49,563 nt of DNA from Deltaproteobacteria bacterium (lineage in GTDB: Bacteria; Myxococcota_A; Polyangia; Haliangiales; Haliangiaceae), in the NCBI GenBank assembly GCA_013813765.1, contig JACCRC010000311.1, positions 1-49,563 on the forward strand. Direction: 5' to 3'. A model generated the notes under the pieces. It was not told the origin of the DNA and did not search any database. It saw only the letters and a list, made by a program, of their open reading frames with translations. Numbering within the stretch: the stretch's first letter is position 1; each line of letters opens with the position of its first letter. A program made the translations under genes and the position numbers. Of the stretch, positions 1-49,563 are shown one piece after another.

Positions 1-1
1 G

Positions 2-3000
2 TTCGAGGTCGGTACGATCCACCGCACCGAGAGCATCGAGTCGCTCGTGCTCGCGCGTACCGATGCCGGCTTCGTGATCTCCGCGCTCGGCAAGAGCGGC
101 GAGCCGCGCGCGCAGCGGCCGGTCACCGTCGGTATCGTTCACCGCTGGTCGCGCATGCAGCTGAACCTCGAGCTCGCGACCGACGAGCGCGGGCGGATCG
201 AGCTCGGCAGGCTGCCCGGTGTCTCGCGGATCACCGCGACGCTGGGCTCGTACTCGCAGGGCTGGTGGGTCGAGGACCACGTCGGCAGCATCGCGATGCA
301 GGAGCGCGCGGGCCACGAGGTCGTCGTGCCGATCCCACCGAGCCGCTCCTCCGCGGAGGTGATCCGCCGGCTGTCGATCGTCGAGACCAACGGCGCACCG
401 GTGCGTCACCCGCACGTCTCGGTCGAAGGCGTCGAGGATTCACTCGTCATCAAGGGCCTTCCCACCGGCGACTACCAGTTGCGCGGCCCGGGCATGCCAT
501 CGGTCGCGATCACGGTGATGGACGTGCGCGCCGAGATCCGCAACGTCGCGTTCACCGCCGACGAGGTCGGCGAGCTGACTCGATCCGCACCGGGCATCGC
601 GGAGATCGCGGTGGGCTCGAGCCTCGTGATCACGCTGCGCGACGCCGGGGATCGTACCCGCGTGCACGTGATCGCCACACGATTCGCATCATCGCTGCTC
701 GAGCTCCCGTGGATCGGACCGCGCGCGGTAGGCCGGCGTCTCGATCGTGCTCGACGCGCGCTGTACGTGTCCGGCCGCGAGCTCGGCGACGAGTACCGCT
801 ACATCCTCGAGCGCCGCAGCCGGAAGCGCTATCCGAACCTCCTGCTCGACAAGCCGAGCCTGCTGCTCAACCCGTGGTCGCGCCGCACGACGACGACCGA
901 GGTCGCGCACGCACGATCGGGAGGCGCGTTCGGCGGCGCTCCAGCTGCGGCACCGGGGTACTACGCACCTCAGTCGGCGCCACAGCAGCAGGCGGCAAGC
1001 TCCGAGGAAGCGTTCGTCAGCTACGACTTCCTGCCGTCGCCGCCTGCGGTGCTCGCGAACCTCGTCCCCGACGACGATGGTGTGGTCACCGTGCCGCTCA
1101 CCGACCTCGGCGGCGCGACATCGCTCGTCGTGATCGTCGACGATCCCGCGGGCGCGATGCTCCGCCACGTGACGCTGCCGGAGACGCCGCTCGAGCCGCG
1201 CGACCTGCGGCTGCGCCTCGCACTCGATCCCGAACGACACGCGACGCAGACCAAGGCGATCGCGCCGCTGACCGCGGGCGACAGGCTCGTGATCGAGGAC
1301 CTCGCGACGGCGAAGGTCCACCTCGTCGACTCCGTCGTGCGAGCGCACGGCTACCTGCTCTCCCTGCGCGAGGACTCGACGCTGCGCGAGTGGGTGTGGG
1401 TCACGCGGTGGCACGAGCTGCCCGACTCCGAACGGCGCGAGAAGTACTCGAAGCACGCGTGCCACGAGCTGCACCTCTTCCTCTACTTCAAGGATCGGCC
1501 GTTCTTCGATGCGGTCGTCGCGCCGTACCTCGCGCACAAGCGGGTGAAGACGTTCGTCGATCACTGGCTGCTCGGTGACGACCTCGTGCGCTACCTCGAG
1601 CCCGGCGAGCTCGCACGGCTGAACACGATCGAGCGCGCACTGCTCGCGAAGCGCATCATCACCGGCGACGAGATCGGCCGCATCCTCGCGGACGAGGTCG
1701 CCACGCTGCCGCCCGATCCGGGCCGCGATGCGCGGATCATCGACGCGTTGCTCGGTGCATCGACGCTCGACGGCGACGATTCGATCGCCGAGGCACAGGG
1801 CGCGGCGTTCGAAGCTGCCGACGCGTTGATGGAGGCGCCGACCGCGACGATGGCGGCGCCGATGGGCGGAGTCGCTGCACCGGGCCGTGCCGGTGGTCCG
1901 ATGGCGCCGCCTCCTCCACCGGCGGGAGGCACGCGCGCGTTCGCGAAGACCGCGAAGGAGAAGAAGAGGAGCGCGAAGCGCGACGAAGCCGACGGGATGA
2001 TGATGGACGATCTCGCGGAGCTCGAGAACGCGCCCGCGCCGATGTATCGCGGTGCCGACAAGACGCAGGAGTGGGCGGAGAACAACTGGTGGCACCTCAC
2101 GCCGGCGCAGAGCGGCCCCGTGCTCGTCGGTGCGAACCGGTTCTGGCGCGACTTCGCCGCGCACCGCACCGGTGCGTTCCTGTCCCCGGGGCTCGGCCTC
2201 GCGACCACCTCGTTCGCCGAGGCGTTGGTCGCGCTCGCGGTCACCGACCTCCCGTTCATCGCCGGCGCGCACACGATCACGCCGGAAGGTCCGCGACTGA
2301 CGATCGCGGCCGCCGCGAACGCGCTCGCCGGTTCGTCGCAGCTCGTCGATGGCGAGCTCGTCGCCAGCGGAGCGCCGCTCGTCGTAGGCATGAGCTACGT
2401 GCGCACCGACGATCGCCACGAGTGGGTCAACGGCGAGCAGGTCGACAAGTATGTCGAAGGTCCGTTCGCGACCGGCGTCGTGTACACGTGCCGCGTTGTC
2501 GTCGCGAACCCCACGTCGGCGCGTCAGCGGATCTCCGCGCTCGTCCAGATCCCGCGCGGCAGCGTGCCGGTGATGGGCGCGAAGCCGACGCAGACGATCG
2601 AGCTCGTGCTGCAGGCCTACGGTACGCACGGGCACGAGGTCTCGTTCTACTTCCCGGTGGCCGGCAAGTGGACGCACTTCCCCGTTCACGTCAGCCGTGG
2701 TGGAGAGATCGTCGCAGCGGCGCCGGGACGTGTGCTCGAGGTGACGAGCGGCGGTGCGGTATCCGACCCGCGCTCGTGGCCGCATCTCTCCCAGCGCGGC
2801 TCGGCTCCCGAGGTCGTCGCCTATCTGACGACGGCAAACCTCGCCGCGACCGATCTATCGAAGGTGGCGTGGCGAATGCGCGACCGCGCGGAGTACCAGC
2901 TCATCGTCGGCGCGCTCGAGAAGCGTCATGTGTTCTCGCCGGTGCTGTGGTCGTACTCGCTGCTCCATCGCGACGCACCGCGGATCCGTGTGTGGCTGCG

Positions 3001-4105
3001 TAGCCTCGGAGAAGCGCTGCTTGCTGCCGGCCCCGTCCTCGAGATGCTCGAGCTCGATGCCGAGCAGCTCGGCATCTACGAGCACCTCGAGCTCGCACCG
3101 CTGATCAACGCGCGTGCGCACCGGCTCGGCGGCAAGTTGAAGATCCTGAACGACGGCCTCGCAGCGCAGTACAACCGGTTCCTGGATCTGCTGACGCACC
3201 GGCCGAAGCCGACGTCCGAGGATCTGCTCGCCGCCGCGATGTATCTGCTCGCGCAGGATCGCGTGGAGGATGCGTTCGGTGTGCTCGCGCGCGTACAGAC
3301 CGAAGCGATCGCCGATCGCATGCAGCACGACTACCTCGCCGCGTACGCCGCGTGCATCACCGGCGACGTGCGACGCGCACGCGAGCTGGCGGCACCGTGG
3401 CGCGATCACCCGGTCGATCGCTGGCGCCACCGCTTCGGCGCGCTGCTCGCCATGCTCGACGAGGTGGCCGGTGCAGCGCCCGCGATCGTGGATTCGCGCA
3501 GCCGCGAGCAGCAGCACGCGGAGCTCGCAGCGAAGCAACCCGCGTTCGAGATCGCGCTCGACCGCGAGGGCGTCGTGATCCGCAGCCAGCACCTCGGCTC
3601 GCTCGAGCTGCGGTTCTTCGAGATGGACATCGAGCTGTTGTTCTCGCGCCAGCCGTTCGTGCAGAGCGACGTGTCGCGGTTCTCGTTCATCGAGCCGGGC
3701 CACCGCGAGCTGCTCGACAAGCCCGGGCCGGAGCACCGGCTGCCGTGGCCGGCGGCACTGCGTGGCAAGAACGTCGTCGTGGAGGCGGTCGGCGCCGGGC
3801 AGCGGAAGGCAAAGGTGCACTACGCGAATGACCTCGCGACCACCGTCGCGAACCAGGTAGGTCAGGTGCGCGTGAGCCGTGCCTCGGACCACGGCGCGCT
3901 GCCCGCGACCTACGTCAAGGTGTACGCACGCAAGCATGGCGGCGCAGTCGCGTTCTACAAGGATGGCTATACCGATCTGCGCGGCACGTTCGACTACGCG
4001 ACGCTGTCGACGAGCGACCTCGAGCAGGTCGAGCGGTTCGCGATCCTCGTCTGCTCGGACCATGCCGGCGCCGCCATCCTCGAAGCGAGCCCACCAGCGC
4101 GCTGA
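2..4105 (+). CDS. Very large macroglobulin-like protein, 5' end outside window
   Basis: The frame is open from base 2, so the true start lies upstream. At least 1367 residues are present. There is an N-terminal stretch of beta-rich segments resembling carboxypeptidase-regulatory or macroglobulin folds, and a low-complexity Ala/Pro/Met linker near bases 1800-1960 (MAPPPPPAGG). A long helical region rich in Leu and Ala, reminiscent of TPR or solenoid folds, lies at about 3000-3450. The tail ends in TYVKVYARKHGG...FYKDGYTDLRG, a type of ending I associate with large alpha-2-macroglobulin-like or UG-family proteins of Planctomycetes and myxobacteria. No catalytic motif or thioester (CxEQ) is visible. 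A role at the cell surface is inferred only from architecture. The stop TGA (4103-4105) also forms the first bases of a possible promoter for the next gene. Confidence 0.7.
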   Translation, partial: FEVGTIHRTESIESLVLARTDAGFVISALGKSGEPRAQRPVTVGIVHRWSRMQLNLELATDERGRIELGRLPGVSRITATLGSYSQGWWVEDHVGSIAMQERAGHEVVVPIPPSRSSAEVIRRLSIVETNGAPVRHPHVSVEGVEDSLVIKGLPTGDYQLRGPGMPSVAITVMDVRAEIRNVAFTADEVGELTRSAPGIAEIAVGSSLVITLRDAGDRTRVHVIATRFASSLLELPWIGPRAVGRRLDRARRALYVSGRELGDEYRYILERRSRKRYPNLLLDKPSLLLNPWSRRTTTTEVAHARSGGAFGGAPAAAPGYYAPQSAPQQQAASSEEAFVSYDFLPSPPAVLANLVPDDDGVVTVPLTDLGGATSLVVIVDDPAGAMLRHVTLPETPLEPRDLRLRLALDPERHATQTKAIAPLTAGDRLVIEDLATAKVHLVDSVVRAHGYLLSLREDSTLREWVWVTRWHELPDSERREKYSKHACHELHLFLYFKDRPFFDAVVAPYLAHKRVKTFVDHWLLGDDLVRYLEPGELARLNTIERALLAKRIITGDEIGRILADEVATLPPDPGRDARIIDALLGASTLDGDDSIAEAQGAAFEAADALMEAPTATMAAPMGGVAAPGRAGGPMAPPPPPAGGTRAFAKTAKEKKRSAKRDEADGMMMDDLAELENAPAPMYRGADKTQEWAENNWWHLTPAQSGPVLVGANRFWRDFAAHRTGAFLSPGLGLATTSFAEALVALAVTDLPFIAGAHTITPEGPRLTIAAAANALAGSSQLVDGELVASGAPLVVGMSYVRTDDRHEWVNGEQVDKYVEGPFATGVVYTCRVVVANPTSARQRISALVQIPRGSVPVMGAKPTQTIELVLQAYGTHGHEVSFYFPVAGKWTHFPVHVSRGGEIVAAAPGRVLEVTSGGAVSDPRSWPHLSQRGSAPEVVAYLTTANLAATDLSKVAWRMRDRAEYQLIVGALEKRHVFSPVLWSYSLLHRDAPRIRVWLRSLGEALLAAGPVLEMLELDAEQLGIYEHLELAPLINARAHRLGGKLKILNDGLAAQYNRFLDLLTHRPKPTSEDLLAAAMYLLAQDRVEDAFGVLARVQTEAIADRMQHDYLAAYAACITGDVRRARELAAPWRDHPVDRWRHRFGALLAMLDEVAGAAPAIVDSRSREQQHAELAAKQPAFEIALDREGVVIRSQHLGSLELRFFEMDIELLFSRQPFVQSDVSRFSFIEPGHRELLDKPGPEHRLPWPAALRGKNVVVEAVGAGQRKAKVHYANDLATTVANQVGQVRVSRASDHGALPATYVKVYARKHGGAVAFYKDGYTDLRGTFDYATLSTSDLEQVERFAILVCSDHAGAAILEASPPAR

Positions 4106-4111
4106 TACGAG
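4103..4111 (+). promoter_or_regulatory. Weak extended -10, TGATACGAG
   Basis: TGa plus TACGAG ends 9 nt before the GTG at 4121. It follows the TG-n-TA pattern seen at better sites in this window, but the last hexamer base is G rather than T. The TGA is also the stop codon of the upstream gene. Confidence 0.3.
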
Positions 4112-4120
4112 GTTGATTCT

Positions 4121-4417
4121 GTGATCGGCCGCGTCGTCGGCAAGTACAAGATTCTCTCGCAGCTCGGCGAGGGCGGGATGGGCATCGTGTACCGCGCGGA
4201 GCACGTGGTCCTCGGGAGCCCTGCGGCCGTGAAGGTACTGCTGCCGCAGTACACGAAGGACGCGACGGTCGTCGATCGGTTCTTCACCGAGGCCAAGGCC
4301 GCGAGCGCGATCAAGCACGTCGGCATCACCGAGGTGTTCGACTACGGCCGGTTGCCGAACGACGGGGCGTTCATCGCGATGGAGCTCCTGCGCGGCGACG
4401 AGAAGCTCACACCGTAG
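4121..4417 (+). pseudogene. Ser/Thr protein kinase reduced to its N-lobe
   Basis: The 98 codons read as the start of a Hanks-type kinase. There is a glycine loop GEGGMGIVYRAEH, a VAIK-type lysine in AAVKVLLP, a helix-C glutamate in FFTEAKAAS and a hinge MELLRG. The reading frame then leaves the family with DEKLTP and a TAG stop. The whole C-lobe (HRD, DFG, APE motifs) is missing, so it cannot be an active kinase. Its last 11 bases overlap the 3' end of the convergent SulP gene, so the break coincides with that gene's boundary. This suggests a deletion or recombination that removed the rest. A short regulatory N-lobe protein is possible but less likely. Confidence 0.75.
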
Positions 4418-6275
4418 CAGTCGCGGTGGGAGGCGAAGGCTTGTCGAGCGGACGATTGAGCCGTGCGGCATGCACGATCGCCATGCTGATCGCGGTGTCG
4501 ACATCCGGCGCGTAGGCGAGCTTGCCCGGCTCTCGCTTGATGCCCGCGCGTTCGAACAGCTCGGAGACCTCGGGATTGAGGCCGGCGAAGATGACCTTGA
4601 TCTTCGAGCGGTACAGCCGATCGAGCACGGACTCGAGCGCGACGAGGCCGGTCGCATCCATCGTGGGCACGTGCTCCATCGCGAGGATCATCGTGTGGTC
4701 CTGGCCACCCGCGACGTGCAGCGCCTCCATCGCGGTCTTCGCAGCGCCGAAGAACAGCGGCCCCGCGAGCTCGTAGACGCGCACGCCGGGCGGCGCCTCG
4801 ACCTTCGTGTCGGTGATCGTCTGAAGATTCGCGCGCGTCAGCACGGCCATGCGCTTCATGAACAAGAGCGCCGCGAGCATCACGCCGAACGTGACGGCGA
4901 CCACCATGTCGAACGCGACGGTGAGGCCGAAGCAGGTGAGCATCACCATCACGTCGGCGCGTGGGGCGATCCGCACGAGGCGCGCGAAGTGACGGGTCTC
5001 CGACATGTTCCGCGCGACGACGATCAACAGTCCCGCGAGCGCTGCCATCGGCAGGTACGAGACCAGCGGAGCGAGCGCGATCGTGGCAGCGAGGACGAAC
5101 ACCGCCTGCAGCGCCGCGGCGATCGGCGAGCGCGCACCGGCCTTGATGTTCGTGGCGGTGCGAGCGAGCGCGCCGGTCGCCGCGATGCCGCCGAAGAACG
5201 GGACGACGATGTTCGCAATGCCGAGCGCGATCAGCTCGGCGTTCGGATCATGCTTCGTGTTGCTCATGCCGTCGGCGACGACCGCGGCCATCAGCGACTC
5301 GATCGCGCCGAGCATCGCGATCGCGAACGCCGCCGGCAAGAGCTCGCGGATCATCTGGAAGCTCAGCGTCGAGCCACTGGACTCCAGGTGCCACGGGATC
5401 ACGGGCAGTGGCGGCAGCGGTGGAATGCCGTGGACGACCTCGCCGCCGATCGTCGACGAGAATCGCGAGCCGATCGTCGTGGCATGGAAGCCGGGGACGA
5501 AGTGATCGAGGAGCACGACACCGATCGAAACCACGGTCAGCGCGATCAGCGGCGCGGGGATCTTGTTCGTCAGCTTCGGCAGCACGAGCAACAGGATGAT
5601 CGTCATGACCGCGATGCCGATGTCCCACGGGTTCGCGTTGGGTGCGGCGTCGACGAGCGCGCCGAGGTACTCGAACGTTCCATCGGTGCGCGGCAGCTCG
5701 AGTCCCATCGCATCCTTGAGCTGCAGGATGATCAGGACGAGCGCGATACCCGCGGTGAAGCCGGTGGTCACCGGATGCGGTATGAACTGCACCAGCCGCC
5801 CGAGCCGCGCGAGCCCCAGCGCGAGGAGCATCACGCCGGCCATCATGCCGGCGACGAGGAGCCCCGACAGTCCGTACTTGTGGACGATCGGAACGAGGAT
5901 GACGACGAACGCGGCCGTCGGGGCGGTCACTTGAAAGCGCGTGCCGCCGAGCAGCGCGCAGATCACGCCGGCGATGATCGCGGCGTAGAGGCCGTGCTGC
6001 GGTGGTACGCCGACCGCGATGGCGAGGGCCATCGAGAGCGGCAGCGCGACGACACCGACGACGAGCGCGGCGAGCAGATCCGCGCGGAAGTCCTTCGCGG
6101 TGTAACCCTCCTTGAGGCGCTGGCGCAGGCCGTAGCCGATCAGATCCTTCGCGCGGTAGGCCATCGCGAGCTGGGCGCGGAACGCCTCCGACAGCTCGTC
6201 GACGTATCGCAAGCCCCGCTTGATCACCGCGGCCGGAGGGTACAACGTCTTGACAGCGTCGGCGCCAGCTGCCAC
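4407..6275 (-). CDS. SulP-family anion transporter with STAS domain
   Basis: The 622-residue protein has the SulP layout. A cytoplasmic N-terminus of about 60 residues leads into the family signature around LPLSMALAIAVGVPPQHGLY. About 10-12 hydrophobic segments follow, then a C-terminal STAS domain (about residues 490-605) that includes MILAMEHVPTMDATGL and VIFAGLNPEVSELFERAG. SulP proteins move sulfate, bicarbonate or dicarboxylates across the inner membrane, and the substrate cannot be told from sequence. The GTG at 6275 is the first possible start, because the frame is stopped by TGA at 6284-6282. The start lies 8 bp from the divergent YjbQ gene. No carbonic anhydrase or sulfate-assimilation gene is adjacent. 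Confidence 0.93.
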   Translation of the reverse strand: MAAGADAVKTLYPPAAVIKRGLRYVDELSEAFRAQLAMAYRAKDLIGYGLRQRLKEGYTAKDFRADLLAALVVGVVALPLSMALAIAVGVPPQHGLYAAIIAGVICALLGGTRFQVTAPTAAFVVILVPIVHKYGLSGLLVAGMMAGVMLLALGLARLGRLVQFIPHPVTTGFTAGIALVLIILQLKDAMGLELPRTDGTFEYLGALVDAAPNANPWDIGIAVMTIILLLVLPKLTNKIPAPLIALTVVSIGVVLLDHFVPGFHATTIGSRFSSTIGGEVVHGIPPLPPLPVIPWHLESSGSTLSFQMIRELLPAAFAIAMLGAIESLMAAVVADGMSNTKHDPNAELIALGIANIVVPFFGGIAATGALARTATNIKAGARSPIAAALQAVFVLAATIALAPLVSYLPMAALAGLLIVVARNMSETRHFARLVRIAPRADVMVMLTCFGLTVAFDMVVAVTFGVMLAALLFMKRMAVLTRANLQTITDTKVEAPPGVRVYELAGPLFFGAAKTAMEALHVAGGQDHTMILAMEHVPTMDATGLVALESVLDRLYRSKIKVIFAGLNPEVSELFERAGIKREPGKLAYAPDVDTAISMAIVHAARLNRPLDKPSPPTATATV

Positions 6276-6283
6276 GCAACATC

Positions 6284-6700
6284 ATGATTCATCGAGGCGA
6301 TCTGACGATTCCCACGAAGGGTCGCGGCACCTACGACATCACGCAAGACGTGCGCGACATCGTGCAGAAGTCGAAGGCGCGCGAGGGCCTCGCCACGGTG
6401 TGGATCGCGCACACGAGCGCTTCGCTGATCATCTGCGAGAACGCGGATCCATCGGTGCGCCGCGACCTCGAGGCGTTCGCCGCGCGGCTCGTACCCGATG
6501 GCGACAAGCTGTTCTCGCACACGGCCGAAGGTCCCGATGACATGCCGGCGCACGTGCGCACCGTGCTGACGCAGACCTCGATCGGGATCCCGATCGTCGA
6601 TCGCGAGCTCGCGCTCGGCACGTGGCAGGGTCTCTATCTGTGGGAGCACCGCACGAGCCCGCACAAGCGCCACGTGACCGTCTCGGTGATCGGTGAATGA
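6284..6700 (+). CDS. yjbQ: YjbQ / UPF0047 family protein
   Basis: The 138-residue protein matches the full-length YjbQ family, described as a secondary thiamine-phosphate synthase with weak activity and otherwise unclear cellular role. Visible signatures are VWIAHTSASLIICENADPS near residue 40, FSHTAEGPDDMPAH near 78 and the family block SIGIPIVDRELALGTWQG near 98. The conserved histidines (HTSAS, SHTAEG, MPAH) form the known metal or phosphate pocket. It starts at ATG 6284, 8 bp from the divergent SulP start. Its stop overlaps the next gene by 8 bp, so the two are probably co-translated. Thiamine genes are not seen nearby. Confidence 0.93.
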   Translation: MIHRGDLTIPTKGRGTYDITQDVRDIVQKSKAREGLATVWIAHTSASLIICENADPSVRRDLEAFAARLVPDGDKLFSHTAEGPDDMPAHVRTVLTQTSIGIPIVDRELALGTWQGLYLWEHRTSPHKRHVTVSVIGE

Positions 6701-7439
6701 GCTCGCCGCCACGGTGCGCGAGGCGCTCGCCGCGCTCGCCGCCTCCGATCGCAAGCTGACGCGGTTCGGCGCCGCGAACCACGGCTACGCCCTCGCCCCG
6801 CCGCTGACCGCTCCGCCCGCCGACCTGCCCGATGACCTTCGCGACTTCGTGACCGCGATCGGCAGCGGCGGTGCCGGCCCCGGCTACGGGTGGTTCCCGG
6901 TCGATCGCGCGGTGGACCACCTGCTCGCGCCCGCGCCTGGCATCACCGCATACACGCGCGCGCTACCGGTCAGCCACCTCGGCTGCGGCTACGCGATCGT
7001 GGTCCCGCTCGATGGCAGCGCGCGCGGCGAGGTGTGGCTCGATGCCCGCGCGATCGGCAAGGTCGAGCCGATCCACGGCACGTTCACCGGCCTCTACCTC
7101 GGCTGGATCGATGCGCTCGCGAACAGCGCGTGGCCCCTCGATCTCATCCCGCCGGCGGTGTGCTCGGTGCCGGCCGCGCTGTCGGGCTACCTCGGGATGG
7201 TCGAGCGCAACCTCGGCATCCCGGAGAACCAGCTCGCCGGCGAGCAGCTCCGCGCGGCGCTCGGCGATCTCGGGCCCGGATCGATCAGGATCGCCGGAGA
7301 GCTCGAGGGGTCGCTGTTCCACAAGGGTGAGCCCGTCGACCCGTGCCTGACCTGCACCCGGCTCCTCGATAATCTCGCAGCTGACGGACTGCGTCGAGAC
7401 GCCGTGGTCCCCGGGGTCACGCCCCTGCCCGGTCGTTGA
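6693..7439 (+). CDS. SMI1/KNR4-like protein
   Basis: The protein has 248 residues and starts at a GTG that overlaps the yjbQ stop by 8 bp. The layout resembles the SMI1/KNR4 (SUKH) superfamily: an N-terminal helix, then PADLPDDLRDFVTAIGSGG, which is similar to the 'LP..y..f....NGG' block. GYGWFPVDRAV and a later GEVWLDA and GLYLGWIDALAN also fit. The SUKH fold occurs in immunity proteins and in general regulatory proteins. No toxin gene is adjacent, so an immunity role is not supported here. A CLTC motif near residue 225 is present. It has no signal peptide and is probably cytoplasmic. The family call is moderate and function is unknown. Confidence 0.6.
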   Translation: MNELAATVREALAALAASDRKLTRFGAANHGYALAPPLTAPPADLPDDLRDFVTAIGSGGAGPGYGWFPVDRAVDHLLAPAPGITAYTRALPVSHLGCGYAIVVPLDGSARGEVWLDARAIGKVEPIHGTFTGLYLGWIDALANSAWPLDLIPPAVCSVPAALSGYLGMVERNLGIPENQLAGEQLRAALGDLGPGSIRIAGELEGSLFHKGEPVDPCLTCTRLLDNLAADGLRRDAVVPGVTPLPGR

Positions 7440-7446
7440 ATTGTCA

Positions 7447-7467
7447 CGTGTCCGCCACCCGGACATG
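7447..7467. promoter_or_regulatory. Short inverted repeat upstream of 7504 gene
   Basis: Arms CGTGTCCG and CGGACATG pair over 8 bp (one G-U) around a 5-nt loop. There is no T-run after it, so it is more likely an operator or weak hairpin than an intrinsic terminator. It lies 37 bp upstream of the ATG at 7504. Confidence 0.4.
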
Positions 7468-7503
7468 TCGGGATTGTCAGACTGTTCTGCCAGGGTGCAT
7501 TGG

Positions 7504-7884
7504 ATGGTCGTGTTCTCTAACCGTCGTCTCGGGGCTGCTTCCGAGCTGATGGTGTCCCCGGACGTCGGAACCGCGATGTTGCGGTCCGCGGCCGAGGCTG
7601 CGCGCCCGCTCGCGCAGAGCCGGTGGGAGCACGAGCTGGTGGTCTGGCTCGAGGATCGGTCCAGGGCACCCGCCCCCGAGATCGATGTCTCGGACATCGC
7701 GTGGTCTCCGGACAACTTCGAGCGCCAGCGGTCGTTCCTGATCGGTGCGATCGAGCTGGCCCTGATCACCTCCGCGCACGCGCGGGCGCTGGTGTGCTGG
7801 CGCCGCCTGATCGCCGACCATCCCCGCGAGTCAATCGTGGTGGGCCGGCGCTGGCAGTGGATCGGCACCGGCGTAAGCGCTTGA
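7504..7884 (+). CDS. Small protein of unknown function
   Basis: The 126-residue frame from ATG 7504 has the same codon style as its neighbours (G/C at third positions). It reads as a soluble alpha-helical protein with several Trp residues (WEHELVVWLED, DIAWSPDNFERQ, CWRRLI). The frame also stays open upstream to a TTG at 7441, but that would start immediately after the previous stop and would put the inverted repeat at 7447 inside the gene, so I prefer the ATG. A CAGGGT with TGc before it ends 7 nt ahead of the start and could be a weak -10. I do not recognise the family. Confidence 0.55.
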   Translation: MVVFSNRRLGAASELMVSPDVGTAMLRSAAEAARPLAQSRWEHELVVWLEDRSRAPAPEIDVSDIAWSPDNFERQRSFLIGAIELALITSAHARALVCWRRLIADHPRESIVVGRRWQWIGTGVSA

Positions 7885-7956
7885 TGTCACTCACGTAAAT
7901 AGTCTCCGGAGCGCCCGTTTGGGACGGTTCACCTCCGGGTCCCCGACCGAGCCGGG

Positions 7957-7965
7957 TGCTAGAGT
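7957..7965 (+). promoter_or_regulatory. Extended -10 TGCTAGAGT
   Basis: TGc plus TAGAGT ends 8 nt before the GTG at 7974. No good -35 is seen. The spacing predicts a transcript that begins at or next to the start codon. Confidence 0.55.
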
Positions 7966-7973
7966 GCAAGGCC

Positions 7974-8900
7974 GTGGCTGAGGGCCTGACAGGACCGGGC
8001 TTCTACCCGCAACCCAACGAATGGACCTGTGGTCCGTTCGCGCTCAAGCACGCCTTGTTGGCGCTCGGCCGGATGGTCGACGTCTCGCAGATCTCCACCA
8101 CGGCCAAGACCCACTGGTGGTCGGGCACCAACGAGATCCAGCTCGCCCGCGCCGCCCGCGCCTTCGAGTGTGACCTCGTGCTCGAGCGTCGCAGCGATGC
8201 CGAGCAGGCACGCAAGATCCTCACCAAGCACCTGAAGGATCAGACCCCGGTCCTCCTCTGCGTCGAGGAGTGGTCGCACTGGATCACCGTGCTCCGCGCG
8301 GAGGATCGCCGGTTCGTGGTCGTCGATTCGCAGGACGAGCCGCTGCTCTCGGTCCGGACCTGGCCGCAGCTCCGCAACTGGTGGCGCTACCACGACGTCG
8401 ACTACGTCAAGGACAACCCGCCCGTCCTCTACGACCTGATGGCCGTCACGCCGCGGTTCCGGACGAGCGTGAAGGGCGACTTCTCCGTCGAGCGCGTGAA
8501 GTTTCTCCGCCGGCCCGAGAACCGCCGGCTCGCGCACCACTGGAACGAGTACCTCGAGGATCTCCTCGAGATCTGCCGCCCGCCGACGCACCGGATCGCC
8601 GAGCCGCTGTCGATGGGCGAGTTCCTGCGCCGTCATCAGGAGCTGATCGTCACGCGCGTCGTCTACTGGCACGGCGACGTTCACCGCGACGAGGTCGCGA
8701 AGGTGCTGCGCGATCTGCGGTTCGTCTCCGAGACCTACGGCCTCGTGATCCCGGCATCGATGTCGCGCCGCGCGCTGAACGATCTCGCGATCCTGATCTC
8801 GCTCTGGGCCTGCGCGGACCGCGGCGTCGGCGGAATGTTCGGCGCGCCCGGCAGCGACGTGCGGGCGACGAGCAAGCCGAAGAAGCGCAAGCGCCGCTAG
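7974..8900 (+). CDS. C39-like cysteine peptidase domain protein
   Basis: The 308-residue protein begins with a papain-like C39-type block: PNEWTCGPFALKHALLALG with a Gln two residues before PNEWTCG and the likely nucleophile Cys about 18 residues in. Further on are SHWITVLRAEDRRFVVVDSQ, giving the catalytic His and Asp. The C-terminal half is unknown and ends in a basic tail, KPKKRKRR. No signal peptide, transmembrane segment or ABC transporter partner is visible, unlike bacteriocin-processing C39 enzymes, so it probably acts in the cytoplasm. I chose GTG 7974 over GTG 7956 because the -10 at 7960-7965 overlaps the earlier start. The gene converges with the next one, sharing a CTAG that gives both stops. 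Confidence 0.75.
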   Translation: MAEGLTGPGFYPQPNEWTCGPFALKHALLALGRMVDVSQISTTAKTHWWSGTNEIQLARAARAFECDLVLERRSDAEQARKILTKHLKDQTPVLLCVEEWSHWITVLRAEDRRFVVVDSQDEPLLSVRTWPQLRNWWRYHDVDYVKDNPPVLYDLMAVTPRFRTSVKGDFSVERVKFLRRPENRRLAHHWNEYLEDLLEICRPPTHRIAEPLSMGEFLRRHQELIVTRVVYWHGDVHRDEVAKVLRDLRFVSETYGLVIPASMSRRALNDLAILISLWACADRGVGGMFGAPGSDVRATSKPKKRKRR

Positions 8901-9280
8901 ATCATCGTCACCGTCAGCCGCGCGCCCTTCTCGCGGCCGACCTCGACGTTCTTGCCCTTCGCGATGACCGACTCGAAGCTGACCGAGTGCTCGACGGTCT
9001 TCGAGCGCAGCTTCCACATCGCACCGAGGCGCACTCCGCTGGCAGAGTCGCGCGGACAGAGCTTGATCTCGTCGAACCGATCGCCGGCGCGATCCTCGAG
9101 CGAGCCACAGGTGTCGGCGAGCAGCGTGATCTCGAACGTACGGAGCTCGGAGCCATCGGTGACGACGACCTTGAACTTCAGGGGGGTGAGCGGCGTGGCG
9201 GGTTTTGCCGGAGTGTTCGCGAGGGCGGGCCCGCACAGCAGGGTGATGAGGGCGGCGGAGGAGAGCAGCGTCTTCAGCAT
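8897..9280 (-). CDS. Small exported protein of unknown function
   Basis: The 127-residue protein starts at ATG 9280 with a clear signal peptide (MLKTLLSSAALITLLCGPALA, then NTPAKP). The mature part is a small beta-rich domain with two cysteines (ADTCGSL and KLCPRD) that could form a disulfide. The frame extends upstream to 9406, but that extra part is Arg/Ser-rich and unlike a leader. It lies 61 bp downstream of the beta-lactamase-like gene on the same strand and may be cotranscribed. The family is not recognised. Confidence 0.65.
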   Translation of the reverse strand: MLKTLLSSAALITLLCGPALANTPAKPATPLTPLKFKVVVTDGSELRTFEITLLADTCGSLEDRAGDRFDEIKLCPRDSASGVRLGAMWKLRSKTVEHSVSFESVIAKGKNVEVGREKGARLTVTMI

Positions 9281-9341
9281 GCGTGCTGGTTCAGCAACGC
9301 GCGGGCCATGGGGTAAGTGCGTGAACGTGCGCGACCGGGAG

Positions 9342-10412
9342 TCACTCGGGTGACAGCGTGTCGATCGCCGCATCGTTGACGCCGCGTCGGAGTGCCTTGA
9401 TGGCATCGGGGCTGTCGCCGAACCGGGTGGGGTGCACGCGGTTCGTGAGCAGCGTCACCCAGCGGCGGCGCGGCAGGTCGAGCCAGAGCGAGACGCCGGT
9501 GAAGCCGAGGTGACCGGCGGAGTGAGCGCGAGGCCAGCGATCGCCGGCGTGCGAGATGCCGGGCGTGCGCGATGGCGTGTCCCAGCCGAGGCGCCACGAT
9601 GCGCCGGGGACCGCGGACTCGTCGAGGAAGCGGTTCACGATCTCGGTCTTGAGGCGGCCGCGTGGGGTGCCCGAGGCCGTGTCGAGGATCGCGCTCGCAA
9701 ACGCGGAGACGTCGTCGAGCCGCGCGAACAGACCGGCGTGACCGCAGACGCGGCCGCCGTACCACGCGTTCTCGTCGTGGACCTCGCCCTGAACAACGCC
9801 GCGCACGTCCTGTTCGGTCGCGACCGAGAGCTCGGGCTCGGCGCCGTAGCGCGCGCCGATCGAGAGAGGATCACCGACGAGCGTGGCGAACGCCTGCTCG
9901 AGCGGGAGGTTCGAAGCGCGCTCGACGATCGCGCCGAGGATGATGTAGCCGAGGTCCGAGTAGACGCACGTCTTCCCGGGCTCGAGCGCGGGGACGGCCG
10001 CGGCCATGTCGACGAGCGCGGCACGCGGGTCAGCGGGCGGGTTCGCGCGGAGCTCCTTGAAGAACTCGACGTGCGCGGCACAGCCGGCACCGTGACCGAG
10101 GAGCTGATGAACGGTTCCCGTGGATGAGGCGAGAGGGAGGAAGCTGCGGATCGGCGCATCGAGATCGAGCGCGCCTTCGCCGACGAGCACCATCGCGCAC
10201 GCGACGGTCGCCATCGGCTTGGTCAACGATGCGACATCGAACCACGTGTGTTCGTCGACGGGACGGCCCGGTGAGGGCACGCGCCGCGTGGTGCCGCGGA
10301 ACATGCGCTCGACCTCGCGCCCGTTGTCGCCGATCGAGAGCGCGGCGCCTGAACCGATGCCCCGTGCGAACATCTCGTCGACGAGAACTGCGATTTCCTC
10401 CACGATTCGCAT
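9342..10412 (-). CDS. Serine beta-lactamase-like hydrolase
   Basis: The 356-residue protein has the class C beta-lactamase / penicillin-binding-protein-like motifs. SLTK at residues 62-65 gives the nucleophile and lysine, YSD at 151-153 stands where YxN is usual, and a C-terminal HLGFTGVSLWLD replaces the KTG block. The usual 'LL.H.SG' segment reads LLGHGAG. Members are esterases, D-aminopeptidases or true beta-lactamases, so the substrate is unknown. No signal peptide is evident, which argues for a cytoplasmic esterase. ATG 10412 is given, but a TACGAT -10 overlaps it, and a GTG at 10403 in the same frame would fit a leaderless start better. Confidence 0.88.
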   Translation of the reverse strand: MRIVEEIAVLVDEMFARGIGSGAALSIGDNGREVERMFRGTTRRVPSPGRPVDEHTWFDVASLTKPMATVACAMVLVGEGALDLDAPIRSFLPLASSTGTVHQLLGHGAGCAAHVEFFKELRANPPADPRAALVDMAAAVPALEPGKTCVYSDLGYIILGAIVERASNLPLEQAFATLVGDPLSIGARYGAEPELSVATEQDVRGVVQGEVHDENAWYGGRVCGHAGLFARLDDVSAFASAILDTASGTPRGRLKTEIVNRFLDESAVPGASWRLGWDTPSRTPGISHAGDRWPRAHSAGHLGFTGVSLWLDLPRRRWVTLLTNRVHPTRFGDSPDAIKALRRGVNDAAIDTLSPE

Positions 10413-10416
10413 CGTA
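10411..10416 (-). promoter_or_regulatory. Possible -10 TACGAT for the hydrolase
   Basis: On the minus strand TACGAT overlaps the annotated ATG and ends 7 nt before an in-frame GTG at 10403. Confidence 0.35.
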
Positions 10417-10434
10417 CTTGCCGACGACGAGCCG

Positions 10435-10443
10435 TGGTAGATT
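10435..10443 (+). promoter_or_regulatory. Extended -10 TGGTAGATT
   Basis: TGg plus TAGATT ends 9 nt before the GTG at 10453, which has no Shine-Dalgarno sequence. CTTGCC at 10417-10422 is a poor, close-spaced -35. Confidence 0.6.
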
Positions 10444-10452
10444 TGGCCTCGC

Positions 10453-12495
10453 GTGACGCGTTACGAGCTGCTCGATCGTATCGGCGTCGGCGGCATGGCT
10501 GAGATCTTCCGTGGCAAGGCCGTGGCCGCGGGTGGGTTCGAGAAGCCGGTCGCGATCAAGCGCATCCTGCCGCACCTCTCGCAGGACAAGCGGTTCGTGG
10601 AGTTGCTGATCGCCGAGGCGAAGATCTTGAGCTTGCTCAAGCATCGCAACATCGTCCAGATCTTCGACGTCGGTCTTGGTGATGACGGCCAGTACTTCCT
10701 GGTGATGGAGTACGTCGACGGCAAGGACCTCGGCGCCGTACAGAAGGCGAACGAGACCAAACGGAAGCGGTTGCCGTTCGATCTCGCGCTGCACATCGGC
10801 GCGGAGCTCTGCGAGGCGCTCGAGCACGCGCACTCGGCGAAGGCTCCGGATGGCAAGCCGATGTCGCTCGTGCACCGCGACGTGTCGCCGTCGAACGTGC
10901 TGCTGTCGCGCGCGGGCGAGGTCAAGCTCACCGACTTCGGCATCGCGAAGCGCGCGGAGGCGGAGCAGACGGGGACCGGCGGCGTGCGCGGAAAGTTCGC
11001 GTACATCTCGCCGGAGCAGGCGCGCAACGAGCACATCGAGCCGCGATCGGACGTGTTCTCCGTCGCGATCCTGATCTGGGAGCTCGTCACGAACCGGCGA
11101 CTGTTCTCGGGGCTCGGTGATCTCGAGGCGCTGCGCGCAGTGCGCGAGGCGCAGGTGCAGCGGCCGAGTGAAGTGGATGCGCGGCTGTCGGGAGACATCG
11201 ACAAGATCCTGATGGCGGCGCTGTCGCGAGATCCGAAGCGTCGCCCGACGGCGGGCCAGTTCGGGCAACAGCTGACGACATTGCGCTACTCGCTCGAGGC
11301 CACGCTCGGCGATCCGGCGACGGAGCTCGGCAAGATCATCGATCAGGCGGAGCAAGTCGCGCGAGAGAGTCAGCAGCTGATCGCGCAGCAGCTGCGGCAG
11401 TCGTCGTCGATGTCGCCGTTGCCGTTCGAGCACTCCGAGCCGAGCGGCAACGAGCACACGGTGATCCGGATCCGCACCGCAGACGTGTTCTCGCAGAAGG
11501 ACAAGGACGGCCGCGCGATGGCAGCGGCGCGGCAGGTCATCAATCAGTTCGAGGAAGACGAGACCAAGCAAGCGCAGCTCACGGGCGATCAGCTGAAGCT
11601 GCTCCGCGGATCGCGGCGCGACTCGAGCCAGCTCGCAGCGCCACCCGCGCCGCGCAGCAAGCGCGGAACCGACGAGCCCACGACCGCGCGCGCGCCACTG
11701 CACAGCGAGGAGGTCTCGACGATCGCGGGGCGCGGCATGCCGAAGGGCATGACCCCGGGCGGCTTCGATGACGGGGAGGAAGCGACGCGGCTGGTCGCAC
11801 CGACGAGCCGTCGCACGCCGGCGCCCGAACGCGTGAAGCCGCGCGGCGCGACGGTGCCGCCGCCTCTCCCGGGAATGACGCAGCCCAAGCCGCGGCCGCG
11901 CGCCGATCCGAATCCGCCGCTCGGCGAGCTGCCGAGCACCGTGCACCAGCGCAACCCGCGCCTGCAGTCGATCGGTGGTCCGCCGAGCATGCCGGGTGGG
12001 CCGCCGGCGATGCCGCCGGAGATCGCGCCGCCACCGACGGGGTTCGAGGAGCAAGCACCGGTGCCGGGCACGATGCACATCCGCAGCGGGCAGACCGGCC
12101 TGCCTGCACCGCAGCAGCCGGCGATGCAGCCGCTGCCGATGCAACCGCCGGTGCTGCAGCCACCGACGATGGGCCAGGTGCAGCCCGGCGTGATCCGCAC
12201 GCCGCAGCCGGGGCAGCTTCTGCAGCAGCCGATGCTGCCGCCGCCGATGCAGAACCCGATGCAGCCGATGCAGGCGCGCGTGACGCCGCAGCCACTACCG
12301 CAGCAGCAGAATCCATACGGCATGTGGGGCGGTCCGCAGCAGCAACAGCAGCCGATGCAGCAGCATCACTCGGCGCCGCCGACCTCCCCGGGTCCGAACC
12401 GCAAGAGCGCGCTCCAGCCGTGGATGCTGGTGGTGGGCGCCCTCGTGATGGCGGTCCTGGCGTTCGCGATCACGCGCGCATTCATCAGCGGCTGA
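10453..12495 (+). CDS. Membrane-anchored Ser/Thr protein kinase
   Basis: The protein has 680 residues. The Hanks-type kinase domain (about 1-275) has all active-site elements: glycine loop IGVGGMAEIFRG, Lys36, the HRDVSPSN loop with Asp143 and Asn148, and DFG with Asp161, followed by a YISPEQARN P+1 segment. A long cytoplasmic linker (about 300-650) follows, rich in Pro, Gln and Met with many PMQ-type repeats. A single transmembrane helix ends the protein (WMLVVGALVMAVLAFAIT), leaving only a few residues outside, so it has essentially no external sensor domain. It lies 98 bp upstream of an ECF sigma factor on the same strand. A regulatory link is plausible, since some ECF factors are activated by such kinases, but this is inference. 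Confidence 0.95.
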   Translation: MTRYELLDRIGVGGMAEIFRGKAVAAGGFEKPVAIKRILPHLSQDKRFVELLIAEAKILSLLKHRNIVQIFDVGLGDDGQYFLVMEYVDGKDLGAVQKANETKRKRLPFDLALHIGAELCEALEHAHSAKAPDGKPMSLVHRDVSPSNVLLSRAGEVKLTDFGIAKRAEAEQTGTGGVRGKFAYISPEQARNEHIEPRSDVFSVAILIWELVTNRRLFSGLGDLEALRAVREAQVQRPSEVDARLSGDIDKILMAALSRDPKRRPTAGQFGQQLTTLRYSLEATLGDPATELGKIIDQAEQVARESQQLIAQQLRQSSSMSPLPFEHSEPSGNEHTVIRIRTADVFSQKDKDGRAMAAARQVINQFEEDETKQAQLTGDQLKLLRGSRRDSSQLAAPPAPRSKRGTDEPTTARAPLHSEEVSTIAGRGMPKGMTPGGFDDGEEATRLVAPTSRRTPAPERVKPRGATVPPPLPGMTQPKPRPRADPNPPLGELPSTVHQRNPRLQSIGGPPSMPGGPPAMPPEIAPPPTGFEEQAPVPGTMHIRSGQTGLPAPQQPAMQPLPMQPPVLQPPTMGQVQPGVIRTPQPGQLLQQPMLPPPMQNPMQPMQARVTPQPLPQQQNPYGMWGGPQQQQQPMQQHHSAPPTSPGPNRKSALQPWMLVVGALVMAVLAFAITRAFISG

Positions 12496-12520
12496 ACACC
12501 TACACGGTTGCGAATCGGCG

Positions 12521-12542
12521 GATTTCACGGGGTTGTGAAATC
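12521..12542. promoter_or_regulatory. Perfect 8-bp inverted repeat upstream of ECF sigma gene
   Basis: GATTTCAC, six spacer bases, GTGAAATC. It is directly followed by GTATCGA, which could serve as a -10. The position and symmetry fit a dimeric repressor or activator operator. No T-run follows it. Confidence 0.5.
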
Positions 12543-12593
12543 GTATCGATCGTCGGTCACGGACTGACGTTTGGACCGCACGTGGAGGATGCA

Positions 12594-13145
12594 ATGGAGG
12601 CAGTCGCCGTCTTGGAACCCGCCGATCCGATCGCTGCGCTCGTCCAGGAAGGACGTCACCGCGATGCGCTGGTGGCGTGCGCCGAGACGCACGGCGCGAT
12701 CCTCGGCCGTCTGTGCATGGCGCTGCTCGGCTCGCAGGCCGATGCCGACGAGGCAGCGCAGGAGACGCTCCTGCGCGCGCATCGCGGCATGGCGGGTTAC
12801 CGCGCCGAGGGCTCGGTCAAGGCATGGCTCTGCGGCATCGCGCGCCACGTCTGTGCGCACATGCTCGAGACCCGCCGCAAGCAGCGCGAGCTTCTCGAGG
12901 TCGTGCCGTCGAGTGAAGGCGCAACCGACATCTTCGCGCAGCGCCGCCGATCGCGCGCCGTGCGAGAGGCGCTCGCGAAGCTGAAGCCCTCCGAGCGCGA
13001 GGCACTGGTTCTCCGCTACGTCGCCGATCTCAGCCATCGCGAGATCGCCGCGGCCTGCAACCTCGACGAACCCACCGCGCGCAAGCGGATCAGCCGCGCG
13101 CTCGCCCGTCTTCGCACCGTGATGCCCGATCAGGAGATCGAATGA
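12594..13145 (+). CDS. ECF-type RNA polymerase sigma factor
   Basis: The 183-residue protein has a sigma-2 region (about 20-85; DADEAAQETLLRAHRGMAGY, then KAWLCGIARHVCAHMLETRR). Its sigma-4 region (about 118-172) has LKPSEREALVLRYVADLSH and a helix-turn-helix, REIAAACNLDEPTARKRISR. The start at ATG 12594 is chosen because GGAGG lies at 12584-12588 with 5-nt spacing, one of the few clear ribosome binding sites in the window. The stop overlaps the anti-sigma gene by 4 bp (ATGA). It should direct RNA polymerase to a specific envelope regulon and probably its own operon. Confidence 0.93.
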   Translation: MEAVAVLEPADPIAALVQEGRHRDALVACAETHGAILGRLCMALLGSQADADEAAQETLLRAHRGMAGYRAEGSVKAWLCGIARHVCAHMLETRRKQRELLEVVPSSEGATDIFAQRRRSRAVREALAKLKPSEREALVLRYVADLSHREIAAACNLDEPTARKRISRALARLRTVMPDQEIE

Positions 13146-16100
13146 TGTCCACCTGCAATGAAGTCAACGACGAGCTCGCCGATCTGGTGGCGGGAGATTC
13201 GGGCGCGATCGCCCGTCATGCCGAGCACCTCGCGAGCTGCGATGCGTGCCGCGATGCGCGCCACGAAGCATCGGAGCTGGTCGGCCTCGTCGGCCAGGCC
13301 GGTTCCGATCACGCGGTGCCAGGCGATCTGAAGGCGAAGCTCCTCGCCGCACTCGATGCCGAGCGCGCGGCGAAGGTGGAGGAGAAGAAGCCGCCCGAGG
13401 CCAAGCCCGCACCGAAGCAGGCGGTGGAAGAGGTCACGCCGATCCGTCGCGTGTCGCGGTTCTCGCCGAAGTTCCTCGTGTGGGCTGGTGCTGCAGCGGC
13501 GACGATCGTCGGCGGCGTCGGCATCTGGAAGCTGAAGCAGACCGACGACGTGCCGGTGGTTGCATCGAAGCCGACCTGGAACGAAGGCGAGATCGGCAAG
13601 GTCGGGACGGTCGCGCGCGCCGCGACCGATGGCGCGTCGGGCGTGCAGATCAAGGTCGGCAGCGAATGGCGCCCGCTCGCGAAGGGCGCAGTGCTGGTGA
13701 ACGGCGCGACGGTGAAGACCGACGAGCGCACGCGCGTGAGCCTCCACATGGCGGATGGCACGGTGCTCGTGCTCGACCACGGCACCGAGCTCGCGTTCGC
13801 TCCGAAGCAGCCGCGGCAGATCACGATGACGGCCGGCCGTGTGGCCGCCGACATCGCACACGTCGAGGGCGGCACGTCGGCGATCGAGACTCCGGCCGGC
13901 AAGGTCGAGGTCCTCGGCACGAAGTTCGTGCTGACCGCGACCGACACGCTCACCTCGGTGCAGGTCGTGCGCGGTACGGTCGCGCTGACGTCCACGTCGG
14001 GCACGAAGGACCAGGTCCACGCCGGCGAAGAAGGCGTGATCGATCGCGGTGCGCTCACCGTGGGCTCGGCGCCGTCGCTCTCGAAGGAGCTGTCGTGGTC
14101 CGAGCTCGAGCAGCCCGCCGTCGCGAAGGACGATCAGTCCGTCGCGGGCCTCGGCTCGCTGCGCGCGTACAAGCCCGGCGAGAAGCGCGACCGCGACTGG
14201 AACCTCGCACTCGCGAAGCACGACGTGAAGGTCCGCATCGTCGGACCGATCGCGCGCACCGAGATCACCGAGACGTTCCGCAACGACAGCGCCGAGACGC
14301 TCGAGGGCGTCTACAAGTTCCCGCTGCCCGCCGACGCGCAGATCGACGGCCTGCAGCTCGACATGGACGGCGGCTTCATCGAGGGTGCGTTCATCGACAA
14401 GACGCGCGCCGCGAAGATCTGGCAGGGCGTGATCGACAAGGCGACGCCGGTGCAGATCGCACGGCCGTCCGAGGAGATCATCTGGGTGCCGGGCCGCTGG
14501 AAGGATCCGGCGCTGCTCGACTGGAAGCGCGGCGGCCGGTTCGAGCTCAAGGTCTATCCGATCCCCGCGAAGGGCGCGCGCACCATCAAGCTGTCGTACA
14601 CGCAGGTCGTCACGCCGCGCGGTCCGTTCCGCCAGTACATCTATCCGCTCGCGCACTCGACCGATGGATCGACCGTCGCCGACAACTTCTCCGTCGATGT
14701 CGAGGTCCGTGGCTCTGCGCCGGGCATGGTCCGCGCGCACGGCTACCAGATGACCGCCGATGCCAAGCGCCCCGAGGTCAACGCGCTCACGTTCGCGCAG
14801 GGCGGCTTCGTGCCGCGCGGCGACCTCGTGATCGACTACCGCGCCGCCGATGGAGATGCGGAGCTCCGTGCGTGGACGTTCGCCGGCGGCGTGGCCGTCG
14901 GTCCCGACGAGAAGCTCGCCGCGACGAAGAACGTCGGCATCGACCCGAAGGTGGTCGAGGCGCAGCGCACGGTCGCCGCCGATGCGCGCCCGACCGCGGT
15001 GCTCGCACTCCGCCCGCAGCTTCCGCGCTGGCGCGAGACCAAGCCGCGTGACTTCGTGATCGTCGTCGACTCCAGTCAGTCGATGGTCGGCGAGCGGTTC
15101 ACCCGCGCCGGCGAGCTCGCGCTCGCGATGATCGATCAGATGGATCGCCGCGACCGGTTCAGCGTCGCTGCGTGCGACACCGAGTGCTCGCGCCTCGGCG
15201 ACATGCGCGCGCCCTCCCCGGCCGCACAGACCGATACGAAGCGCTGGCTCGCGGCGCAGACGCCCGCGGGTGCGAGCGACCTGGTCTCCGCGATCCGCAG
15301 CGCCGCGCAGTTCTCGACCGGCGAGGACCGCGAGAAGTGGGTGCTGTTCATCGGTGATGGCTTCGCGTCGACCGGCTTCCGCAAGCCCGGCGATGTCGAG
15401 AAGGCGCTCGCGAGCACCGCGGCCGCCGGCGTGCAGGTCACGACGATCGGCATCGGCGGCGACGCGGATGTCGCGCTGCTCTCGGCCGCAGCACGCGGCG
15501 GTGGCGGCGCGTTCCTCGCGTGGCTACCGGGTCAGTCCGTCAGCATCGCGGCGATCGCCGCGCTCGAGTCTGCGAACGGTGCGTCGCTCCGCGATGCAGT
15601 GGTCGAGCTGCCCGCGGGCCTCGTCGATGTGGCACCGACGGTACTACCGACGATCCGCAACGGCGAGGAAGTTCTGCTCGCCGCCCGCATGGGCGCCGAC
15701 GTGAAGGGAGACGTCATCATCCGCGGCAAGGTCGGCGGCAAGCCGTTCGAGCAGAAGTATCCGCTCGACCTCAAGGTGTCGTCGGCCGCGGGCAATGGCT
15801 TCGTGCCGCGCCTGTGGGCGACGCTCGCGATCGAGCAGCTCGAGCGCCGTGGTGAAGGTGACACGCGTACGAAGATCGTCGCGCTGTCGCAGGCGTTCGG
15901 CGTGATGTCGCGCGAGACCTCGCTGCTCGTGCTCGAGTCGCAGGCGATGTTCGACGCGTTCGGCGTCGACCGCAGCCAGCCGACCGCGAAGTGGACAGGT
16001 GAGGACTCGCTCGACGAGGTCGTGACCGCCGGCACGATTCCGGTGGCGACGCCCGAGCCGGCGAAGGACCTGGCGCAGGCCGAGGCGAAGTCGGCGAAGG

Positions 16101-17536
16101 CGTCCGAGAAGAACGACGACGCGAGCGATAAGGCTCCGACCACCGCGACGACGCGTCCCGCGCCGGCGAAGAAGCCCGCGTCGAACACCGCCGGCGAGGA
16201 CGAGACCGGAGGCGTCCTCGGCAACACCGGGATGGGCAAGGGCGCCGGTGGCCGCGCGCAGATGGATCCGTTCGCCGCCGACATGCGCTCGCGCGGGATG
16301 GTCGCGATGCGCCGCACGTGGGTGCGCGTTCCGTCGGTCACCGCGTACGACGGTGTCAGCGACGGTATCAAGAAGGCGGTCGCGAACGCCGAGGCCGCGC
16401 TCGCGAAGAGCCCCGACAGCCGCGAGAAGCACCGCGCGCTCGTCCAGGCGCTCGCGTACGCCGGCGAGCTCGACCGCGCACGCGAGATCGCGGCGAAGTG
16501 GCTCGAGCGCGACAAGCTCGATCCGCAGGCGCTCGGCTACACCGCCGACCTCCTCGGCCGCGATGGCCAGCGCGAGCTCGGCCTTCGCACGCTCGCCGGC
16601 CTCGTCGATCTCGACGCGGATCGACCCGTGCTCCACGAGCGCATGGTCCGCGCGTACGAGACCGCCGGCCGCCTCTCGCAGGCGTGCTCGCACCGCATCG
16701 CGCTCACCGCGCTGTCGCCGAAGGACTTCGCGGTCGCCGGCAACGCGCTGCGCTGCCTCCGCTCGATCGGCCGCGATGCCGACGCGCAGCTCGTGGCGGC
16801 GGGCCTCCCCGACGACGCCGCACGCGCCACCGCGGAGAAGACCGCGACGGTCGCCGCGGTGCAGCCGAAGCTCGCCGGTGACCTCGTCGTCAACGCGAAG
16901 TGGACCGGTGGCACCGACCTCGACCTCTCGATCGTCACGCCGAACGGCGAGCGCGTGTCGTGGATGGGAGGCCGCGCCGATGCCAACGTCGGTGACGCCG
17001 CATCGACCGAGAAGGAGCTGCTGTCGCTGAGGTCGATCAAGCGCGGCAACTACCTGATCGAGATCACGCGCGGCACCTCGTCGACCGGTCCGATCCGCGG
17101 CTCGCTCGACGTCACCGTGCTCGGCACGAAGAAGACGGTGCCGTTCGAGCTCCTCGGCTCGCGCGCGGTCGTCGCCCGCCTCGCGATCTCGCTCGAGGAG
17201 CGCCTCGAGCAGGTCTTTGACAACGGCGGCATGGTCCCGACGAACCCGCAGGTCCGCATCGGCTCGATCGGGGACGCCAGCGCGAACCGCGTCATCCGCT
17301 CGCGCATGGGCGTGTTCCGCGCGTGCTACCAGCGCGAGCTGCAGAGCAACCCGGGCGCGCAGGGCCGCCTGATGGCGACGATCGACATCGACGAGAGCGG
17401 CATGGTCACGAACGTTGGCCTCGACGGCAACGCGCTCGACATGACCGGCACGTGCATCAACCGGAACCTGCGAGCGCTGCGGTTCCAGTCCGGCAAGGAG
17501 CAGACGCTGCGCGTGCCGTTCATCTTCACGCTGTAG
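13142..17536 (+). CDS. Anti-sigma / FecR / VIT / vWA / AgmX-type fusion protein
   Basis: The 1464-residue protein is translationally coupled to the sigma gene. In order: a zinc anti-sigma motif with Cys5, His29, Cys33 and Cys36 (HxxxCxxC); a transmembrane helix at about 110-129; a FecR domain at about 175-305 (AGKVEVLGTKFVLTATDT); a VIT domain at about 340-475; a vWA domain from about 635 with the MIDAS motif DSSQS; and an Ala/Lys-rich linker near 980-1050. TPR-like helices at about 1090-1220 and a DUF2135/YfaP-like segment (DLDLSIVTPNGE) near 1250 follow. It ends with an AgmX/PglI-type C-terminal domain from about 1373 (FRACYQREL, GRLMATIDIDESG). The N-terminus should hold the sigma factor in the cytoplasm while the rest senses in the periplasm. 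This is far longer than ordinary anti-sigma factors. Confidence 0.88.
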   Translation: MMSTCNEVNDELADLVAGDSGAIARHAEHLASCDACRDARHEASELVGLVGQAGSDHAVPGDLKAKLLAALDAERAAKVEEKKPPEAKPAPKQAVEEVTPIRRVSRFSPKFLVWAGAAAATIVGGVGIWKLKQTDDVPVVASKPTWNEGEIGKVGTVARAATDGASGVQIKVGSEWRPLAKGAVLVNGATVKTDERTRVSLHMADGTVLVLDHGTELAFAPKQPRQITMTAGRVAADIAHVEGGTSAIETPAGKVEVLGTKFVLTATDTLTSVQVVRGTVALTSTSGTKDQVHAGEEGVIDRGALTVGSAPSLSKELSWSELEQPAVAKDDQSVAGLGSLRAYKPGEKRDRDWNLALAKHDVKVRIVGPIARTEITETFRNDSAETLEGVYKFPLPADAQIDGLQLDMDGGFIEGAFIDKTRAAKIWQGVIDKATPVQIARPSEEIIWVPGRWKDPALLDWKRGGRFELKVYPIPAKGARTIKLSYTQVVTPRGPFRQYIYPLAHSTDGSTVADNFSVDVEVRGSAPGMVRAHGYQMTADAKRPEVNALTFAQGGFVPRGDLVIDYRAADGDAELRAWTFAGGVAVGPDEKLAATKNVGIDPKVVEAQRTVAADARPTAVLALRPQLPRWRETKPRDFVIVVDSSQSMVGERFTRAGELALAMIDQMDRRDRFSVAACDTECSRLGDMRAPSPAAQTDTKRWLAAQTPAGASDLVSAIRSAAQFSTGEDREKWVLFIGDGFASTGFRKPGDVEKALASTAAAGVQVTTIGIGGDADVALLSAAARGGGGAFLAWLPGQSVSIAAIAALESANGASLRDAVVELPAGLVDVAPTVLPTIRNGEEVLLAARMGADVKGDVIIRGKVGGKPFEQKYPLDLKVSSAAGNGFVPRLWATLAIEQLERRGEGDTRTKIVALSQAFGVMSRETSLLVLESQAMFDAFGVDRSQPTAKWTGEDSLDEVVTAGTIPVATPEPAKDLAQAEAKSAKASEKNDDASDKAPTTATTRPAPAKKPASNTAGEDETGGVLGNTGMGKGAGGRAQMDPFAADMRSRGMVAMRRTWVRVPSVTAYDGVSDGIKKAVANAEAALAKSPDSREKHRALVQALAYAGELDRAREIAAKWLERDKLDPQALGYTADLLGRDGQRELGLRTLAGLVDLDADRPVLHERMVRAYETAGRLSQACSHRIALTALSPKDFAVAGNALRCLRSIGRDADAQLVAAGLPDDAARATAEKTATVAAVQPKLAGDLVVNAKWTGGTDLDLSIVTPNGERVSWMGGRADANVGDAASTEKELLSLRSIKRGNYLIEITRGTSSTGPIRGSLDVTVLGTKKTVPFELLGSRAVVARLAISLEERLEQVFDNGGMVPTNPQVRIGSIGDASANRVIRSRMGVFRACYQRELQSNPGAQGRLMATIDIDESGMVTNVGLDGNALDMTGTCINRNLRALRFQSGKEQTLRVPFIFTL

Positions 17537-17544
17537 AAAAGCGC

Positions 17545-17550
17545 TATGGT
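17545..17550 (+). promoter_or_regulatory. -10 TATGGT
   Basis: TATGGT ends 8 nt before the ATG at 17559. It lies right after the upstream stop codon. Confidence 0.5.
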
Positions 17551-17558
17551 CACCCGCG

Positions 17559-17858
17559 ATGGCGGACGACCAGGAAGCCGAGCTCGCGGCGCTGATCCGC
17601 AAGAAGTGGCGCGTCGGCGGCGTGCTCACCGCCATCATGATGGCCGCGTACTTCGGCTTCATCTTGCTCGTCGCGTTCGGGAAGGACACGGCGGGCACGC
17701 TGCTCGCGGATGATCGGATCAGCGTCGGCATCGTCCTCGGCGCCGTCGTCATCCTGATCGCACCGATCCTCACCGCGATCTACGTGCGGTGGGCGAACCA
17801 CCAGCACGACCCGCCGATGGCGAAGCTGCGCAGCGACCGGAAGAAGCAGCAGCCGTGA
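17559..17858 (+). CDS. DUF485 membrane protein (YjcH-like)
   Basis: The 99-residue protein has two hydrophobic helices (about 22-45 and 55-78) and ends in ILTAIYVRWANHQHD. This matches DUF485 proteins, which end in a 'YVr.AN..fD' motif. Such genes usually sit just before acetate/carboxylate symporters of the ActP type, as here. The stop overlaps the symporter GTG by 4 bp (GTGA). It is presumably a small accessory subunit of the transporter in the inner membrane, with no known biochemical activity. Confidence 0.88.
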   Translation: MADDQEAELAALIRKKWRVGGVLTAIMMAAYFGFILLVAFGKDTAGTLLADDRISVGIVLGAVVILIAPILTAIYVRWANHQHDPPMAKLRSDRKKQQP

Positions 17859-19384
17859 GCACGCTCGGCCAGACCAACACCGACGCGATCGCGTGGTTCC
17901 TCGGCTTCGTGCTGATCACGCTCGGCATCACGTACTGGGCGGCGCGCCGCACGCGCACGACGCGCGAGTACTTCGCCGCCGGCGAGCGAATCTCCGCGGT
18001 GCAGAACGGCTTCGCGCTCGCCGGCGACTACATGAGCGCCGCGAGCTTCCTCGGCATCGCCGGGCTCGTCGCGACATCCGGCTTCGACGGCCTCATCTAC
18101 TCGGTGGGCTGGCTCGTCGGCTGGCCGGTGATCACGTTCCTGATCGCCGAGCCGTTGCGCAACCTCGGCAAGTACACGTTCGCCGATGTCGTCGCGTACC
18201 GCCTGAAGCAGAAGCCAGTCCGCATCGCCGCGGCGGCGAGCACGCTCACCGTCGTCACGTTCTACCTGATCGCGCAGATGGTCGGCGCCGGCAACCTCAT
18301 CAAGCTGATGTTCGGCTTGTCGTACGAGTCCGCGCTGGTGCTCGTCGGCGCGGTGATGCTCGCGTACGTGCTGTTCGGCGGGATGATCGCCACGACGTGG
18401 GTGCAGATCATCAAGGCGGTGCTGCTGCTCGCGGGCGCCACGCTGCTCGCGGTGCTCGTGCTCCGCGAGTTCGGATGGAACCCGCTGAATCTGTTCGCCG
18501 CCGCGCGCGACGAGTACGGAGCCGCGACGCTCGCACCGGGCAAGCTCGTCGCGAATCCGCTCGAGGCGGTATCGCTCGGCATCGCGCTGATGTTCGGATG
18601 CGCCGGGCTACCGCACATCCTGATGCGGTTCTACACGGTGCCCGATGCGGCCACGGCGCGTCGCTCGGTCGCGTACGCGACGTCGCTGATCGGGTTCTTC
18701 TACCTCGTCACGTTCATCCTCGGCTTCGGTGCCAGCGTCCTCGTCGGCCGCAAGGCGATCACCGCGGTCGACGCGGGCGGCAACATGGCGGCGCCGCTGC
18801 TCGCCGAGGTCCTCGGCGGTACGGGCTTCCTCGGCTTCATCTCCGCCGTGGCGTTCGCGACGATCCTCGCCGTCGTCGCGGGGCTCACGCTGTCGGGCGC
18901 CGCGGCGCTCGCGCATGATCTCTGGGGTCACGTCGTCCGCAAGGGAAAGGTCGACGAGGCCGAGCAGATGAAGGTCGCGCGGTGGGCCACCGTCGGTCTC
19001 GCGATCGTCGCGATCGGCCTGGGCCTCGTGTTCCAGGGCCAGAACGTCGCGTTCATGGTCGGGCTCGCGTTCTCGATCGCCGCCAGCGCGAACTTCCCCG
19101 CGCTGCTGCTGTCGATGCTGTGGGGCAAGCTCACCACCCGCGGCGCGGTCGCGAGCATGGTCACCGGTACGGTCAGCTCGCTCGTGTTGATCCTGCTGTC
19201 GCCGACGGTGTGGAAGGAGCTCCTTCACTTCGACGAGGCGGTCATCCCGCTCAAGAACCCCGGCATCATCACGGTGCCGCTGTCGTTCCTCGTCGCGATC
19301 GTCGTCTCGCTCGCAAAGCCCGAGCCCGAGGCGCAGGAAGGCTTCAAGGCGGCGCAGCGCCGCATGCACCTCGGCCCCGAGTAA
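17855..19384 (+). CDS. actP: Sodium:solute symporter, ActP (acetate permease) type
   Basis: The 509-residue protein has about 13 hydrophobic segments and SSS-family blocks: TREYFAAGERISAVQNGFAL, AGDYMSAASFLG near residue 55, and GCAGLPHILMRFYTVPDA near 250. The DUF485 partner supports the ActP subgroup, which takes up acetate, glycolate or related short carboxylates with sodium. The substrate is not proven. The GTG start at 17855 overlaps the DUF485 stop. The carboxyltransferase gene for propionyl-CoA lies nearby (19965), consistent with short-chain acid metabolism. It converges with the next gene with no bases between the stop codons. Confidence 0.9.
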   Translation: MSTLGQTNTDAIAWFLGFVLITLGITYWAARRTRTTREYFAAGERISAVQNGFALAGDYMSAASFLGIAGLVATSGFDGLIYSVGWLVGWPVITFLIAEPLRNLGKYTFADVVAYRLKQKPVRIAAAASTLTVVTFYLIAQMVGAGNLIKLMFGLSYESALVLVGAVMLAYVLFGGMIATTWVQIIKAVLLLAGATLLAVLVLREFGWNPLNLFAAARDEYGAATLAPGKLVANPLEAVSLGIALMFGCAGLPHILMRFYTVPDAATARRSVAYATSLIGFFYLVTFILGFGASVLVGRKAITAVDAGGNMAAPLLAEVLGGTGFLGFISAVAFATILAVVAGLTLSGAAALAHDLWGHVVRKGKVDEAEQMKVARWATVGLAIVAIGLGLVFQGQNVAFMVGLAFSIAASANFPALLLSMLWGKLTTRGAVASMVTGTVSSLVLILLSPTVWKELLHFDEAVIPLKNPGIITVPLSFLVAIVVSLAKPEPEAQEGFKAAQRRMHLGPE

Positions 19385-19942
19385 CTAGTCCCAGGTCGAC
19401 TCGAGCTGGCAGTACTCGTCGCCCCTGGTGCGGCACTTCGTCTCCTGGGAGAAGACGTTGGTGCCGCCCGAGAGCTCGATCGAGCGCCGCGCCCAGCCCA
19501 TGACGCTCATGCAGTGAACCTTGTGCGGTGAATCGAAGCCACGCATCCGGAGGACCGCGGTCTTCGGGCCGCGCGTCATCACCTCGAGGTAGCCGGAGTC
19601 GTAGTGAGCGCTCCACAGCCGCACCGCGCGGCCGAGGATCCAGTGCGTCGTGCCGACCTTGTAGAACAGCCGGTAAATCGTCGTCAGATTCGCATCGGCC
19701 CCGTAGCGGGCCAGCTCCTCGACGAGCGACAGGTCGCCCTTGCCGAACAGGCGGTCGATCGTGGTGATCAGCTCGATGAACTGCTCGAACGGATACCACT
19801 TCGCCTTGTGAATCCCGGCCTCGATGGTGGCGCGAAGCTCCGCCGAGCACTGCGGGAGCAGCCGATTCAGTCCCGGCTCCCCGTGGTTCAGCTGGACCCA
19901 CAGGACACGCGACGAGAGCGCGCTTCCCTTGACGTTCGCCAC
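19385..19942 (-). CDS. TIGR02265/DUF2378-like protein
   Basis: The 185-residue soluble protein starts at GTG 19942. It resembles the myxobacterial paralogous family TIGR02265 (DUF2378), with an [20 protein letters not shown] helix region, [19 protein letters not shown] in the middle and [12 protein letters not shown] near the end. The C-terminal [13 protein letters not shown] resembles the final strand of 4-vinyl-reductase (V4R)-like or heme-NO-binding folds. Function of this family is unknown. The start is fixed by a perfect TATACT -10 whose last base is 6 nt upstream, shared with the divergent carboxyltransferase gene. Confidence 0.65.
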
Positions 19943-19948
19943 GTCCAA

Positions 19949-19956
19949 AGTATACG
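19949..19956. promoter_or_regulatory. Shared bidirectional -10, AGTATACG
   Basis: Read on the minus strand it gives TATACT (19954-19949), 6 nt before GTG 19942. Read on the plus strand it gives TATACG (19951-19956), 8 nt before GTG 19965. The two hexamers overlap by 4 bp. Confidence 0.65.
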
Positions 19957-19964
19957 CCGCTCCT

Positions 19965-21518
<1,554 letters not shown>

Positions 21519-21524
21519 TAGGAT
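21519..21524 (+). promoter_or_regulatory. -10 TAGGAT
   Basis: TAGGAT begins right after the pccB stop and ends 7 nt before ATG 21532. An in-frame ATG at 21523 overlaps it and is therefore less likely as a start. Confidence 0.5.
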
Positions 21525-21531
21525 GATCGGT

Positions 21532-23358
21532 ATGGCTCGCGGGAGGTTCGTGCTGGCGCTGGCAGCGCTGTTGCTCGCGACAGCCTCCCCTCGCCTCGCG
21601 CGCGCCGAGGAGGGCCCGGCAGCCACGCAGCGCGCGTCGATCTTCGCGAAGGGCTCGGTCGTTCGCGTGCTCGGCTTCTGGGAAGTGACGTTCACCGTCG
21701 GCGACGAGAAGATCAAGGAGTTCGTCGGCGGCATGGGCTCGGGCTTCTTTGCGAGCGCCGATGGCTTCGTCGTCACGAACGCGCACGTCGTCGAGGACAT
21801 CAAGGGCGGCGAGGAGCGCGCGAAGATGCAGGCGTTCTCGTCGCTCGCGGCGAAGATCCAGAAGCAGTACGCCAAAGAGCTGGCGCAGATGACCGACGAG
21901 CAGAAGGTGCAGCTCGTCCGCACGCTGCAGGAGAGCGCGGTCGCGGTCCCGAACTCGGACATCGTGCTGCCCGACGGCACGAAGCTGCCCTACAAGATCG
22001 TCGCGTACGGCAAGCCGGGTGAGGGCTCCGACGTCGCGGTGATCAAGGTCGACATCAAGGATGCGCCGAACCTGCCGATGGCGGACTCCGACAAGGTGAT
22101 GATCCAGGATAGGGTCCTCGCGATCGGCTACCCCGGCGCCGCCGACATGCAGGGCCTGCTCGACGACAAGTCGCAGCTCGAGGCGACGATCAACGAGGGC
22201 GCGGTCTCCGCCGTGAAGCGCACCGGCGCCGGCGAGCCGATCATCCAGATCAGCGCGTCGATCACGCACGGCAACTCCGGCGGTCCGACGATCAACGACA
22301 AGGGCGAGGTCATCGGCCTCTCCACGTTCGGCAGCAAGGGCGCAATCCAGGGCTTCAACTTCATCGTCGCCTCGGTGACCGTGAAGAAGTTCCTCGCCGA
22401 GGCGAAGGTCAACCTCGACCCGTCGCAGACCACGAAGCTGTGGCGCAAAGGCCTCGACGATCTGTGGAGCGGTTACCTCGAGGACGCGCTCGTCAACTTC
22501 GAAGAAGTGCTGACGCTGTTCCCGGTGCACTCCGAAGCACCGCGCATGGTGAAGCAGGCGCGCGCGCTGAAGAAGGAAGGCAAGGGCAAGGTCCGCCCCC
22601 CGCCGGCCGGCAGCGGTAGCAGCGACGCGGCGGGCAGCGCCGGCAGCGCCGATGCGAGCGCGAGCGGCGGCACCGGTGGTGGCGGAGGAGGTGGCAGCGG
22701 TGCGGGCATCGCCGTCGCGGTCATCCTCGTGCTCGTCGGCGTGATCGGCGCGATTGTCGTCGGGATGAAGCGGAAGACGGCCCTCGGTGGACCGCGCCCG
22801 GGCATGCACCCGCAGCACGGACCTCCCGGCATGCATCCGCAGCAGCACGGCATGCACCCGCCGCAGCACGGACATCACCCACCGCAACACGGACATCACC
22901 CGCCGCACATGGCGCCGCCGGGCGCTCCGATGATGGTTCCCGGCCGTGGGCCGAACATTCCGAACGCGCCGGTCGCGAAGACCGTCGCGATCCAGAGCAC
23001 CCCGAGCGCGAGCCAGCCGATCGCCGCGACCGCGTTCGGCTCGATGACGGTCGGCGTGCTGACCTGCACGCGCGGCCGCCTGATGGGCCAGCGCTTCAGC
23101 CTGACCACGCAGGGCCTCCTGATCGGCCGGCAGCCGGGCGTTGCCCAGATCGTGCTCGACGACCCGCGCTCGTCGGGCAAGCACGTGTGGATCGGTTACG
23201 AGCAGGGACAGCTCGTCGCGGTCGATCAGGGCACCACGAACGGCACGTTCGTCAACGACGTGCGGTTCGGTCGGATCAGCAAGGCCGTGCTGAAGGACGG
23301 CGACACCGTGATCGTCTCCGAGCCCGACTGCCTGAGCCTGACGCTGAAGCTCGGCTAG
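21532..23358 (+). CDS. HtrA-like serine protease with C-terminal FHA domain
   Basis: The 608-residue protein has a signal peptide (MARGRFVLALAALLLATASP, cleaved near ARAEE). A trypsin-like domain follows with the triad His85 (TNAHVV), Asp167 (SDVAVIKVD) and Ser249 (GNSGGP). After it come a TPR-like stretch, a Gly/Ser-rich linker and a transmembrane helix at about 391-413. A His/Pro/Gln-rich segment (about 424-460) with many HPPQHG units is next, then an FHA domain (about 507-600; LLIGRQPG, RSSGKH, TTNGTF). No PDZ domain is seen. The topology puts the protease in the periplasm and the phosphothreonine-binding FHA in the cytoplasm, suggesting control by Ser/Thr kinases. ATG 21532 gives the best leader. 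Confidence 0.92.
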   Translation: MARGRFVLALAALLLATASPRLARAEEGPAATQRASIFAKGSVVRVLGFWEVTFTVGDEKIKEFVGGMGSGFFASADGFVVTNAHVVEDIKGGEERAKMQAFSSLAAKIQKQYAKELAQMTDEQKVQLVRTLQESAVAVPNSDIVLPDGTKLPYKIVAYGKPGEGSDVAVIKVDIKDAPNLPMADSDKVMIQDRVLAIGYPGAADMQGLLDDKSQLEATINEGAVSAVKRTGAGEPIIQISASITHGNSGGPTINDKGEVIGLSTFGSKGAIQGFNFIVASVTVKKFLAEAKVNLDPSQTTKLWRKGLDDLWSGYLEDALVNFEEVLTLFPVHSEAPRMVKQARALKKEGKGKVRPPPAGSGSSDAAGSAGSADASASGGTGGGGGGGSGAGIAVAVILVLVGVIGAIVVGMKRKTALGGPRPGMHPQHGPPGMHPQQHGMHPPQHGHHPPQHGHHPPHMAPPGAPMMVPGRGPNIPNAPVAKTVAIQSTPSASQPIAATAFGSMTVGVLTCTRGRLMGQRFSLTTQGLLIGRQPGVAQIVLDDPRSSGKHVWIGYEQGQLVAVDQGTTNGTFVNDVRFGRISKAVLKDGDTVIVSEPDCLSLTLKLG

Positions 23359-23360
23359 CA

Positions 23361-24998
23361 ATGCGTGCGCTGCTGTTCGGCCTGGTGGTGCTGGTGTCGG
23401 CGTGTGGCCGCCCAGCGCCGGCGAAGCCGCTGCCGCCGATGACGCACGAGGCGTATGCGTACTACCTCGACGGCAAGCTCGCCGCGTATCGCTCCGACTG
23501 GCCCGCGGCAGTGGAGTCGCTGGCACTCGCGGCGAAGGCCGCGCCCGATCAGCCGATGATCGCGGTCGAGCTTGCGCGCGTGCAGGCGAAGGCGAAGCGC
23601 GAGGTTGCCGCTGCCGCCACCCTTGCTGCCGCGCGCAAGAAGTGGCCGCGGCACGCGCAGGTCTGGCTGATGTCGGGCGATCTGATGAGCACGACGAAGC
23701 GGGGCGAGGCGATCAAGGCATACCGCCGCGCGATCCAGCTCGCACCCGATGACGAGCGCGGCTACCTCGGCCTCGCGAAGCTCGAGTCGCCGTCGGAGAG
23801 CGAGGCGGTGCTGCGTCAGCTCGTCGAGAAGATTCCGGACTCGGTCGAGGGTCACTACCGGCTCGCGCAGCGGTTCGCGAAGCGCAACGATCTGAAGACG
23901 GCGATCAAGGAGCTGCAAGCGGTCATCGAGCGCGACCCCGATCATATCGACGCGCGCCTCGATCTCGCCCGCGCACTGCGCCGCACGGGCCGCATGACGC
24001 AGGCGATCGAGCAGACGCGCAGCGCGTTCGATCGCAGCGGCCAGGCACTCGACATCGCCGAGGAGCTGTACTGGCTCCTGTGCGAGGCCGACGACCGCAC
24101 CGCCGCGATGGATCTGCTGACGCTCCTCGACGACGACCGCAGCGATGTGGAGGCGCTCGCCGCGATCGCTCGACTCGCCCGTGGGCTCGGTAGGCTCACG
24201 CAGGCGCGTGCGATCGCGATCCGGATCTCCGCCGTCGATCCCGATGCCGGAACGCTCGTGCATGCCGAGCTCGACACCGCCAGCGATCCGCAGGGCGCGG
24301 TGAAGCGCCTGCTGGCGATCACCGCGGACTCGCCGCGGTTTGCCGAGGCGCGGCGACTCGCCGGGGACATCCTGCTCGCCACCGGCGATCCGAAGGGCGC
24401 CTCTTCGGTGATCGCGCCGGCGCGCGAAGCGACACCGAAGGATCTGGACCTCGCGCTCGTCGCGGCATACGCGAAGGCCGATGCGGGCGATGCGACCGGT
24501 GCCCGCGCGGTGCTCGCGCAACTCGACAACAGCGTGGGAGCGCAACTCGCGCGCGCGCGCCTCGAGGATCACCTGCGCTCTCCGGCCACGGCCCTCGCGA
24601 TCCTCGAGCCACTGATCGCGAAGCATCCGGACTCGACGACGGCGCTGAACCTCGCCGGGTACATCCTCGCCGATCGCGGCGAGCGCCTCGGCGACGCGGA
24701 GAAGTGGCTCGCACACGCACGCAACCTCGCTCCCGGCGATCCGGCGATCCTCGACAGCTGGGGCTGGCTGCAGCTCAAGCGCGGCAAGGTGCGCGAGGCG
24801 GTGCGCGCCCTGGACCGCGCCTCGCGGTTCGCGCCGAACGAGCCAGAGATCCTGGTCCACCTCGCCGCGGCCCGGGCCGCCGACAAGGCGCCGAAGGCCG
24901 CCTGGGAGGCCCTCGATCGCGCCGTGGCCCTGAAGCCCTCACCGTCGTTGCTGGCCCGGATCGAGGCGGTGCGTGCGACGCTGCCGCCACGCCAGTGA
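23361..24998 (+). CDS. TPR-repeat lipoprotein
   Basis: The 545-residue protein begins with a lipoprotein signal, MRALLFGLVVLVSACGRP, with Cys15 as the lipidation site. The rest is almost entirely tetratricopeptide-like helices, with recognisable units such as AIKAYRRAIQLAPDDERGYL, AIKELQAVIERDPDHIDARL and a C-terminal pair around LDSWGWLQLKRGKVREAV and LVHLAAARAADKAP. It resembles PEP-CTERM or BamD/NlpI-like TPR scaffolds, but no specific family is certain. It starts 2 bp after the stop of the protease-FHA gene, so the two are one operon. It is probably a periplasmic protein-interaction scaffold for the protease. Confidence 0.85.
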   Translation: MRALLFGLVVLVSACGRPAPAKPLPPMTHEAYAYYLDGKLAAYRSDWPAAVESLALAAKAAPDQPMIAVELARVQAKAKREVAAAATLAAARKKWPRHAQVWLMSGDLMSTTKRGEAIKAYRRAIQLAPDDERGYLGLAKLESPSESEAVLRQLVEKIPDSVEGHYRLAQRFAKRNDLKTAIKELQAVIERDPDHIDARLDLARALRRTGRMTQAIEQTRSAFDRSGQALDIAEELYWLLCEADDRTAAMDLLTLLDDDRSDVEALAAIARLARGLGRLTQARAIAIRISAVDPDAGTLVHAELDTASDPQGAVKRLLAITADSPRFAEARRLAGDILLATGDPKGASSVIAPAREATPKDLDLALVAAYAKADAGDATGARAVLAQLDNSVGAQLARARLEDHLRSPATALAILEPLIAKHPDSTTALNLAGYILADRGERLGDAEKWLAHARNLAPGDPAILDSWGWLQLKRGKVREAVRALDRASRFAPNEPEILVHLAAARAADKAPKAAWEALDRAVALKPSPSLLARIEAVRATLPPRQ

Positions 24999-25004
24999 TA
25001 GGAT
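24996..25004 (+). promoter_or_regulatory. Extended -10 TGATAGGAT overlapping a stop codon
   Basis: TGa plus TAGGAT ends 6 nt before ATG 25011. The TGA is the stop codon of the upstream TPR gene. Confidence 0.55.
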
Positions 25005-25010
25005 GAACGC

Positions 25011-25313
25011 ATGAACCGCTGGATCATCGGGGGCGCGCTGCTCCTGGCTGTGGGCTGCAAGAACGCCCCGTCAGAGGACTCGTGCAAGCAGCTGCTCGAA
25101 CACCTGGTGGACCTCGAGTTCAAGAAGGCAGGCGCTGCTGGCGGTACGGATGCGCTGAAGGCCGAGCTCGCGAAGCAGAAGGCGGCGGTCGCCGAGGCGA
25201 AATCCGCCGAGTTCATCGACGTCTGTGTCAACAAGACAGCGAAGCAACGCGTCGAGTGCGCTCTCGCGGCGACCGATCTGGAAGGCGTCGCGAAGTGCGA
25301 CGAGCAGAAGTAG
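25011..25313 (+). CDS. Small four-cysteine lipoprotein (first copy)
   Basis: The 100-residue protein has a lipoprotein leader (MNRWIIGGALLLAVGC, Cys16). The mature part is helical and carries four further cysteines: SCKQLLEHLVDLEF, FIDVCVN, VECALAATDLE and AKCDEQK. The gene at 25601 has the same cysteine plan and similar words around them, so they are paralogues. The arrangement suggests two disulfides that tie a small helical hairpin at the periplasmic side of a membrane. I do not know the family. Its own leaderless-type promoter overlaps the TPR stop codon. Confidence 0.75.
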   Translation: MNRWIIGGALLLAVGCKNAPSEDSCKQLLEHLVDLEFKKAGAAGGTDALKAELAKQKAAVAEAKSAEFIDVCVNKTAKQRVECALAATDLEGVAKCDEQK

Positions 25314-25322
25314 CCCGCTGCC

Positions 25323-25352
25323 TTGACCGTGCCCGCTCCGGCTGGGCAGACT
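25323..25352 (+). promoter_or_regulatory. Promoter TTGACC-N18-CAGACT
   Basis: A good -35, TTGACC at 25323-25328, is followed after 18 bp by CAGACT at 25347-25352, which ends 7 nt before ATG 25360. Confidence 0.45.
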
Positions 25353-25359
25353 CCTCTAC

Positions 25360-25590
25360 ATGCCTCGGTTGATCCGGCTCGATAGCGGAGACGACATCGG
25401 AACCATCAGCGACGTTCAGCTCAAGTTCCTCGTCGAGCAACTCGAGGAGGAGCACGAGGAAGATCAGGAGTACTTCATCGATCGCGCAATGCTCGAGCTG
25501 ATGGCCGACAACGGGGGCGACCCCGAGCTCCTCGCCATGCTCGAGAAGGCGATGGGCGATGATGACTCGATGAACATCGCCTGGGAGTGA
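25360..25590 (+). CDS. Small acidic conserved protein
   Basis: The 76-residue soluble protein is very acidic, with EQLEEEHEEDQEYFIDR in the centre and GGDPELLAMLEKAMGDD near the end. The opening MPRLIRLDSGDDIGTISD looks like a small beta-hairpin that places a helical region. Proteins of this pattern recur in delta-proteobacterial lineages, but I know of no tested function. It starts at ATG 25360 after a promoter with a recognisable -35. Only 10 bp separate it from the second four-cysteine lipoprotein gene, so those two may be cotranscribed. Confidence 0.75.
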   Translation: MPRLIRLDSGDDIGTISDVQLKFLVEQLEEEHEEDQEYFIDRAMLELMADNGGDPELLAMLEKAMGDDDSMNIAWE

Positions 25591-25600
25591 GGACTCGACG

Positions 25601-25948
25601 ATGAAGAAGCTCGCGTTGATCGCCATCCTCGCCCTCGCTGCGTGCGGCGGCAACAAGAAGTCCTCGACCACGACCACCGGCCCCGGGACGGTGGCTTCCA
25701 CGTCCGTCGTCATCGTCGATGACATCGACTGCCCGAAGCTCGTGAACCACATGGTCGATGTCCACGCTGCCGCGAACGCCGAGAAGAGCGCGGCGAACCC
25801 CGACGCTGTCGCGAAGATCCGCGCCGACACGATCAAGGAGTGCGAGGCACGCTGGAAACAGAACCCGCCGACCGAGGCCGACAAGACTGCGGCGCGCTGT
25901 TCGATGAAAGCGCAGACGACCGGCGAGCTCGAAGCCTGCGGTTCGTGA
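25601..25948 (+). CDS. Small four-cysteine lipoprotein (second copy)
   Basis: The 115-residue protein has a lipoprotein leader (MKKLALIAILALAACGG, Cys15) and a Thr/Ser-rich spacer. A helical domain follows with four cysteines: DCPKLVNHMVDVH, KECEARW, RCSMKAQTTGE and EACGS. Aligned with the gene at 25011, the shared frame is C-x2-L-x2-H-x-V-D ... C ... C-x3-A-x-T-x-x-E/L ... C. The same spacing of His, Asp and Cys in both argues for selection on structure. Function is unknown. It lies 10 bp after the acidic protein gene. Confidence 0.75.
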   Translation: MKKLALIAILALAACGGNKKSSTTTTGPGTVASTSVVIVDDIDCPKLVNHMVDVHAAANAEKSAANPDAVAKIRADTIKECEARWKQNPPTEADKTAARCSMKAQTTGELEACGS

Positions 25949-25995
25949 AGCTGAAGTCCGCTCCCGTGTTCGCGAGGTGAGCGGGCTCACACGGC

Positions 25996-26020
25996 TAACG
26001 GTGAAACAACCCCACCGTTA
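25996..26020. promoter_or_regulatory. Perfect 8-bp inverted repeat TAACGGTG-N9-CACCGTTA
   Basis: It lies 32 bp upstream of the -10 of the giant lipoprotein gene, with outer GG/CC pairs extending it after one mismatch. No T-run follows, so an operator is at least as likely as a terminator for the gene ending at 25948. Confidence 0.45.
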
Positions 26021-26048
26021 ACCGATGCGTGAAAGGCCGGACCAGTTC

Positions 26049-26057
26049 TGCTAGAAC
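26049..26057 (+). promoter_or_regulatory. Extended -10 TGCTAGAAC
   Basis: TGc plus TAGAAC ends 9 nt before ATG 26067. No Shine-Dalgarno is present. Confidence 0.5.
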
Positions 26058-26066
26058 CCGCGCCCT

Positions 26067-29000
26067 ATGCGCCATCTTCTTGCCTGGTTTGCGGTCGTCG
26101 TCGTGGGAACTTCGGTTGGCTGCGGAGACGACGGAGGAGGCGGGATCGCACCCGATACGGTGCTCGACTCCGTCCCGAGCGCGCTCTCGCGTGAGAAGCG
26201 CGTCTCGATCACGTTTCACGCGACGAGCAACGCGAATGGCTTCGTGTGCAGCCTCGACGGCGCCACGCCCTCGCCCTGCATCTCGGCGTTCGAGGCCGAC
26301 GTCACCGACGGCGAGCACACCTTCGAGGTGTCCGCTGCGATGGGCAAGAACGTCGATGAGACGCCCGCGATGCACACGTGGCGTGTCGACGCGACGGCTC
26401 CCGACACGACGCTCGTGATGGGACCGCCGGCGCTCGACAACACGGTCGATCCGGCGATCACGTTCACGGGCACGGACCCGGGCGGCGGCGCGGTCACGTT
26501 CGAGTGCAAGCTCGACAGCGGCGTGTTCGCCGCGTGCAGCTCGCCCGACTCGCTGAACGTCACCGACGGCGTGCACGCGTTCGAGGTTCGCGCGGTCGAC
26601 GCTGCAGGCAACGTCGATCCGACGCCCGCGATGCACGGCTGGACCGTCGACACGACGACGCCCGACACCACGATCGTCATGGGCCCCGCGCCGGTCAGCA
26701 CCACGCTGCCCGACGTGACGTTCACGTTCAGCTCGCCGGTGGCCGACGTCACGTTCGAGTGCTCCCTCGACGGCGCCGCGTTCGTCGCCTGCACGTCGCC
26801 GCAGGTGTTCAATGATCTACCCGACGGCATGCACACGTTCGTCGTCCGCGCGAAGAGCGCCGCCGGCACAGTGGATCCTTCGCCCGCGACGCGCACGTGG
26901 ACCGTCGACGGCACCGCGCCGTCGGTGATGATCACCGCGCAGCCGACGAACCCCTCGAACGACTCGACGCCCACGTTCTCGTTCACCTCGCCTGACTCCA
27001 CGGCCACGTTCGAGTGCCGCATCGACGCCGGCACGTTCGCTCCCTGCACGTCGGCGTTCACGTCCGCGACGCTCGCCGACGGCATGCACACGTTCCACGT
27101 CCGCGCGAAGGACGGAGTCGGCAACATCGGCACCGCGGACACGTACACCTGGACGATCGACACGATGGCCCCGACGGTGGCGATCACCAGCGGTCCGACC
27201 GGGCTGATCGCCGTCGCGACCGCTTCATACGCGTTCACCACCACCGGCTCGCCCACCGCGATCGAGTGCCAGCTCGATACGGGCGCGTTCGCCGCATGCA
27301 CCTCGCCGCGCGCGTACACCGCGATCGCCGATGGCGCTCACGTGTTCACGGTTCGCGTCACGGACGCCGCCGGTAACACCGGCATGGACATGCGCATGTT
27401 CACCGTCGACACGACGGGTCCGGTCGTCACGATCACGGCCGCGCCGACGAACCCCACCGCGGACTCGACGCCGACGTTCATGTTCACCGTCACCGGCATG
27501 CCGATGACCACGCAGTGCAGCGTCGATGGCGGCGCGTTCGCGACGTGCGCGAGCCCGTTCACCACGGCGACGCTCAGCGATGCGTCACATACGGTCGTCG
27601 TTCGCGCGACCGACGCCGCCGGCAATGCGGGCAGCGACATGCGGACGTTCACCGTCGACACCACCGGGCCCACGGTGACGATCGTCAATCGTCCCGCGAA
27701 CCCCACCAACGCGACCACTGCGAGCTTCACGTTCACGGTCAGCGAGGGCTCGCCGATGTGCCGCCTCGATGGCGCCGCGTTCGCCGCGTGCACCTCGCCG
27801 CGCAATTTCACGGGCCTCGCGGCCGGAAGCCACACGTTCACCGTGCAGGCGTCCGACGCGCTCGGTAACACCGGCTCCGCGTCTTACACCTGGGTGATCG
27901 ACACGACGCCGCCGACGGTCACGATCACGTCGATGCCGATGAACCCGACGAACGCGACGACCGCGAGCTTCAACTTCACGGTCAGCGAGGGCACGCCGCA
28001 GTGCCGCCTGGACGGTGGCGCGTTCGCCGCCTGCACCTCGCCGCGCGTCTACACCGCGCTCGCCGATGGCAGCCACACCTTCACGGTCCAGGCCACCGAT
28101 GCGGTCGGCAACGTGGGCATGGCGTCGTACACCTGGGTGATCGACGCGACCGTGCCGGTCGTCACGCTCACCAACCTCCCCGCGAACCCGACGATGGCAA
28201 CGACCGCGAACTTCATGTTCACGATCAGCGAGGGCACTGCGATGTGCAGGCTCGACGCGGGCGCCTTCGCCGCATGCACCTCCCCGCGCGCCCTCTCTGG
28301 GCTCGCCGACGGCAGCCACACGTTCACGGTGCAGGCGACCGACGCGGTCGGTAACATCGGCACCGCGTCGCACACCTGGGTCGTCGACACCATGGCGCCG
28401 ACGGTCACGCTCAGCAACACGCCGTCGAATCCGACCGCCGCGACGACCGCGAGCATCGGTTTCACGGTCAGCGAGGGCTCACCGCAGTGCAAGCTCGACA
28501 TGGGCGCGTTCGCCGCGTGCACCTCGCCGCGCGCGCTCTCCGGGCTCACGCACGGGAGCCACACGTTCACCGTTCAGGCGAGCGACGTCGCCGGCAACGT
28601 TGGCTCGGCGTCGTACACCTGGTTTGTCGACACCATGCCGCCGATGGTCATGATCCTCACGGCCCCGTCGAATCCGTCGAACAGCACGACCGCGACGTTC
28701 ACGTTCTCGGTCAGCGACGGCACGATCGAGTGCCAGATCGATGGCGGCGCGTTCTCCACGTGCGCCACGCCGAAGACGTACCTGGGCCTCGGCGATGGCA
28801 GTCACACGTTCACGGTCCGATCGACCGATGCCGTCGGCCGCGTTGGCTCGGCTACCCACACCTGGGTGATCGATGCGACCGGCCCGGTGATCACGTTCAG
28901 CGCGCGCCCGCCGGCGAGGTGGCCCGTGAACTACTACGACTTCACGTGGAGCGCGAACGAGAGCGCGACGTACGAGTGCTCGGTGAACAACGGAGTGTCG

Positions 29001-30464
29001 TGGGTCGCGTGCTCGACGCCGTTCGGCATCCCGAACGTGCCCGCTGGCTTCCCGGCGGCAACGTACAACACGAACAACACGTTCTCGGTCCGCGGCCGCG
29101 ACTCGCTCAACAACGTCGGCGCGGCGGTCACGCACACGTGGGCGCCTGCGAACGGTCTGGTGTTGCACTATCCGTTCGAGCAGGGCGCGCGTCAGAACAC
29201 GAGCTTGCTCGCGCAGCGTCCGGCGTACAGCCCGGGCGTCGCCGGTGCTGCCCCCGCGGTCGGCGGCTGGGCCGGCACGGCGCTCCGCCACGCGACGAGC
29301 GCGACGTATGCGGGGACGCGGCGTCCGCTGACCTCGTCGGCGGCTGGTGTCTACATGGGCGGCATGTGGGTACGCGAGTGGAACGACCTCGCGAACGGCA
29401 CGCTGTGGACCAACGTCGATGCATCCGGTCTGTGGGGTCACACCGTGACGATCAACGGCACGGGGCTGCGGCTGACGGTGCTGGAGAACGGCCAGGCGTT
29501 CACCGTGCAGGGCAGCATACCGTTCAACGTCTGGGCGCACGTCGGAGTACGCACGACTGGCCCGTCCAAAGGCCTCGAGCTCATGGTCAACGGCGTGACC
29601 GTCGCGCATGCGATGCCGCCGAGCGCGACCGGCTTCGAGGCGGGCCAGGGTGACCTGCGCATCGGTCAGGTCACGTTCCTCGATATCGATGACGTCCGCT
29701 TCTACAACACGCTCGTCAACTCGTGCACGACGTTCGTGCGCGGTCAGGTTCCGGCGAGCGGTGGTCAGTGCGTGGCGAATGCGCCGGCACTCGAGTTCGA
29801 CTTCGAGGGCACGTCGCTCGGCGACACGGGCACGATGTCGATCGGCCGCTCGAACCCGATGTGGACGGCGTTCGCCGGCCGCCTCGGCGAGGGCTTCACG
29901 CTCGGTTCGCCGCAAGTGCCGTTCCAGATGACGAACTTCGCGCAACAGCAACCGCTGATCGGCCACTCGATCACGATGTGGGTCCCCGGCTCCGGTCAGT
30001 CCGACACGGTGTTCGACTTCACGAGGCCGTGTTCGTTCGCCGCGAACTTCGGCACCTGCGGCATCGGCGTCGTGTGGACGGATAACCGGCAGTTCTTTAT
30101 CTTCGCGGGCGTGCCCGGCACCACGGCGGCGCAACAGCAGCAGATCACCGTGCCGGCGGCGCCGCTCTCGGGATCGCAGACCCACAACCTCGTGATCACC
30201 GAGCAACGCACCGCGAACGGAACGCAGTCGCTGCGGATCTACGTCAACGGCCGCCTCGAGGGCACGTTGAGCTACGCCGGAGGCGATGTGTTCGCGACCC
30301 GGAACGACACGATCCGCAGCTGCGGGACCACCGGCTGCTCGATCGACGAGATCGAGCTGTGGCCGCAGGACCTGTCGGCGAACGCCGAGATGCTGTGCGA
30401 GAACGGCTTCGACGGCCAGTGGGACCCGGCGGTCGACCGCTGCAACTTCACCTCGAACGACTAA
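26067..30464 (+). CDS. Giant lipoprotein with 12 Ig-like repeats and LamG-like domains
   Basis: The 1465-residue protein has a lipoprotein leader (MRHLLAWFAVVVVGTSVGCGDD, Cys19) and a Gly/Asp linker. Twelve tandem Ig-like units of about 81 residues follow (about residues 29-1028). Each typically contains ECxLDGxxFxxCTSP with two cysteines, HTFTVxAxDAxGN, and YTWxIDTxxP at the joint. Two concanavalin/LamG-like modules follow (LHYPFEQG, WVREWNDL; then LEFDFEGTSLGD, IDEIELWPQD). The repeats resemble bacterial Ig-like, adhesin-type 'VDxxxP' arrays. It is probably an outer-membrane-anchored adhesin or sugar-binding surface protein. The C-terminus has extra cysteines (MLCENGF, DRCNF). Confidence 0.92.
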   Translation: MRHLLAWFAVVVVGTSVGCGDDGGGGIAPDTVLDSVPSALSREKRVSITFHATSNANGFVCSLDGATPSPCISAFEADVTDGEHTFEVSAAMGKNVDETPAMHTWRVDATAPDTTLVMGPPALDNTVDPAITFTGTDPGGGAVTFECKLDSGVFAACSSPDSLNVTDGVHAFEVRAVDAAGNVDPTPAMHGWTVDTTTPDTTIVMGPAPVSTTLPDVTFTFSSPVADVTFECSLDGAAFVACTSPQVFNDLPDGMHTFVVRAKSAAGTVDPSPATRTWTVDGTAPSVMITAQPTNPSNDSTPTFSFTSPDSTATFECRIDAGTFAPCTSAFTSATLADGMHTFHVRAKDGVGNIGTADTYTWTIDTMAPTVAITSGPTGLIAVATASYAFTTTGSPTAIECQLDTGAFAACTSPRAYTAIADGAHVFTVRVTDAAGNTGMDMRMFTVDTTGPVVTITAAPTNPTADSTPTFMFTVTGMPMTTQCSVDGGAFATCASPFTTATLSDASHTVVVRATDAAGNAGSDMRTFTVDTTGPTVTIVNRPANPTNATTASFTFTVSEGSPMCRLDGAAFAACTSPRNFTGLAAGSHTFTVQASDALGNTGSASYTWVIDTTPPTVTITSMPMNPTNATTASFNFTVSEGTPQCRLDGGAFAACTSPRVYTALADGSHTFTVQATDAVGNVGMASYTWVIDATVPVVTLTNLPANPTMATTANFMFTISEGTAMCRLDAGAFAACTSPRALSGLADGSHTFTVQATDAVGNIGTASHTWVVDTMAPTVTLSNTPSNPTAATTASIGFTVSEGSPQCKLDMGAFAACTSPRALSGLTHGSHTFTVQASDVAGNVGSASYTWFVDTMPPMVMILTAPSNPSNSTTATFTFSVSDGTIECQIDGGAFSTCATPKTYLGLGDGSHTFTVRSTDAVGRVGSATHTWVIDATGPVITFSARPPARWPVNYYDFTWSANESATYECSVNNGVSWVACSTPFGIPNVPAGFPAATYNTNNTFSVRGRDSLNNVGAAVTHTWAPANGLVLHYPFEQGARQNTSLLAQRPAYSPGVAGAAPAVGGWAGTALRHATSATYAGTRRPLTSSAAGVYMGGMWVREWNDLANGTLWTNVDASGLWGHTVTINGTGLRLTVLENGQAFTVQGSIPFNVWAHVGVRTTGPSKGLELMVNGVTVAHAMPPSATGFEAGQGDLRIGQVTFLDIDDVRFYNTLVNSCTTFVRGQVPASGGQCVANAPALEFDFEGTSLGDTGTMSIGRSNPMWTAFAGRLGEGFTLGSPQVPFQMTNFAQQQPLIGHSITMWVPGSGQSDTVFDFTRPCSFAANFGTCGIGVVWTDNRQFFIFAGVPGTTAAQQQQITVPAAPLSGSQTHNLVITEQRTANGTQSLRIYVNGRLEGTLSYAGGDVFATRNDTIRSCGTTGCSIDEIELWPQDLSANAEMLCENGFDGQWDPAVDRCNFTSND
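26151..29150 (+). repeat. Twelve-unit tandem repeat array in the giant lipoprotein gene
   Basis: The coding units are joined at VDxTxP/IDxTxP. Units 7-10 (about 27670-28640) are the most alike, with a period near 243 bp (81 codons) and the shared words NPTxATTA, FTVSEG and CTSPR. Outer units have drifted more and vary in length. Expansion by recent duplication in the middle is inferred. Confidence 0.85.
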
Positions 30465-30514
30465 GCGATCGATATCACTGGCGGTTCCGCTTGCCGGTGG
30501 CTAGTGCGGTTGCT

Positions 30515-30554
30515 CCGGCCACCCCCATGATCTCGGGGGGTTGGCCGGTTCTAT
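30515..30554 (+). terminator. Strong GC-rich hairpin, possible terminator
   Basis: CCGGCCA-CCCCC pairs with GGGGG-(2-nt bulge)-TGGCCGG around an 8-nt loop, followed by TTCTAT. It lies 51 bp past the stop of the giant gene. The T-run is poor, so it could also be a leader hairpin of the next gene. Confidence 0.45.
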
Positions 30555-30585
30555 CGGCGGCACGGGGCATGCTCGACGGGGGGGC

Positions 30586-32217
30586 ATGAAGCGCCTCGCC
30601 ACCATCCTCGCCACCGCGGCCCTCGCGATCCCCGTAGCTGCCTGCGTCACCGACGAGCAGGAGATCGACGACGGGGAGACCGTGAAGTCCGAGGACGGCA
30701 AGACGGATGCGAGCGCCCTCGCGGTGTTCCTGGACATGGAGTTTCAGGGCACGCTGCTGACGGACTCGAGCTGGAACGACAAGGCCACGATCGAGGATCA
30801 GCTCCTCTACACGGTCGGCCACCTGAACGGTACCGACGCCGTGGGTCGCATCGACCGCGCGGTGCTCTCCGGCATCACGAAGACCACGGTCGGCGGCAAG
30901 ACGCAGATCAAGTACACGGTCAAGCTGCCGGTCGCCTGGCGCAAGTCGATCCCGGTGCCGGCCACGTACGAGTTCAAGCTTCCGAAGGACATCTCCTCGG
31001 CGGGCCAGACGGCGTTCGCGACCAAGTACAGCCACGACTGTGTCGACTTCGGCGCGCACGACGTCGATGCCGGCTCGATGTTCTACTACTACCGTCCCGA
31101 CGCGTCGCGCTGCAACGTCGCCGCCGCTGACGTCACCACGGTCTCTGCGACGGTTCGTCCGAGCCCGATCCAGACCACCGGCAAGTTCCCCGAGTACAAC
31201 AAGATCTGGGAGGACAACGTCCTCAACGTCGTCGCGATCTTCGGCAAGTACGAGGACGGCGCGACCACCAGCTCCGACGCCGGCATCGCCGCGTACAACA
31301 CGTTCATCGGCTCGATGAAGAGCGAGCTCTCGGCCCGCAGCCTCGTCACCGTCCCGGCGACCGTCCCGTCGAACCCCGGCGTGGGGACGCCCGACATCGA
31401 GTTCAAGGCGACGCTCCCCGACGGCAAGAAGATCAACGTCGTCGCGATGCTCACGGACAACGTGCGCACCGGTCTCTCGCAGTCCGCGTTCCGCGCGCGT
31501 TACGAGGCGCTGTCGACCCGCGCCGACTACATCGTCTACAACGGCCACGCCGGTCTCGGTGTCAATGTCCGCGCGCTCGCACAGGCGGGCAAGTGGGTCG
31601 CTGGCCAGTACGTGGTGGTCTACATGAACGGTTGCGACACGTTCGCGTACATCGACGACGCGCTGAACACCGCGCACAAGGCCGTCAACCCCGACGACAC
31701 CACCGGCTACAAGTACGTCGACATCGTCAACAACGCGCTGCCCGCGTTCTTCGCCTCGATGTCGGGCGCGACGATGTCGCTGTTCCGCGGCTTCCTCTCG
31801 TACGAGGACCCGAAGACCTACGAGCAGATGTTCTCGCGCATCGACAGCTCGCAGCTCGTGCTCGTCGTCGGCGAGCAGGACAACACGTTCACCCCGGGCG
31901 GCGGCGGTACGGCGCAGCCCTGGAGCGGCCTCAACGAGACCGGCTCGGTGAAGAAGGGCGACGTGAAGAAGTACTCGACCCCGACGCTCGCCGCCGGCAC
32001 CTACACGTTCACGATGACCGGCACCGGTGGCGACGCCGACCTCTACGTCAAGATCGGCCGCGAGCCGACCGCGACCAGCTACGACTGCCGCCCGTACAAG
32101 ACCGGCTCGAACGAGACCTGCCAGGTGACGCTCGCGCAGTCCGCCTCGGTGTTCGTCCAGGTTCGCGGTTACGCGACCGCCGCCTCGAGCTTCAAGCTCG
32201 TCGGCAAGAAGAACTAG
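30586..32217 (+). CDS. Lipoprotein, probable clan-CD-like cysteine peptidase with PPC domain
   Basis: The 543-residue protein starts at ATG 30586 with a lipoprotein leader (MKRLATILATAALAIPVAAC, Cys20). The centre has a hydrophobic strand ending in a histidine, YIVYNGHAGLG (His321), then YVVVYMNGCDTF (Cys350). A His-Gly-type block followed 29 residues later by a strand ending in Cys is the pattern of clan CD peptidases (caspase, gingipain; in gingipain R the pair is 33 apart). The C-terminal 95 residues form a PPC (bacterial pre-peptidase C-terminal) domain: STPTLAAGTYTFTMTGTGGD and DLYVKIGREP. The peptidase call is inferred from these two blocks and the PPC domain, which usually accompanies secreted peptidases. 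Confidence 0.6.
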   Translation: MKRLATILATAALAIPVAACVTDEQEIDDGETVKSEDGKTDASALAVFLDMEFQGTLLTDSSWNDKATIEDQLLYTVGHLNGTDAVGRIDRAVLSGITKTTVGGKTQIKYTVKLPVAWRKSIPVPATYEFKLPKDISSAGQTAFATKYSHDCVDFGAHDVDAGSMFYYYRPDASRCNVAAADVTTVSATVRPSPIQTTGKFPEYNKIWEDNVLNVVAIFGKYEDGATTSSDAGIAAYNTFIGSMKSELSARSLVTVPATVPSNPGVGTPDIEFKATLPDGKKINVVAMLTDNVRTGLSQSAFRARYEALSTRADYIVYNGHAGLGVNVRALAQAGKWVAGQYVVVYMNGCDTFAYIDDALNTAHKAVNPDDTTGYKYVDIVNNALPAFFASMSGATMSLFRGFLSYEDPKTYEQMFSRIDSSQLVLVVGEQDNTFTPGGGGTAQPWSGLNETGSVKKGDVKKYSTPTLAAGTYTFTMTGTGGDADLYVKIGREPTATSYDCRPYKTGSNETCQVTLAQSASVFVQVRGYATAASSFKLVGKKN

Positions 32218-32242
32218 CTCCCTACTCCCTCCGTTAACTTAC

Positions 32243-32288
32243 TGCGCCGCCGCAGGGCACTCGGTGCCACCGGCGGCGCAGGCATTTT
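32243..32288 (+). terminator. Intrinsic terminator hairpin
   Basis: TGCGCCGCCG (32243-32252) pairs perfectly with CGGCGGCGCA (32271-32280). An inner GGCAC/GTGCC stem sits in the loop, and GGCATTTTC follows. It ends the lipoprotein transcript 25 bp past its stop. Confidence 0.75.
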
Positions 32289-32328
32289 CGGGCTGGCAGC
32301 GACGGTGCCGACGGTTTATCCCTTGGGG

Positions 32329-33540
32329 GTGCGACGGCTGGGACTCCTCCTCTGCGTAGCGGTGCCATCGGCGGCGCTCGCGAAGCCCGCCGTGTGGCGC
32401 CCGCGCGACTCGATGGACAGCGAGACGGCCGCCACCGCCGCGACCACGCGTCTCGCAGCGGCGATCCGCGCGAAGAGCGTCTCCGGCATCGGCGCGGTGC
32501 TCGGCAGCTCGTTCACGAACAACGGTATGTGGTTTCCCGATGCCGCGTGCGCGAAGAAGTTCGAGCGCAGCGGTGAGGTCAAGGGCGCGGACGTCGGTGC
32601 GTTCGCGCGCTGTCTGTCGCAGCTCAAGATCCAGATGACCACTCGCAAGTCCGCGCTGCGCGATGGCGGGCTGCTCACGGTCGATCCGGGGATCGAGATC
32701 GAGCTCGCGTTCCGCGGCGAGACGCTCCGCTACGTCGGCTTTCCGATGCAGACCGGCGCCGACCGCGCGATCCCGATGCTCACCGCGCAGGCGCTCGAGT
32801 CCCTCCGCACAGCCGGCACCACCCTCCTCGATGCGAAGGTCGCCCCCGCGCTGGACCTCGAGCTCGCTCGCCAGCGTGTCCCCGTGCTCACCGCGTGGGT
32901 GAGGCTCTGTCTCGATCCAAAGGGTGAGATCACGCGGTTCGGCACGTCGAATTCGTCGTCGACGGCAACGAGCGATGCGTTCCTGAAGGCGATCGACGAC
33001 CGGAAGTTCAAGCCCTTCGTCGTCCGCGGCACGCCGCAGTACGCGTGCGCGGTCGCGCTGCTCTCCTATCCCGGCGCGAGGGCGCCCGCCGTCGAAGCGT
33101 ATCCGTCGTCGGTCGCGCCCGTGGGCGCGATCACGCGAACCTTCGACTTCGACGATGACTTCGAGCTCTACGGCGGCTTGATCGGCGGACCACCGCCGCC
33201 TCCCCCACCGCCTCCGCCGGTCTCCCCGCAGACCGTCCCGCCTTCGCAGATCGAAGCGCTGCGGATCGCCGGCTCGAAGACGATCGTGCCCAACCTCGAC
33301 ACGCGCGCCGACATCATCTCCGCCGGCAAGAGCCGCGTCGTCGCGTCGTACAAGCTGTGTCTCGACGACAAGGGCTCGGTGTCGACGGCCACCGCGCTCA
33401 AGTCGAGCGGATTCCCCGCGTACGACCGCAAGATCAACGCCGAGATCCGGCAGTGGATCTTCAAGCCCTACAAGCTCAACGGTCGCGCGGTGCCCGTGTG
33501 CACCGCGGTCACGTTCACGTACGACGCGTCCAGGCCTTAG
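32329..33540 (+). CDS. Exported protein with two TonB-C-like modules
   Basis: From GTG 32329 the 403-residue protein has a signal peptide (MRRLGLLLCVAVPSAALA). An N-terminal region of unknown fold is followed by two similar modules. Each has a TAWVRLCLDPKGEITRF- or ASYKLCLDDKGSVSTA-type strand and a FLKAIDDRKFKPFVVRG- or IRQWIFKPYKLNG-type helix-strand. This is the pattern of TonB C-terminal / AgmX-type domains. The two halves are joined by a run of ten prolines. A TATCCC ending 6 nt upstream of GTG 32329 favours this start over GTG 32305. It may couple energy or bind peptidoglycan, but no partner is visible. It converges with the VapBC operon, overlapping by 4 bp. Confidence 0.7.
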   Translation: MRRLGLLLCVAVPSAALAKPAVWRPRDSMDSETAATAATTRLAAAIRAKSVSGIGAVLGSSFTNNGMWFPDAACAKKFERSGEVKGADVGAFARCLSQLKIQMTTRKSALRDGGLLTVDPGIEIELAFRGETLRYVGFPMQTGADRAIPMLTAQALESLRTAGTTLLDAKVAPALDLELARQRVPVLTAWVRLCLDPKGEITRFGTSNSSSTATSDAFLKAIDDRKFKPFVVRGTPQYACAVALLSYPGARAPAVEAYPSSVAPVGAITRTFDFDDDFELYGGLIGGPPPPPPPPPPVSPQTVPPSQIEALRIAGSKTIVPNLDTRADIISAGKSRVVASYKLCLDDKGSVSTATALKSSGFPAYDRKINAEIRQWIFKPYKLNGRAVPVCTAVTFTYDASRP

Positions 33541-33767
33541 ACCACCCCTACGCGTTCATCGCGGGAGAGCCGTCGCAGGGCTTCGAGCATCGCGATCGAG
33601 TCCTCGGGGAGCGGCTCGCGCGGTTGCTCCACTGTTCGCCCCTCGGCCTCAGCGCGATCGAGGATGCGATCCGCGGCCGCGCACCTCGACGCGAGCACGG
33701 CGAGTCGCTCCTCGGGCGTCGTGTGACGCCACACGGCGACCTCGGCTCTGATCTCGTCGTCGGTCAC
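33537..33767 (-). CDS. Third gene of the VapBC operon, unknown
   Basis: The 76-residue protein reads VTDDEIRAEVAVWRHTTPEE from GTG 33767 and is charged and helical, with several Arg- and Glu-rich stretches and no membrane segment. Its GTG overlaps the vapC stop by 4 bp, so it is translated with the toxin. A GTG inside a longer frame reaching to 33914 is the only start that gives a compact protein. No family is recognised. It could be a third partner of the toxin-antitoxin pair or a passenger gene. Confidence 0.55.
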   Translation of the reverse strand: MTDDEIRAEVAVWRHTTPEERLAVLASRCAAADRILDRAEAEGRTVEQPREPLPEDSIAMLEALRRLSRDERVGVV

Positions 33768-34174
33768 GCGAGGAGCTCGTGCTCGGCAGCAAACGCGCTG
33801 TAGGTCGGCCGAGCCCGCGCATCGAGCGTAAGCAGTGAAAGATCGGATTGCACGCACGTCGCCGCGATCAAGGCATCGTAGATCGCGCCACCCGCGAGCC
33901 CTCGTGTAGAACACTCTCCGACCAGCCTTCGCTGCTCGATCGCGGAGAGAGCAAACACTGGATGACCGTCGAAGCTACGCTCGAGGTACGAGGTCACCAC
34001 CTCGGGCGTCATCCGATGCGGAGCGGGAAGCCGGGTCAAGACCGAGTACGTCTCGATCAGGCAATGGGCCACCATCGCGTTCACGCGGCGGATCGCCGCG
34101 AAGGCACGCTCGTGCTGCCCGTGCCACGACGCAAACGCCGCCACGAGAACGCTGGTGTCAGGGGCGATCTTCAC
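33764..34174 (-). CDS. vapC: VapC-type PIN-domain toxin
   Basis: The 136-residue protein has the PIN-domain acidic set: Asp7 in KIAPDTSVLVAAF, Glu in HCLIETYSVLTRLP, Asp in AIYDALIAATCV and a final acidic in LLTLDARARPTY. VapC toxins are Mg2+-dependent RNases that cut tRNA or rRNA. It overlaps the upstream antitoxin gene by 4 bp and the downstream small gene by 4 bp, a tight operon. Confidence 0.92.
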   Translation of the reverse strand: MKIAPDTSVLVAAFASWHGQHERAFAAIRRVNAMVAHCLIETYSVLTRLPAPHRMTPEVVTSYLERSFDGHPVFALSAIEQRRLVGECSTRGLAGGAIYDALIAATCVQSDLSLLTLDARARPTYSAFAAEHELLA

Positions 34175-34416
34175 CGCCGCGAACCTTCGAGCACGGCACG
34201 GACCTCGTCCTGCGTCAGCGTCGGGAGTTTCTCCGACGGCTTCGCGACGAGCTGCTTGCCCTTGCGCACCAGGGTGACCTGGGTCGGCAGGGGCTCGAGC
34301 ACGAGCACGCCATCTCGCGATCGGATCTCGAGCTCTCGTCCCGGCGCGAGGCCTAGCTCGTCGCGAAGCACCTTCGGCACGACCACCCGTCCAGCAGAGT
34401 CGATAGCGGTCTTCAT
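34171..34416 (-). CDS. vapB: AbrB/VapB-type antitoxin
   Basis: The 81-residue protein opens with an AbrB/MazE swapped-hairpin DNA-binding domain: MKTAIDSAGRVVVPKVLRDE followed by LGLAPGRELEIRSRDGVLVL. The C-terminal part (about 50-81) is the likely toxin-binding tail. It starts at ATG 34416 from a TATCGT -10 ending 6 nt upstream. The -10 lies within an inverted repeat, as expected for autoregulation. Confidence 0.92.
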   Translation of the reverse strand: MKTAIDSAGRVVVPKVLRDELGLAPGRELEIRSRDGVLVLEPLPTQVTLVRKGKQLVAKPSEKLPTLTQDEVRAVLEGSRR

Positions 34417-34442
34417 GCCATCACGATACCATCCAAATGGCA
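34416..34442. promoter_or_regulatory. VapB operator and -10
   Basis: TGCCAT (34416-34421) and ATGGCA (34437-34442) form perfect arms 15 bp apart. A nested CCAT-N4-ATGG (34429-34440) lies inside. On the minus strand TATCGT (34428-34423) is the -10, 6 nt from the start, so the repeat surrounds the promoter. Confidence 0.5.
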
Positions 34443-34451
34443 GTCAGGCAC

Positions 34452-35444
34452 TCAACTTCGCCGCACCCAGGCCTTCGCTCTGAACACCGTCGACTGCGCG
34501 AGGAACAGCGACATGTTCGTCGCCGCGATCACGAGGCCGTGGCACACGACCCAGTACGGCAGCGCCGCGAGGCACGCGAGCATCCACAGGAACACGTACG
34601 TGTCGCGCCGCCCGAGCGAGCGCAGCCACGTGGTGATCGCCTTCGGATCGAACTGCTCGTCGACGGTGGCGACATCGCTCTCGAACCACCAGCGATACGC
34701 CATCACGTCCGCGTTGCCGAGCTTCCGCCATACCGCGAGATAGATCGTCAGCGACACGAACCACCGCGCGCATGCTGCACCCAGCGCGAGCCACCACCAC
34801 ACGCCGCCCAGCGCCCAGCCGACGCCGAGGATGAACACGTTGTCGACGATGTCATCCGCGAGGTTGTCGAGCGCCTGCCCGACCTTCGAATACTGATATC
34901 TCAGCCGCGCGAGCTCGCCATCGACGGAGTCGAGGATCGAGTTGATCTCGAGCATCACGCCCGCGACCGCGATCATCGCCCAGCCTCCCCGGCTCGCGAT
35001 CAGTGCCGCCGCGATGCCGATCAAGATCGCGCCGACCGTGACGTGATTCGGCGTGACCTTCATCGAGCGCCGCGCGAGCCAGCGCGTGATTCGCATCGAG
35101 AACCGCCAGTTGATCAGCGCGTCGACCGGCCCCTCGTACGACTTGTTCATCCCGCGGATCAGCGCCCACTCCGCGCGCTGCCGCGATGCCTCGTCACCCT
35201 CGAGCTCGACGCCCGCGATCACGTCCGCGCGCTCGACGCGCACACCCTCGGGCGCCGCCGTCCCTGGGGGGACGAACTCGAGCGGAATCGGCAGCGGCCG
35301 CGGCAGCTCGACCGGCGCCGCAGCGACGATCGCGCGCTTCGCGCCCTGCTTCGCGACCTCGCGGACGCGCCGCTCGAGGGCGGTCAATCCACCGACGATC
35401 TGCACGTGGCGATCGCCGGTGGTCTGCAAGAACACGGTCTCCAA
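34452..35444 (-). CDS. CDP-alcohol phosphatidyltransferase family membrane protein
   Basis: The 330-residue protein has the complete CDP-alcohol phosphotransferase signature D-x2-D-G-x2-A-R-x8-G-x3-D-x3-D beginning at DSVDGELAR. Membrane segments flank it. Such enzymes make phospholipid head groups from CDP-linked donors. The N-terminal 95 residues (VGGLTALERRVREVAKQGAK, then RAIVAAAPVELPRP) look like a degenerate piece of a nucleotidyltransferase domain, as in bifunctional inositol-phosphate enzymes. This resemblance is inference. A TTG start at 35444 is fixed by a TATAGA -10 ending 8 nt upstream. The end lies 35 bp before the vapB start. Confidence 0.85.
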   Translation of the reverse strand: METVFLQTTGDRHVQIVGGLTALERRVREVAKQGAKRAIVAAAPVELPRPLPIPLEFVPPGTAAPEGVRVERADVIAGVELEGDEASRQRAEWALIRGMNKSYEGPVDALINWRFSMRITRWLARRSMKVTPNHVTVGAILIGIAAALIASRGGWAMIAVAGVMLEINSILDSVDGELARLRYQYSKVGQALDNLADDIVDNVFILGVGWALGGVWWWLALGAACARWFVSLTIYLAVWRKLGNADVMAYRWWFESDVATVDEQFDPKAITTWLRSLGRRDTYVFLWMLACLAALPYWVVCHGLVIAATNMSLFLAQSTVFRAKAWVRRS

Positions 35445-35458
35445 GACCGCGGTCTATA
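35444..35458 (-). promoter_or_regulatory. -10 TATAGA overlapping a 12-bp palindrome
   Basis: TATAGA (35458-35453, minus strand) ends 8 nt before TTG 35444. AGACCGCGGTCT (35444-35455) is a perfect palindrome covering part of the -10 and the start site. Confidence 0.5.
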
Positions 35459-35462
35459 CCAC

Positions 35463-36296
35463 TTAGTAGCCGGGGCGGACGCCGGTCGTGACCGTCGCGC
35501 CAACGACTGACGTCACGCTGTGCGCGCGAAACGTCATGTTCGAAACCGTCGCGTTGACCTCCGTGATGCCCGGGGGGACGTTCGTGATCAGCCACGTGCC
35601 GGCGCCCTGCGGTGCGAGGGTTCCGATGTCGAACGGCGCATCTCCGGCCGCGGTGGCGTTCTGCTTTGCGGTTACCACGGCACCGGACGTGATCGGCGTG
35701 TTCTGGCAATCCGTAACGATGATCCCAATGATGCCGTTCTGGGCATCGTTCTGAGGCGTTGGGAGAAACTGGTTGAGCACTGCGAACGCCTGATTGTCGA
35801 ACATGAGGACCGGGACCATTCCTTGATCCATGGTCAGCGGAGACGGAGGGTAGACGAGCGTGCGCCGGTCTCCCGTTTTCGTCGCATCGATGTATCCATC
35901 AAGCGGAGCTCCCCCGGTTGCGAGCATGGAGGTACTGAACATCCCCTGCGCGTTGCTCGTCACCATCCCGAGACTGTTCGGCCCCATACAGTTGCCCTTG
36001 CACGCCTTCACGGCGACGTTCGGGTTCGCCTGAATCGTCGGCATCATGCTCTGGATCGCGACCTCCTGAGTCGTGCCGGAGATGGTGACGTTTGCATTCG
36101 CCGTCGTCGGTGCGGTGTTGTTGAGGCAGGAGAAGTCGTAGCTCGGTGCGTCCGGAAGCGGCGGCGTATCCGGCGCCATATCGATCGCTGCATCGAGGTG
36201 AATGATCGTGGCGTCGGGCTTAGCGCTGCCACCGTCATCGCCGCAAGCGGCGAGCGAAAGCAGGGCGACGGAAAGGACGGCGCAGAGGTTCCCCAT
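35463..36296 (-). CDS. Lipoprotein of unknown function
   Basis: The 277-residue protein has a lipoprotein leader (MGNLCAVLSVALLSLAACGDD, Cys18). After an Asp/Pro-rich spacer comes a beta-rich domain with a carboxypeptidase-regulatory-like look: ANVTISGTTQEV, LDGYIDATKTGDRR near the middle and IGIIVTDCQNTPITSGAVV near the end. Five cysteines are spread through it (VKACKGNCMG among them). It is probably an outer-membrane lipoprotein, and no enzyme motif is visible. A TACGAA -10 ends 7 nt before the ATG. The divergent neighbour at 36445 is another lipoprotein. Confidence 0.8.
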   Translation of the reverse strand: MGNLCAVLSVALLSLAACGDDGGSAKPDATIIHLDAAIDMAPDTPPLPDAPSYDFSCLNNTAPTTANANVTISGTTQEVAIQSMMPTIQANPNVAVKACKGNCMGPNSLGMVTSNAQGMFSTSMLATGGAPLDGYIDATKTGDRRTLVYPPSPLTMDQGMVPVLMFDNQAFAVLNQFLPTPQNDAQNGIIGIIVTDCQNTPITSGAVVTAKQNATAAGDAPFDIGTLAPQGAGTWLITNVPPGITEVNATVSNMTFRAHSVTSVVGATVTTGVRPGY

Positions 36297-36303
36297 GGCG
36301 GAG

Positions 36304-36309
36304 TTCGTA
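36304..36309 (-). promoter_or_regulatory. -10 TACGAA
   Basis: On the minus strand TACGAA ends 7 nt before ATG 36296. Confidence 0.35.
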
Positions 36310-36432
36310 CACCGTTTCTCGGGGTCGTTGCCACGACGATCTTTGCGACTTCTCTCACGATGGCTGACGAACGTGAGGCCGCCCCACTTCTACAGCCGCC
36401 CCTGACGATAGTCTCGGCCGTCGTCGGCGCGT

Positions 36433-36438
36433 TAAGCT
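36433..36438 (+). promoter_or_regulatory. -10 TAAGCT
   Basis: TAAGCT ends 6 nt before GTG 36445, which has no ribosome binding site. Confidence 0.45.
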
Positions 36439-36444
36439 CAGTCC

Positions 36445-37881
36445 GTGGCGCAGCCAAAGGGCGTTGTCCTAGTCATCGGCTTGTTACTCGGAACGGCGGG
36501 TTGCACCGTCCCGAACCCCCGGAATTGCGACGACGGAACGTGTTCCGATCCCGCGTTCCCGTTCTGCGACGTTGATGGCGCGGTGGCCGGTTCGCCACAC
36601 ACGTGTATCGCTCCGACGTGTTCGGCGAGTGAAGCGGTAGCGTGTCAAGGGGATGCACTCGTCCGCTGCAATGCGGATGGGACCGACTACGAATTGATAT
36701 CGTGCTCGATCGGCTGCGACTCGCAGAACCTTCGATGCAACGACTGTGAGCCGAGCACCAAGTCCTGTGCGAACGGGTCCCTCAGCATCTGCGGATCGTC
36801 GGGAACCGTGGAAACGACCGAAGCGTGCGTCCACTCGTGTGTCTCCGCCGGCACAGCACACTGCGCCGCGATCGAGCCTCGGTATGTACCGCAGGTGTGC
36901 GAGACACCGGCGAGCGCACTTTCGTTCGAGGTGACAAACTCGGGCAGCATCGACACGTCCCTGGACTCGACATGCAATGGTGGGATCGTTCCGCAGCCGG
37001 GCGCCCCCAGCCTCTGCGTTCTTCGGTACGGGCGCATCAACGTTCCCGCAGGCATTACTCTCAAAATCGTCGGGACCAGGCCGGTTGCGCTCATTGCAGA
37101 TGTTGATCTCAACATCAGCGGGATCCTCGACGTGAGCGCCGACGGACTCTCGAACGGTCCTGGCGGTGGCGCGGCGCTCTCCGGCGAATCGACATTCCGT
37201 GATATCGGAGGCGGCGGGGCTGGATTTCAGACCGCCGGTGCGAACGGAGGCAACGCAACGACCGATGGAGGTGGCGGACTTGGTGGTGCAATCGGATTGA
37301 ATCCCGCGACCCTCGCGGCGTTCTTCGGCGGTCCACAAAGTGGTGCAACGCCCGGTCGTGTAACCGGCGGTGGCGGAGGAGGAGGCCTTGCCCTGGTCTC
37401 GTGCCGCGGCACGGTCATGGTCGAAGGCATCATTGACGCCGGAGGCGGTGGTGGCGCGGCAGGATTTCACCTCGTCATCCCGATTGCCGCGCGAGGCGGC
37501 GGTGCAGGTGGTCACGTGGTCATCGCGGCACCGCGAGTCCTGATCACCGGCGAGGTCTACGCCAATGGCGGTGCTGGCGGCATGGGAGTGTTTTCCTCGA
37601 TGTTAGAGGGTGCGCATGGCCAAGATGGCTCACGCTCCGCTACGGACGCTGCTCACGGCGGTACCTCGACGGGAGGGGCGGGCGCAGGTGGCGCCGGTGG
37701 TGTCGTGGGGATGCTCCCGGGTATCGGGCTCAAACCCAGTGCCGCTGGCGGAAGTGCTGGCGGTGGCGGCGGCAGCGTCGGTTTCCTGCAGATCTACATG
37801 CCCCAGGGGAGCACTGCGACCCTGACACCACGTGCGGTCTCACCCGGTTTCCAACCTCAGGCCGTTGTTCCCACTCGCTGA
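36445..37881 (+). CDS. Cys-rich and Gly-rich lipoprotein
   Basis: The 478-residue protein starts at GTG 36445 with a lipoprotein leader (GVVLVIGLLLGTAGC, Cys20). The N-terminal third carries about 20 cysteines in short loops (NCDDGTCSDPAFPFCDV, CEPSTKSCANGSLSIC), typical of EGF-like or disulfide-rich surface modules. The C-terminal half is a beta-solenoid-like region with many Gly-Gly-Gly turns (GGGGGGGLALVSCRG, GAGGAGGVVGM), reminiscent of parallel beta-helix adhesins. It is a surface protein of unknown ligand. Base composition appears lower in GC than the main block upstream, by eye only. Confidence 0.8.
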   Translation: MAQPKGVVLVIGLLLGTAGCTVPNPRNCDDGTCSDPAFPFCDVDGAVAGSPHTCIAPTCSASEAVACQGDALVRCNADGTDYELISCSIGCDSQNLRCNDCEPSTKSCANGSLSICGSSGTVETTEACVHSCVSAGTAHCAAIEPRYVPQVCETPASALSFEVTNSGSIDTSLDSTCNGGIVPQPGAPSLCVLRYGRINVPAGITLKIVGTRPVALIADVDLNISGILDVSADGLSNGPGGGAALSGESTFRDIGGGGAGFQTAGANGGNATTDGGGGLGGAIGLNPATLAAFFGGPQSGATPGRVTGGGGGGGLALVSCRGTVMVEGIIDAGGGGGAAGFHLVIPIAARGGGAGGHVVIAAPRVLITGEVYANGGAGGMGVFSSMLEGAHGQDGSRSATDAAHGGTSTGGAGAGGAGGVVGMLPGIGLKPSAAGGSAGGGGGSVGFLQIYMPQGSTATLTPRAVSPGFQPQAVVPTR

Positions 37882-38205
37882 CGTTTTCCCAGCATCACGC
37901 GCAGCGTTCTAGCGAAGCCTCGCTGCGAACCGTGCGGCAGCTTGTAATCGAACACGCGCTGCTGATCGCAATCCACCAGTGCTGGTCGGGGACCGGTCGT
38001 CAACGACCGGATCGGACTACGACGATCGTCACGAGCCAGAGCATTCGCAGAACGCTCTGGCGTCGGCACGAGCGCTTGGGTTCCAGACTAGCCGTCACAG
38101 GGACGGATTCAACCTGACGGGAGACGGAAAACCTAGACAATCAACCACATACGCGCAGCAGGCGTTTCCTAGCAACCGCGCGTCGTCGCGGCCGATAGGC
38201 CCGAG
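37882..38205. other. Gene-less 324-bp stretch with clustered palindromes
   Basis: I see no convincing protein gene here. It contains three hairpins and one palindrome within 161 bp: CGCAGCG/CGCTGCG arms at 37900-37927; CCGGTCG-TCAA-CGACCGG at 37993-38010; a 10-bp palindrome GACGATCGTC at 38021-38030; and CCAGAGC/GCTCTGG at 38036-38060 with an inner TTC/GAA stem. None is followed by a T-run. The remainder to 38205 shows no clear promoter; TAGGCC at 38196-38201 ends only 4 nt before the next ATG. A structured RNA, a recombination site or protein-binding sites are possible. Confidence 0.6.
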
Positions 38206-40164
38206 ATGCCCCACCTTCTCAGCGCGGAAAGCTATGCGGCGTCATGGTGCGATCTCGTTCGAGACCGCGTCTCTGTGGTGGGCACTGCCAACGAAGCACA
38301 CGCAGTTGCTCTCCTCGACGCGCGCGAGGCGACGCTTCGTGCAGAGACTGCGTCGGAACGCGAGGACGTTCCGATGGCCACGCTTGCAAAGCGTCTCGGG
38401 CTACAGCCGGCGCAAGAACGAGCACTCTGGGTTCTGATCGCACACGAGATCGACGCATCGATACGAGGGCAGCTTCGCGCCCTCAACACGGAGGAGGTCT
38501 CCGACGTCTCCATGAGCACGCTCCGGCGTGTGGCGTACGGTGCCGCGGGCCTTGGTCGCTCGTGGATCGAGCTCGCTGCCGAAGCACCGCTGCGCCGCTT
38601 CGGTCTCATCGAGCGAACGGACGGCGCGGGCCTCGTGCCGGCCTACCGCCAGACGTTCTGCGCGAGTCAGTGCGTCCTCTCGATCGCCCACGGCCACTGG
38701 GGAATCGATCCCGAGCTGACGAGTATCGGAGCGATCGGGAACACAGCATGCTGCCGCCTCGACGACCTGATCTTCGACGCAGCCGTGGGTTCGAGGATCG
38801 CTACTGCCGTCCGGGATGGCGACATGGTCATCCTCTGCGGCCCGCTCGGCTCGGGCCGACGCTCGCTACTCTCCGAGATCGCTCGCGCTTCGGGACACGA
38901 CGTGTTCGTGGTCGACTCGCCGTCGCTCTCGCCCGATCGCACGATCCTCCGGCGCCAGCTACGCGCGGTGATGCGCGAAGCGCGCCTACTGGAGCTCACG
39001 CCGCTGTTTCGAGGTTTCGAGTCGTTCTTGCCATCCGATCAGCAGGAGCGACTCGCGATCTTCGAGGATGAAGTCTCCGGACTGGTCCTCGCCACGAGCA
39101 CGCGAGCGCCGGCGCGGCGCTGGAAACGCCAACCAGTCGTGATCGAAATGGCGGAGCTACGCGCGACTCAGCGAGCTGAGGTTTGGGCCCGGAGCCTCCC
39201 CGAGGCGACGAATCAGGACACGCAGATCCTGGCGACCATGTTCCCGCTGACGCCGGCCCTGGTGATGGCCGCGAGCGAGGCAGCTCGAAAGCTGGCGGGC
39301 GACGAGGCGCCAGAGGCATCGCACATCGAAGCGGGCGTCGGATCGGTGCTCGACAACCAGTTGTCCGGTCTCGCAACGCGAATCCGCGTCGAGCAGTCCT
39401 GGAAAGACTTCGTCCTGCCTGCCGAACAGATCGCCTCGCTCGTCGAGCTACTTGCTCGCATCCGTCGACGGTCGAAGGTGTACGAGGAATGGGGGTTCGG
39501 TTCGAAGCTCGGCAAGGGACTCGGCGTGGCTGCACTGTTCTCTGGTCCGCCAGGCACCGGCAAGACGATGGCGGCGGGCTTGATCGCAGCGGAGCTACGA
39601 GTGCCGCTGTACCAGATCGACCTCAGCAAGATCGTCTCCAAGTACATCGGCGAGACGGAGAAGAATCTCGGCGCGGTCTTCGACGCCGCAGAGGCGGGCC
39701 ACGCGATCCTCCTGTTCGACGAGGCGGACTCGATCTTCGGCAAGCGTACCGAGGTGAAGTCGAGCAACGACCGCTACGCCAATCAGGAGACAAACTACCT
39801 TTTGCAACGCCTCGAGACGTTCAAGGGCGTTTGCATCCTGACGACGAACCACGACGCTGGGATCGACGAGGCCTTCCGGCGACGGCTCTCCGTACACGTG
39901 AAGTTTCCAGTGCCGGAGGTGGATGAGCGCCGCAATCTGTGGCGCGCGCTGATTCCCGCCGACGCGCCCCTGGCTTCAGGGGTGACGTTCGACGCGCTCG
40001 CGGAGCGCTTCGAGATGTCCGGCGGCTACATCCGCAACGCGGTCCTGCGAGCGGCGTTTCTGGCTGCTGATCGCGACGTGCCGATCGATTCAACGCTGCT
40101 GCTGCAAGCAGCAACCACCGAGTACGAGGCGATGGGCAAGGTCATCGCTTCGACGACTCTCTAA
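38206..40164 (+). CDS. AAA+ ATPase with contractile-injection-system-type layout
   Basis: The 652-residue protein has an N-terminal helical/winged region (about 1-190) with LGLQPAQERALWVLIAHEI and APLRRFGLIER. A degenerate AAA module (about 200-330) has GPLGSGRR at 212-219 with Arg in place of the Walker A Lys and no Walker B acid pair. A canonical AAA+ module (about 440-600) follows with GPPGTGKT (Lys453), LLFDEAD (Asp505, Glu506), sensor LTTNHD and the arginines FRRRL. This order matches ATPases of extracellular contractile injection systems (Afp15/PVC15 type) as I remember them. No tube, sheath or baseplate gene is in the window, so a stand-alone role is equally possible. It forms an operon with the next gene, 21 bp downstream. 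Confidence 0.85.
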   Translation: MPHLLSAESYAASWCDLVRDRVSVVGTANEAHAVALLDAREATLRAETASEREDVPMATLAKRLGLQPAQERALWVLIAHEIDASIRGQLRALNTEEVSDVSMSTLRRVAYGAAGLGRSWIELAAEAPLRRFGLIERTDGAGLVPAYRQTFCASQCVLSIAHGHWGIDPELTSIGAIGNTACCRLDDLIFDAAVGSRIATAVRDGDMVILCGPLGSGRRSLLSEIARASGHDVFVVDSPSLSPDRTILRRQLRAVMREARLLELTPLFRGFESFLPSDQQERLAIFEDEVSGLVLATSTRAPARRWKRQPVVIEMAELRATQRAEVWARSLPEATNQDTQILATMFPLTPALVMAASEAARKLAGDEAPEASHIEAGVGSVLDNQLSGLATRIRVEQSWKDFVLPAEQIASLVELLARIRRRSKVYEEWGFGSKLGKGLGVAALFSGPPGTGKTMAAGLIAAELRVPLYQIDLSKIVSKYIGETEKNLGAVFDAAEAGHAILLFDEADSIFGKRTEVKSSNDRYANQETNYLLQRLETFKGVCILTTNHDAGIDEAFRRRLSVHVKFPVPEVDERRNLWRALIPADAPLASGVTFDALAERFEMSGGYIRNAVLRAAFLAADRDVPIDSTLLLQAATTEYEAMGKVIASTTL

Positions 40165-40185
40165 CTCCGACGCGAAAGCAACACC

Positions 40186-41700
40186 ATGGGCGATCATGAC
40201 AAGACCGAAGCACTCAAAGGCGCGACCGTTGACGTGAACGTGCGGCCGCTGCCGCCCGCACCGAAGAACGATCGACCGAAGCAACTTCCACGACGAGTTC
40301 CGACCGCAGGCGATCTGATCTCACCGTCTGCGGACGTCGACGCGCGAGGCATGCCTTCGAAGGTGGTGTACGCGATGGTCGAGAATCATGTCGATCTGAT
40401 TCACAGGCAGCTCGACGCTGCCTCCAAGTTGGCGATCTCTAGACTCGAAGACCCCCCGCCCGCCGCGGACCAGCCAATGGCCCTACGTGCGATGAAGTTT
40501 CTAGCTGAGACACTCGCAAGCCTGGCACTCGGACGTGTTGGCCAAGACTTGATCGGGATGGTGGGTAAGGGGTTCTCGAAGGAGACGACCGACGCAGTCA
40601 AGGACCAGCTGAAGTCACTGTCCGGCAAGGCCGCAACCGGCGCGGCGGGACTGCTCACCGCCGATCTCACAAAGAACGATTCAGGCGGTGCAGCGCCACC
40701 GCCGACCAATCCGGCGGCTGGATCACTGGTCGAGGAGTTCGCCGCGCGTTTCAAGCTCGCGCTCGACAGCACCCATGTGAGGGCTTTGGACAATCTTGCG
40801 ATCGCTGTTGGTTCCGTCGAAGAGACGACGCCTGACGAGATCCATCCACTTCTCGACGAGCTTCGTCGGTACTCCACCAGTTCGAACCTCGGTGCATGGC
40901 TTCAGGCGGAGATCGCGATCGGATGGCTGAACTTCAGCGCGGCGATATCGCTTGGCCGCAGGGCACCAGCACAGACGATCATGCCGGACGCCAACAAGCT
41001 CGGCGGCTCGCGCTCGGCTGCGTGGCGACAGCAACACGAAGGATTCATGGAGATCGACATCGATGTCCCCGATCGCATCGACGGAATGAACGGAGTTGCC
41101 GTCGGCTCGATCAGCATTCGAAGCGGCGGGCCCGGCGCTGCGCACATCTTGCGTGCCTACAGCGAGGAACCCGCTGGCCACCGCTCGCCGGCCGCCGCTG
41201 ATGCTGCCGCTGGGACTGCGGCGATCAACAAGGCTTTCAACGTCCCGGTCCCAGAGCTGCCCACCGGCTTGTCTCTGGCGACTCTGCCCGTGTACCGGCG
41301 ACTGTGGCTCGGCCGCAACCGTTCCGATCGCATGCCTGACATCGTCATCGGACCGGACCATCATGTGGAGGTCAACGAGAACAGCTCTCTACTGGCCGCG
41401 CTCGCGACGGGCGAGTCGGGCGGCTTTCTCGACATTCAAGGGCGCGGTCGCGAGGAAGAAACCAAGCAGGCCGCACTGGTGGAGCGGGCTCGGGAACCGG
41501 CACCAGATCTCACCGGTGTGGACGGCCCTCTTGGAGGGACACGACCCACGCCGCCGCGTGGCATGTCGGATCCCGAGCAGTTCCGGCTTGCCCGGTTTAG
41601 CGGCAACCTCGTCACGAGATCACGCGATGCCCGCTTGGGCGCGGAGAAGATCATCCGGGAGCTCCTCTCCAAGGCGACAACCTCGCAGATCAGCTCGTGA
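40186..41700 (+). CDS. Partner protein of the AAA+ ATPase, unknown family
   Basis: The 504-residue soluble protein has a charged Pro-rich N-terminus (VNVRPLPPAPKNDRPKQLPRR). A helical region (about 65-150) with an amphipathic segment MALRAMKFLAETLASLAL and KGFSKETTDAVKDQLK follows. The middle region (about 175-280) contains LLDELRRYSTSSNLGAWLQ, and the C-terminal part is beta-rich (EGFMEIDIDVPDRIDGMNGV). The tail is Pro/Arg-rich. No signal peptide, transmembrane segment or catalytic motif is clear. Its position next to an AAA+ ATPase suggests it is a substrate, adaptor or loaded cargo, but nothing in the sequence proves this. Base composition looks lower in GC than the neighbours. Confidence 0.75.
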   Translation: MGDHDKTEALKGATVDVNVRPLPPAPKNDRPKQLPRRVPTAGDLISPSADVDARGMPSKVVYAMVENHVDLIHRQLDAASKLAISRLEDPPPAADQPMALRAMKFLAETLASLALGRVGQDLIGMVGKGFSKETTDAVKDQLKSLSGKAATGAAGLLTADLTKNDSGGAAPPPTNPAAGSLVEEFAARFKLALDSTHVRALDNLAIAVGSVEETTPDEIHPLLDELRRYSTSSNLGAWLQAEIAIGWLNFSAAISLGRRAPAQTIMPDANKLGGSRSAAWRQQHEGFMEIDIDVPDRIDGMNGVAVGSISIRSGGPGAAHILRAYSEEPAGHRSPAAADAAAGTAAINKAFNVPVPELPTGLSLATLPVYRRLWLGRNRSDRMPDIVIGPDHHVEVNENSSLLAALATGESGGFLDIQGRGREEETKQAALVERAREPAPDLTGVDGPLGGTRPTPPRGMSDPEQFRLARFSGNLVTRSRDARLGAEKIIRELLSKATTSQISS

Positions 41701-41716
41701 GGAGATCCACTTGTCG

Positions 41717-41722
41717 TAGTGT
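41717..41722 (+). promoter_or_regulatory. -10 TAGTGT
   Basis: TAGTGT ends 10 nt before ATG 41733. It suggests the lipoprotein can be made independently of the ATPase operon. Confidence 0.4.
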
Positions 41723-41732
41723 TCGCATCACG

Positions 41733-42221
41733 ATGCAGCTGCACATCATGGGATTCGTCGCGGGCGCATTAGTTTGGGGCTGCAAGCCGCAGAAGGAAGA
41801 ACCAAGCCCGCCCCGTCTCCTGCTCGGCCAATACTCGCCGAAGACGAGCGAGCACATCTCGAAGACCTGCAAAGGGGCGCTCGGATGGTCCGGTGCGGAT
41901 TCCGTGACCTGCACCGTCGGCGACAAACCCTTGCAGTACTACCGGCTCGACTTCGCTCCGTCAGGCCACGTGAAGATGATCACGTTTGCAGGGCTCGACG
42001 ACCGCGGCGTCGAGGAGATCCTCGATCAATCGCTGGCCCCCTTGATTGACGCGGCTGTCATGCCCGCTCTGCGCGCTTCGATCGAGAAGCGCAACGTGTG
42101 GCCCGAACCCGTCCCTGGCATCCCATTTCTATCCACGTCCAGAGAAGATCGAGAGGTCAAGGGAGCTCGGCGGTCACTGCTGATGTGGTTCTATTCGCCG
42201 CCCGAGCGACGCAAAGAGTGA
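41733..42221 (+). CDS. Small lipoprotein of unknown function
   Basis: The 162-residue protein has a lipoprotein leader (MQLHIMGFVAGALVWGC, Cys17). The mature domain has two cysteines (SKTCKGALGW, SVTCTVGDKP) and mixed alpha-beta character. It ends in SLLMWFYSPPERRKE. It lies 32 bp after the ATPase partner gene in the same direction and may belong to that module. An immunity or anchoring role for the module is speculative. The family is not recognised. Confidence 0.7.
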   Translation: MQLHIMGFVAGALVWGCKPQKEEPSPPRLLLGQYSPKTSEHISKTCKGALGWSGADSVTCTVGDKPLQYYRLDFAPSGHVKMITFAGLDDRGVEEILDQSLAPLIDAAVMPALRASIEKRNVWPEPVPGIPFLSTSREDREVKGARRSLLMWFYSPPERRKE

Positions 42222-42261
42222 CGTACCCCGCGCTGTAACAAGATCACGTGCTCGGACTTCG
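42221..42261. repeat. Left copy of a 41-bp imperfect direct repeat
   Basis: 36 of 41 positions match the sequence at 43292-43332, which is the 3' end of the methyltransferase gene. On the minus strand it still reads KSEHVILLQRG, against KAEHVMLLQRG in the intact gene, so it is a displaced or duplicated gene end. Confidence 0.7.
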
Positions 42262-42290
42262 CCCGACCGGCGGCCGCGCAGACTAGGGAC

Positions 42291-42707
42291 CTAGCGCTGG
42301 TCGAGAAGCAGGTCGAACGGGCGCGTCTTCCGCCAGCGGTAGACACCGAAGTCGGAGTCCAGGGTGAGGATCTTGCCCGTCCCGAGCTCGTCGGCGAGCT
42401 GGACCAGACAGGCATCCGCGAAGTCCATCGGCACGCGCGCGTACTTCTTCATCAGGCTGCGGATCGCCTTCGCGGACGACGTGAGTCGGAACGGCAGCTC
42501 GAACACGCCGGCGTCCACGTTCTCGAGAACGGCATCCGCCGCACCCGGCACGTCACGGAGCAGATAACAGACCTCGGCGATCACAGCCTCGCAGGTCGCC
42601 AGTGGTGCTGCGAGGTCGTCGAGCACCTCGACCGCGGCCTGATGATGGCGTTCGCTGCGGTCGAGCAGCGCCACGATCCAGCCCGTATCTGCGAGAACCG
42701 GAGTCAC
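42291..42707 (-). CDS. PIN-domain toxin (VapC type)
   Basis: The 138-residue protein has the PIN acidic residues: Asp7 in VLADTGWIVALLD, Glu in AVIAEVCYLL, Asp in MDFADACLVQLAD and Asp in ILTLDSDFGVYRW. It should be a ribonuclease toxin. The start overlaps the antitoxin stop by 4 bp. With its antitoxin it forms a second PIN-type module in this stretch. Its antitoxin is of the ribbon-helix-helix class rather than AbrB, so it is not a copy of the pair at 33764. Confidence 0.92.
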   Translation of the reverse strand: MTPVLADTGWIVALLDRSERHHQAAVEVLDDLAAPLATCEAVIAEVCYLLRDVPGAADAVLENVDAGVFELPFRLTSSAKAIRSLMKKYARVPMDFADACLVQLADELGTGKILTLDSDFGVYRWRKTRPFDLLLDQR

Positions 42708-42943
42708 GAGCGCCCAAACCCGGACAGGTGTGACTTGTTCGAACCGAGGTCCTCGTGCTTCGAGGCGAACTTGCCGACACCGCGTACGCGCCGGACGGGC
42801 GCGGGTAGCGACATCTGGCTGACGAGCTCCAGTCCCTTGCGGACGAGCTCGGAGTCGTTCATTCCGGTTTGGCGACGGAGGCGCGCCAGCAGCTTCTCCG
42901 TCTTCTCGTCGATCCGAGCCTGGACGATCCTCATGTCATACAT
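42704..42943 (-). CDS. Ribbon-helix-helix antitoxin (CopG type)
   Basis: From ATG 42943 the protein has 79 residues. The N-terminal strand and helices MRIVQARIDEKTEKLLARLR and GMNDSELVRKGLELV form a ribbon-helix-helix DNA-binding domain. The C-terminal tail GKFASKHEDLGSNKSHLSGF is the type of extension that wraps a PIN toxin. ATG 42934 is an equally possible start. The start region lies inside an inverted repeat that is the likely operator. Confidence 0.88.
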   Translation of the reverse strand: MYDMRIVQARIDEKTEKLLARLRRQTGMNDSELVRKGLELVSQMSLPAPVRRVRGVGKFASKHEDLGSNKSHLSGFGRS

Positions 42944-42960
42944 CTTGTCATGTGTATGAC
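42935..42960. promoter_or_regulatory. Operator with perfect 8-bp arms, GTCATACA-N10-TGTATGAC
   Basis: The two arms are exact inverted copies. A further TGTCAT occurs twice (42934-42939 and 42946-42951), giving closely spaced half sites of the sort that ribbon-helix-helix dimers bind side by side. Confidence 0.6.
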
Positions 42961-42978
42961 GTCGCGCAAACGAGCGGT

Positions 42979-43239
42979 TCACGCGCTCGCCCTCCTGCCG
43001 ACAGCGGTAGTGGGGGGAAGACCCGCCAGCGTGCGCACCGCCAGATGGTGATACCTAGGTCCGAGCCGACGGCCGCACAGGTCGACGCAGCGACCGACCG
43101 CACGGGCGACCTGCTCGGCCGCGGGCACGAGCTGTTCGCGCTCGAAACGTGTGCAGAGCTCGATGAAGGCACGATCGGAGTCAGTCATGCCTGGAGCGAC
43201 TGCACCGAATGCGCCGACGCCAAGGCCTGAAAGATCCAC
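42979..43239 (-). CDS. Short uncertain coding frame
   Basis: An 86-codon frame from GTG 43239 could encode a helical Arg-rich protein (TDSDRAFIELCTRFEREQL). No promoter or ribosome site is visible, and an overlapping frame on the other strand is equally long (42952-43230). I recognise neither. It is listed because it would otherwise be a gap of about 350 bp between the antitoxin and the methyltransferase. Confidence 0.3.
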   Translation of the reverse strand: MDLSGLGVGAFGAVAPGMTDSDRAFIELCTRFEREQLVPAAEQVARAVGRCVDLCGRRLGPRYHHLAVRTLAGLPPTTAVGRRASA

Positions 43240-43291
43240 GAGTGTCGTGTCCGTGTCCGCTCGTCATCCGGACGCGACGTCCGGCGACCGT

Positions 43292-43332
43292 ACGTCACCC
43301 TCGCTGTAACAACATCACGTGCTCGGCCTTCG
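43292..43332. repeat. Right copy of the 41-bp direct repeat
   Basis: It covers the last codons and stop of the methyltransferase gene. The best matched core is 43302-43332, 29 of 31 identical to 42231-42261. The copies are 1071 bp apart. Confidence 0.7.
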
Positions 43333-44569
43333 TGCGGGTGCCGAAGGCGTTGCGCTCGCCGGCGCCGAGCATCGGGCGGAGCTGCGAGGCCCAGGCCGCG
43401 ACGCCGAGGTCACCGGGCAGCGCGCTGCGGATATCGTCGAGGGCGTACATCGCGCGGCCGCCGGCCCACGAGTCGCCGATCACGATCGCGGCGAACGCAC
43501 CGGGTGCGAGCGCACGGGAGATCGAGGCGAGGGAGTCGGAGAGCGCGGTCCGCCACTCGCGCTCCGCGAGGGGACCGGACGTGTCGAACGAGCGGCGTGA
43601 GCCGATCTCGCCCTCGTCGAGGCCCTTGTGACGCAGCCCCAGAAAGTCGAACCGCAGGCGCTGGTGGTCGGCGTAGTCGTAGGTGCCGGCGTAGGGCGGC
43701 GAGGTGATCACGCCGCCGGCCTTGCCGTCGGGGATGACCTCGTGGAGGTTGCGAGCATCGAGCTCGACGACATCGGGCGGGCCGCCGGCACGACCGAGGT
43801 CGGCGAGCCCGGCGTGGAGGAGCTCGACGCGCTGGATGAAGTGGCGGGAGGCAGCGCCGCGCGGCACGTTTTTGTCGACCCAGGTCGAGTCGGTGTCGGA
43901 GGCGCGCGACGAGACCTTGTAGAGGATCGCGGAGAGGCAGGCGATGAGAACGTCAGCGATCTCGGCGTCGTCCTCGCGACGCTCCTCGATCAGCGTCGCG
44001 ATCAGCTCGAGCTCGCGGCGCACGTGGGGGGCGAACCAGGCGGCGAGGCGGCGGTCGCGCGCGTTGGGATCGAAGCCCTTGGGCTTGCGCTTCGGTGCGG
44101 GCGCGGCACCGGAGCGACGGGCGGCCTTGCCGGCGGCGAGCGCCTGGCCGGCGAGCTCGTGACCGAGGTCGCGCATCTCGTTGCGGCGGCGAACGGGGAC
44201 GGTCCAGGTCTTCGCGCGCGCGACGAGCACGGCGAGCGGGTTGAGGTCGCTGCCGACCGCGCGCATGCCGGCAGCGCGGGCCTCGACGAGCGTGGTTCCG
44301 GAGCCGCAAAACGGGTCGACGATCACCGTGCTAGGCGTCGCCCGCTCGGCGAACAGCTCGGCGAGTACGCGCGCGGTGCCAGGGTGCAGGCGCGCGGGAT
44401 ACGAGTGGAACGGGTGCGTCAGCGTCTCCGACACATCGTGCTGCGTGACGGCGGCTCGAAGCGCCTCGACGAGCGCATCGGCGAGCTCGCGCGGACCATC
44501 CGCGAAGATCTTGCCGGGCGCTCGCGGCATCGACAGGGAGCGGCGCTGGCGCGAGCGGGGCGGAGGCAC
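43295..44569 (-). CDS. DNA (N4-cytosine or N6-adenine) methyltransferase
   Basis: The 424-residue protein has the S-adenosylmethionine pocket motif DPFCGSGTTLVEA (near residue 88) preceded by FHSYPARLHPGTARVL. It has a downstream catalytic motif ITSPPYAGTYDY (near 287), typical of amino-group DNA methylases. The region between is long and Lys/Arg-rich (KRKPKGFDPNARDR), perhaps the target-recognition part. No restriction endonuclease is adjacent, so it is an orphan modification enzyme. It starts at GTG 44569 from an extended -10 ending 9 nt upstream. Its 3' end is repeated 1 kb further along. Confidence 0.9.
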   Translation of the reverse strand: MPPPRSRQRRSLSMPRAPGKIFADGPRELADALVEALRAAVTQHDVSETLTHPFHSYPARLHPGTARVLAELFAERATPSTVIVDPFCGSGTTLVEARAAGMRAVGSDLNPLAVLVARAKTWTVPVRRRNEMRDLGHELAGQALAAGKAARRSGAAPAPKRKPKGFDPNARDRRLAAWFAPHVRRELELIATLIEERREDDAEIADVLIACLSAILYKVSSRASDTDSTWVDKNVPRGAASRHFIQRVELLHAGLADLGRAGGPPDVVELDARNLHEVIPDGKAGGVITSPPYAGTYDYADHQRLRFDFLGLRHKGLDEGEIGSRRSFDTSGPLAEREWRTALSDSLASISRALAPGAFAAIVIGDSWAGGRAMYALDDIRSALPGDLGVAAWASQLRPMLGAGERNAFGTRTKAEHVMLLQRG

Positions 44570-44578
44570 GACCGTTGC

Positions 44579-44602
44579 CTCATATCATGATTCTGATAGG
44601 CT
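44579..44602. promoter_or_regulatory. Back-to-back extended -10 elements
   Basis: On the minus strand TGATATGAG (44587-44579) ends 9 nt before GTG 44569. On the plus strand TGATAGGCT (44594-44602) ends 9 nt before ATG 44612. A perfect palindrome ATCATGAT (44584-44591) lies between and is a candidate antitoxin operator. Confidence 0.6.
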
Positions 44603-44611
44603 GGCCGAGCG

Positions 44612-44878
44612 ATGCCCGTGATCAAGCCGATTTCCGATCTCCGCAATCATGCGAAGGAGCTGTCGGCGATCTGCCACGACTCCGGCGAGCCCATCTTCAT
44701 CACGAAGAATGGCGAAGGCGACATGGTGCTGATGAGCCTCGCGGCGTACGAGCGTCTCCACTCACAGCTCGACCTCTACCGCCAGCTCGACGAGGCGGAG
44801 ATGGACGTACGCGCAGGAGATCGGGGGGCTGGGGTGGAGACGGTGCGACGTCGCCTGAAGCGCCGAGCCTCGCGGTGA
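44612..44878 (+). CDS. YefM/Phd-family antitoxin
   Basis: The 88-residue protein opens with PVIKPISDLRNHAKELSAIC and GEPIFITKNGEGDMVLMSL, the Phd/YefM DNA-binding fold. A C-terminal helical tail (YERLHSQLDLYRQLDEAE) binds the toxin. Its stop overlaps the toxin start by 4 bp. The promoter carries an ATCATGAT palindrome that may be its operator. Confidence 0.92.
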   Translation: MPVIKPISDLRNHAKELSAICHDSGEPIFITKNGEGDMVLMSLAAYERLHSQLDLYRQLDEAEMDVRAGDRGAGVETVRRRLKRRASR

Positions 44879-45174
44879 AGCGTACGGTTCGCGTCCTGCG
44901 ACGTGCCGAGCGAGACCTCCAGCAGATCTACGACGCGACAGCGAGGGAAACCCCGTCTCGAGCGGATGTCTTCATCGATCGGCTGCTGGACCGGATCGCG
45001 TCGCTCGCGAGCATGGCGCACCGTGGTGCGACGCCGAGGGATCCGACGCTCGCCATGCAGGGATTTCGCTTCCTCGTCGAGGAGCCGTACCTCGTCTTTT
45101 ACAAGGTGCTTCGAAGCCAGGTCAGGGTGTATCGCGTGCTCCACGGGCACCGCGCGTACCGCGACCTGCTGTAG
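44875..45174 (+). CDS. ParE/RelE-family toxin
   Basis: From GTG 44875 (overlapping the antitoxin stop) the 99-residue protein has the ParE/RelE plan: [19 protein letters not shown], a helix pair around [15 protein letters not shown] and the final strands [16 protein letters not shown] and [17 protein letters not shown]. ParE proteins poison gyrase, while RelE proteins cleave mRNA on ribosomes. The Phd-type antitoxin partner and the RVLHGHR ending fit ParE best. Confidence 0.9.
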
Positions 45175-45177
45175 CTC

Positions 45178-45186
45178 TGCTAAGAC
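45178..45186 (+). promoter_or_regulatory. Extended -10 TGCTAAGAC
   Basis: TGc plus TAAGAC ends 7 nt before ATG 45194. Confidence 0.5.
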
Positions 45187-45193
45187 TGCGGCC

Positions 45194-45481
45194 ATGCCCA
45201 TGCCACTCGAGATCATCGGCCTCGGAAAGCCCGAGGTTCGCTTCGTCTGGGAGGAGGGCGGCGAGGACGTCTGGACCACGCGCGAGCTCCGGCTGCGCTG
45301 TACGTGCGCGCACTGCCAGTCCGAGGCCACCGGCGAGCGGTTGCTCGATCCGGCGACGGTGCCGATGGACATCACCGTCAAGGACATGCACCTCGTCGGG
45401 AACTACGGGGTCGGCATCCATTTCTCCGACGGGCACACCACGGGAATCTTCCGGTTCAAGACGCTGGTGAGGCCGAAGTGA
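45194..45481 (+). CDS. DUF971 protein (gamma-butyrobetaine hydroxylase N-terminal-like)
   Basis: The 95-residue protein matches DUF971: [20 protein letters not shown] gives the CxCxxC-type zinc-binding start, and [19 protein letters not shown] is the conserved second half. It is a small zinc-binding beta protein. In other bacteria it lies next to iron-sulfur assembly genes such as Mrp, which is not the case here. The stop overlaps the nitroreductase GTG by 4 bp, so the two form an operon. Confidence 0.88.
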
Positions 45482-46146
45482 TCGGCGAGCTCGAGACGGC
45501 GTGGCGCGAGCGCCGCAGCAAGCGGGCGTATCGGCCGGATCCGGTGCCGCGCGCGACGCTCGAGCGGATGTTCGAGGCGGCGCAGGCGGCACCGAGCTGG
45601 TGCAACGTGCAGCCCTGGCGGATCTGTGTGACGGAACCGCCGGTCACCGCCGAGCTGGCGGCCACGCTGCAGGGCGCGGCGCGCGGTGGATTGCCGCACC
45701 CCGAGGTCGGATTCCCGCTCGACTATCCACCTCCCTACAAGGAGCACCGGATCGCGTGCGGTGCGGCGCTCTATACGGCGATGGGGGTCAAGCGCGAGGA
45801 CAACCTGGGCCGCTACGACGCCTGGCTCCGCAACTACGCGCTGTTCGACGCCCCCCACCTCGCCGTCGTCGCCTGTGACCGGCGTCTCGGACCGTACGCG
45901 TACGTCGACGTCGGCGTCTGGCTGGGGTACGTGCTGACCGCGGCGACCGCGCTGGGCCTGGATACCTGCGCGATGGCGTCGATCGCGGCCTATCCCGAGC
46001 CACTGAGGGAGCGTCTGCCGATCGAGCCGACCGACGTCGTGCTGTTCGGGCTCGTGATCGGGTACGCAGACGAGGAAGCACCAGCCAATGAGTGCCGTAC
46101 GACACGCGAGCCGGCGTCGAAGAACGTGCGTTTTGCCATCACGTGA
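45478..46146 (+). CDS. Nitroreductase-family flavoprotein
   Basis: The 222-residue protein has the nitroreductase pattern: [20 protein letters not shown] at the start, [15 protein letters not shown] (FMN contacts) near residue 40 and a C-terminal block [20 protein letters not shown]. It should bind FMN and reduce nitro, quinone or enone compounds with NAD(P)H in the cytoplasm. The substrate is unknown. GTG 45478 overlaps the DUF971 stop. The TGA stop begins the promoter of the PEGA gene. Confidence 0.9.
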
Positions 46147-46152
46147 TATGCT
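46144..46152 (+). promoter_or_regulatory. Extended -10 TGATATGCT with a T8 run
   Basis: TGa (the upstream stop codon) plus TATGCT is followed by eight T's (46152-46159), unusual in this high-GC setting. The start ATG 46178 has a leader with a GGGGAGAG ribosome site, unlike the leaderless genes. Confidence 0.5.
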
Positions 46153-46177
46153 TTTTTTTAGCCTCGGGGAGAGACGA

Positions 46178-47641
46178 ATGAAATCACGCGTAGTGTTCGT
46201 GGTTTGGGTCGGGATTTGCGCAGCGATCCTCGCGTTCGGGCATGCGCCCGCGCACGCCCAGAATGCCGAAGCATTGAAGAAGGCGCAGTCCGCCTTCGAC
46301 AACGCCCAGGTGCTGTACCTGCAAGGTAAGTACGACGAGGCCGCGGCGGGCTTCCAGGACGCCTACTCGGCGCGCCCGTTCCCGCAGTTCCTCTACAACG
46401 TGGGCGCGGCCTTCCACATGAAGGGGAAGACGCAGAACGACGGAGACTCGTACGGGAAGGCCGTCGACTACTACAAGCGGTACCTGAAGGATGACCCGCA
46501 GGCTTCCGACAAGGCGAAGGTCGAGAGAGCGATCGGCGTCCTCGAGACCGAGATCAAGCGCCTGAAGGACGGCAAGATCAGCCCGACGGCGGCGAAGGCG
46601 CCGTCGCAAGAGGTGCAGCAGCTCGGTGACGTGAAGGTCCGCGGCCTGATCGTCGTCGAGAGCGAGCCGTCGAACGCGACGATCTACCTCGACGACAAGA
46701 AGAAGGGCCCGCACGCGACGACGCCCTGGTCTGGATCGCTCGAGGGCGAGCACAAGATCATCATCGAGAAGCGCGGCTACAAGATCGTCGAGAAGACGGT
46801 CTCCGCGGACCCGAGCAAGCTGTTCGTGCTCTCGGCCGCGATGGCGCAGGAAGATTATCTTGGCTGGGTCGAGGTGACCGCGAACGTGCCGGGCGCCGAG
46901 ATCTACATCGACGACAAGACCATCGGCGCCGTCGGCAAGACGCCGCTGTCGCAGAACATCAAGCCCGGCAAGCACACGTTCTGGATCAGCGTCGAGGGCT
47001 ACGACGAGTACAAGGAAGAGGTCGAGGTGATCGCCGGCGAGACCCACACGATCAAGGCGACGCTGAAGGGCGCGCCGGTCGGCAAGATCAATGTCGTCGG
47101 CCTCGGCATCGAGGACTCGACGATCTACATCGACGGCCAGCTCGCCTGCGAGCGCGGTCCGTGTCTCAAGGCGATGCAGCAGGGCGACCACGTCGTCACC
47201 GTCACGCGCCCCGGCTACAAGCCATACACGCGCCGGGTCACGATCCAGGCGAAGACCGAGATGTCGATCAAGGTCGGCCTCGCGCCGAAGCCAGGCCGCA
47301 GCGACGCGGTGATCGCGTACGTGCTCGCCGCGGGCTTCGGCGGCGCCGGCATCTTCCTCGGCCTGCAGTCGAACAAGTACCGCGACCAGCTCACCGACGA
47401 GATAGCGAACGGCGCCCCGCCACCCGACAACAACGACCCGCGGTTCACGAAGGGCAAGATCTTCGCGATCGCCGCCGACGCGACGTTCGTGATCGCGGGC
47501 ATCACGGCACTGACCGCCGTTTACTACACGTTCCGCGAGAAGGGCTCGCCCTCGACGGCGCTGATCGACGTGCGCGCACTCGCGCTGCAACCGCAGATCG
47601 GCCCCGGCTACGCGGGTCTCGGCATGGAGGCACGCTGGTGA
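46178..47641 (+). CDS. PEGA-domain protein with TPR and membrane helices
   Basis: The 487-residue protein begins with a signal peptide (about 28 residues, AILAFGHAPAHA). A TPR-like unit follows (ALKKAQSAFDNAQVLYLQGK). Three PEGA repeats come next, with ATIYLDDKKKG, AEIYIDDKTIG and STIYIDGQLAC. There are two helices near the end (AYVLAAGFGGAGIFLGL, FVIAGITALTAVYY). PEGA domains in myxobacteria sit in periplasmic proteins linked to Ser/Thr kinase signalling. A GGGGAGAG ribosome site precedes ATG 46178. The stop overlaps the next start by 1 bp. It probably forms an operon with the lipoprotein and kinase that follow. Confidence 0.88.
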   Translation: MKSRVVFVVWVGICAAILAFGHAPAHAQNAEALKKAQSAFDNAQVLYLQGKYDEAAAGFQDAYSARPFPQFLYNVGAAFHMKGKTQNDGDSYGKAVDYYKRYLKDDPQASDKAKVERAIGVLETEIKRLKDGKISPTAAKAPSQEVQQLGDVKVRGLIVVESEPSNATIYLDDKKKGPHATTPWSGSLEGEHKIIIEKRGYKIVEKTVSADPSKLFVLSAAMAQEDYLGWVEVTANVPGAEIYIDDKTIGAVGKTPLSQNIKPGKHTFWISVEGYDEYKEEVEVIAGETHTIKATLKGAPVGKINVVGLGIEDSTIYIDGQLACERGPCLKAMQQGDHVVTVTRPGYKPYTRRVTIQAKTEMSIKVGLAPKPGRSDAVIAYVLAAGFGGAGIFLGLQSNKYRDQLTDEIANGAPPPDNNDPRFTKGKIFAIAADATFVIAGITALTAVYYTFREKGSPSTALIDVRALALQPQIGPGYAGLGMEARW

Positions 47642-48894
47642 TGCGCAACACGTACTTCACGGGATGTTTGCTGGCGCTCGCCGCCGGCACCACGGGCTGC
47701 AAGTGGTCCGAGTTCGATGACCTCGAGGGTGACACCTGGGTCACCTCCACTGACAAGCCGAACGGCGACTCGACCGACTACGGCCTCGCGATCGCGCGCG
47801 GTCAACGCGGACCGAATGGCGGCAAGCTCGTCGTGATCGGCGCCGGTCAGGCGCAGTACACGGAGCTCGTCTACTCGCCCGACGGTAGCGTCGACCTCGC
47901 GCCGACCGCGCAGAAGCTGAACTCACAGTTCGGTATCGGCAACCTCGACCCGCAGCCGATCCTGCTCGCCGACCCGGCGAGCGACGAGGTCTCGCTCGTC
48001 GTGAACTCCGGCGGTCAGAGCATCGCGGTGCTCACCGGTGCTGGGGGGCTGATCGCTCACCAGGTGTTCGGGCCGATGGAGCCCGAGGCTGCGACGTACC
48101 TGGTGCCGCCGCCAAACACGGTGCAGCCCACGCCGCCGTCGCAGGTGCTCGTCGCGAGCATGGACAAGGTCTACGGCGCGTTCGTCGCGAACACGCCGAA
48201 CCCGCAGCCGAGCTGTGCACTCGTGGACGACGCGGCGATGTCGCTCCGGATCCGCGCGCTCGGCGCCGCTCGACTCGCCCCGTCGACCAGCGATGACGTG
48301 CTGGTGTGGGGCGACACCGGTAGCGGCGGTAACGCGAAGCTGCAGATGTATCCCGGCAGCGTGTTCGCGGGCTGCGCGACTCCGCAGATACCGCTCGTAG
48401 GCTGGACGGCCGCGACCACGACGTTCGCTCCCGCGAAGGGCTCGCACATCGTGATGATCGGTTCGACCCACGCGCTGCTCGTCGGCCACAAGGAGCTCGG
48501 CAACTCGGACAGCTACCTCGCGCTGTTCCGTATCGATGCGTCGGCGAAGACGTTCTCGCTGGTCGGCGCACCGGTCACGATCCCCGAGCTGCGCACCGCT
48601 GCGATCTACGAAGAGGGCACGAAGAAGTTCGTGGTCGCCGGCTATCCGACGACGGTGGTCGACGGTGTGAAGTCCGGCCGCGTGCTCGTGTTCCCGCTCG
48701 ATCTGACGACCGGCATCGGCGACATGCCAGCGATGACGCTGCACGATGCGTCGGCCGACGACGAGCAGCAGTTCGGTCGCGCGATAGCGGTGATCCCGTT
48801 CAACGGCCGCCAGGTGATCGCGGTGGGCGCCGACAACGAGATCTTCACGTACTTCAAAACGTCGCAGTACGAAGAGACACGAACGGGACGGTGA
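47641..48894 (+). CDS. Lipoprotein with beta-propeller-like (FG-GAP-type) repeats
   Basis: The 417-residue protein has a lipoprotein leader (NTYFTGCLLALAAGTTGC). Repeating beta units follow with words such as GLAIARGQRGPNGGKLVVIG, QPILLADPASDEVSLVV and FGRAIAVIPFNGRQVIAVG, recalling FG-GAP or beta-propeller blades. It is probably on the periplasmic side of the outer membrane. The PEGA gene overlaps its start by 1 bp and the kinase GTG directly abuts its stop, so the three genes are one transcript. Confidence 0.8.
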   Translation: MRNTYFTGCLLALAAGTTGCKWSEFDDLEGDTWVTSTDKPNGDSTDYGLAIARGQRGPNGGKLVVIGAGQAQYTELVYSPDGSVDLAPTAQKLNSQFGIGNLDPQPILLADPASDEVSLVVNSGGQSIAVLTGAGGLIAHQVFGPMEPEAATYLVPPPNTVQPTPPSQVLVASMDKVYGAFVANTPNPQPSCALVDDAAMSLRIRALGAARLAPSTSDDVLVWGDTGSGGNAKLQMYPGSVFAGCATPQIPLVGWTAATTTFAPAKGSHIVMIGSTHALLVGHKELGNSDSYLALFRIDASAKTFSLVGAPVTIPELRTAAIYEEGTKKFVVAGYPTTVVDGVKSGRVLVFPLDLTTGIGDMPAMTLHDASADDEQQFGRAIAVIPFNGRQVIAVGADNEIFTYFKTSQYEETRTGR

Positions 48895-49563
48895 GTGCAG
48901 TACGAGTGTCCCGCTTGCCAGCGCCAGTTCGGTGAGCCTGGGTTCTGCCCGTTCGACCGAGGTAAGCTCGCGCTGATCGTTCCGGTGGCCCCACCGGACA
49001 AGCACACGGTCTTGTCGGTCGCGATGCCGGCGGTCGAGCCGTCGCAGCACAAGACCCAGGTGGCGCCGCGGCGCGAGACGTTTCCGCTGACGCCGTCGAC
49101 GCCCGTCACGCCGCAAAGCGCGAGCCTGAAGACGGCGGTGCCGCACCATGTCCCCACGCAGGAGATCACGGCGTCGCGTGCGGCGGTGCCGAGCGACGCA
49201 CAGCCGAGGGTCCGCGCCGTGTCGGCGGTGAGCGATAGCGCGGCGGATGCTCTCGAGGCGTTCAAGACACCGCGCGAGAACGAGTACGACAAGCTCGTCG
49301 GGCAAACGCTCGACGGCCGCTACTTCGTCGAGCGCAAGATCGGCGAAGGCGGGATGGGCGTCGTGTTCTCGGCGCGCCACGCGGTGATCGAGCGCCCGCT
49401 CGCGATCAAAGTGCTCAAGCGCGAGGTGATGCGCGACACCGCGACGATCAAGCGCTTCGTCAAGGAAGCGCAGGCCGCGTCGCGGATCGGGCATCCGAAC
49501 ATCGTCGACGTCACCGACTTCGGCACCACGCCCGACGGCATGACGTTCTCGGTGATGGAGTAC
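48895..49563 (+). CDS. Zinc-ribbon Ser/Thr kinase, 3' end outside window
   Basis: Only the first 223 residues are present. The N-terminus has a zinc ribbon, CPACQRQFGEPGFCPFD, with Cys5, Cys8, Cys18 and Asp21. A Pro/Ala/Thr-rich linker follows. The kinase domain then begins with LDGRYFVERKIGEGGMGVVF (glycine loop) and the lysine of PLAIKVLK, and the window ends in the hinge (MEY). The GTG at 48895 directly follows the TGA of the lipoprotein gene. It is probably the cytoplasmic kinase of the PEGA/lipoprotein operon. Confidence 0.9.
   Translation, partial: MQYECPACQRQFGEPGFCPFDRGKLALIVPVAPPDKHTVLSVAMPAVEPSQHKTQVAPRRETFPLTPSTPVTPQSASLKTAVPHHVPTQEITASRAAVPSDAQPRVRAVSAVSDSAADALEAFKTPRENEYDKLVGQTLDGRYFVERKIGEGGMGVVFSARHAVIERPLAIKVLKREVMRDTATIKRFVKEAQAASRIGHPNIVDVTDFGTTPDGMTFSVMEY

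What the first reader, a model, noticed from the sequence alone, without database searches (positions are those of the whole stretch)
38206..42221. Stand-alone AAA+ ATPase, unknown partner and lipoprotein: candidate novel module
The ATPase (38206-40164) has a degenerate first AAA module (Walker A Lys replaced by Arg, no Walker B acids) and an intact second one. This matches, in my memory of the family, the Afp15/PVC15-type ATPases of contractile injection systems. None of the tube, sheath or baseplate genes is present in the window. The 504-residue partner 21 bp downstream has no recognised domain, and a 162-residue lipoprotein follows. GC appears lower than in neighbouring blocks. It could be a relic, an orphan effector-loading unit or a separate remodelling machine.
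Basis: partly seen in the sequence, partly recalled or inferred. Interest (0 to 1): 0.65.

Follow-up and report, generated by a model that had tools for sequence, protein, structure and literature searches.

The report
Dispersed injection-system loader-and-payload cassette
The three genes look like one of many scattered cassettes in this bacterium, each pairing a motor protein of the kind that fills a molecular syringe with its own, different candidate cargo and a membrane-anchored companion, while the syringe itself is encoded elsewhere in the genome.

Summary
In detail: an ATPase with a degenerate first and intact second AAA domain (38206-40164), an unrecognised 504-aa partner 21 bp downstream, and a lipoprotein whose GTG start overlaps the partner's stop (GTGA). 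[quoted passage not shown] It aligns across both AAA modules with an ATPase in the Afp15 position of a Serratia eCIS, and relatives in other phyla sit beside sheath and tube genes. It is not a lone relic. The same genome holds at least 17 copies, and 16 congeneric genomes hold 131. None was found in the conserved eCIS structural cluster, which lies elsewhere. Around these ATPases a cassette recurs: small helical protein, unrelated 'partner', lipoprotein or membrane-anchored protein (usually 4-bp overlap), ATPase. Some ATPases sit beside eCIS_core (DUF4157) proteins. One partner in the window's own subclade is 46% identical to the C-terminal part of an eCIS_core protein. I infer dedicated loader-payload-lipoprotein cassettes serving a shared syringe. 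The payload role of this partner is inferred, not shown; it has no fold match and few homologs. Novelty lies in the dispersed, multiplied architecture.

The parts
38206..40164 (+). Afp15/Pvc15-type two-module AAA+ ATPase (652 aa), candidate eCIS payload loader
38311..38508 (+). weak N-terminal winged-helix (PF22977 WHD) match, aa 36-101, below Pfam's cut-off (E 7e-4)
   Evidence: strong in the Afp15-position ATPase L048, Nostoc L046 and paralog L011
38839..38865 (+). degenerate D1 Walker A GPLGSGRRS (aa 212-220)
   Evidence: K-to-R shared by nearly all dispersed paralogs
39544..39567 (+). intact D2 Walker A GPPGTGKT (aa 447-454)
39706..39729 (+). intact D2 Walker B ILLFDEAD (aa 501-508)
39841..39885 (+). 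sensor-1 Asn and arginine fingers TTNHDAGIDEAFRRR (aa 546-560)
40186..41700 (+). variable partner, 504 aa, candidate payload (or adaptor)
40186..40353 (+). disordered N-terminus of the partner (aa 1-56), candidate loading signal
   Evidence: pLDDT mostly 30-49; 96th percentile of disorder propensity
40354..41010 (+). helical domain of the partner shared with congeners (aa 57-275)
41697..42221 (+). lipoprotein, start GTG overlapping the partner stop (GTGA); alternative ATG at 41733; lipobox LVWGC

Best explanation
The trio is one of many dispersed payload cassettes of an extracellular contractile injection system. Shown: the ATPase is a diverged copy of the Afp15/Pvc15 loader family, with an inactive-looking D1 and an intact D2; it belongs to a lineage-specific expansion whose members are almost never near the structural genes, although all 16 genomes of the genus carry contractile tube genes; partners differ between cassettes; a lipoprotein or membrane-anchored gene is usually coupled to the partner by a 4-bp overlap. 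Inferred: D2 drives a hexamer that takes the partner by its disordered N-terminus, unfolds or holds it and threads it into the tube of the syringe encoded elsewhere. Each payload thus brings its own motor. The coupled lipoprotein is a cognate immunity or tethering protein that keeps the producer safe or holds the payload complex at the envelope.
For: Family: 33% identity to the ATPase in Afp15 position of a Serratia eCIS; same top PHROG (phrog_10401) as that protein; relatives in at least 12 loci of other phyla lie beside sheath genes, nearly all with tube genes; nested among eCIS ATPases in the tree and sister to ATPases inside two eCIS clusters of the same family. Pvc15 itself has an N domain, D1 and D2, D2 being the sole active ATPase and all needed for loading (PMC11495950). 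Expansion: 17 copies in this genome, 131 in 16 genomes of the genus, only one on a contig with a tube gene (41 kb away); the same in the better-assembled relatives G019 and G022. A conserved eCIS cluster exists (sheaths, tubes, Pvc16_N, CIS_tube, GPD hub, Baseplate_J) with no such ATPase in the stretches read. Payload: 16 of 131 ATPases lie within 10 kb of eCIS_core genes; the partner of ATPase L085, in the window's fully supported subclade, is 46% identical over 560 aa to the C-terminal part of an eCIS_core protein beside an ATPase in G022. Cassette: lipoproteins in 11 of 15 against 9.5% background; 1- or 4-bp overlap in 12 of 15 against 11%; partner N-termini more disorder-prone than background, p 4e-5. 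Partner family found with an ATPase in G006, and with the small helical protein and an ATPase remnant at C36 of this genome.
Against: The partner has no recognised domain, toxin motif or fold, and its relatives include short stand-alone genes without an ATPase. No eCIS_core domain is in this cassette. The small helical protein found in sister cassettes is missing here. Physical use of the distant syringe is not shown. The cassette statistics come from loci picked because they resemble the window, the lipobox rule is home-made, and the loci are related, so the p-values overstate independence.
Confidence: 0.55

Rival explanations
1. The ATPase descends from eCIS loaders but the expanded clade has been re-used as an eCIS-independent remodelling machine that acts on each partner and its lipoprotein, for example at the envelope.
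For: Copies are separated from structural genes in nearly every case examined; partner and lipoprotein families vary together in part: homologous membrane proteins in L090/L091, FGE-type lipoproteins in L089/L027/L097; most partners lack eCIS_core.
Against: 16 copies sit near eCIS_core genes and one partner family is shared with an eCIS_core protein; every genome searched that has these ATPases also has tube genes, and the one without (G016) has neither.
Confidence: 0.25
2. Within the eCIS reading, the partner is an adaptor or scaffold of the loader, and the true payload is the lipoprotein or a protein encoded elsewhere.
For: The partner is mostly helical where the model is at all confident, has no enzymatic signature, and short homologs exist without an ATPase.
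Against: Partners are far more variable than the ATPase; the small helical protein is the more constant cassette gene and is fused to one ATPase (L087), so it is the better adaptor candidate.
Confidence: 0.13
3. A decaying relic of an eCIS locus.
For: No structural genes in the window; a decayed ATPase copy does exist at C36 of the same genome.
Against: Open frames, intact D2 motifs, a congener with a related cassette (L041), and many maintained copies.
Confidence: 0.04
4. An IetAS-like anti-phage system, suggested by the best NCBIfam and PADLOC matches.
For: IteA/IetA models match D2.
Against: Score 95 against a cut-off of 510; only the AAA domain matches; genuine eCIS ATPases give the same weak match; the partner has no PADLOC match.
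Confidence: 0.02

Closest known systems
Pvc15 / Afp15, the payload-loading AAA+ ATPase of lineage I eCIS
   Same: N domain, degenerate D1 and active-looking D2; 33% identity across D1-D2 to the ATPase in Afp15 position of a Serratia eCIS (PMC11495950)
   Different: Not in a structural operon; many copies per genome; beside partners of different families; N domain more diverged (weak WHD match)
eCIS-associated toxins with an eCIS_core (DUF4157) domain (Geller et al. 2021, PMC8213781)
   Same: Some paralogous ATPases lie beside eCIS_core proteins, and one partner family in this subclade is the C-terminal part of such a protein
   Different: The window's partner has no eCIS_core domain and no known toxin domain
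Orphan or auxiliary effector islands of type VI secretion (from general knowledge, not tested)
   Same: Delivery cargo genes scattered away from the main structural cluster, with a coupled lipoprotein that could be immunity
   Different: Here the travelling constant gene is the loader ATPase, not a spike or tube protein

Membership tests
Afp15/Pvc15 eCIS loader ATPase family | Tandem AAA modules with D2 holding intact Walker A, Walker B, sensor 1 and Arg fingers | tested here: met
   compared with PMC11495950
Afp15/Pvc15 eCIS loader ATPase family | Degenerate D1, as in eCIS-located relatives | tested here: met
   D1 motifs are degenerate in eCIS-cluster ATPases too (no DE pair at the Walker B position)
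Afp15/Pvc15 eCIS loader ATPase family | Sequence groups with eCIS-encoded ATPases rather than CDC48, FtsH or IetA | tested here: met
   generic models score far below cut-off. No generic AAA+ outgroup was put in the tree
Afp15/Pvc15 eCIS loader ATPase family | N-terminal winged-helix type domain (PF22977) | tested here: inconclusive
   window E 7e-4, below cut-off; L048, L046, L111 and L011 above cut-off
Afp15/Pvc15 eCIS loader ATPase family | Encoded within the eCIS structural operon (usual, not strictly defining) | tested here: not met
Afp15/Pvc15 eCIS loader ATPase family | Loads payload into the particle through a signal peptide | not testable with these tools
   needs biochemistry; only a disordered partner N-terminus seen
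eCIS payload (partner) | eCIS_core/DUF4157 domain or known toxin domain | tested here: not met
eCIS payload (partner) | Disordered N-terminal extension of about 50 residues | tested here: inconclusive
   present, but the whole model has low confidence, so it is suggestive only
IetAS anti-phage system | IetA/IteA model above curated cut-off | tested here: not met
   95.4 bits against 510

The most novel reading that the evidence does not exclude
One contractile syringe is served by a dozen or more chromosomally scattered cassettes, each with its own dedicated Pvc15-type motor, a private payload of an undescribed family, a translationally coupled lipoprotein and often a constant small helical protein (no Pfam or PDB match) that may be the shared adaptor. 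Loader specificity would then be encoded by the motor that travels with the cargo.
Probability: 0.45. Interest if true: 0.78.

Novelty: new variant of a known kind. Interest (0 to 1): 0.6.

Why it matters
How eCIS particles choose and load cargo is an open question for microbial antagonism and for protein delivery research. If each payload travels with its own loader and coupled lipoprotein away from the syringe genes, then searches restricted to eCIS operons miss most cargo in such genomes, and the ATPase becomes a bait gene for finding new payload families. The cassettes give a direct test of motor-cargo specificity through natural matched pairs.

Tried and rejected
Fold of the partner: mean pLDDT 47 with five sequences in the alignment, no PDB match at E <= 0.001. 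Fold of the small cassette protein: confident helical bundle, no PDB match. Searching the window for the small protein with its HMM gave nothing. Homology between the window's lipoprotein and those of other cassettes: none detectable. IetAS defence, CDC48, FtsH and proteasome ATPase models: all far below cut-off. A phage origin: no phage match covers more than about 40% of the protein in the listed hits, mostly the D2 part only. Literature for eCIS in Kofleriaceae or Haliangium: no papers found in the open library; the eCIS surveys and reviews searched by keyword do not discuss dispersed loaders, so novelty is judged only against that library.

Full report
What is there. The three genes are real. 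The ATPase (38206-40164, 652 aa) is followed after 21 bp by the 504-aa partner (40186-41700) and then by a lipoprotein. The lipoprotein's likely start is the GTG at 41697, which overlaps the partner stop as GTGA; an ATG at 41733 is the alternative. D1 has GPLGSGRRS in place of a Walker A and no Walker B acids. D2 has GPPGTGKT, ILLFDEADS, the sensor Asn and arginine fingers. Partner and lipoprotein match no curated family. No sheath, gp19 tube or eCIS_core gene lies on the window's contig.

What the ATPase is. Against plasmids it aligns with ATPases inside eCIS clusters: one in a Serratia proteamaculans cluster between the tape-measure gene and a DUF4255 gene, that is, in the Afp15 position (33% identity, aa 127-624), and one in a Nostoc cluster beside baseplate and DUF4157 genes. 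Of 35 relatives fetched from bacterial and archaeal genomes, at least 12 from other phyla have sheath genes, nearly all with tube genes too, within the fetched flanks, and several have eCIS_core-type neighbours. The window's best PHROG, phrog_10401, is also the best of true eCIS ATPases. The D1 degeneracy is a family trait, not decay: it is shared by the paralogs and, in other spellings, by eCIS-cluster ATPases. In Pvc15, D2 is the only active ATPase, while all three domains are needed to load payload (PMC11495950). IetA and generic AAA models are far below their cut-offs, and true eCIS ATPases show the same weak IetA match. The N-terminal winged-helix match is weak in the window but above cut-off in its closest own-genome paralog and in the Serratia and Nostoc proteins.

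It is not alone. The genome encodes 17 homologs at E <= 1e-90 (the window's included), and the 16 genomes of the genus together 131. Every one of these genomes also has contractile tube genes. Yet only one ATPase shares a contig with a tube gene, 41 kb apart. Short contigs could hide links, so I checked better-assembled relatives. G022 (180 contigs) has 15 copies, none on a tube contig. G019 (80 contigs) has 8 copies, one 44 kb from a tube. G016 has neither ATPase nor tube. The conserved structural cluster (Pvc16_N, two sheaths, two tubes, CIS_tube, GPD hub, Baseplate_J) shows no ATPase of this family in the stretches read. Some relatives have a second eCIS with an ATPase inside it (L111, L112, L115). 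In the tree all dispersed copies form one clade (support 0.88), sister to two of those in-cluster ATPases (0.97). The window falls in a fully supported subclade with L011, L012, L041 and L084-L088.

The cassette. Around the window-like ATPases a pattern recurs. A small protein of about 130-215 aa ending in a conserved ADARRR helix comes first in many, and is fused to the ATPase in L087. Next is a partner of 430-740 aa; partners fall into several unrelated families. Next is a small gene for a lipoprotein or membrane-anchored protein, then the ATPase. The window has the order ATPase, partner, lipoprotein, and lacks the small protein. Lipoboxes occur in 11 of 15 such small genes against 9.5% of background genes of 100-400 aa. 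A 1- or 4-bp overlap with the partner is seen in 12 of 15 against 11% of same-strand neighbours. These loci were chosen by similarity to the window and are related, so the p-values (about 1e-9) overstate the independence, but the effect is large.

Why payload. Sixteen of the 131 ATPases lie within 10 kb of an eCIS_core gene; in this genome L026 and L019 do, and the paralog L023 as well. The link reaches the window's own subclade: the partner of L085 is 46% identical over 560 aa to the C-terminal part of a G022 protein that begins with an eCIS_core domain (E 1.9e-18) and sits beside its own ATPase. Partner N-termini are more disorder-prone than those of other proteins (p 4e-5, window at the 96th percentile), as described for eCIS signal peptides (PMC11495950). 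The partner family of the window appears in a cassette in G006, and beside the small protein and a decayed ATPase at C36 of the same genome; short versions stand alone in four congeners. So association with the ATPase is real but not obligatory.

What is not shown. No tool here can show that the partner is loaded, that the lipoprotein is an immunity protein, or that this ATPase serves the syringe at C562. The partner could be an adaptor, and the clade could have been re-used for an eCIS-independent task. I hold membership of the ATPase in the loader family as close to certain (0.95), the dispersed-cassette reading as likely, and the full loader-payload-lipoprotein mechanism as somewhat better than even. 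The organism is probably of or near Kofleriaceae, judged only from the best named relatives.

Noticed in passing
L032 1-7412 (G000:C562); also L104, L105, L114 with L133, L117: A conserved eCIS structural cluster with two sheath and two gp19-type tube genes and a 1370-1670 aa protein (no Pfam match where scanned) after tube1; no Afp15-type ATPase within the stretches read.
   Followed up: partly
L091 7420-7815, L090 4012-4467, L041 1350-1997 and others: A small protein family without Pfam match (disordered N-terminus with an IF motif, confident helical bundle ending in ADARRR), recurrent in these cassettes and fused to one ATPase (L087).
   Followed up: partly
L089 10010-11095, L027 5953-6765, L097 4273-5025: Cassette lipoproteins related to formylglycine-generating-enzyme-like proteins (PF03781 E 1e-28 in L089); by eye others look like HEAT or Sel1 repeats.
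   Followed up: partly
L015 2945-6847 and L013 2039-5776: Two paralogous proteins of 1245-1300 aa near ATPase copies, with a sub-threshold match to an ATLF-type metallopeptidase domain at the C-terminus.
   Followed up: no
L140 7650-9397 (G000:C36): Second locus in this genome with a short partner homolog overlapping the small cassette protein gene, next to a broken ATPase remnant.
   Followed up: partly
L109 8131-9150 and L110 4176-5111: Tube-like (gp19) genes, one a tandem fusion, standing alone among unrelated genes; similar hits occur in most congeners.
   Followed up: no
window 33764-34416, 42291-42982, 44612-45174: Three toxin-antitoxin-like gene pairs (judged by eye) in the neighbourhood, one directly downstream of the lipoprotein on the opposite strand.
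   Followed up: no
L041 1-10578, L042, L043: The G006 cassette sits in a locus (peptidase-like gene, short partner homolog, carbohydrate-enzyme-like genes) whose counterparts in G001 and G010 have no ATPase, which suggests insertion or loss.
   Followed up: partly
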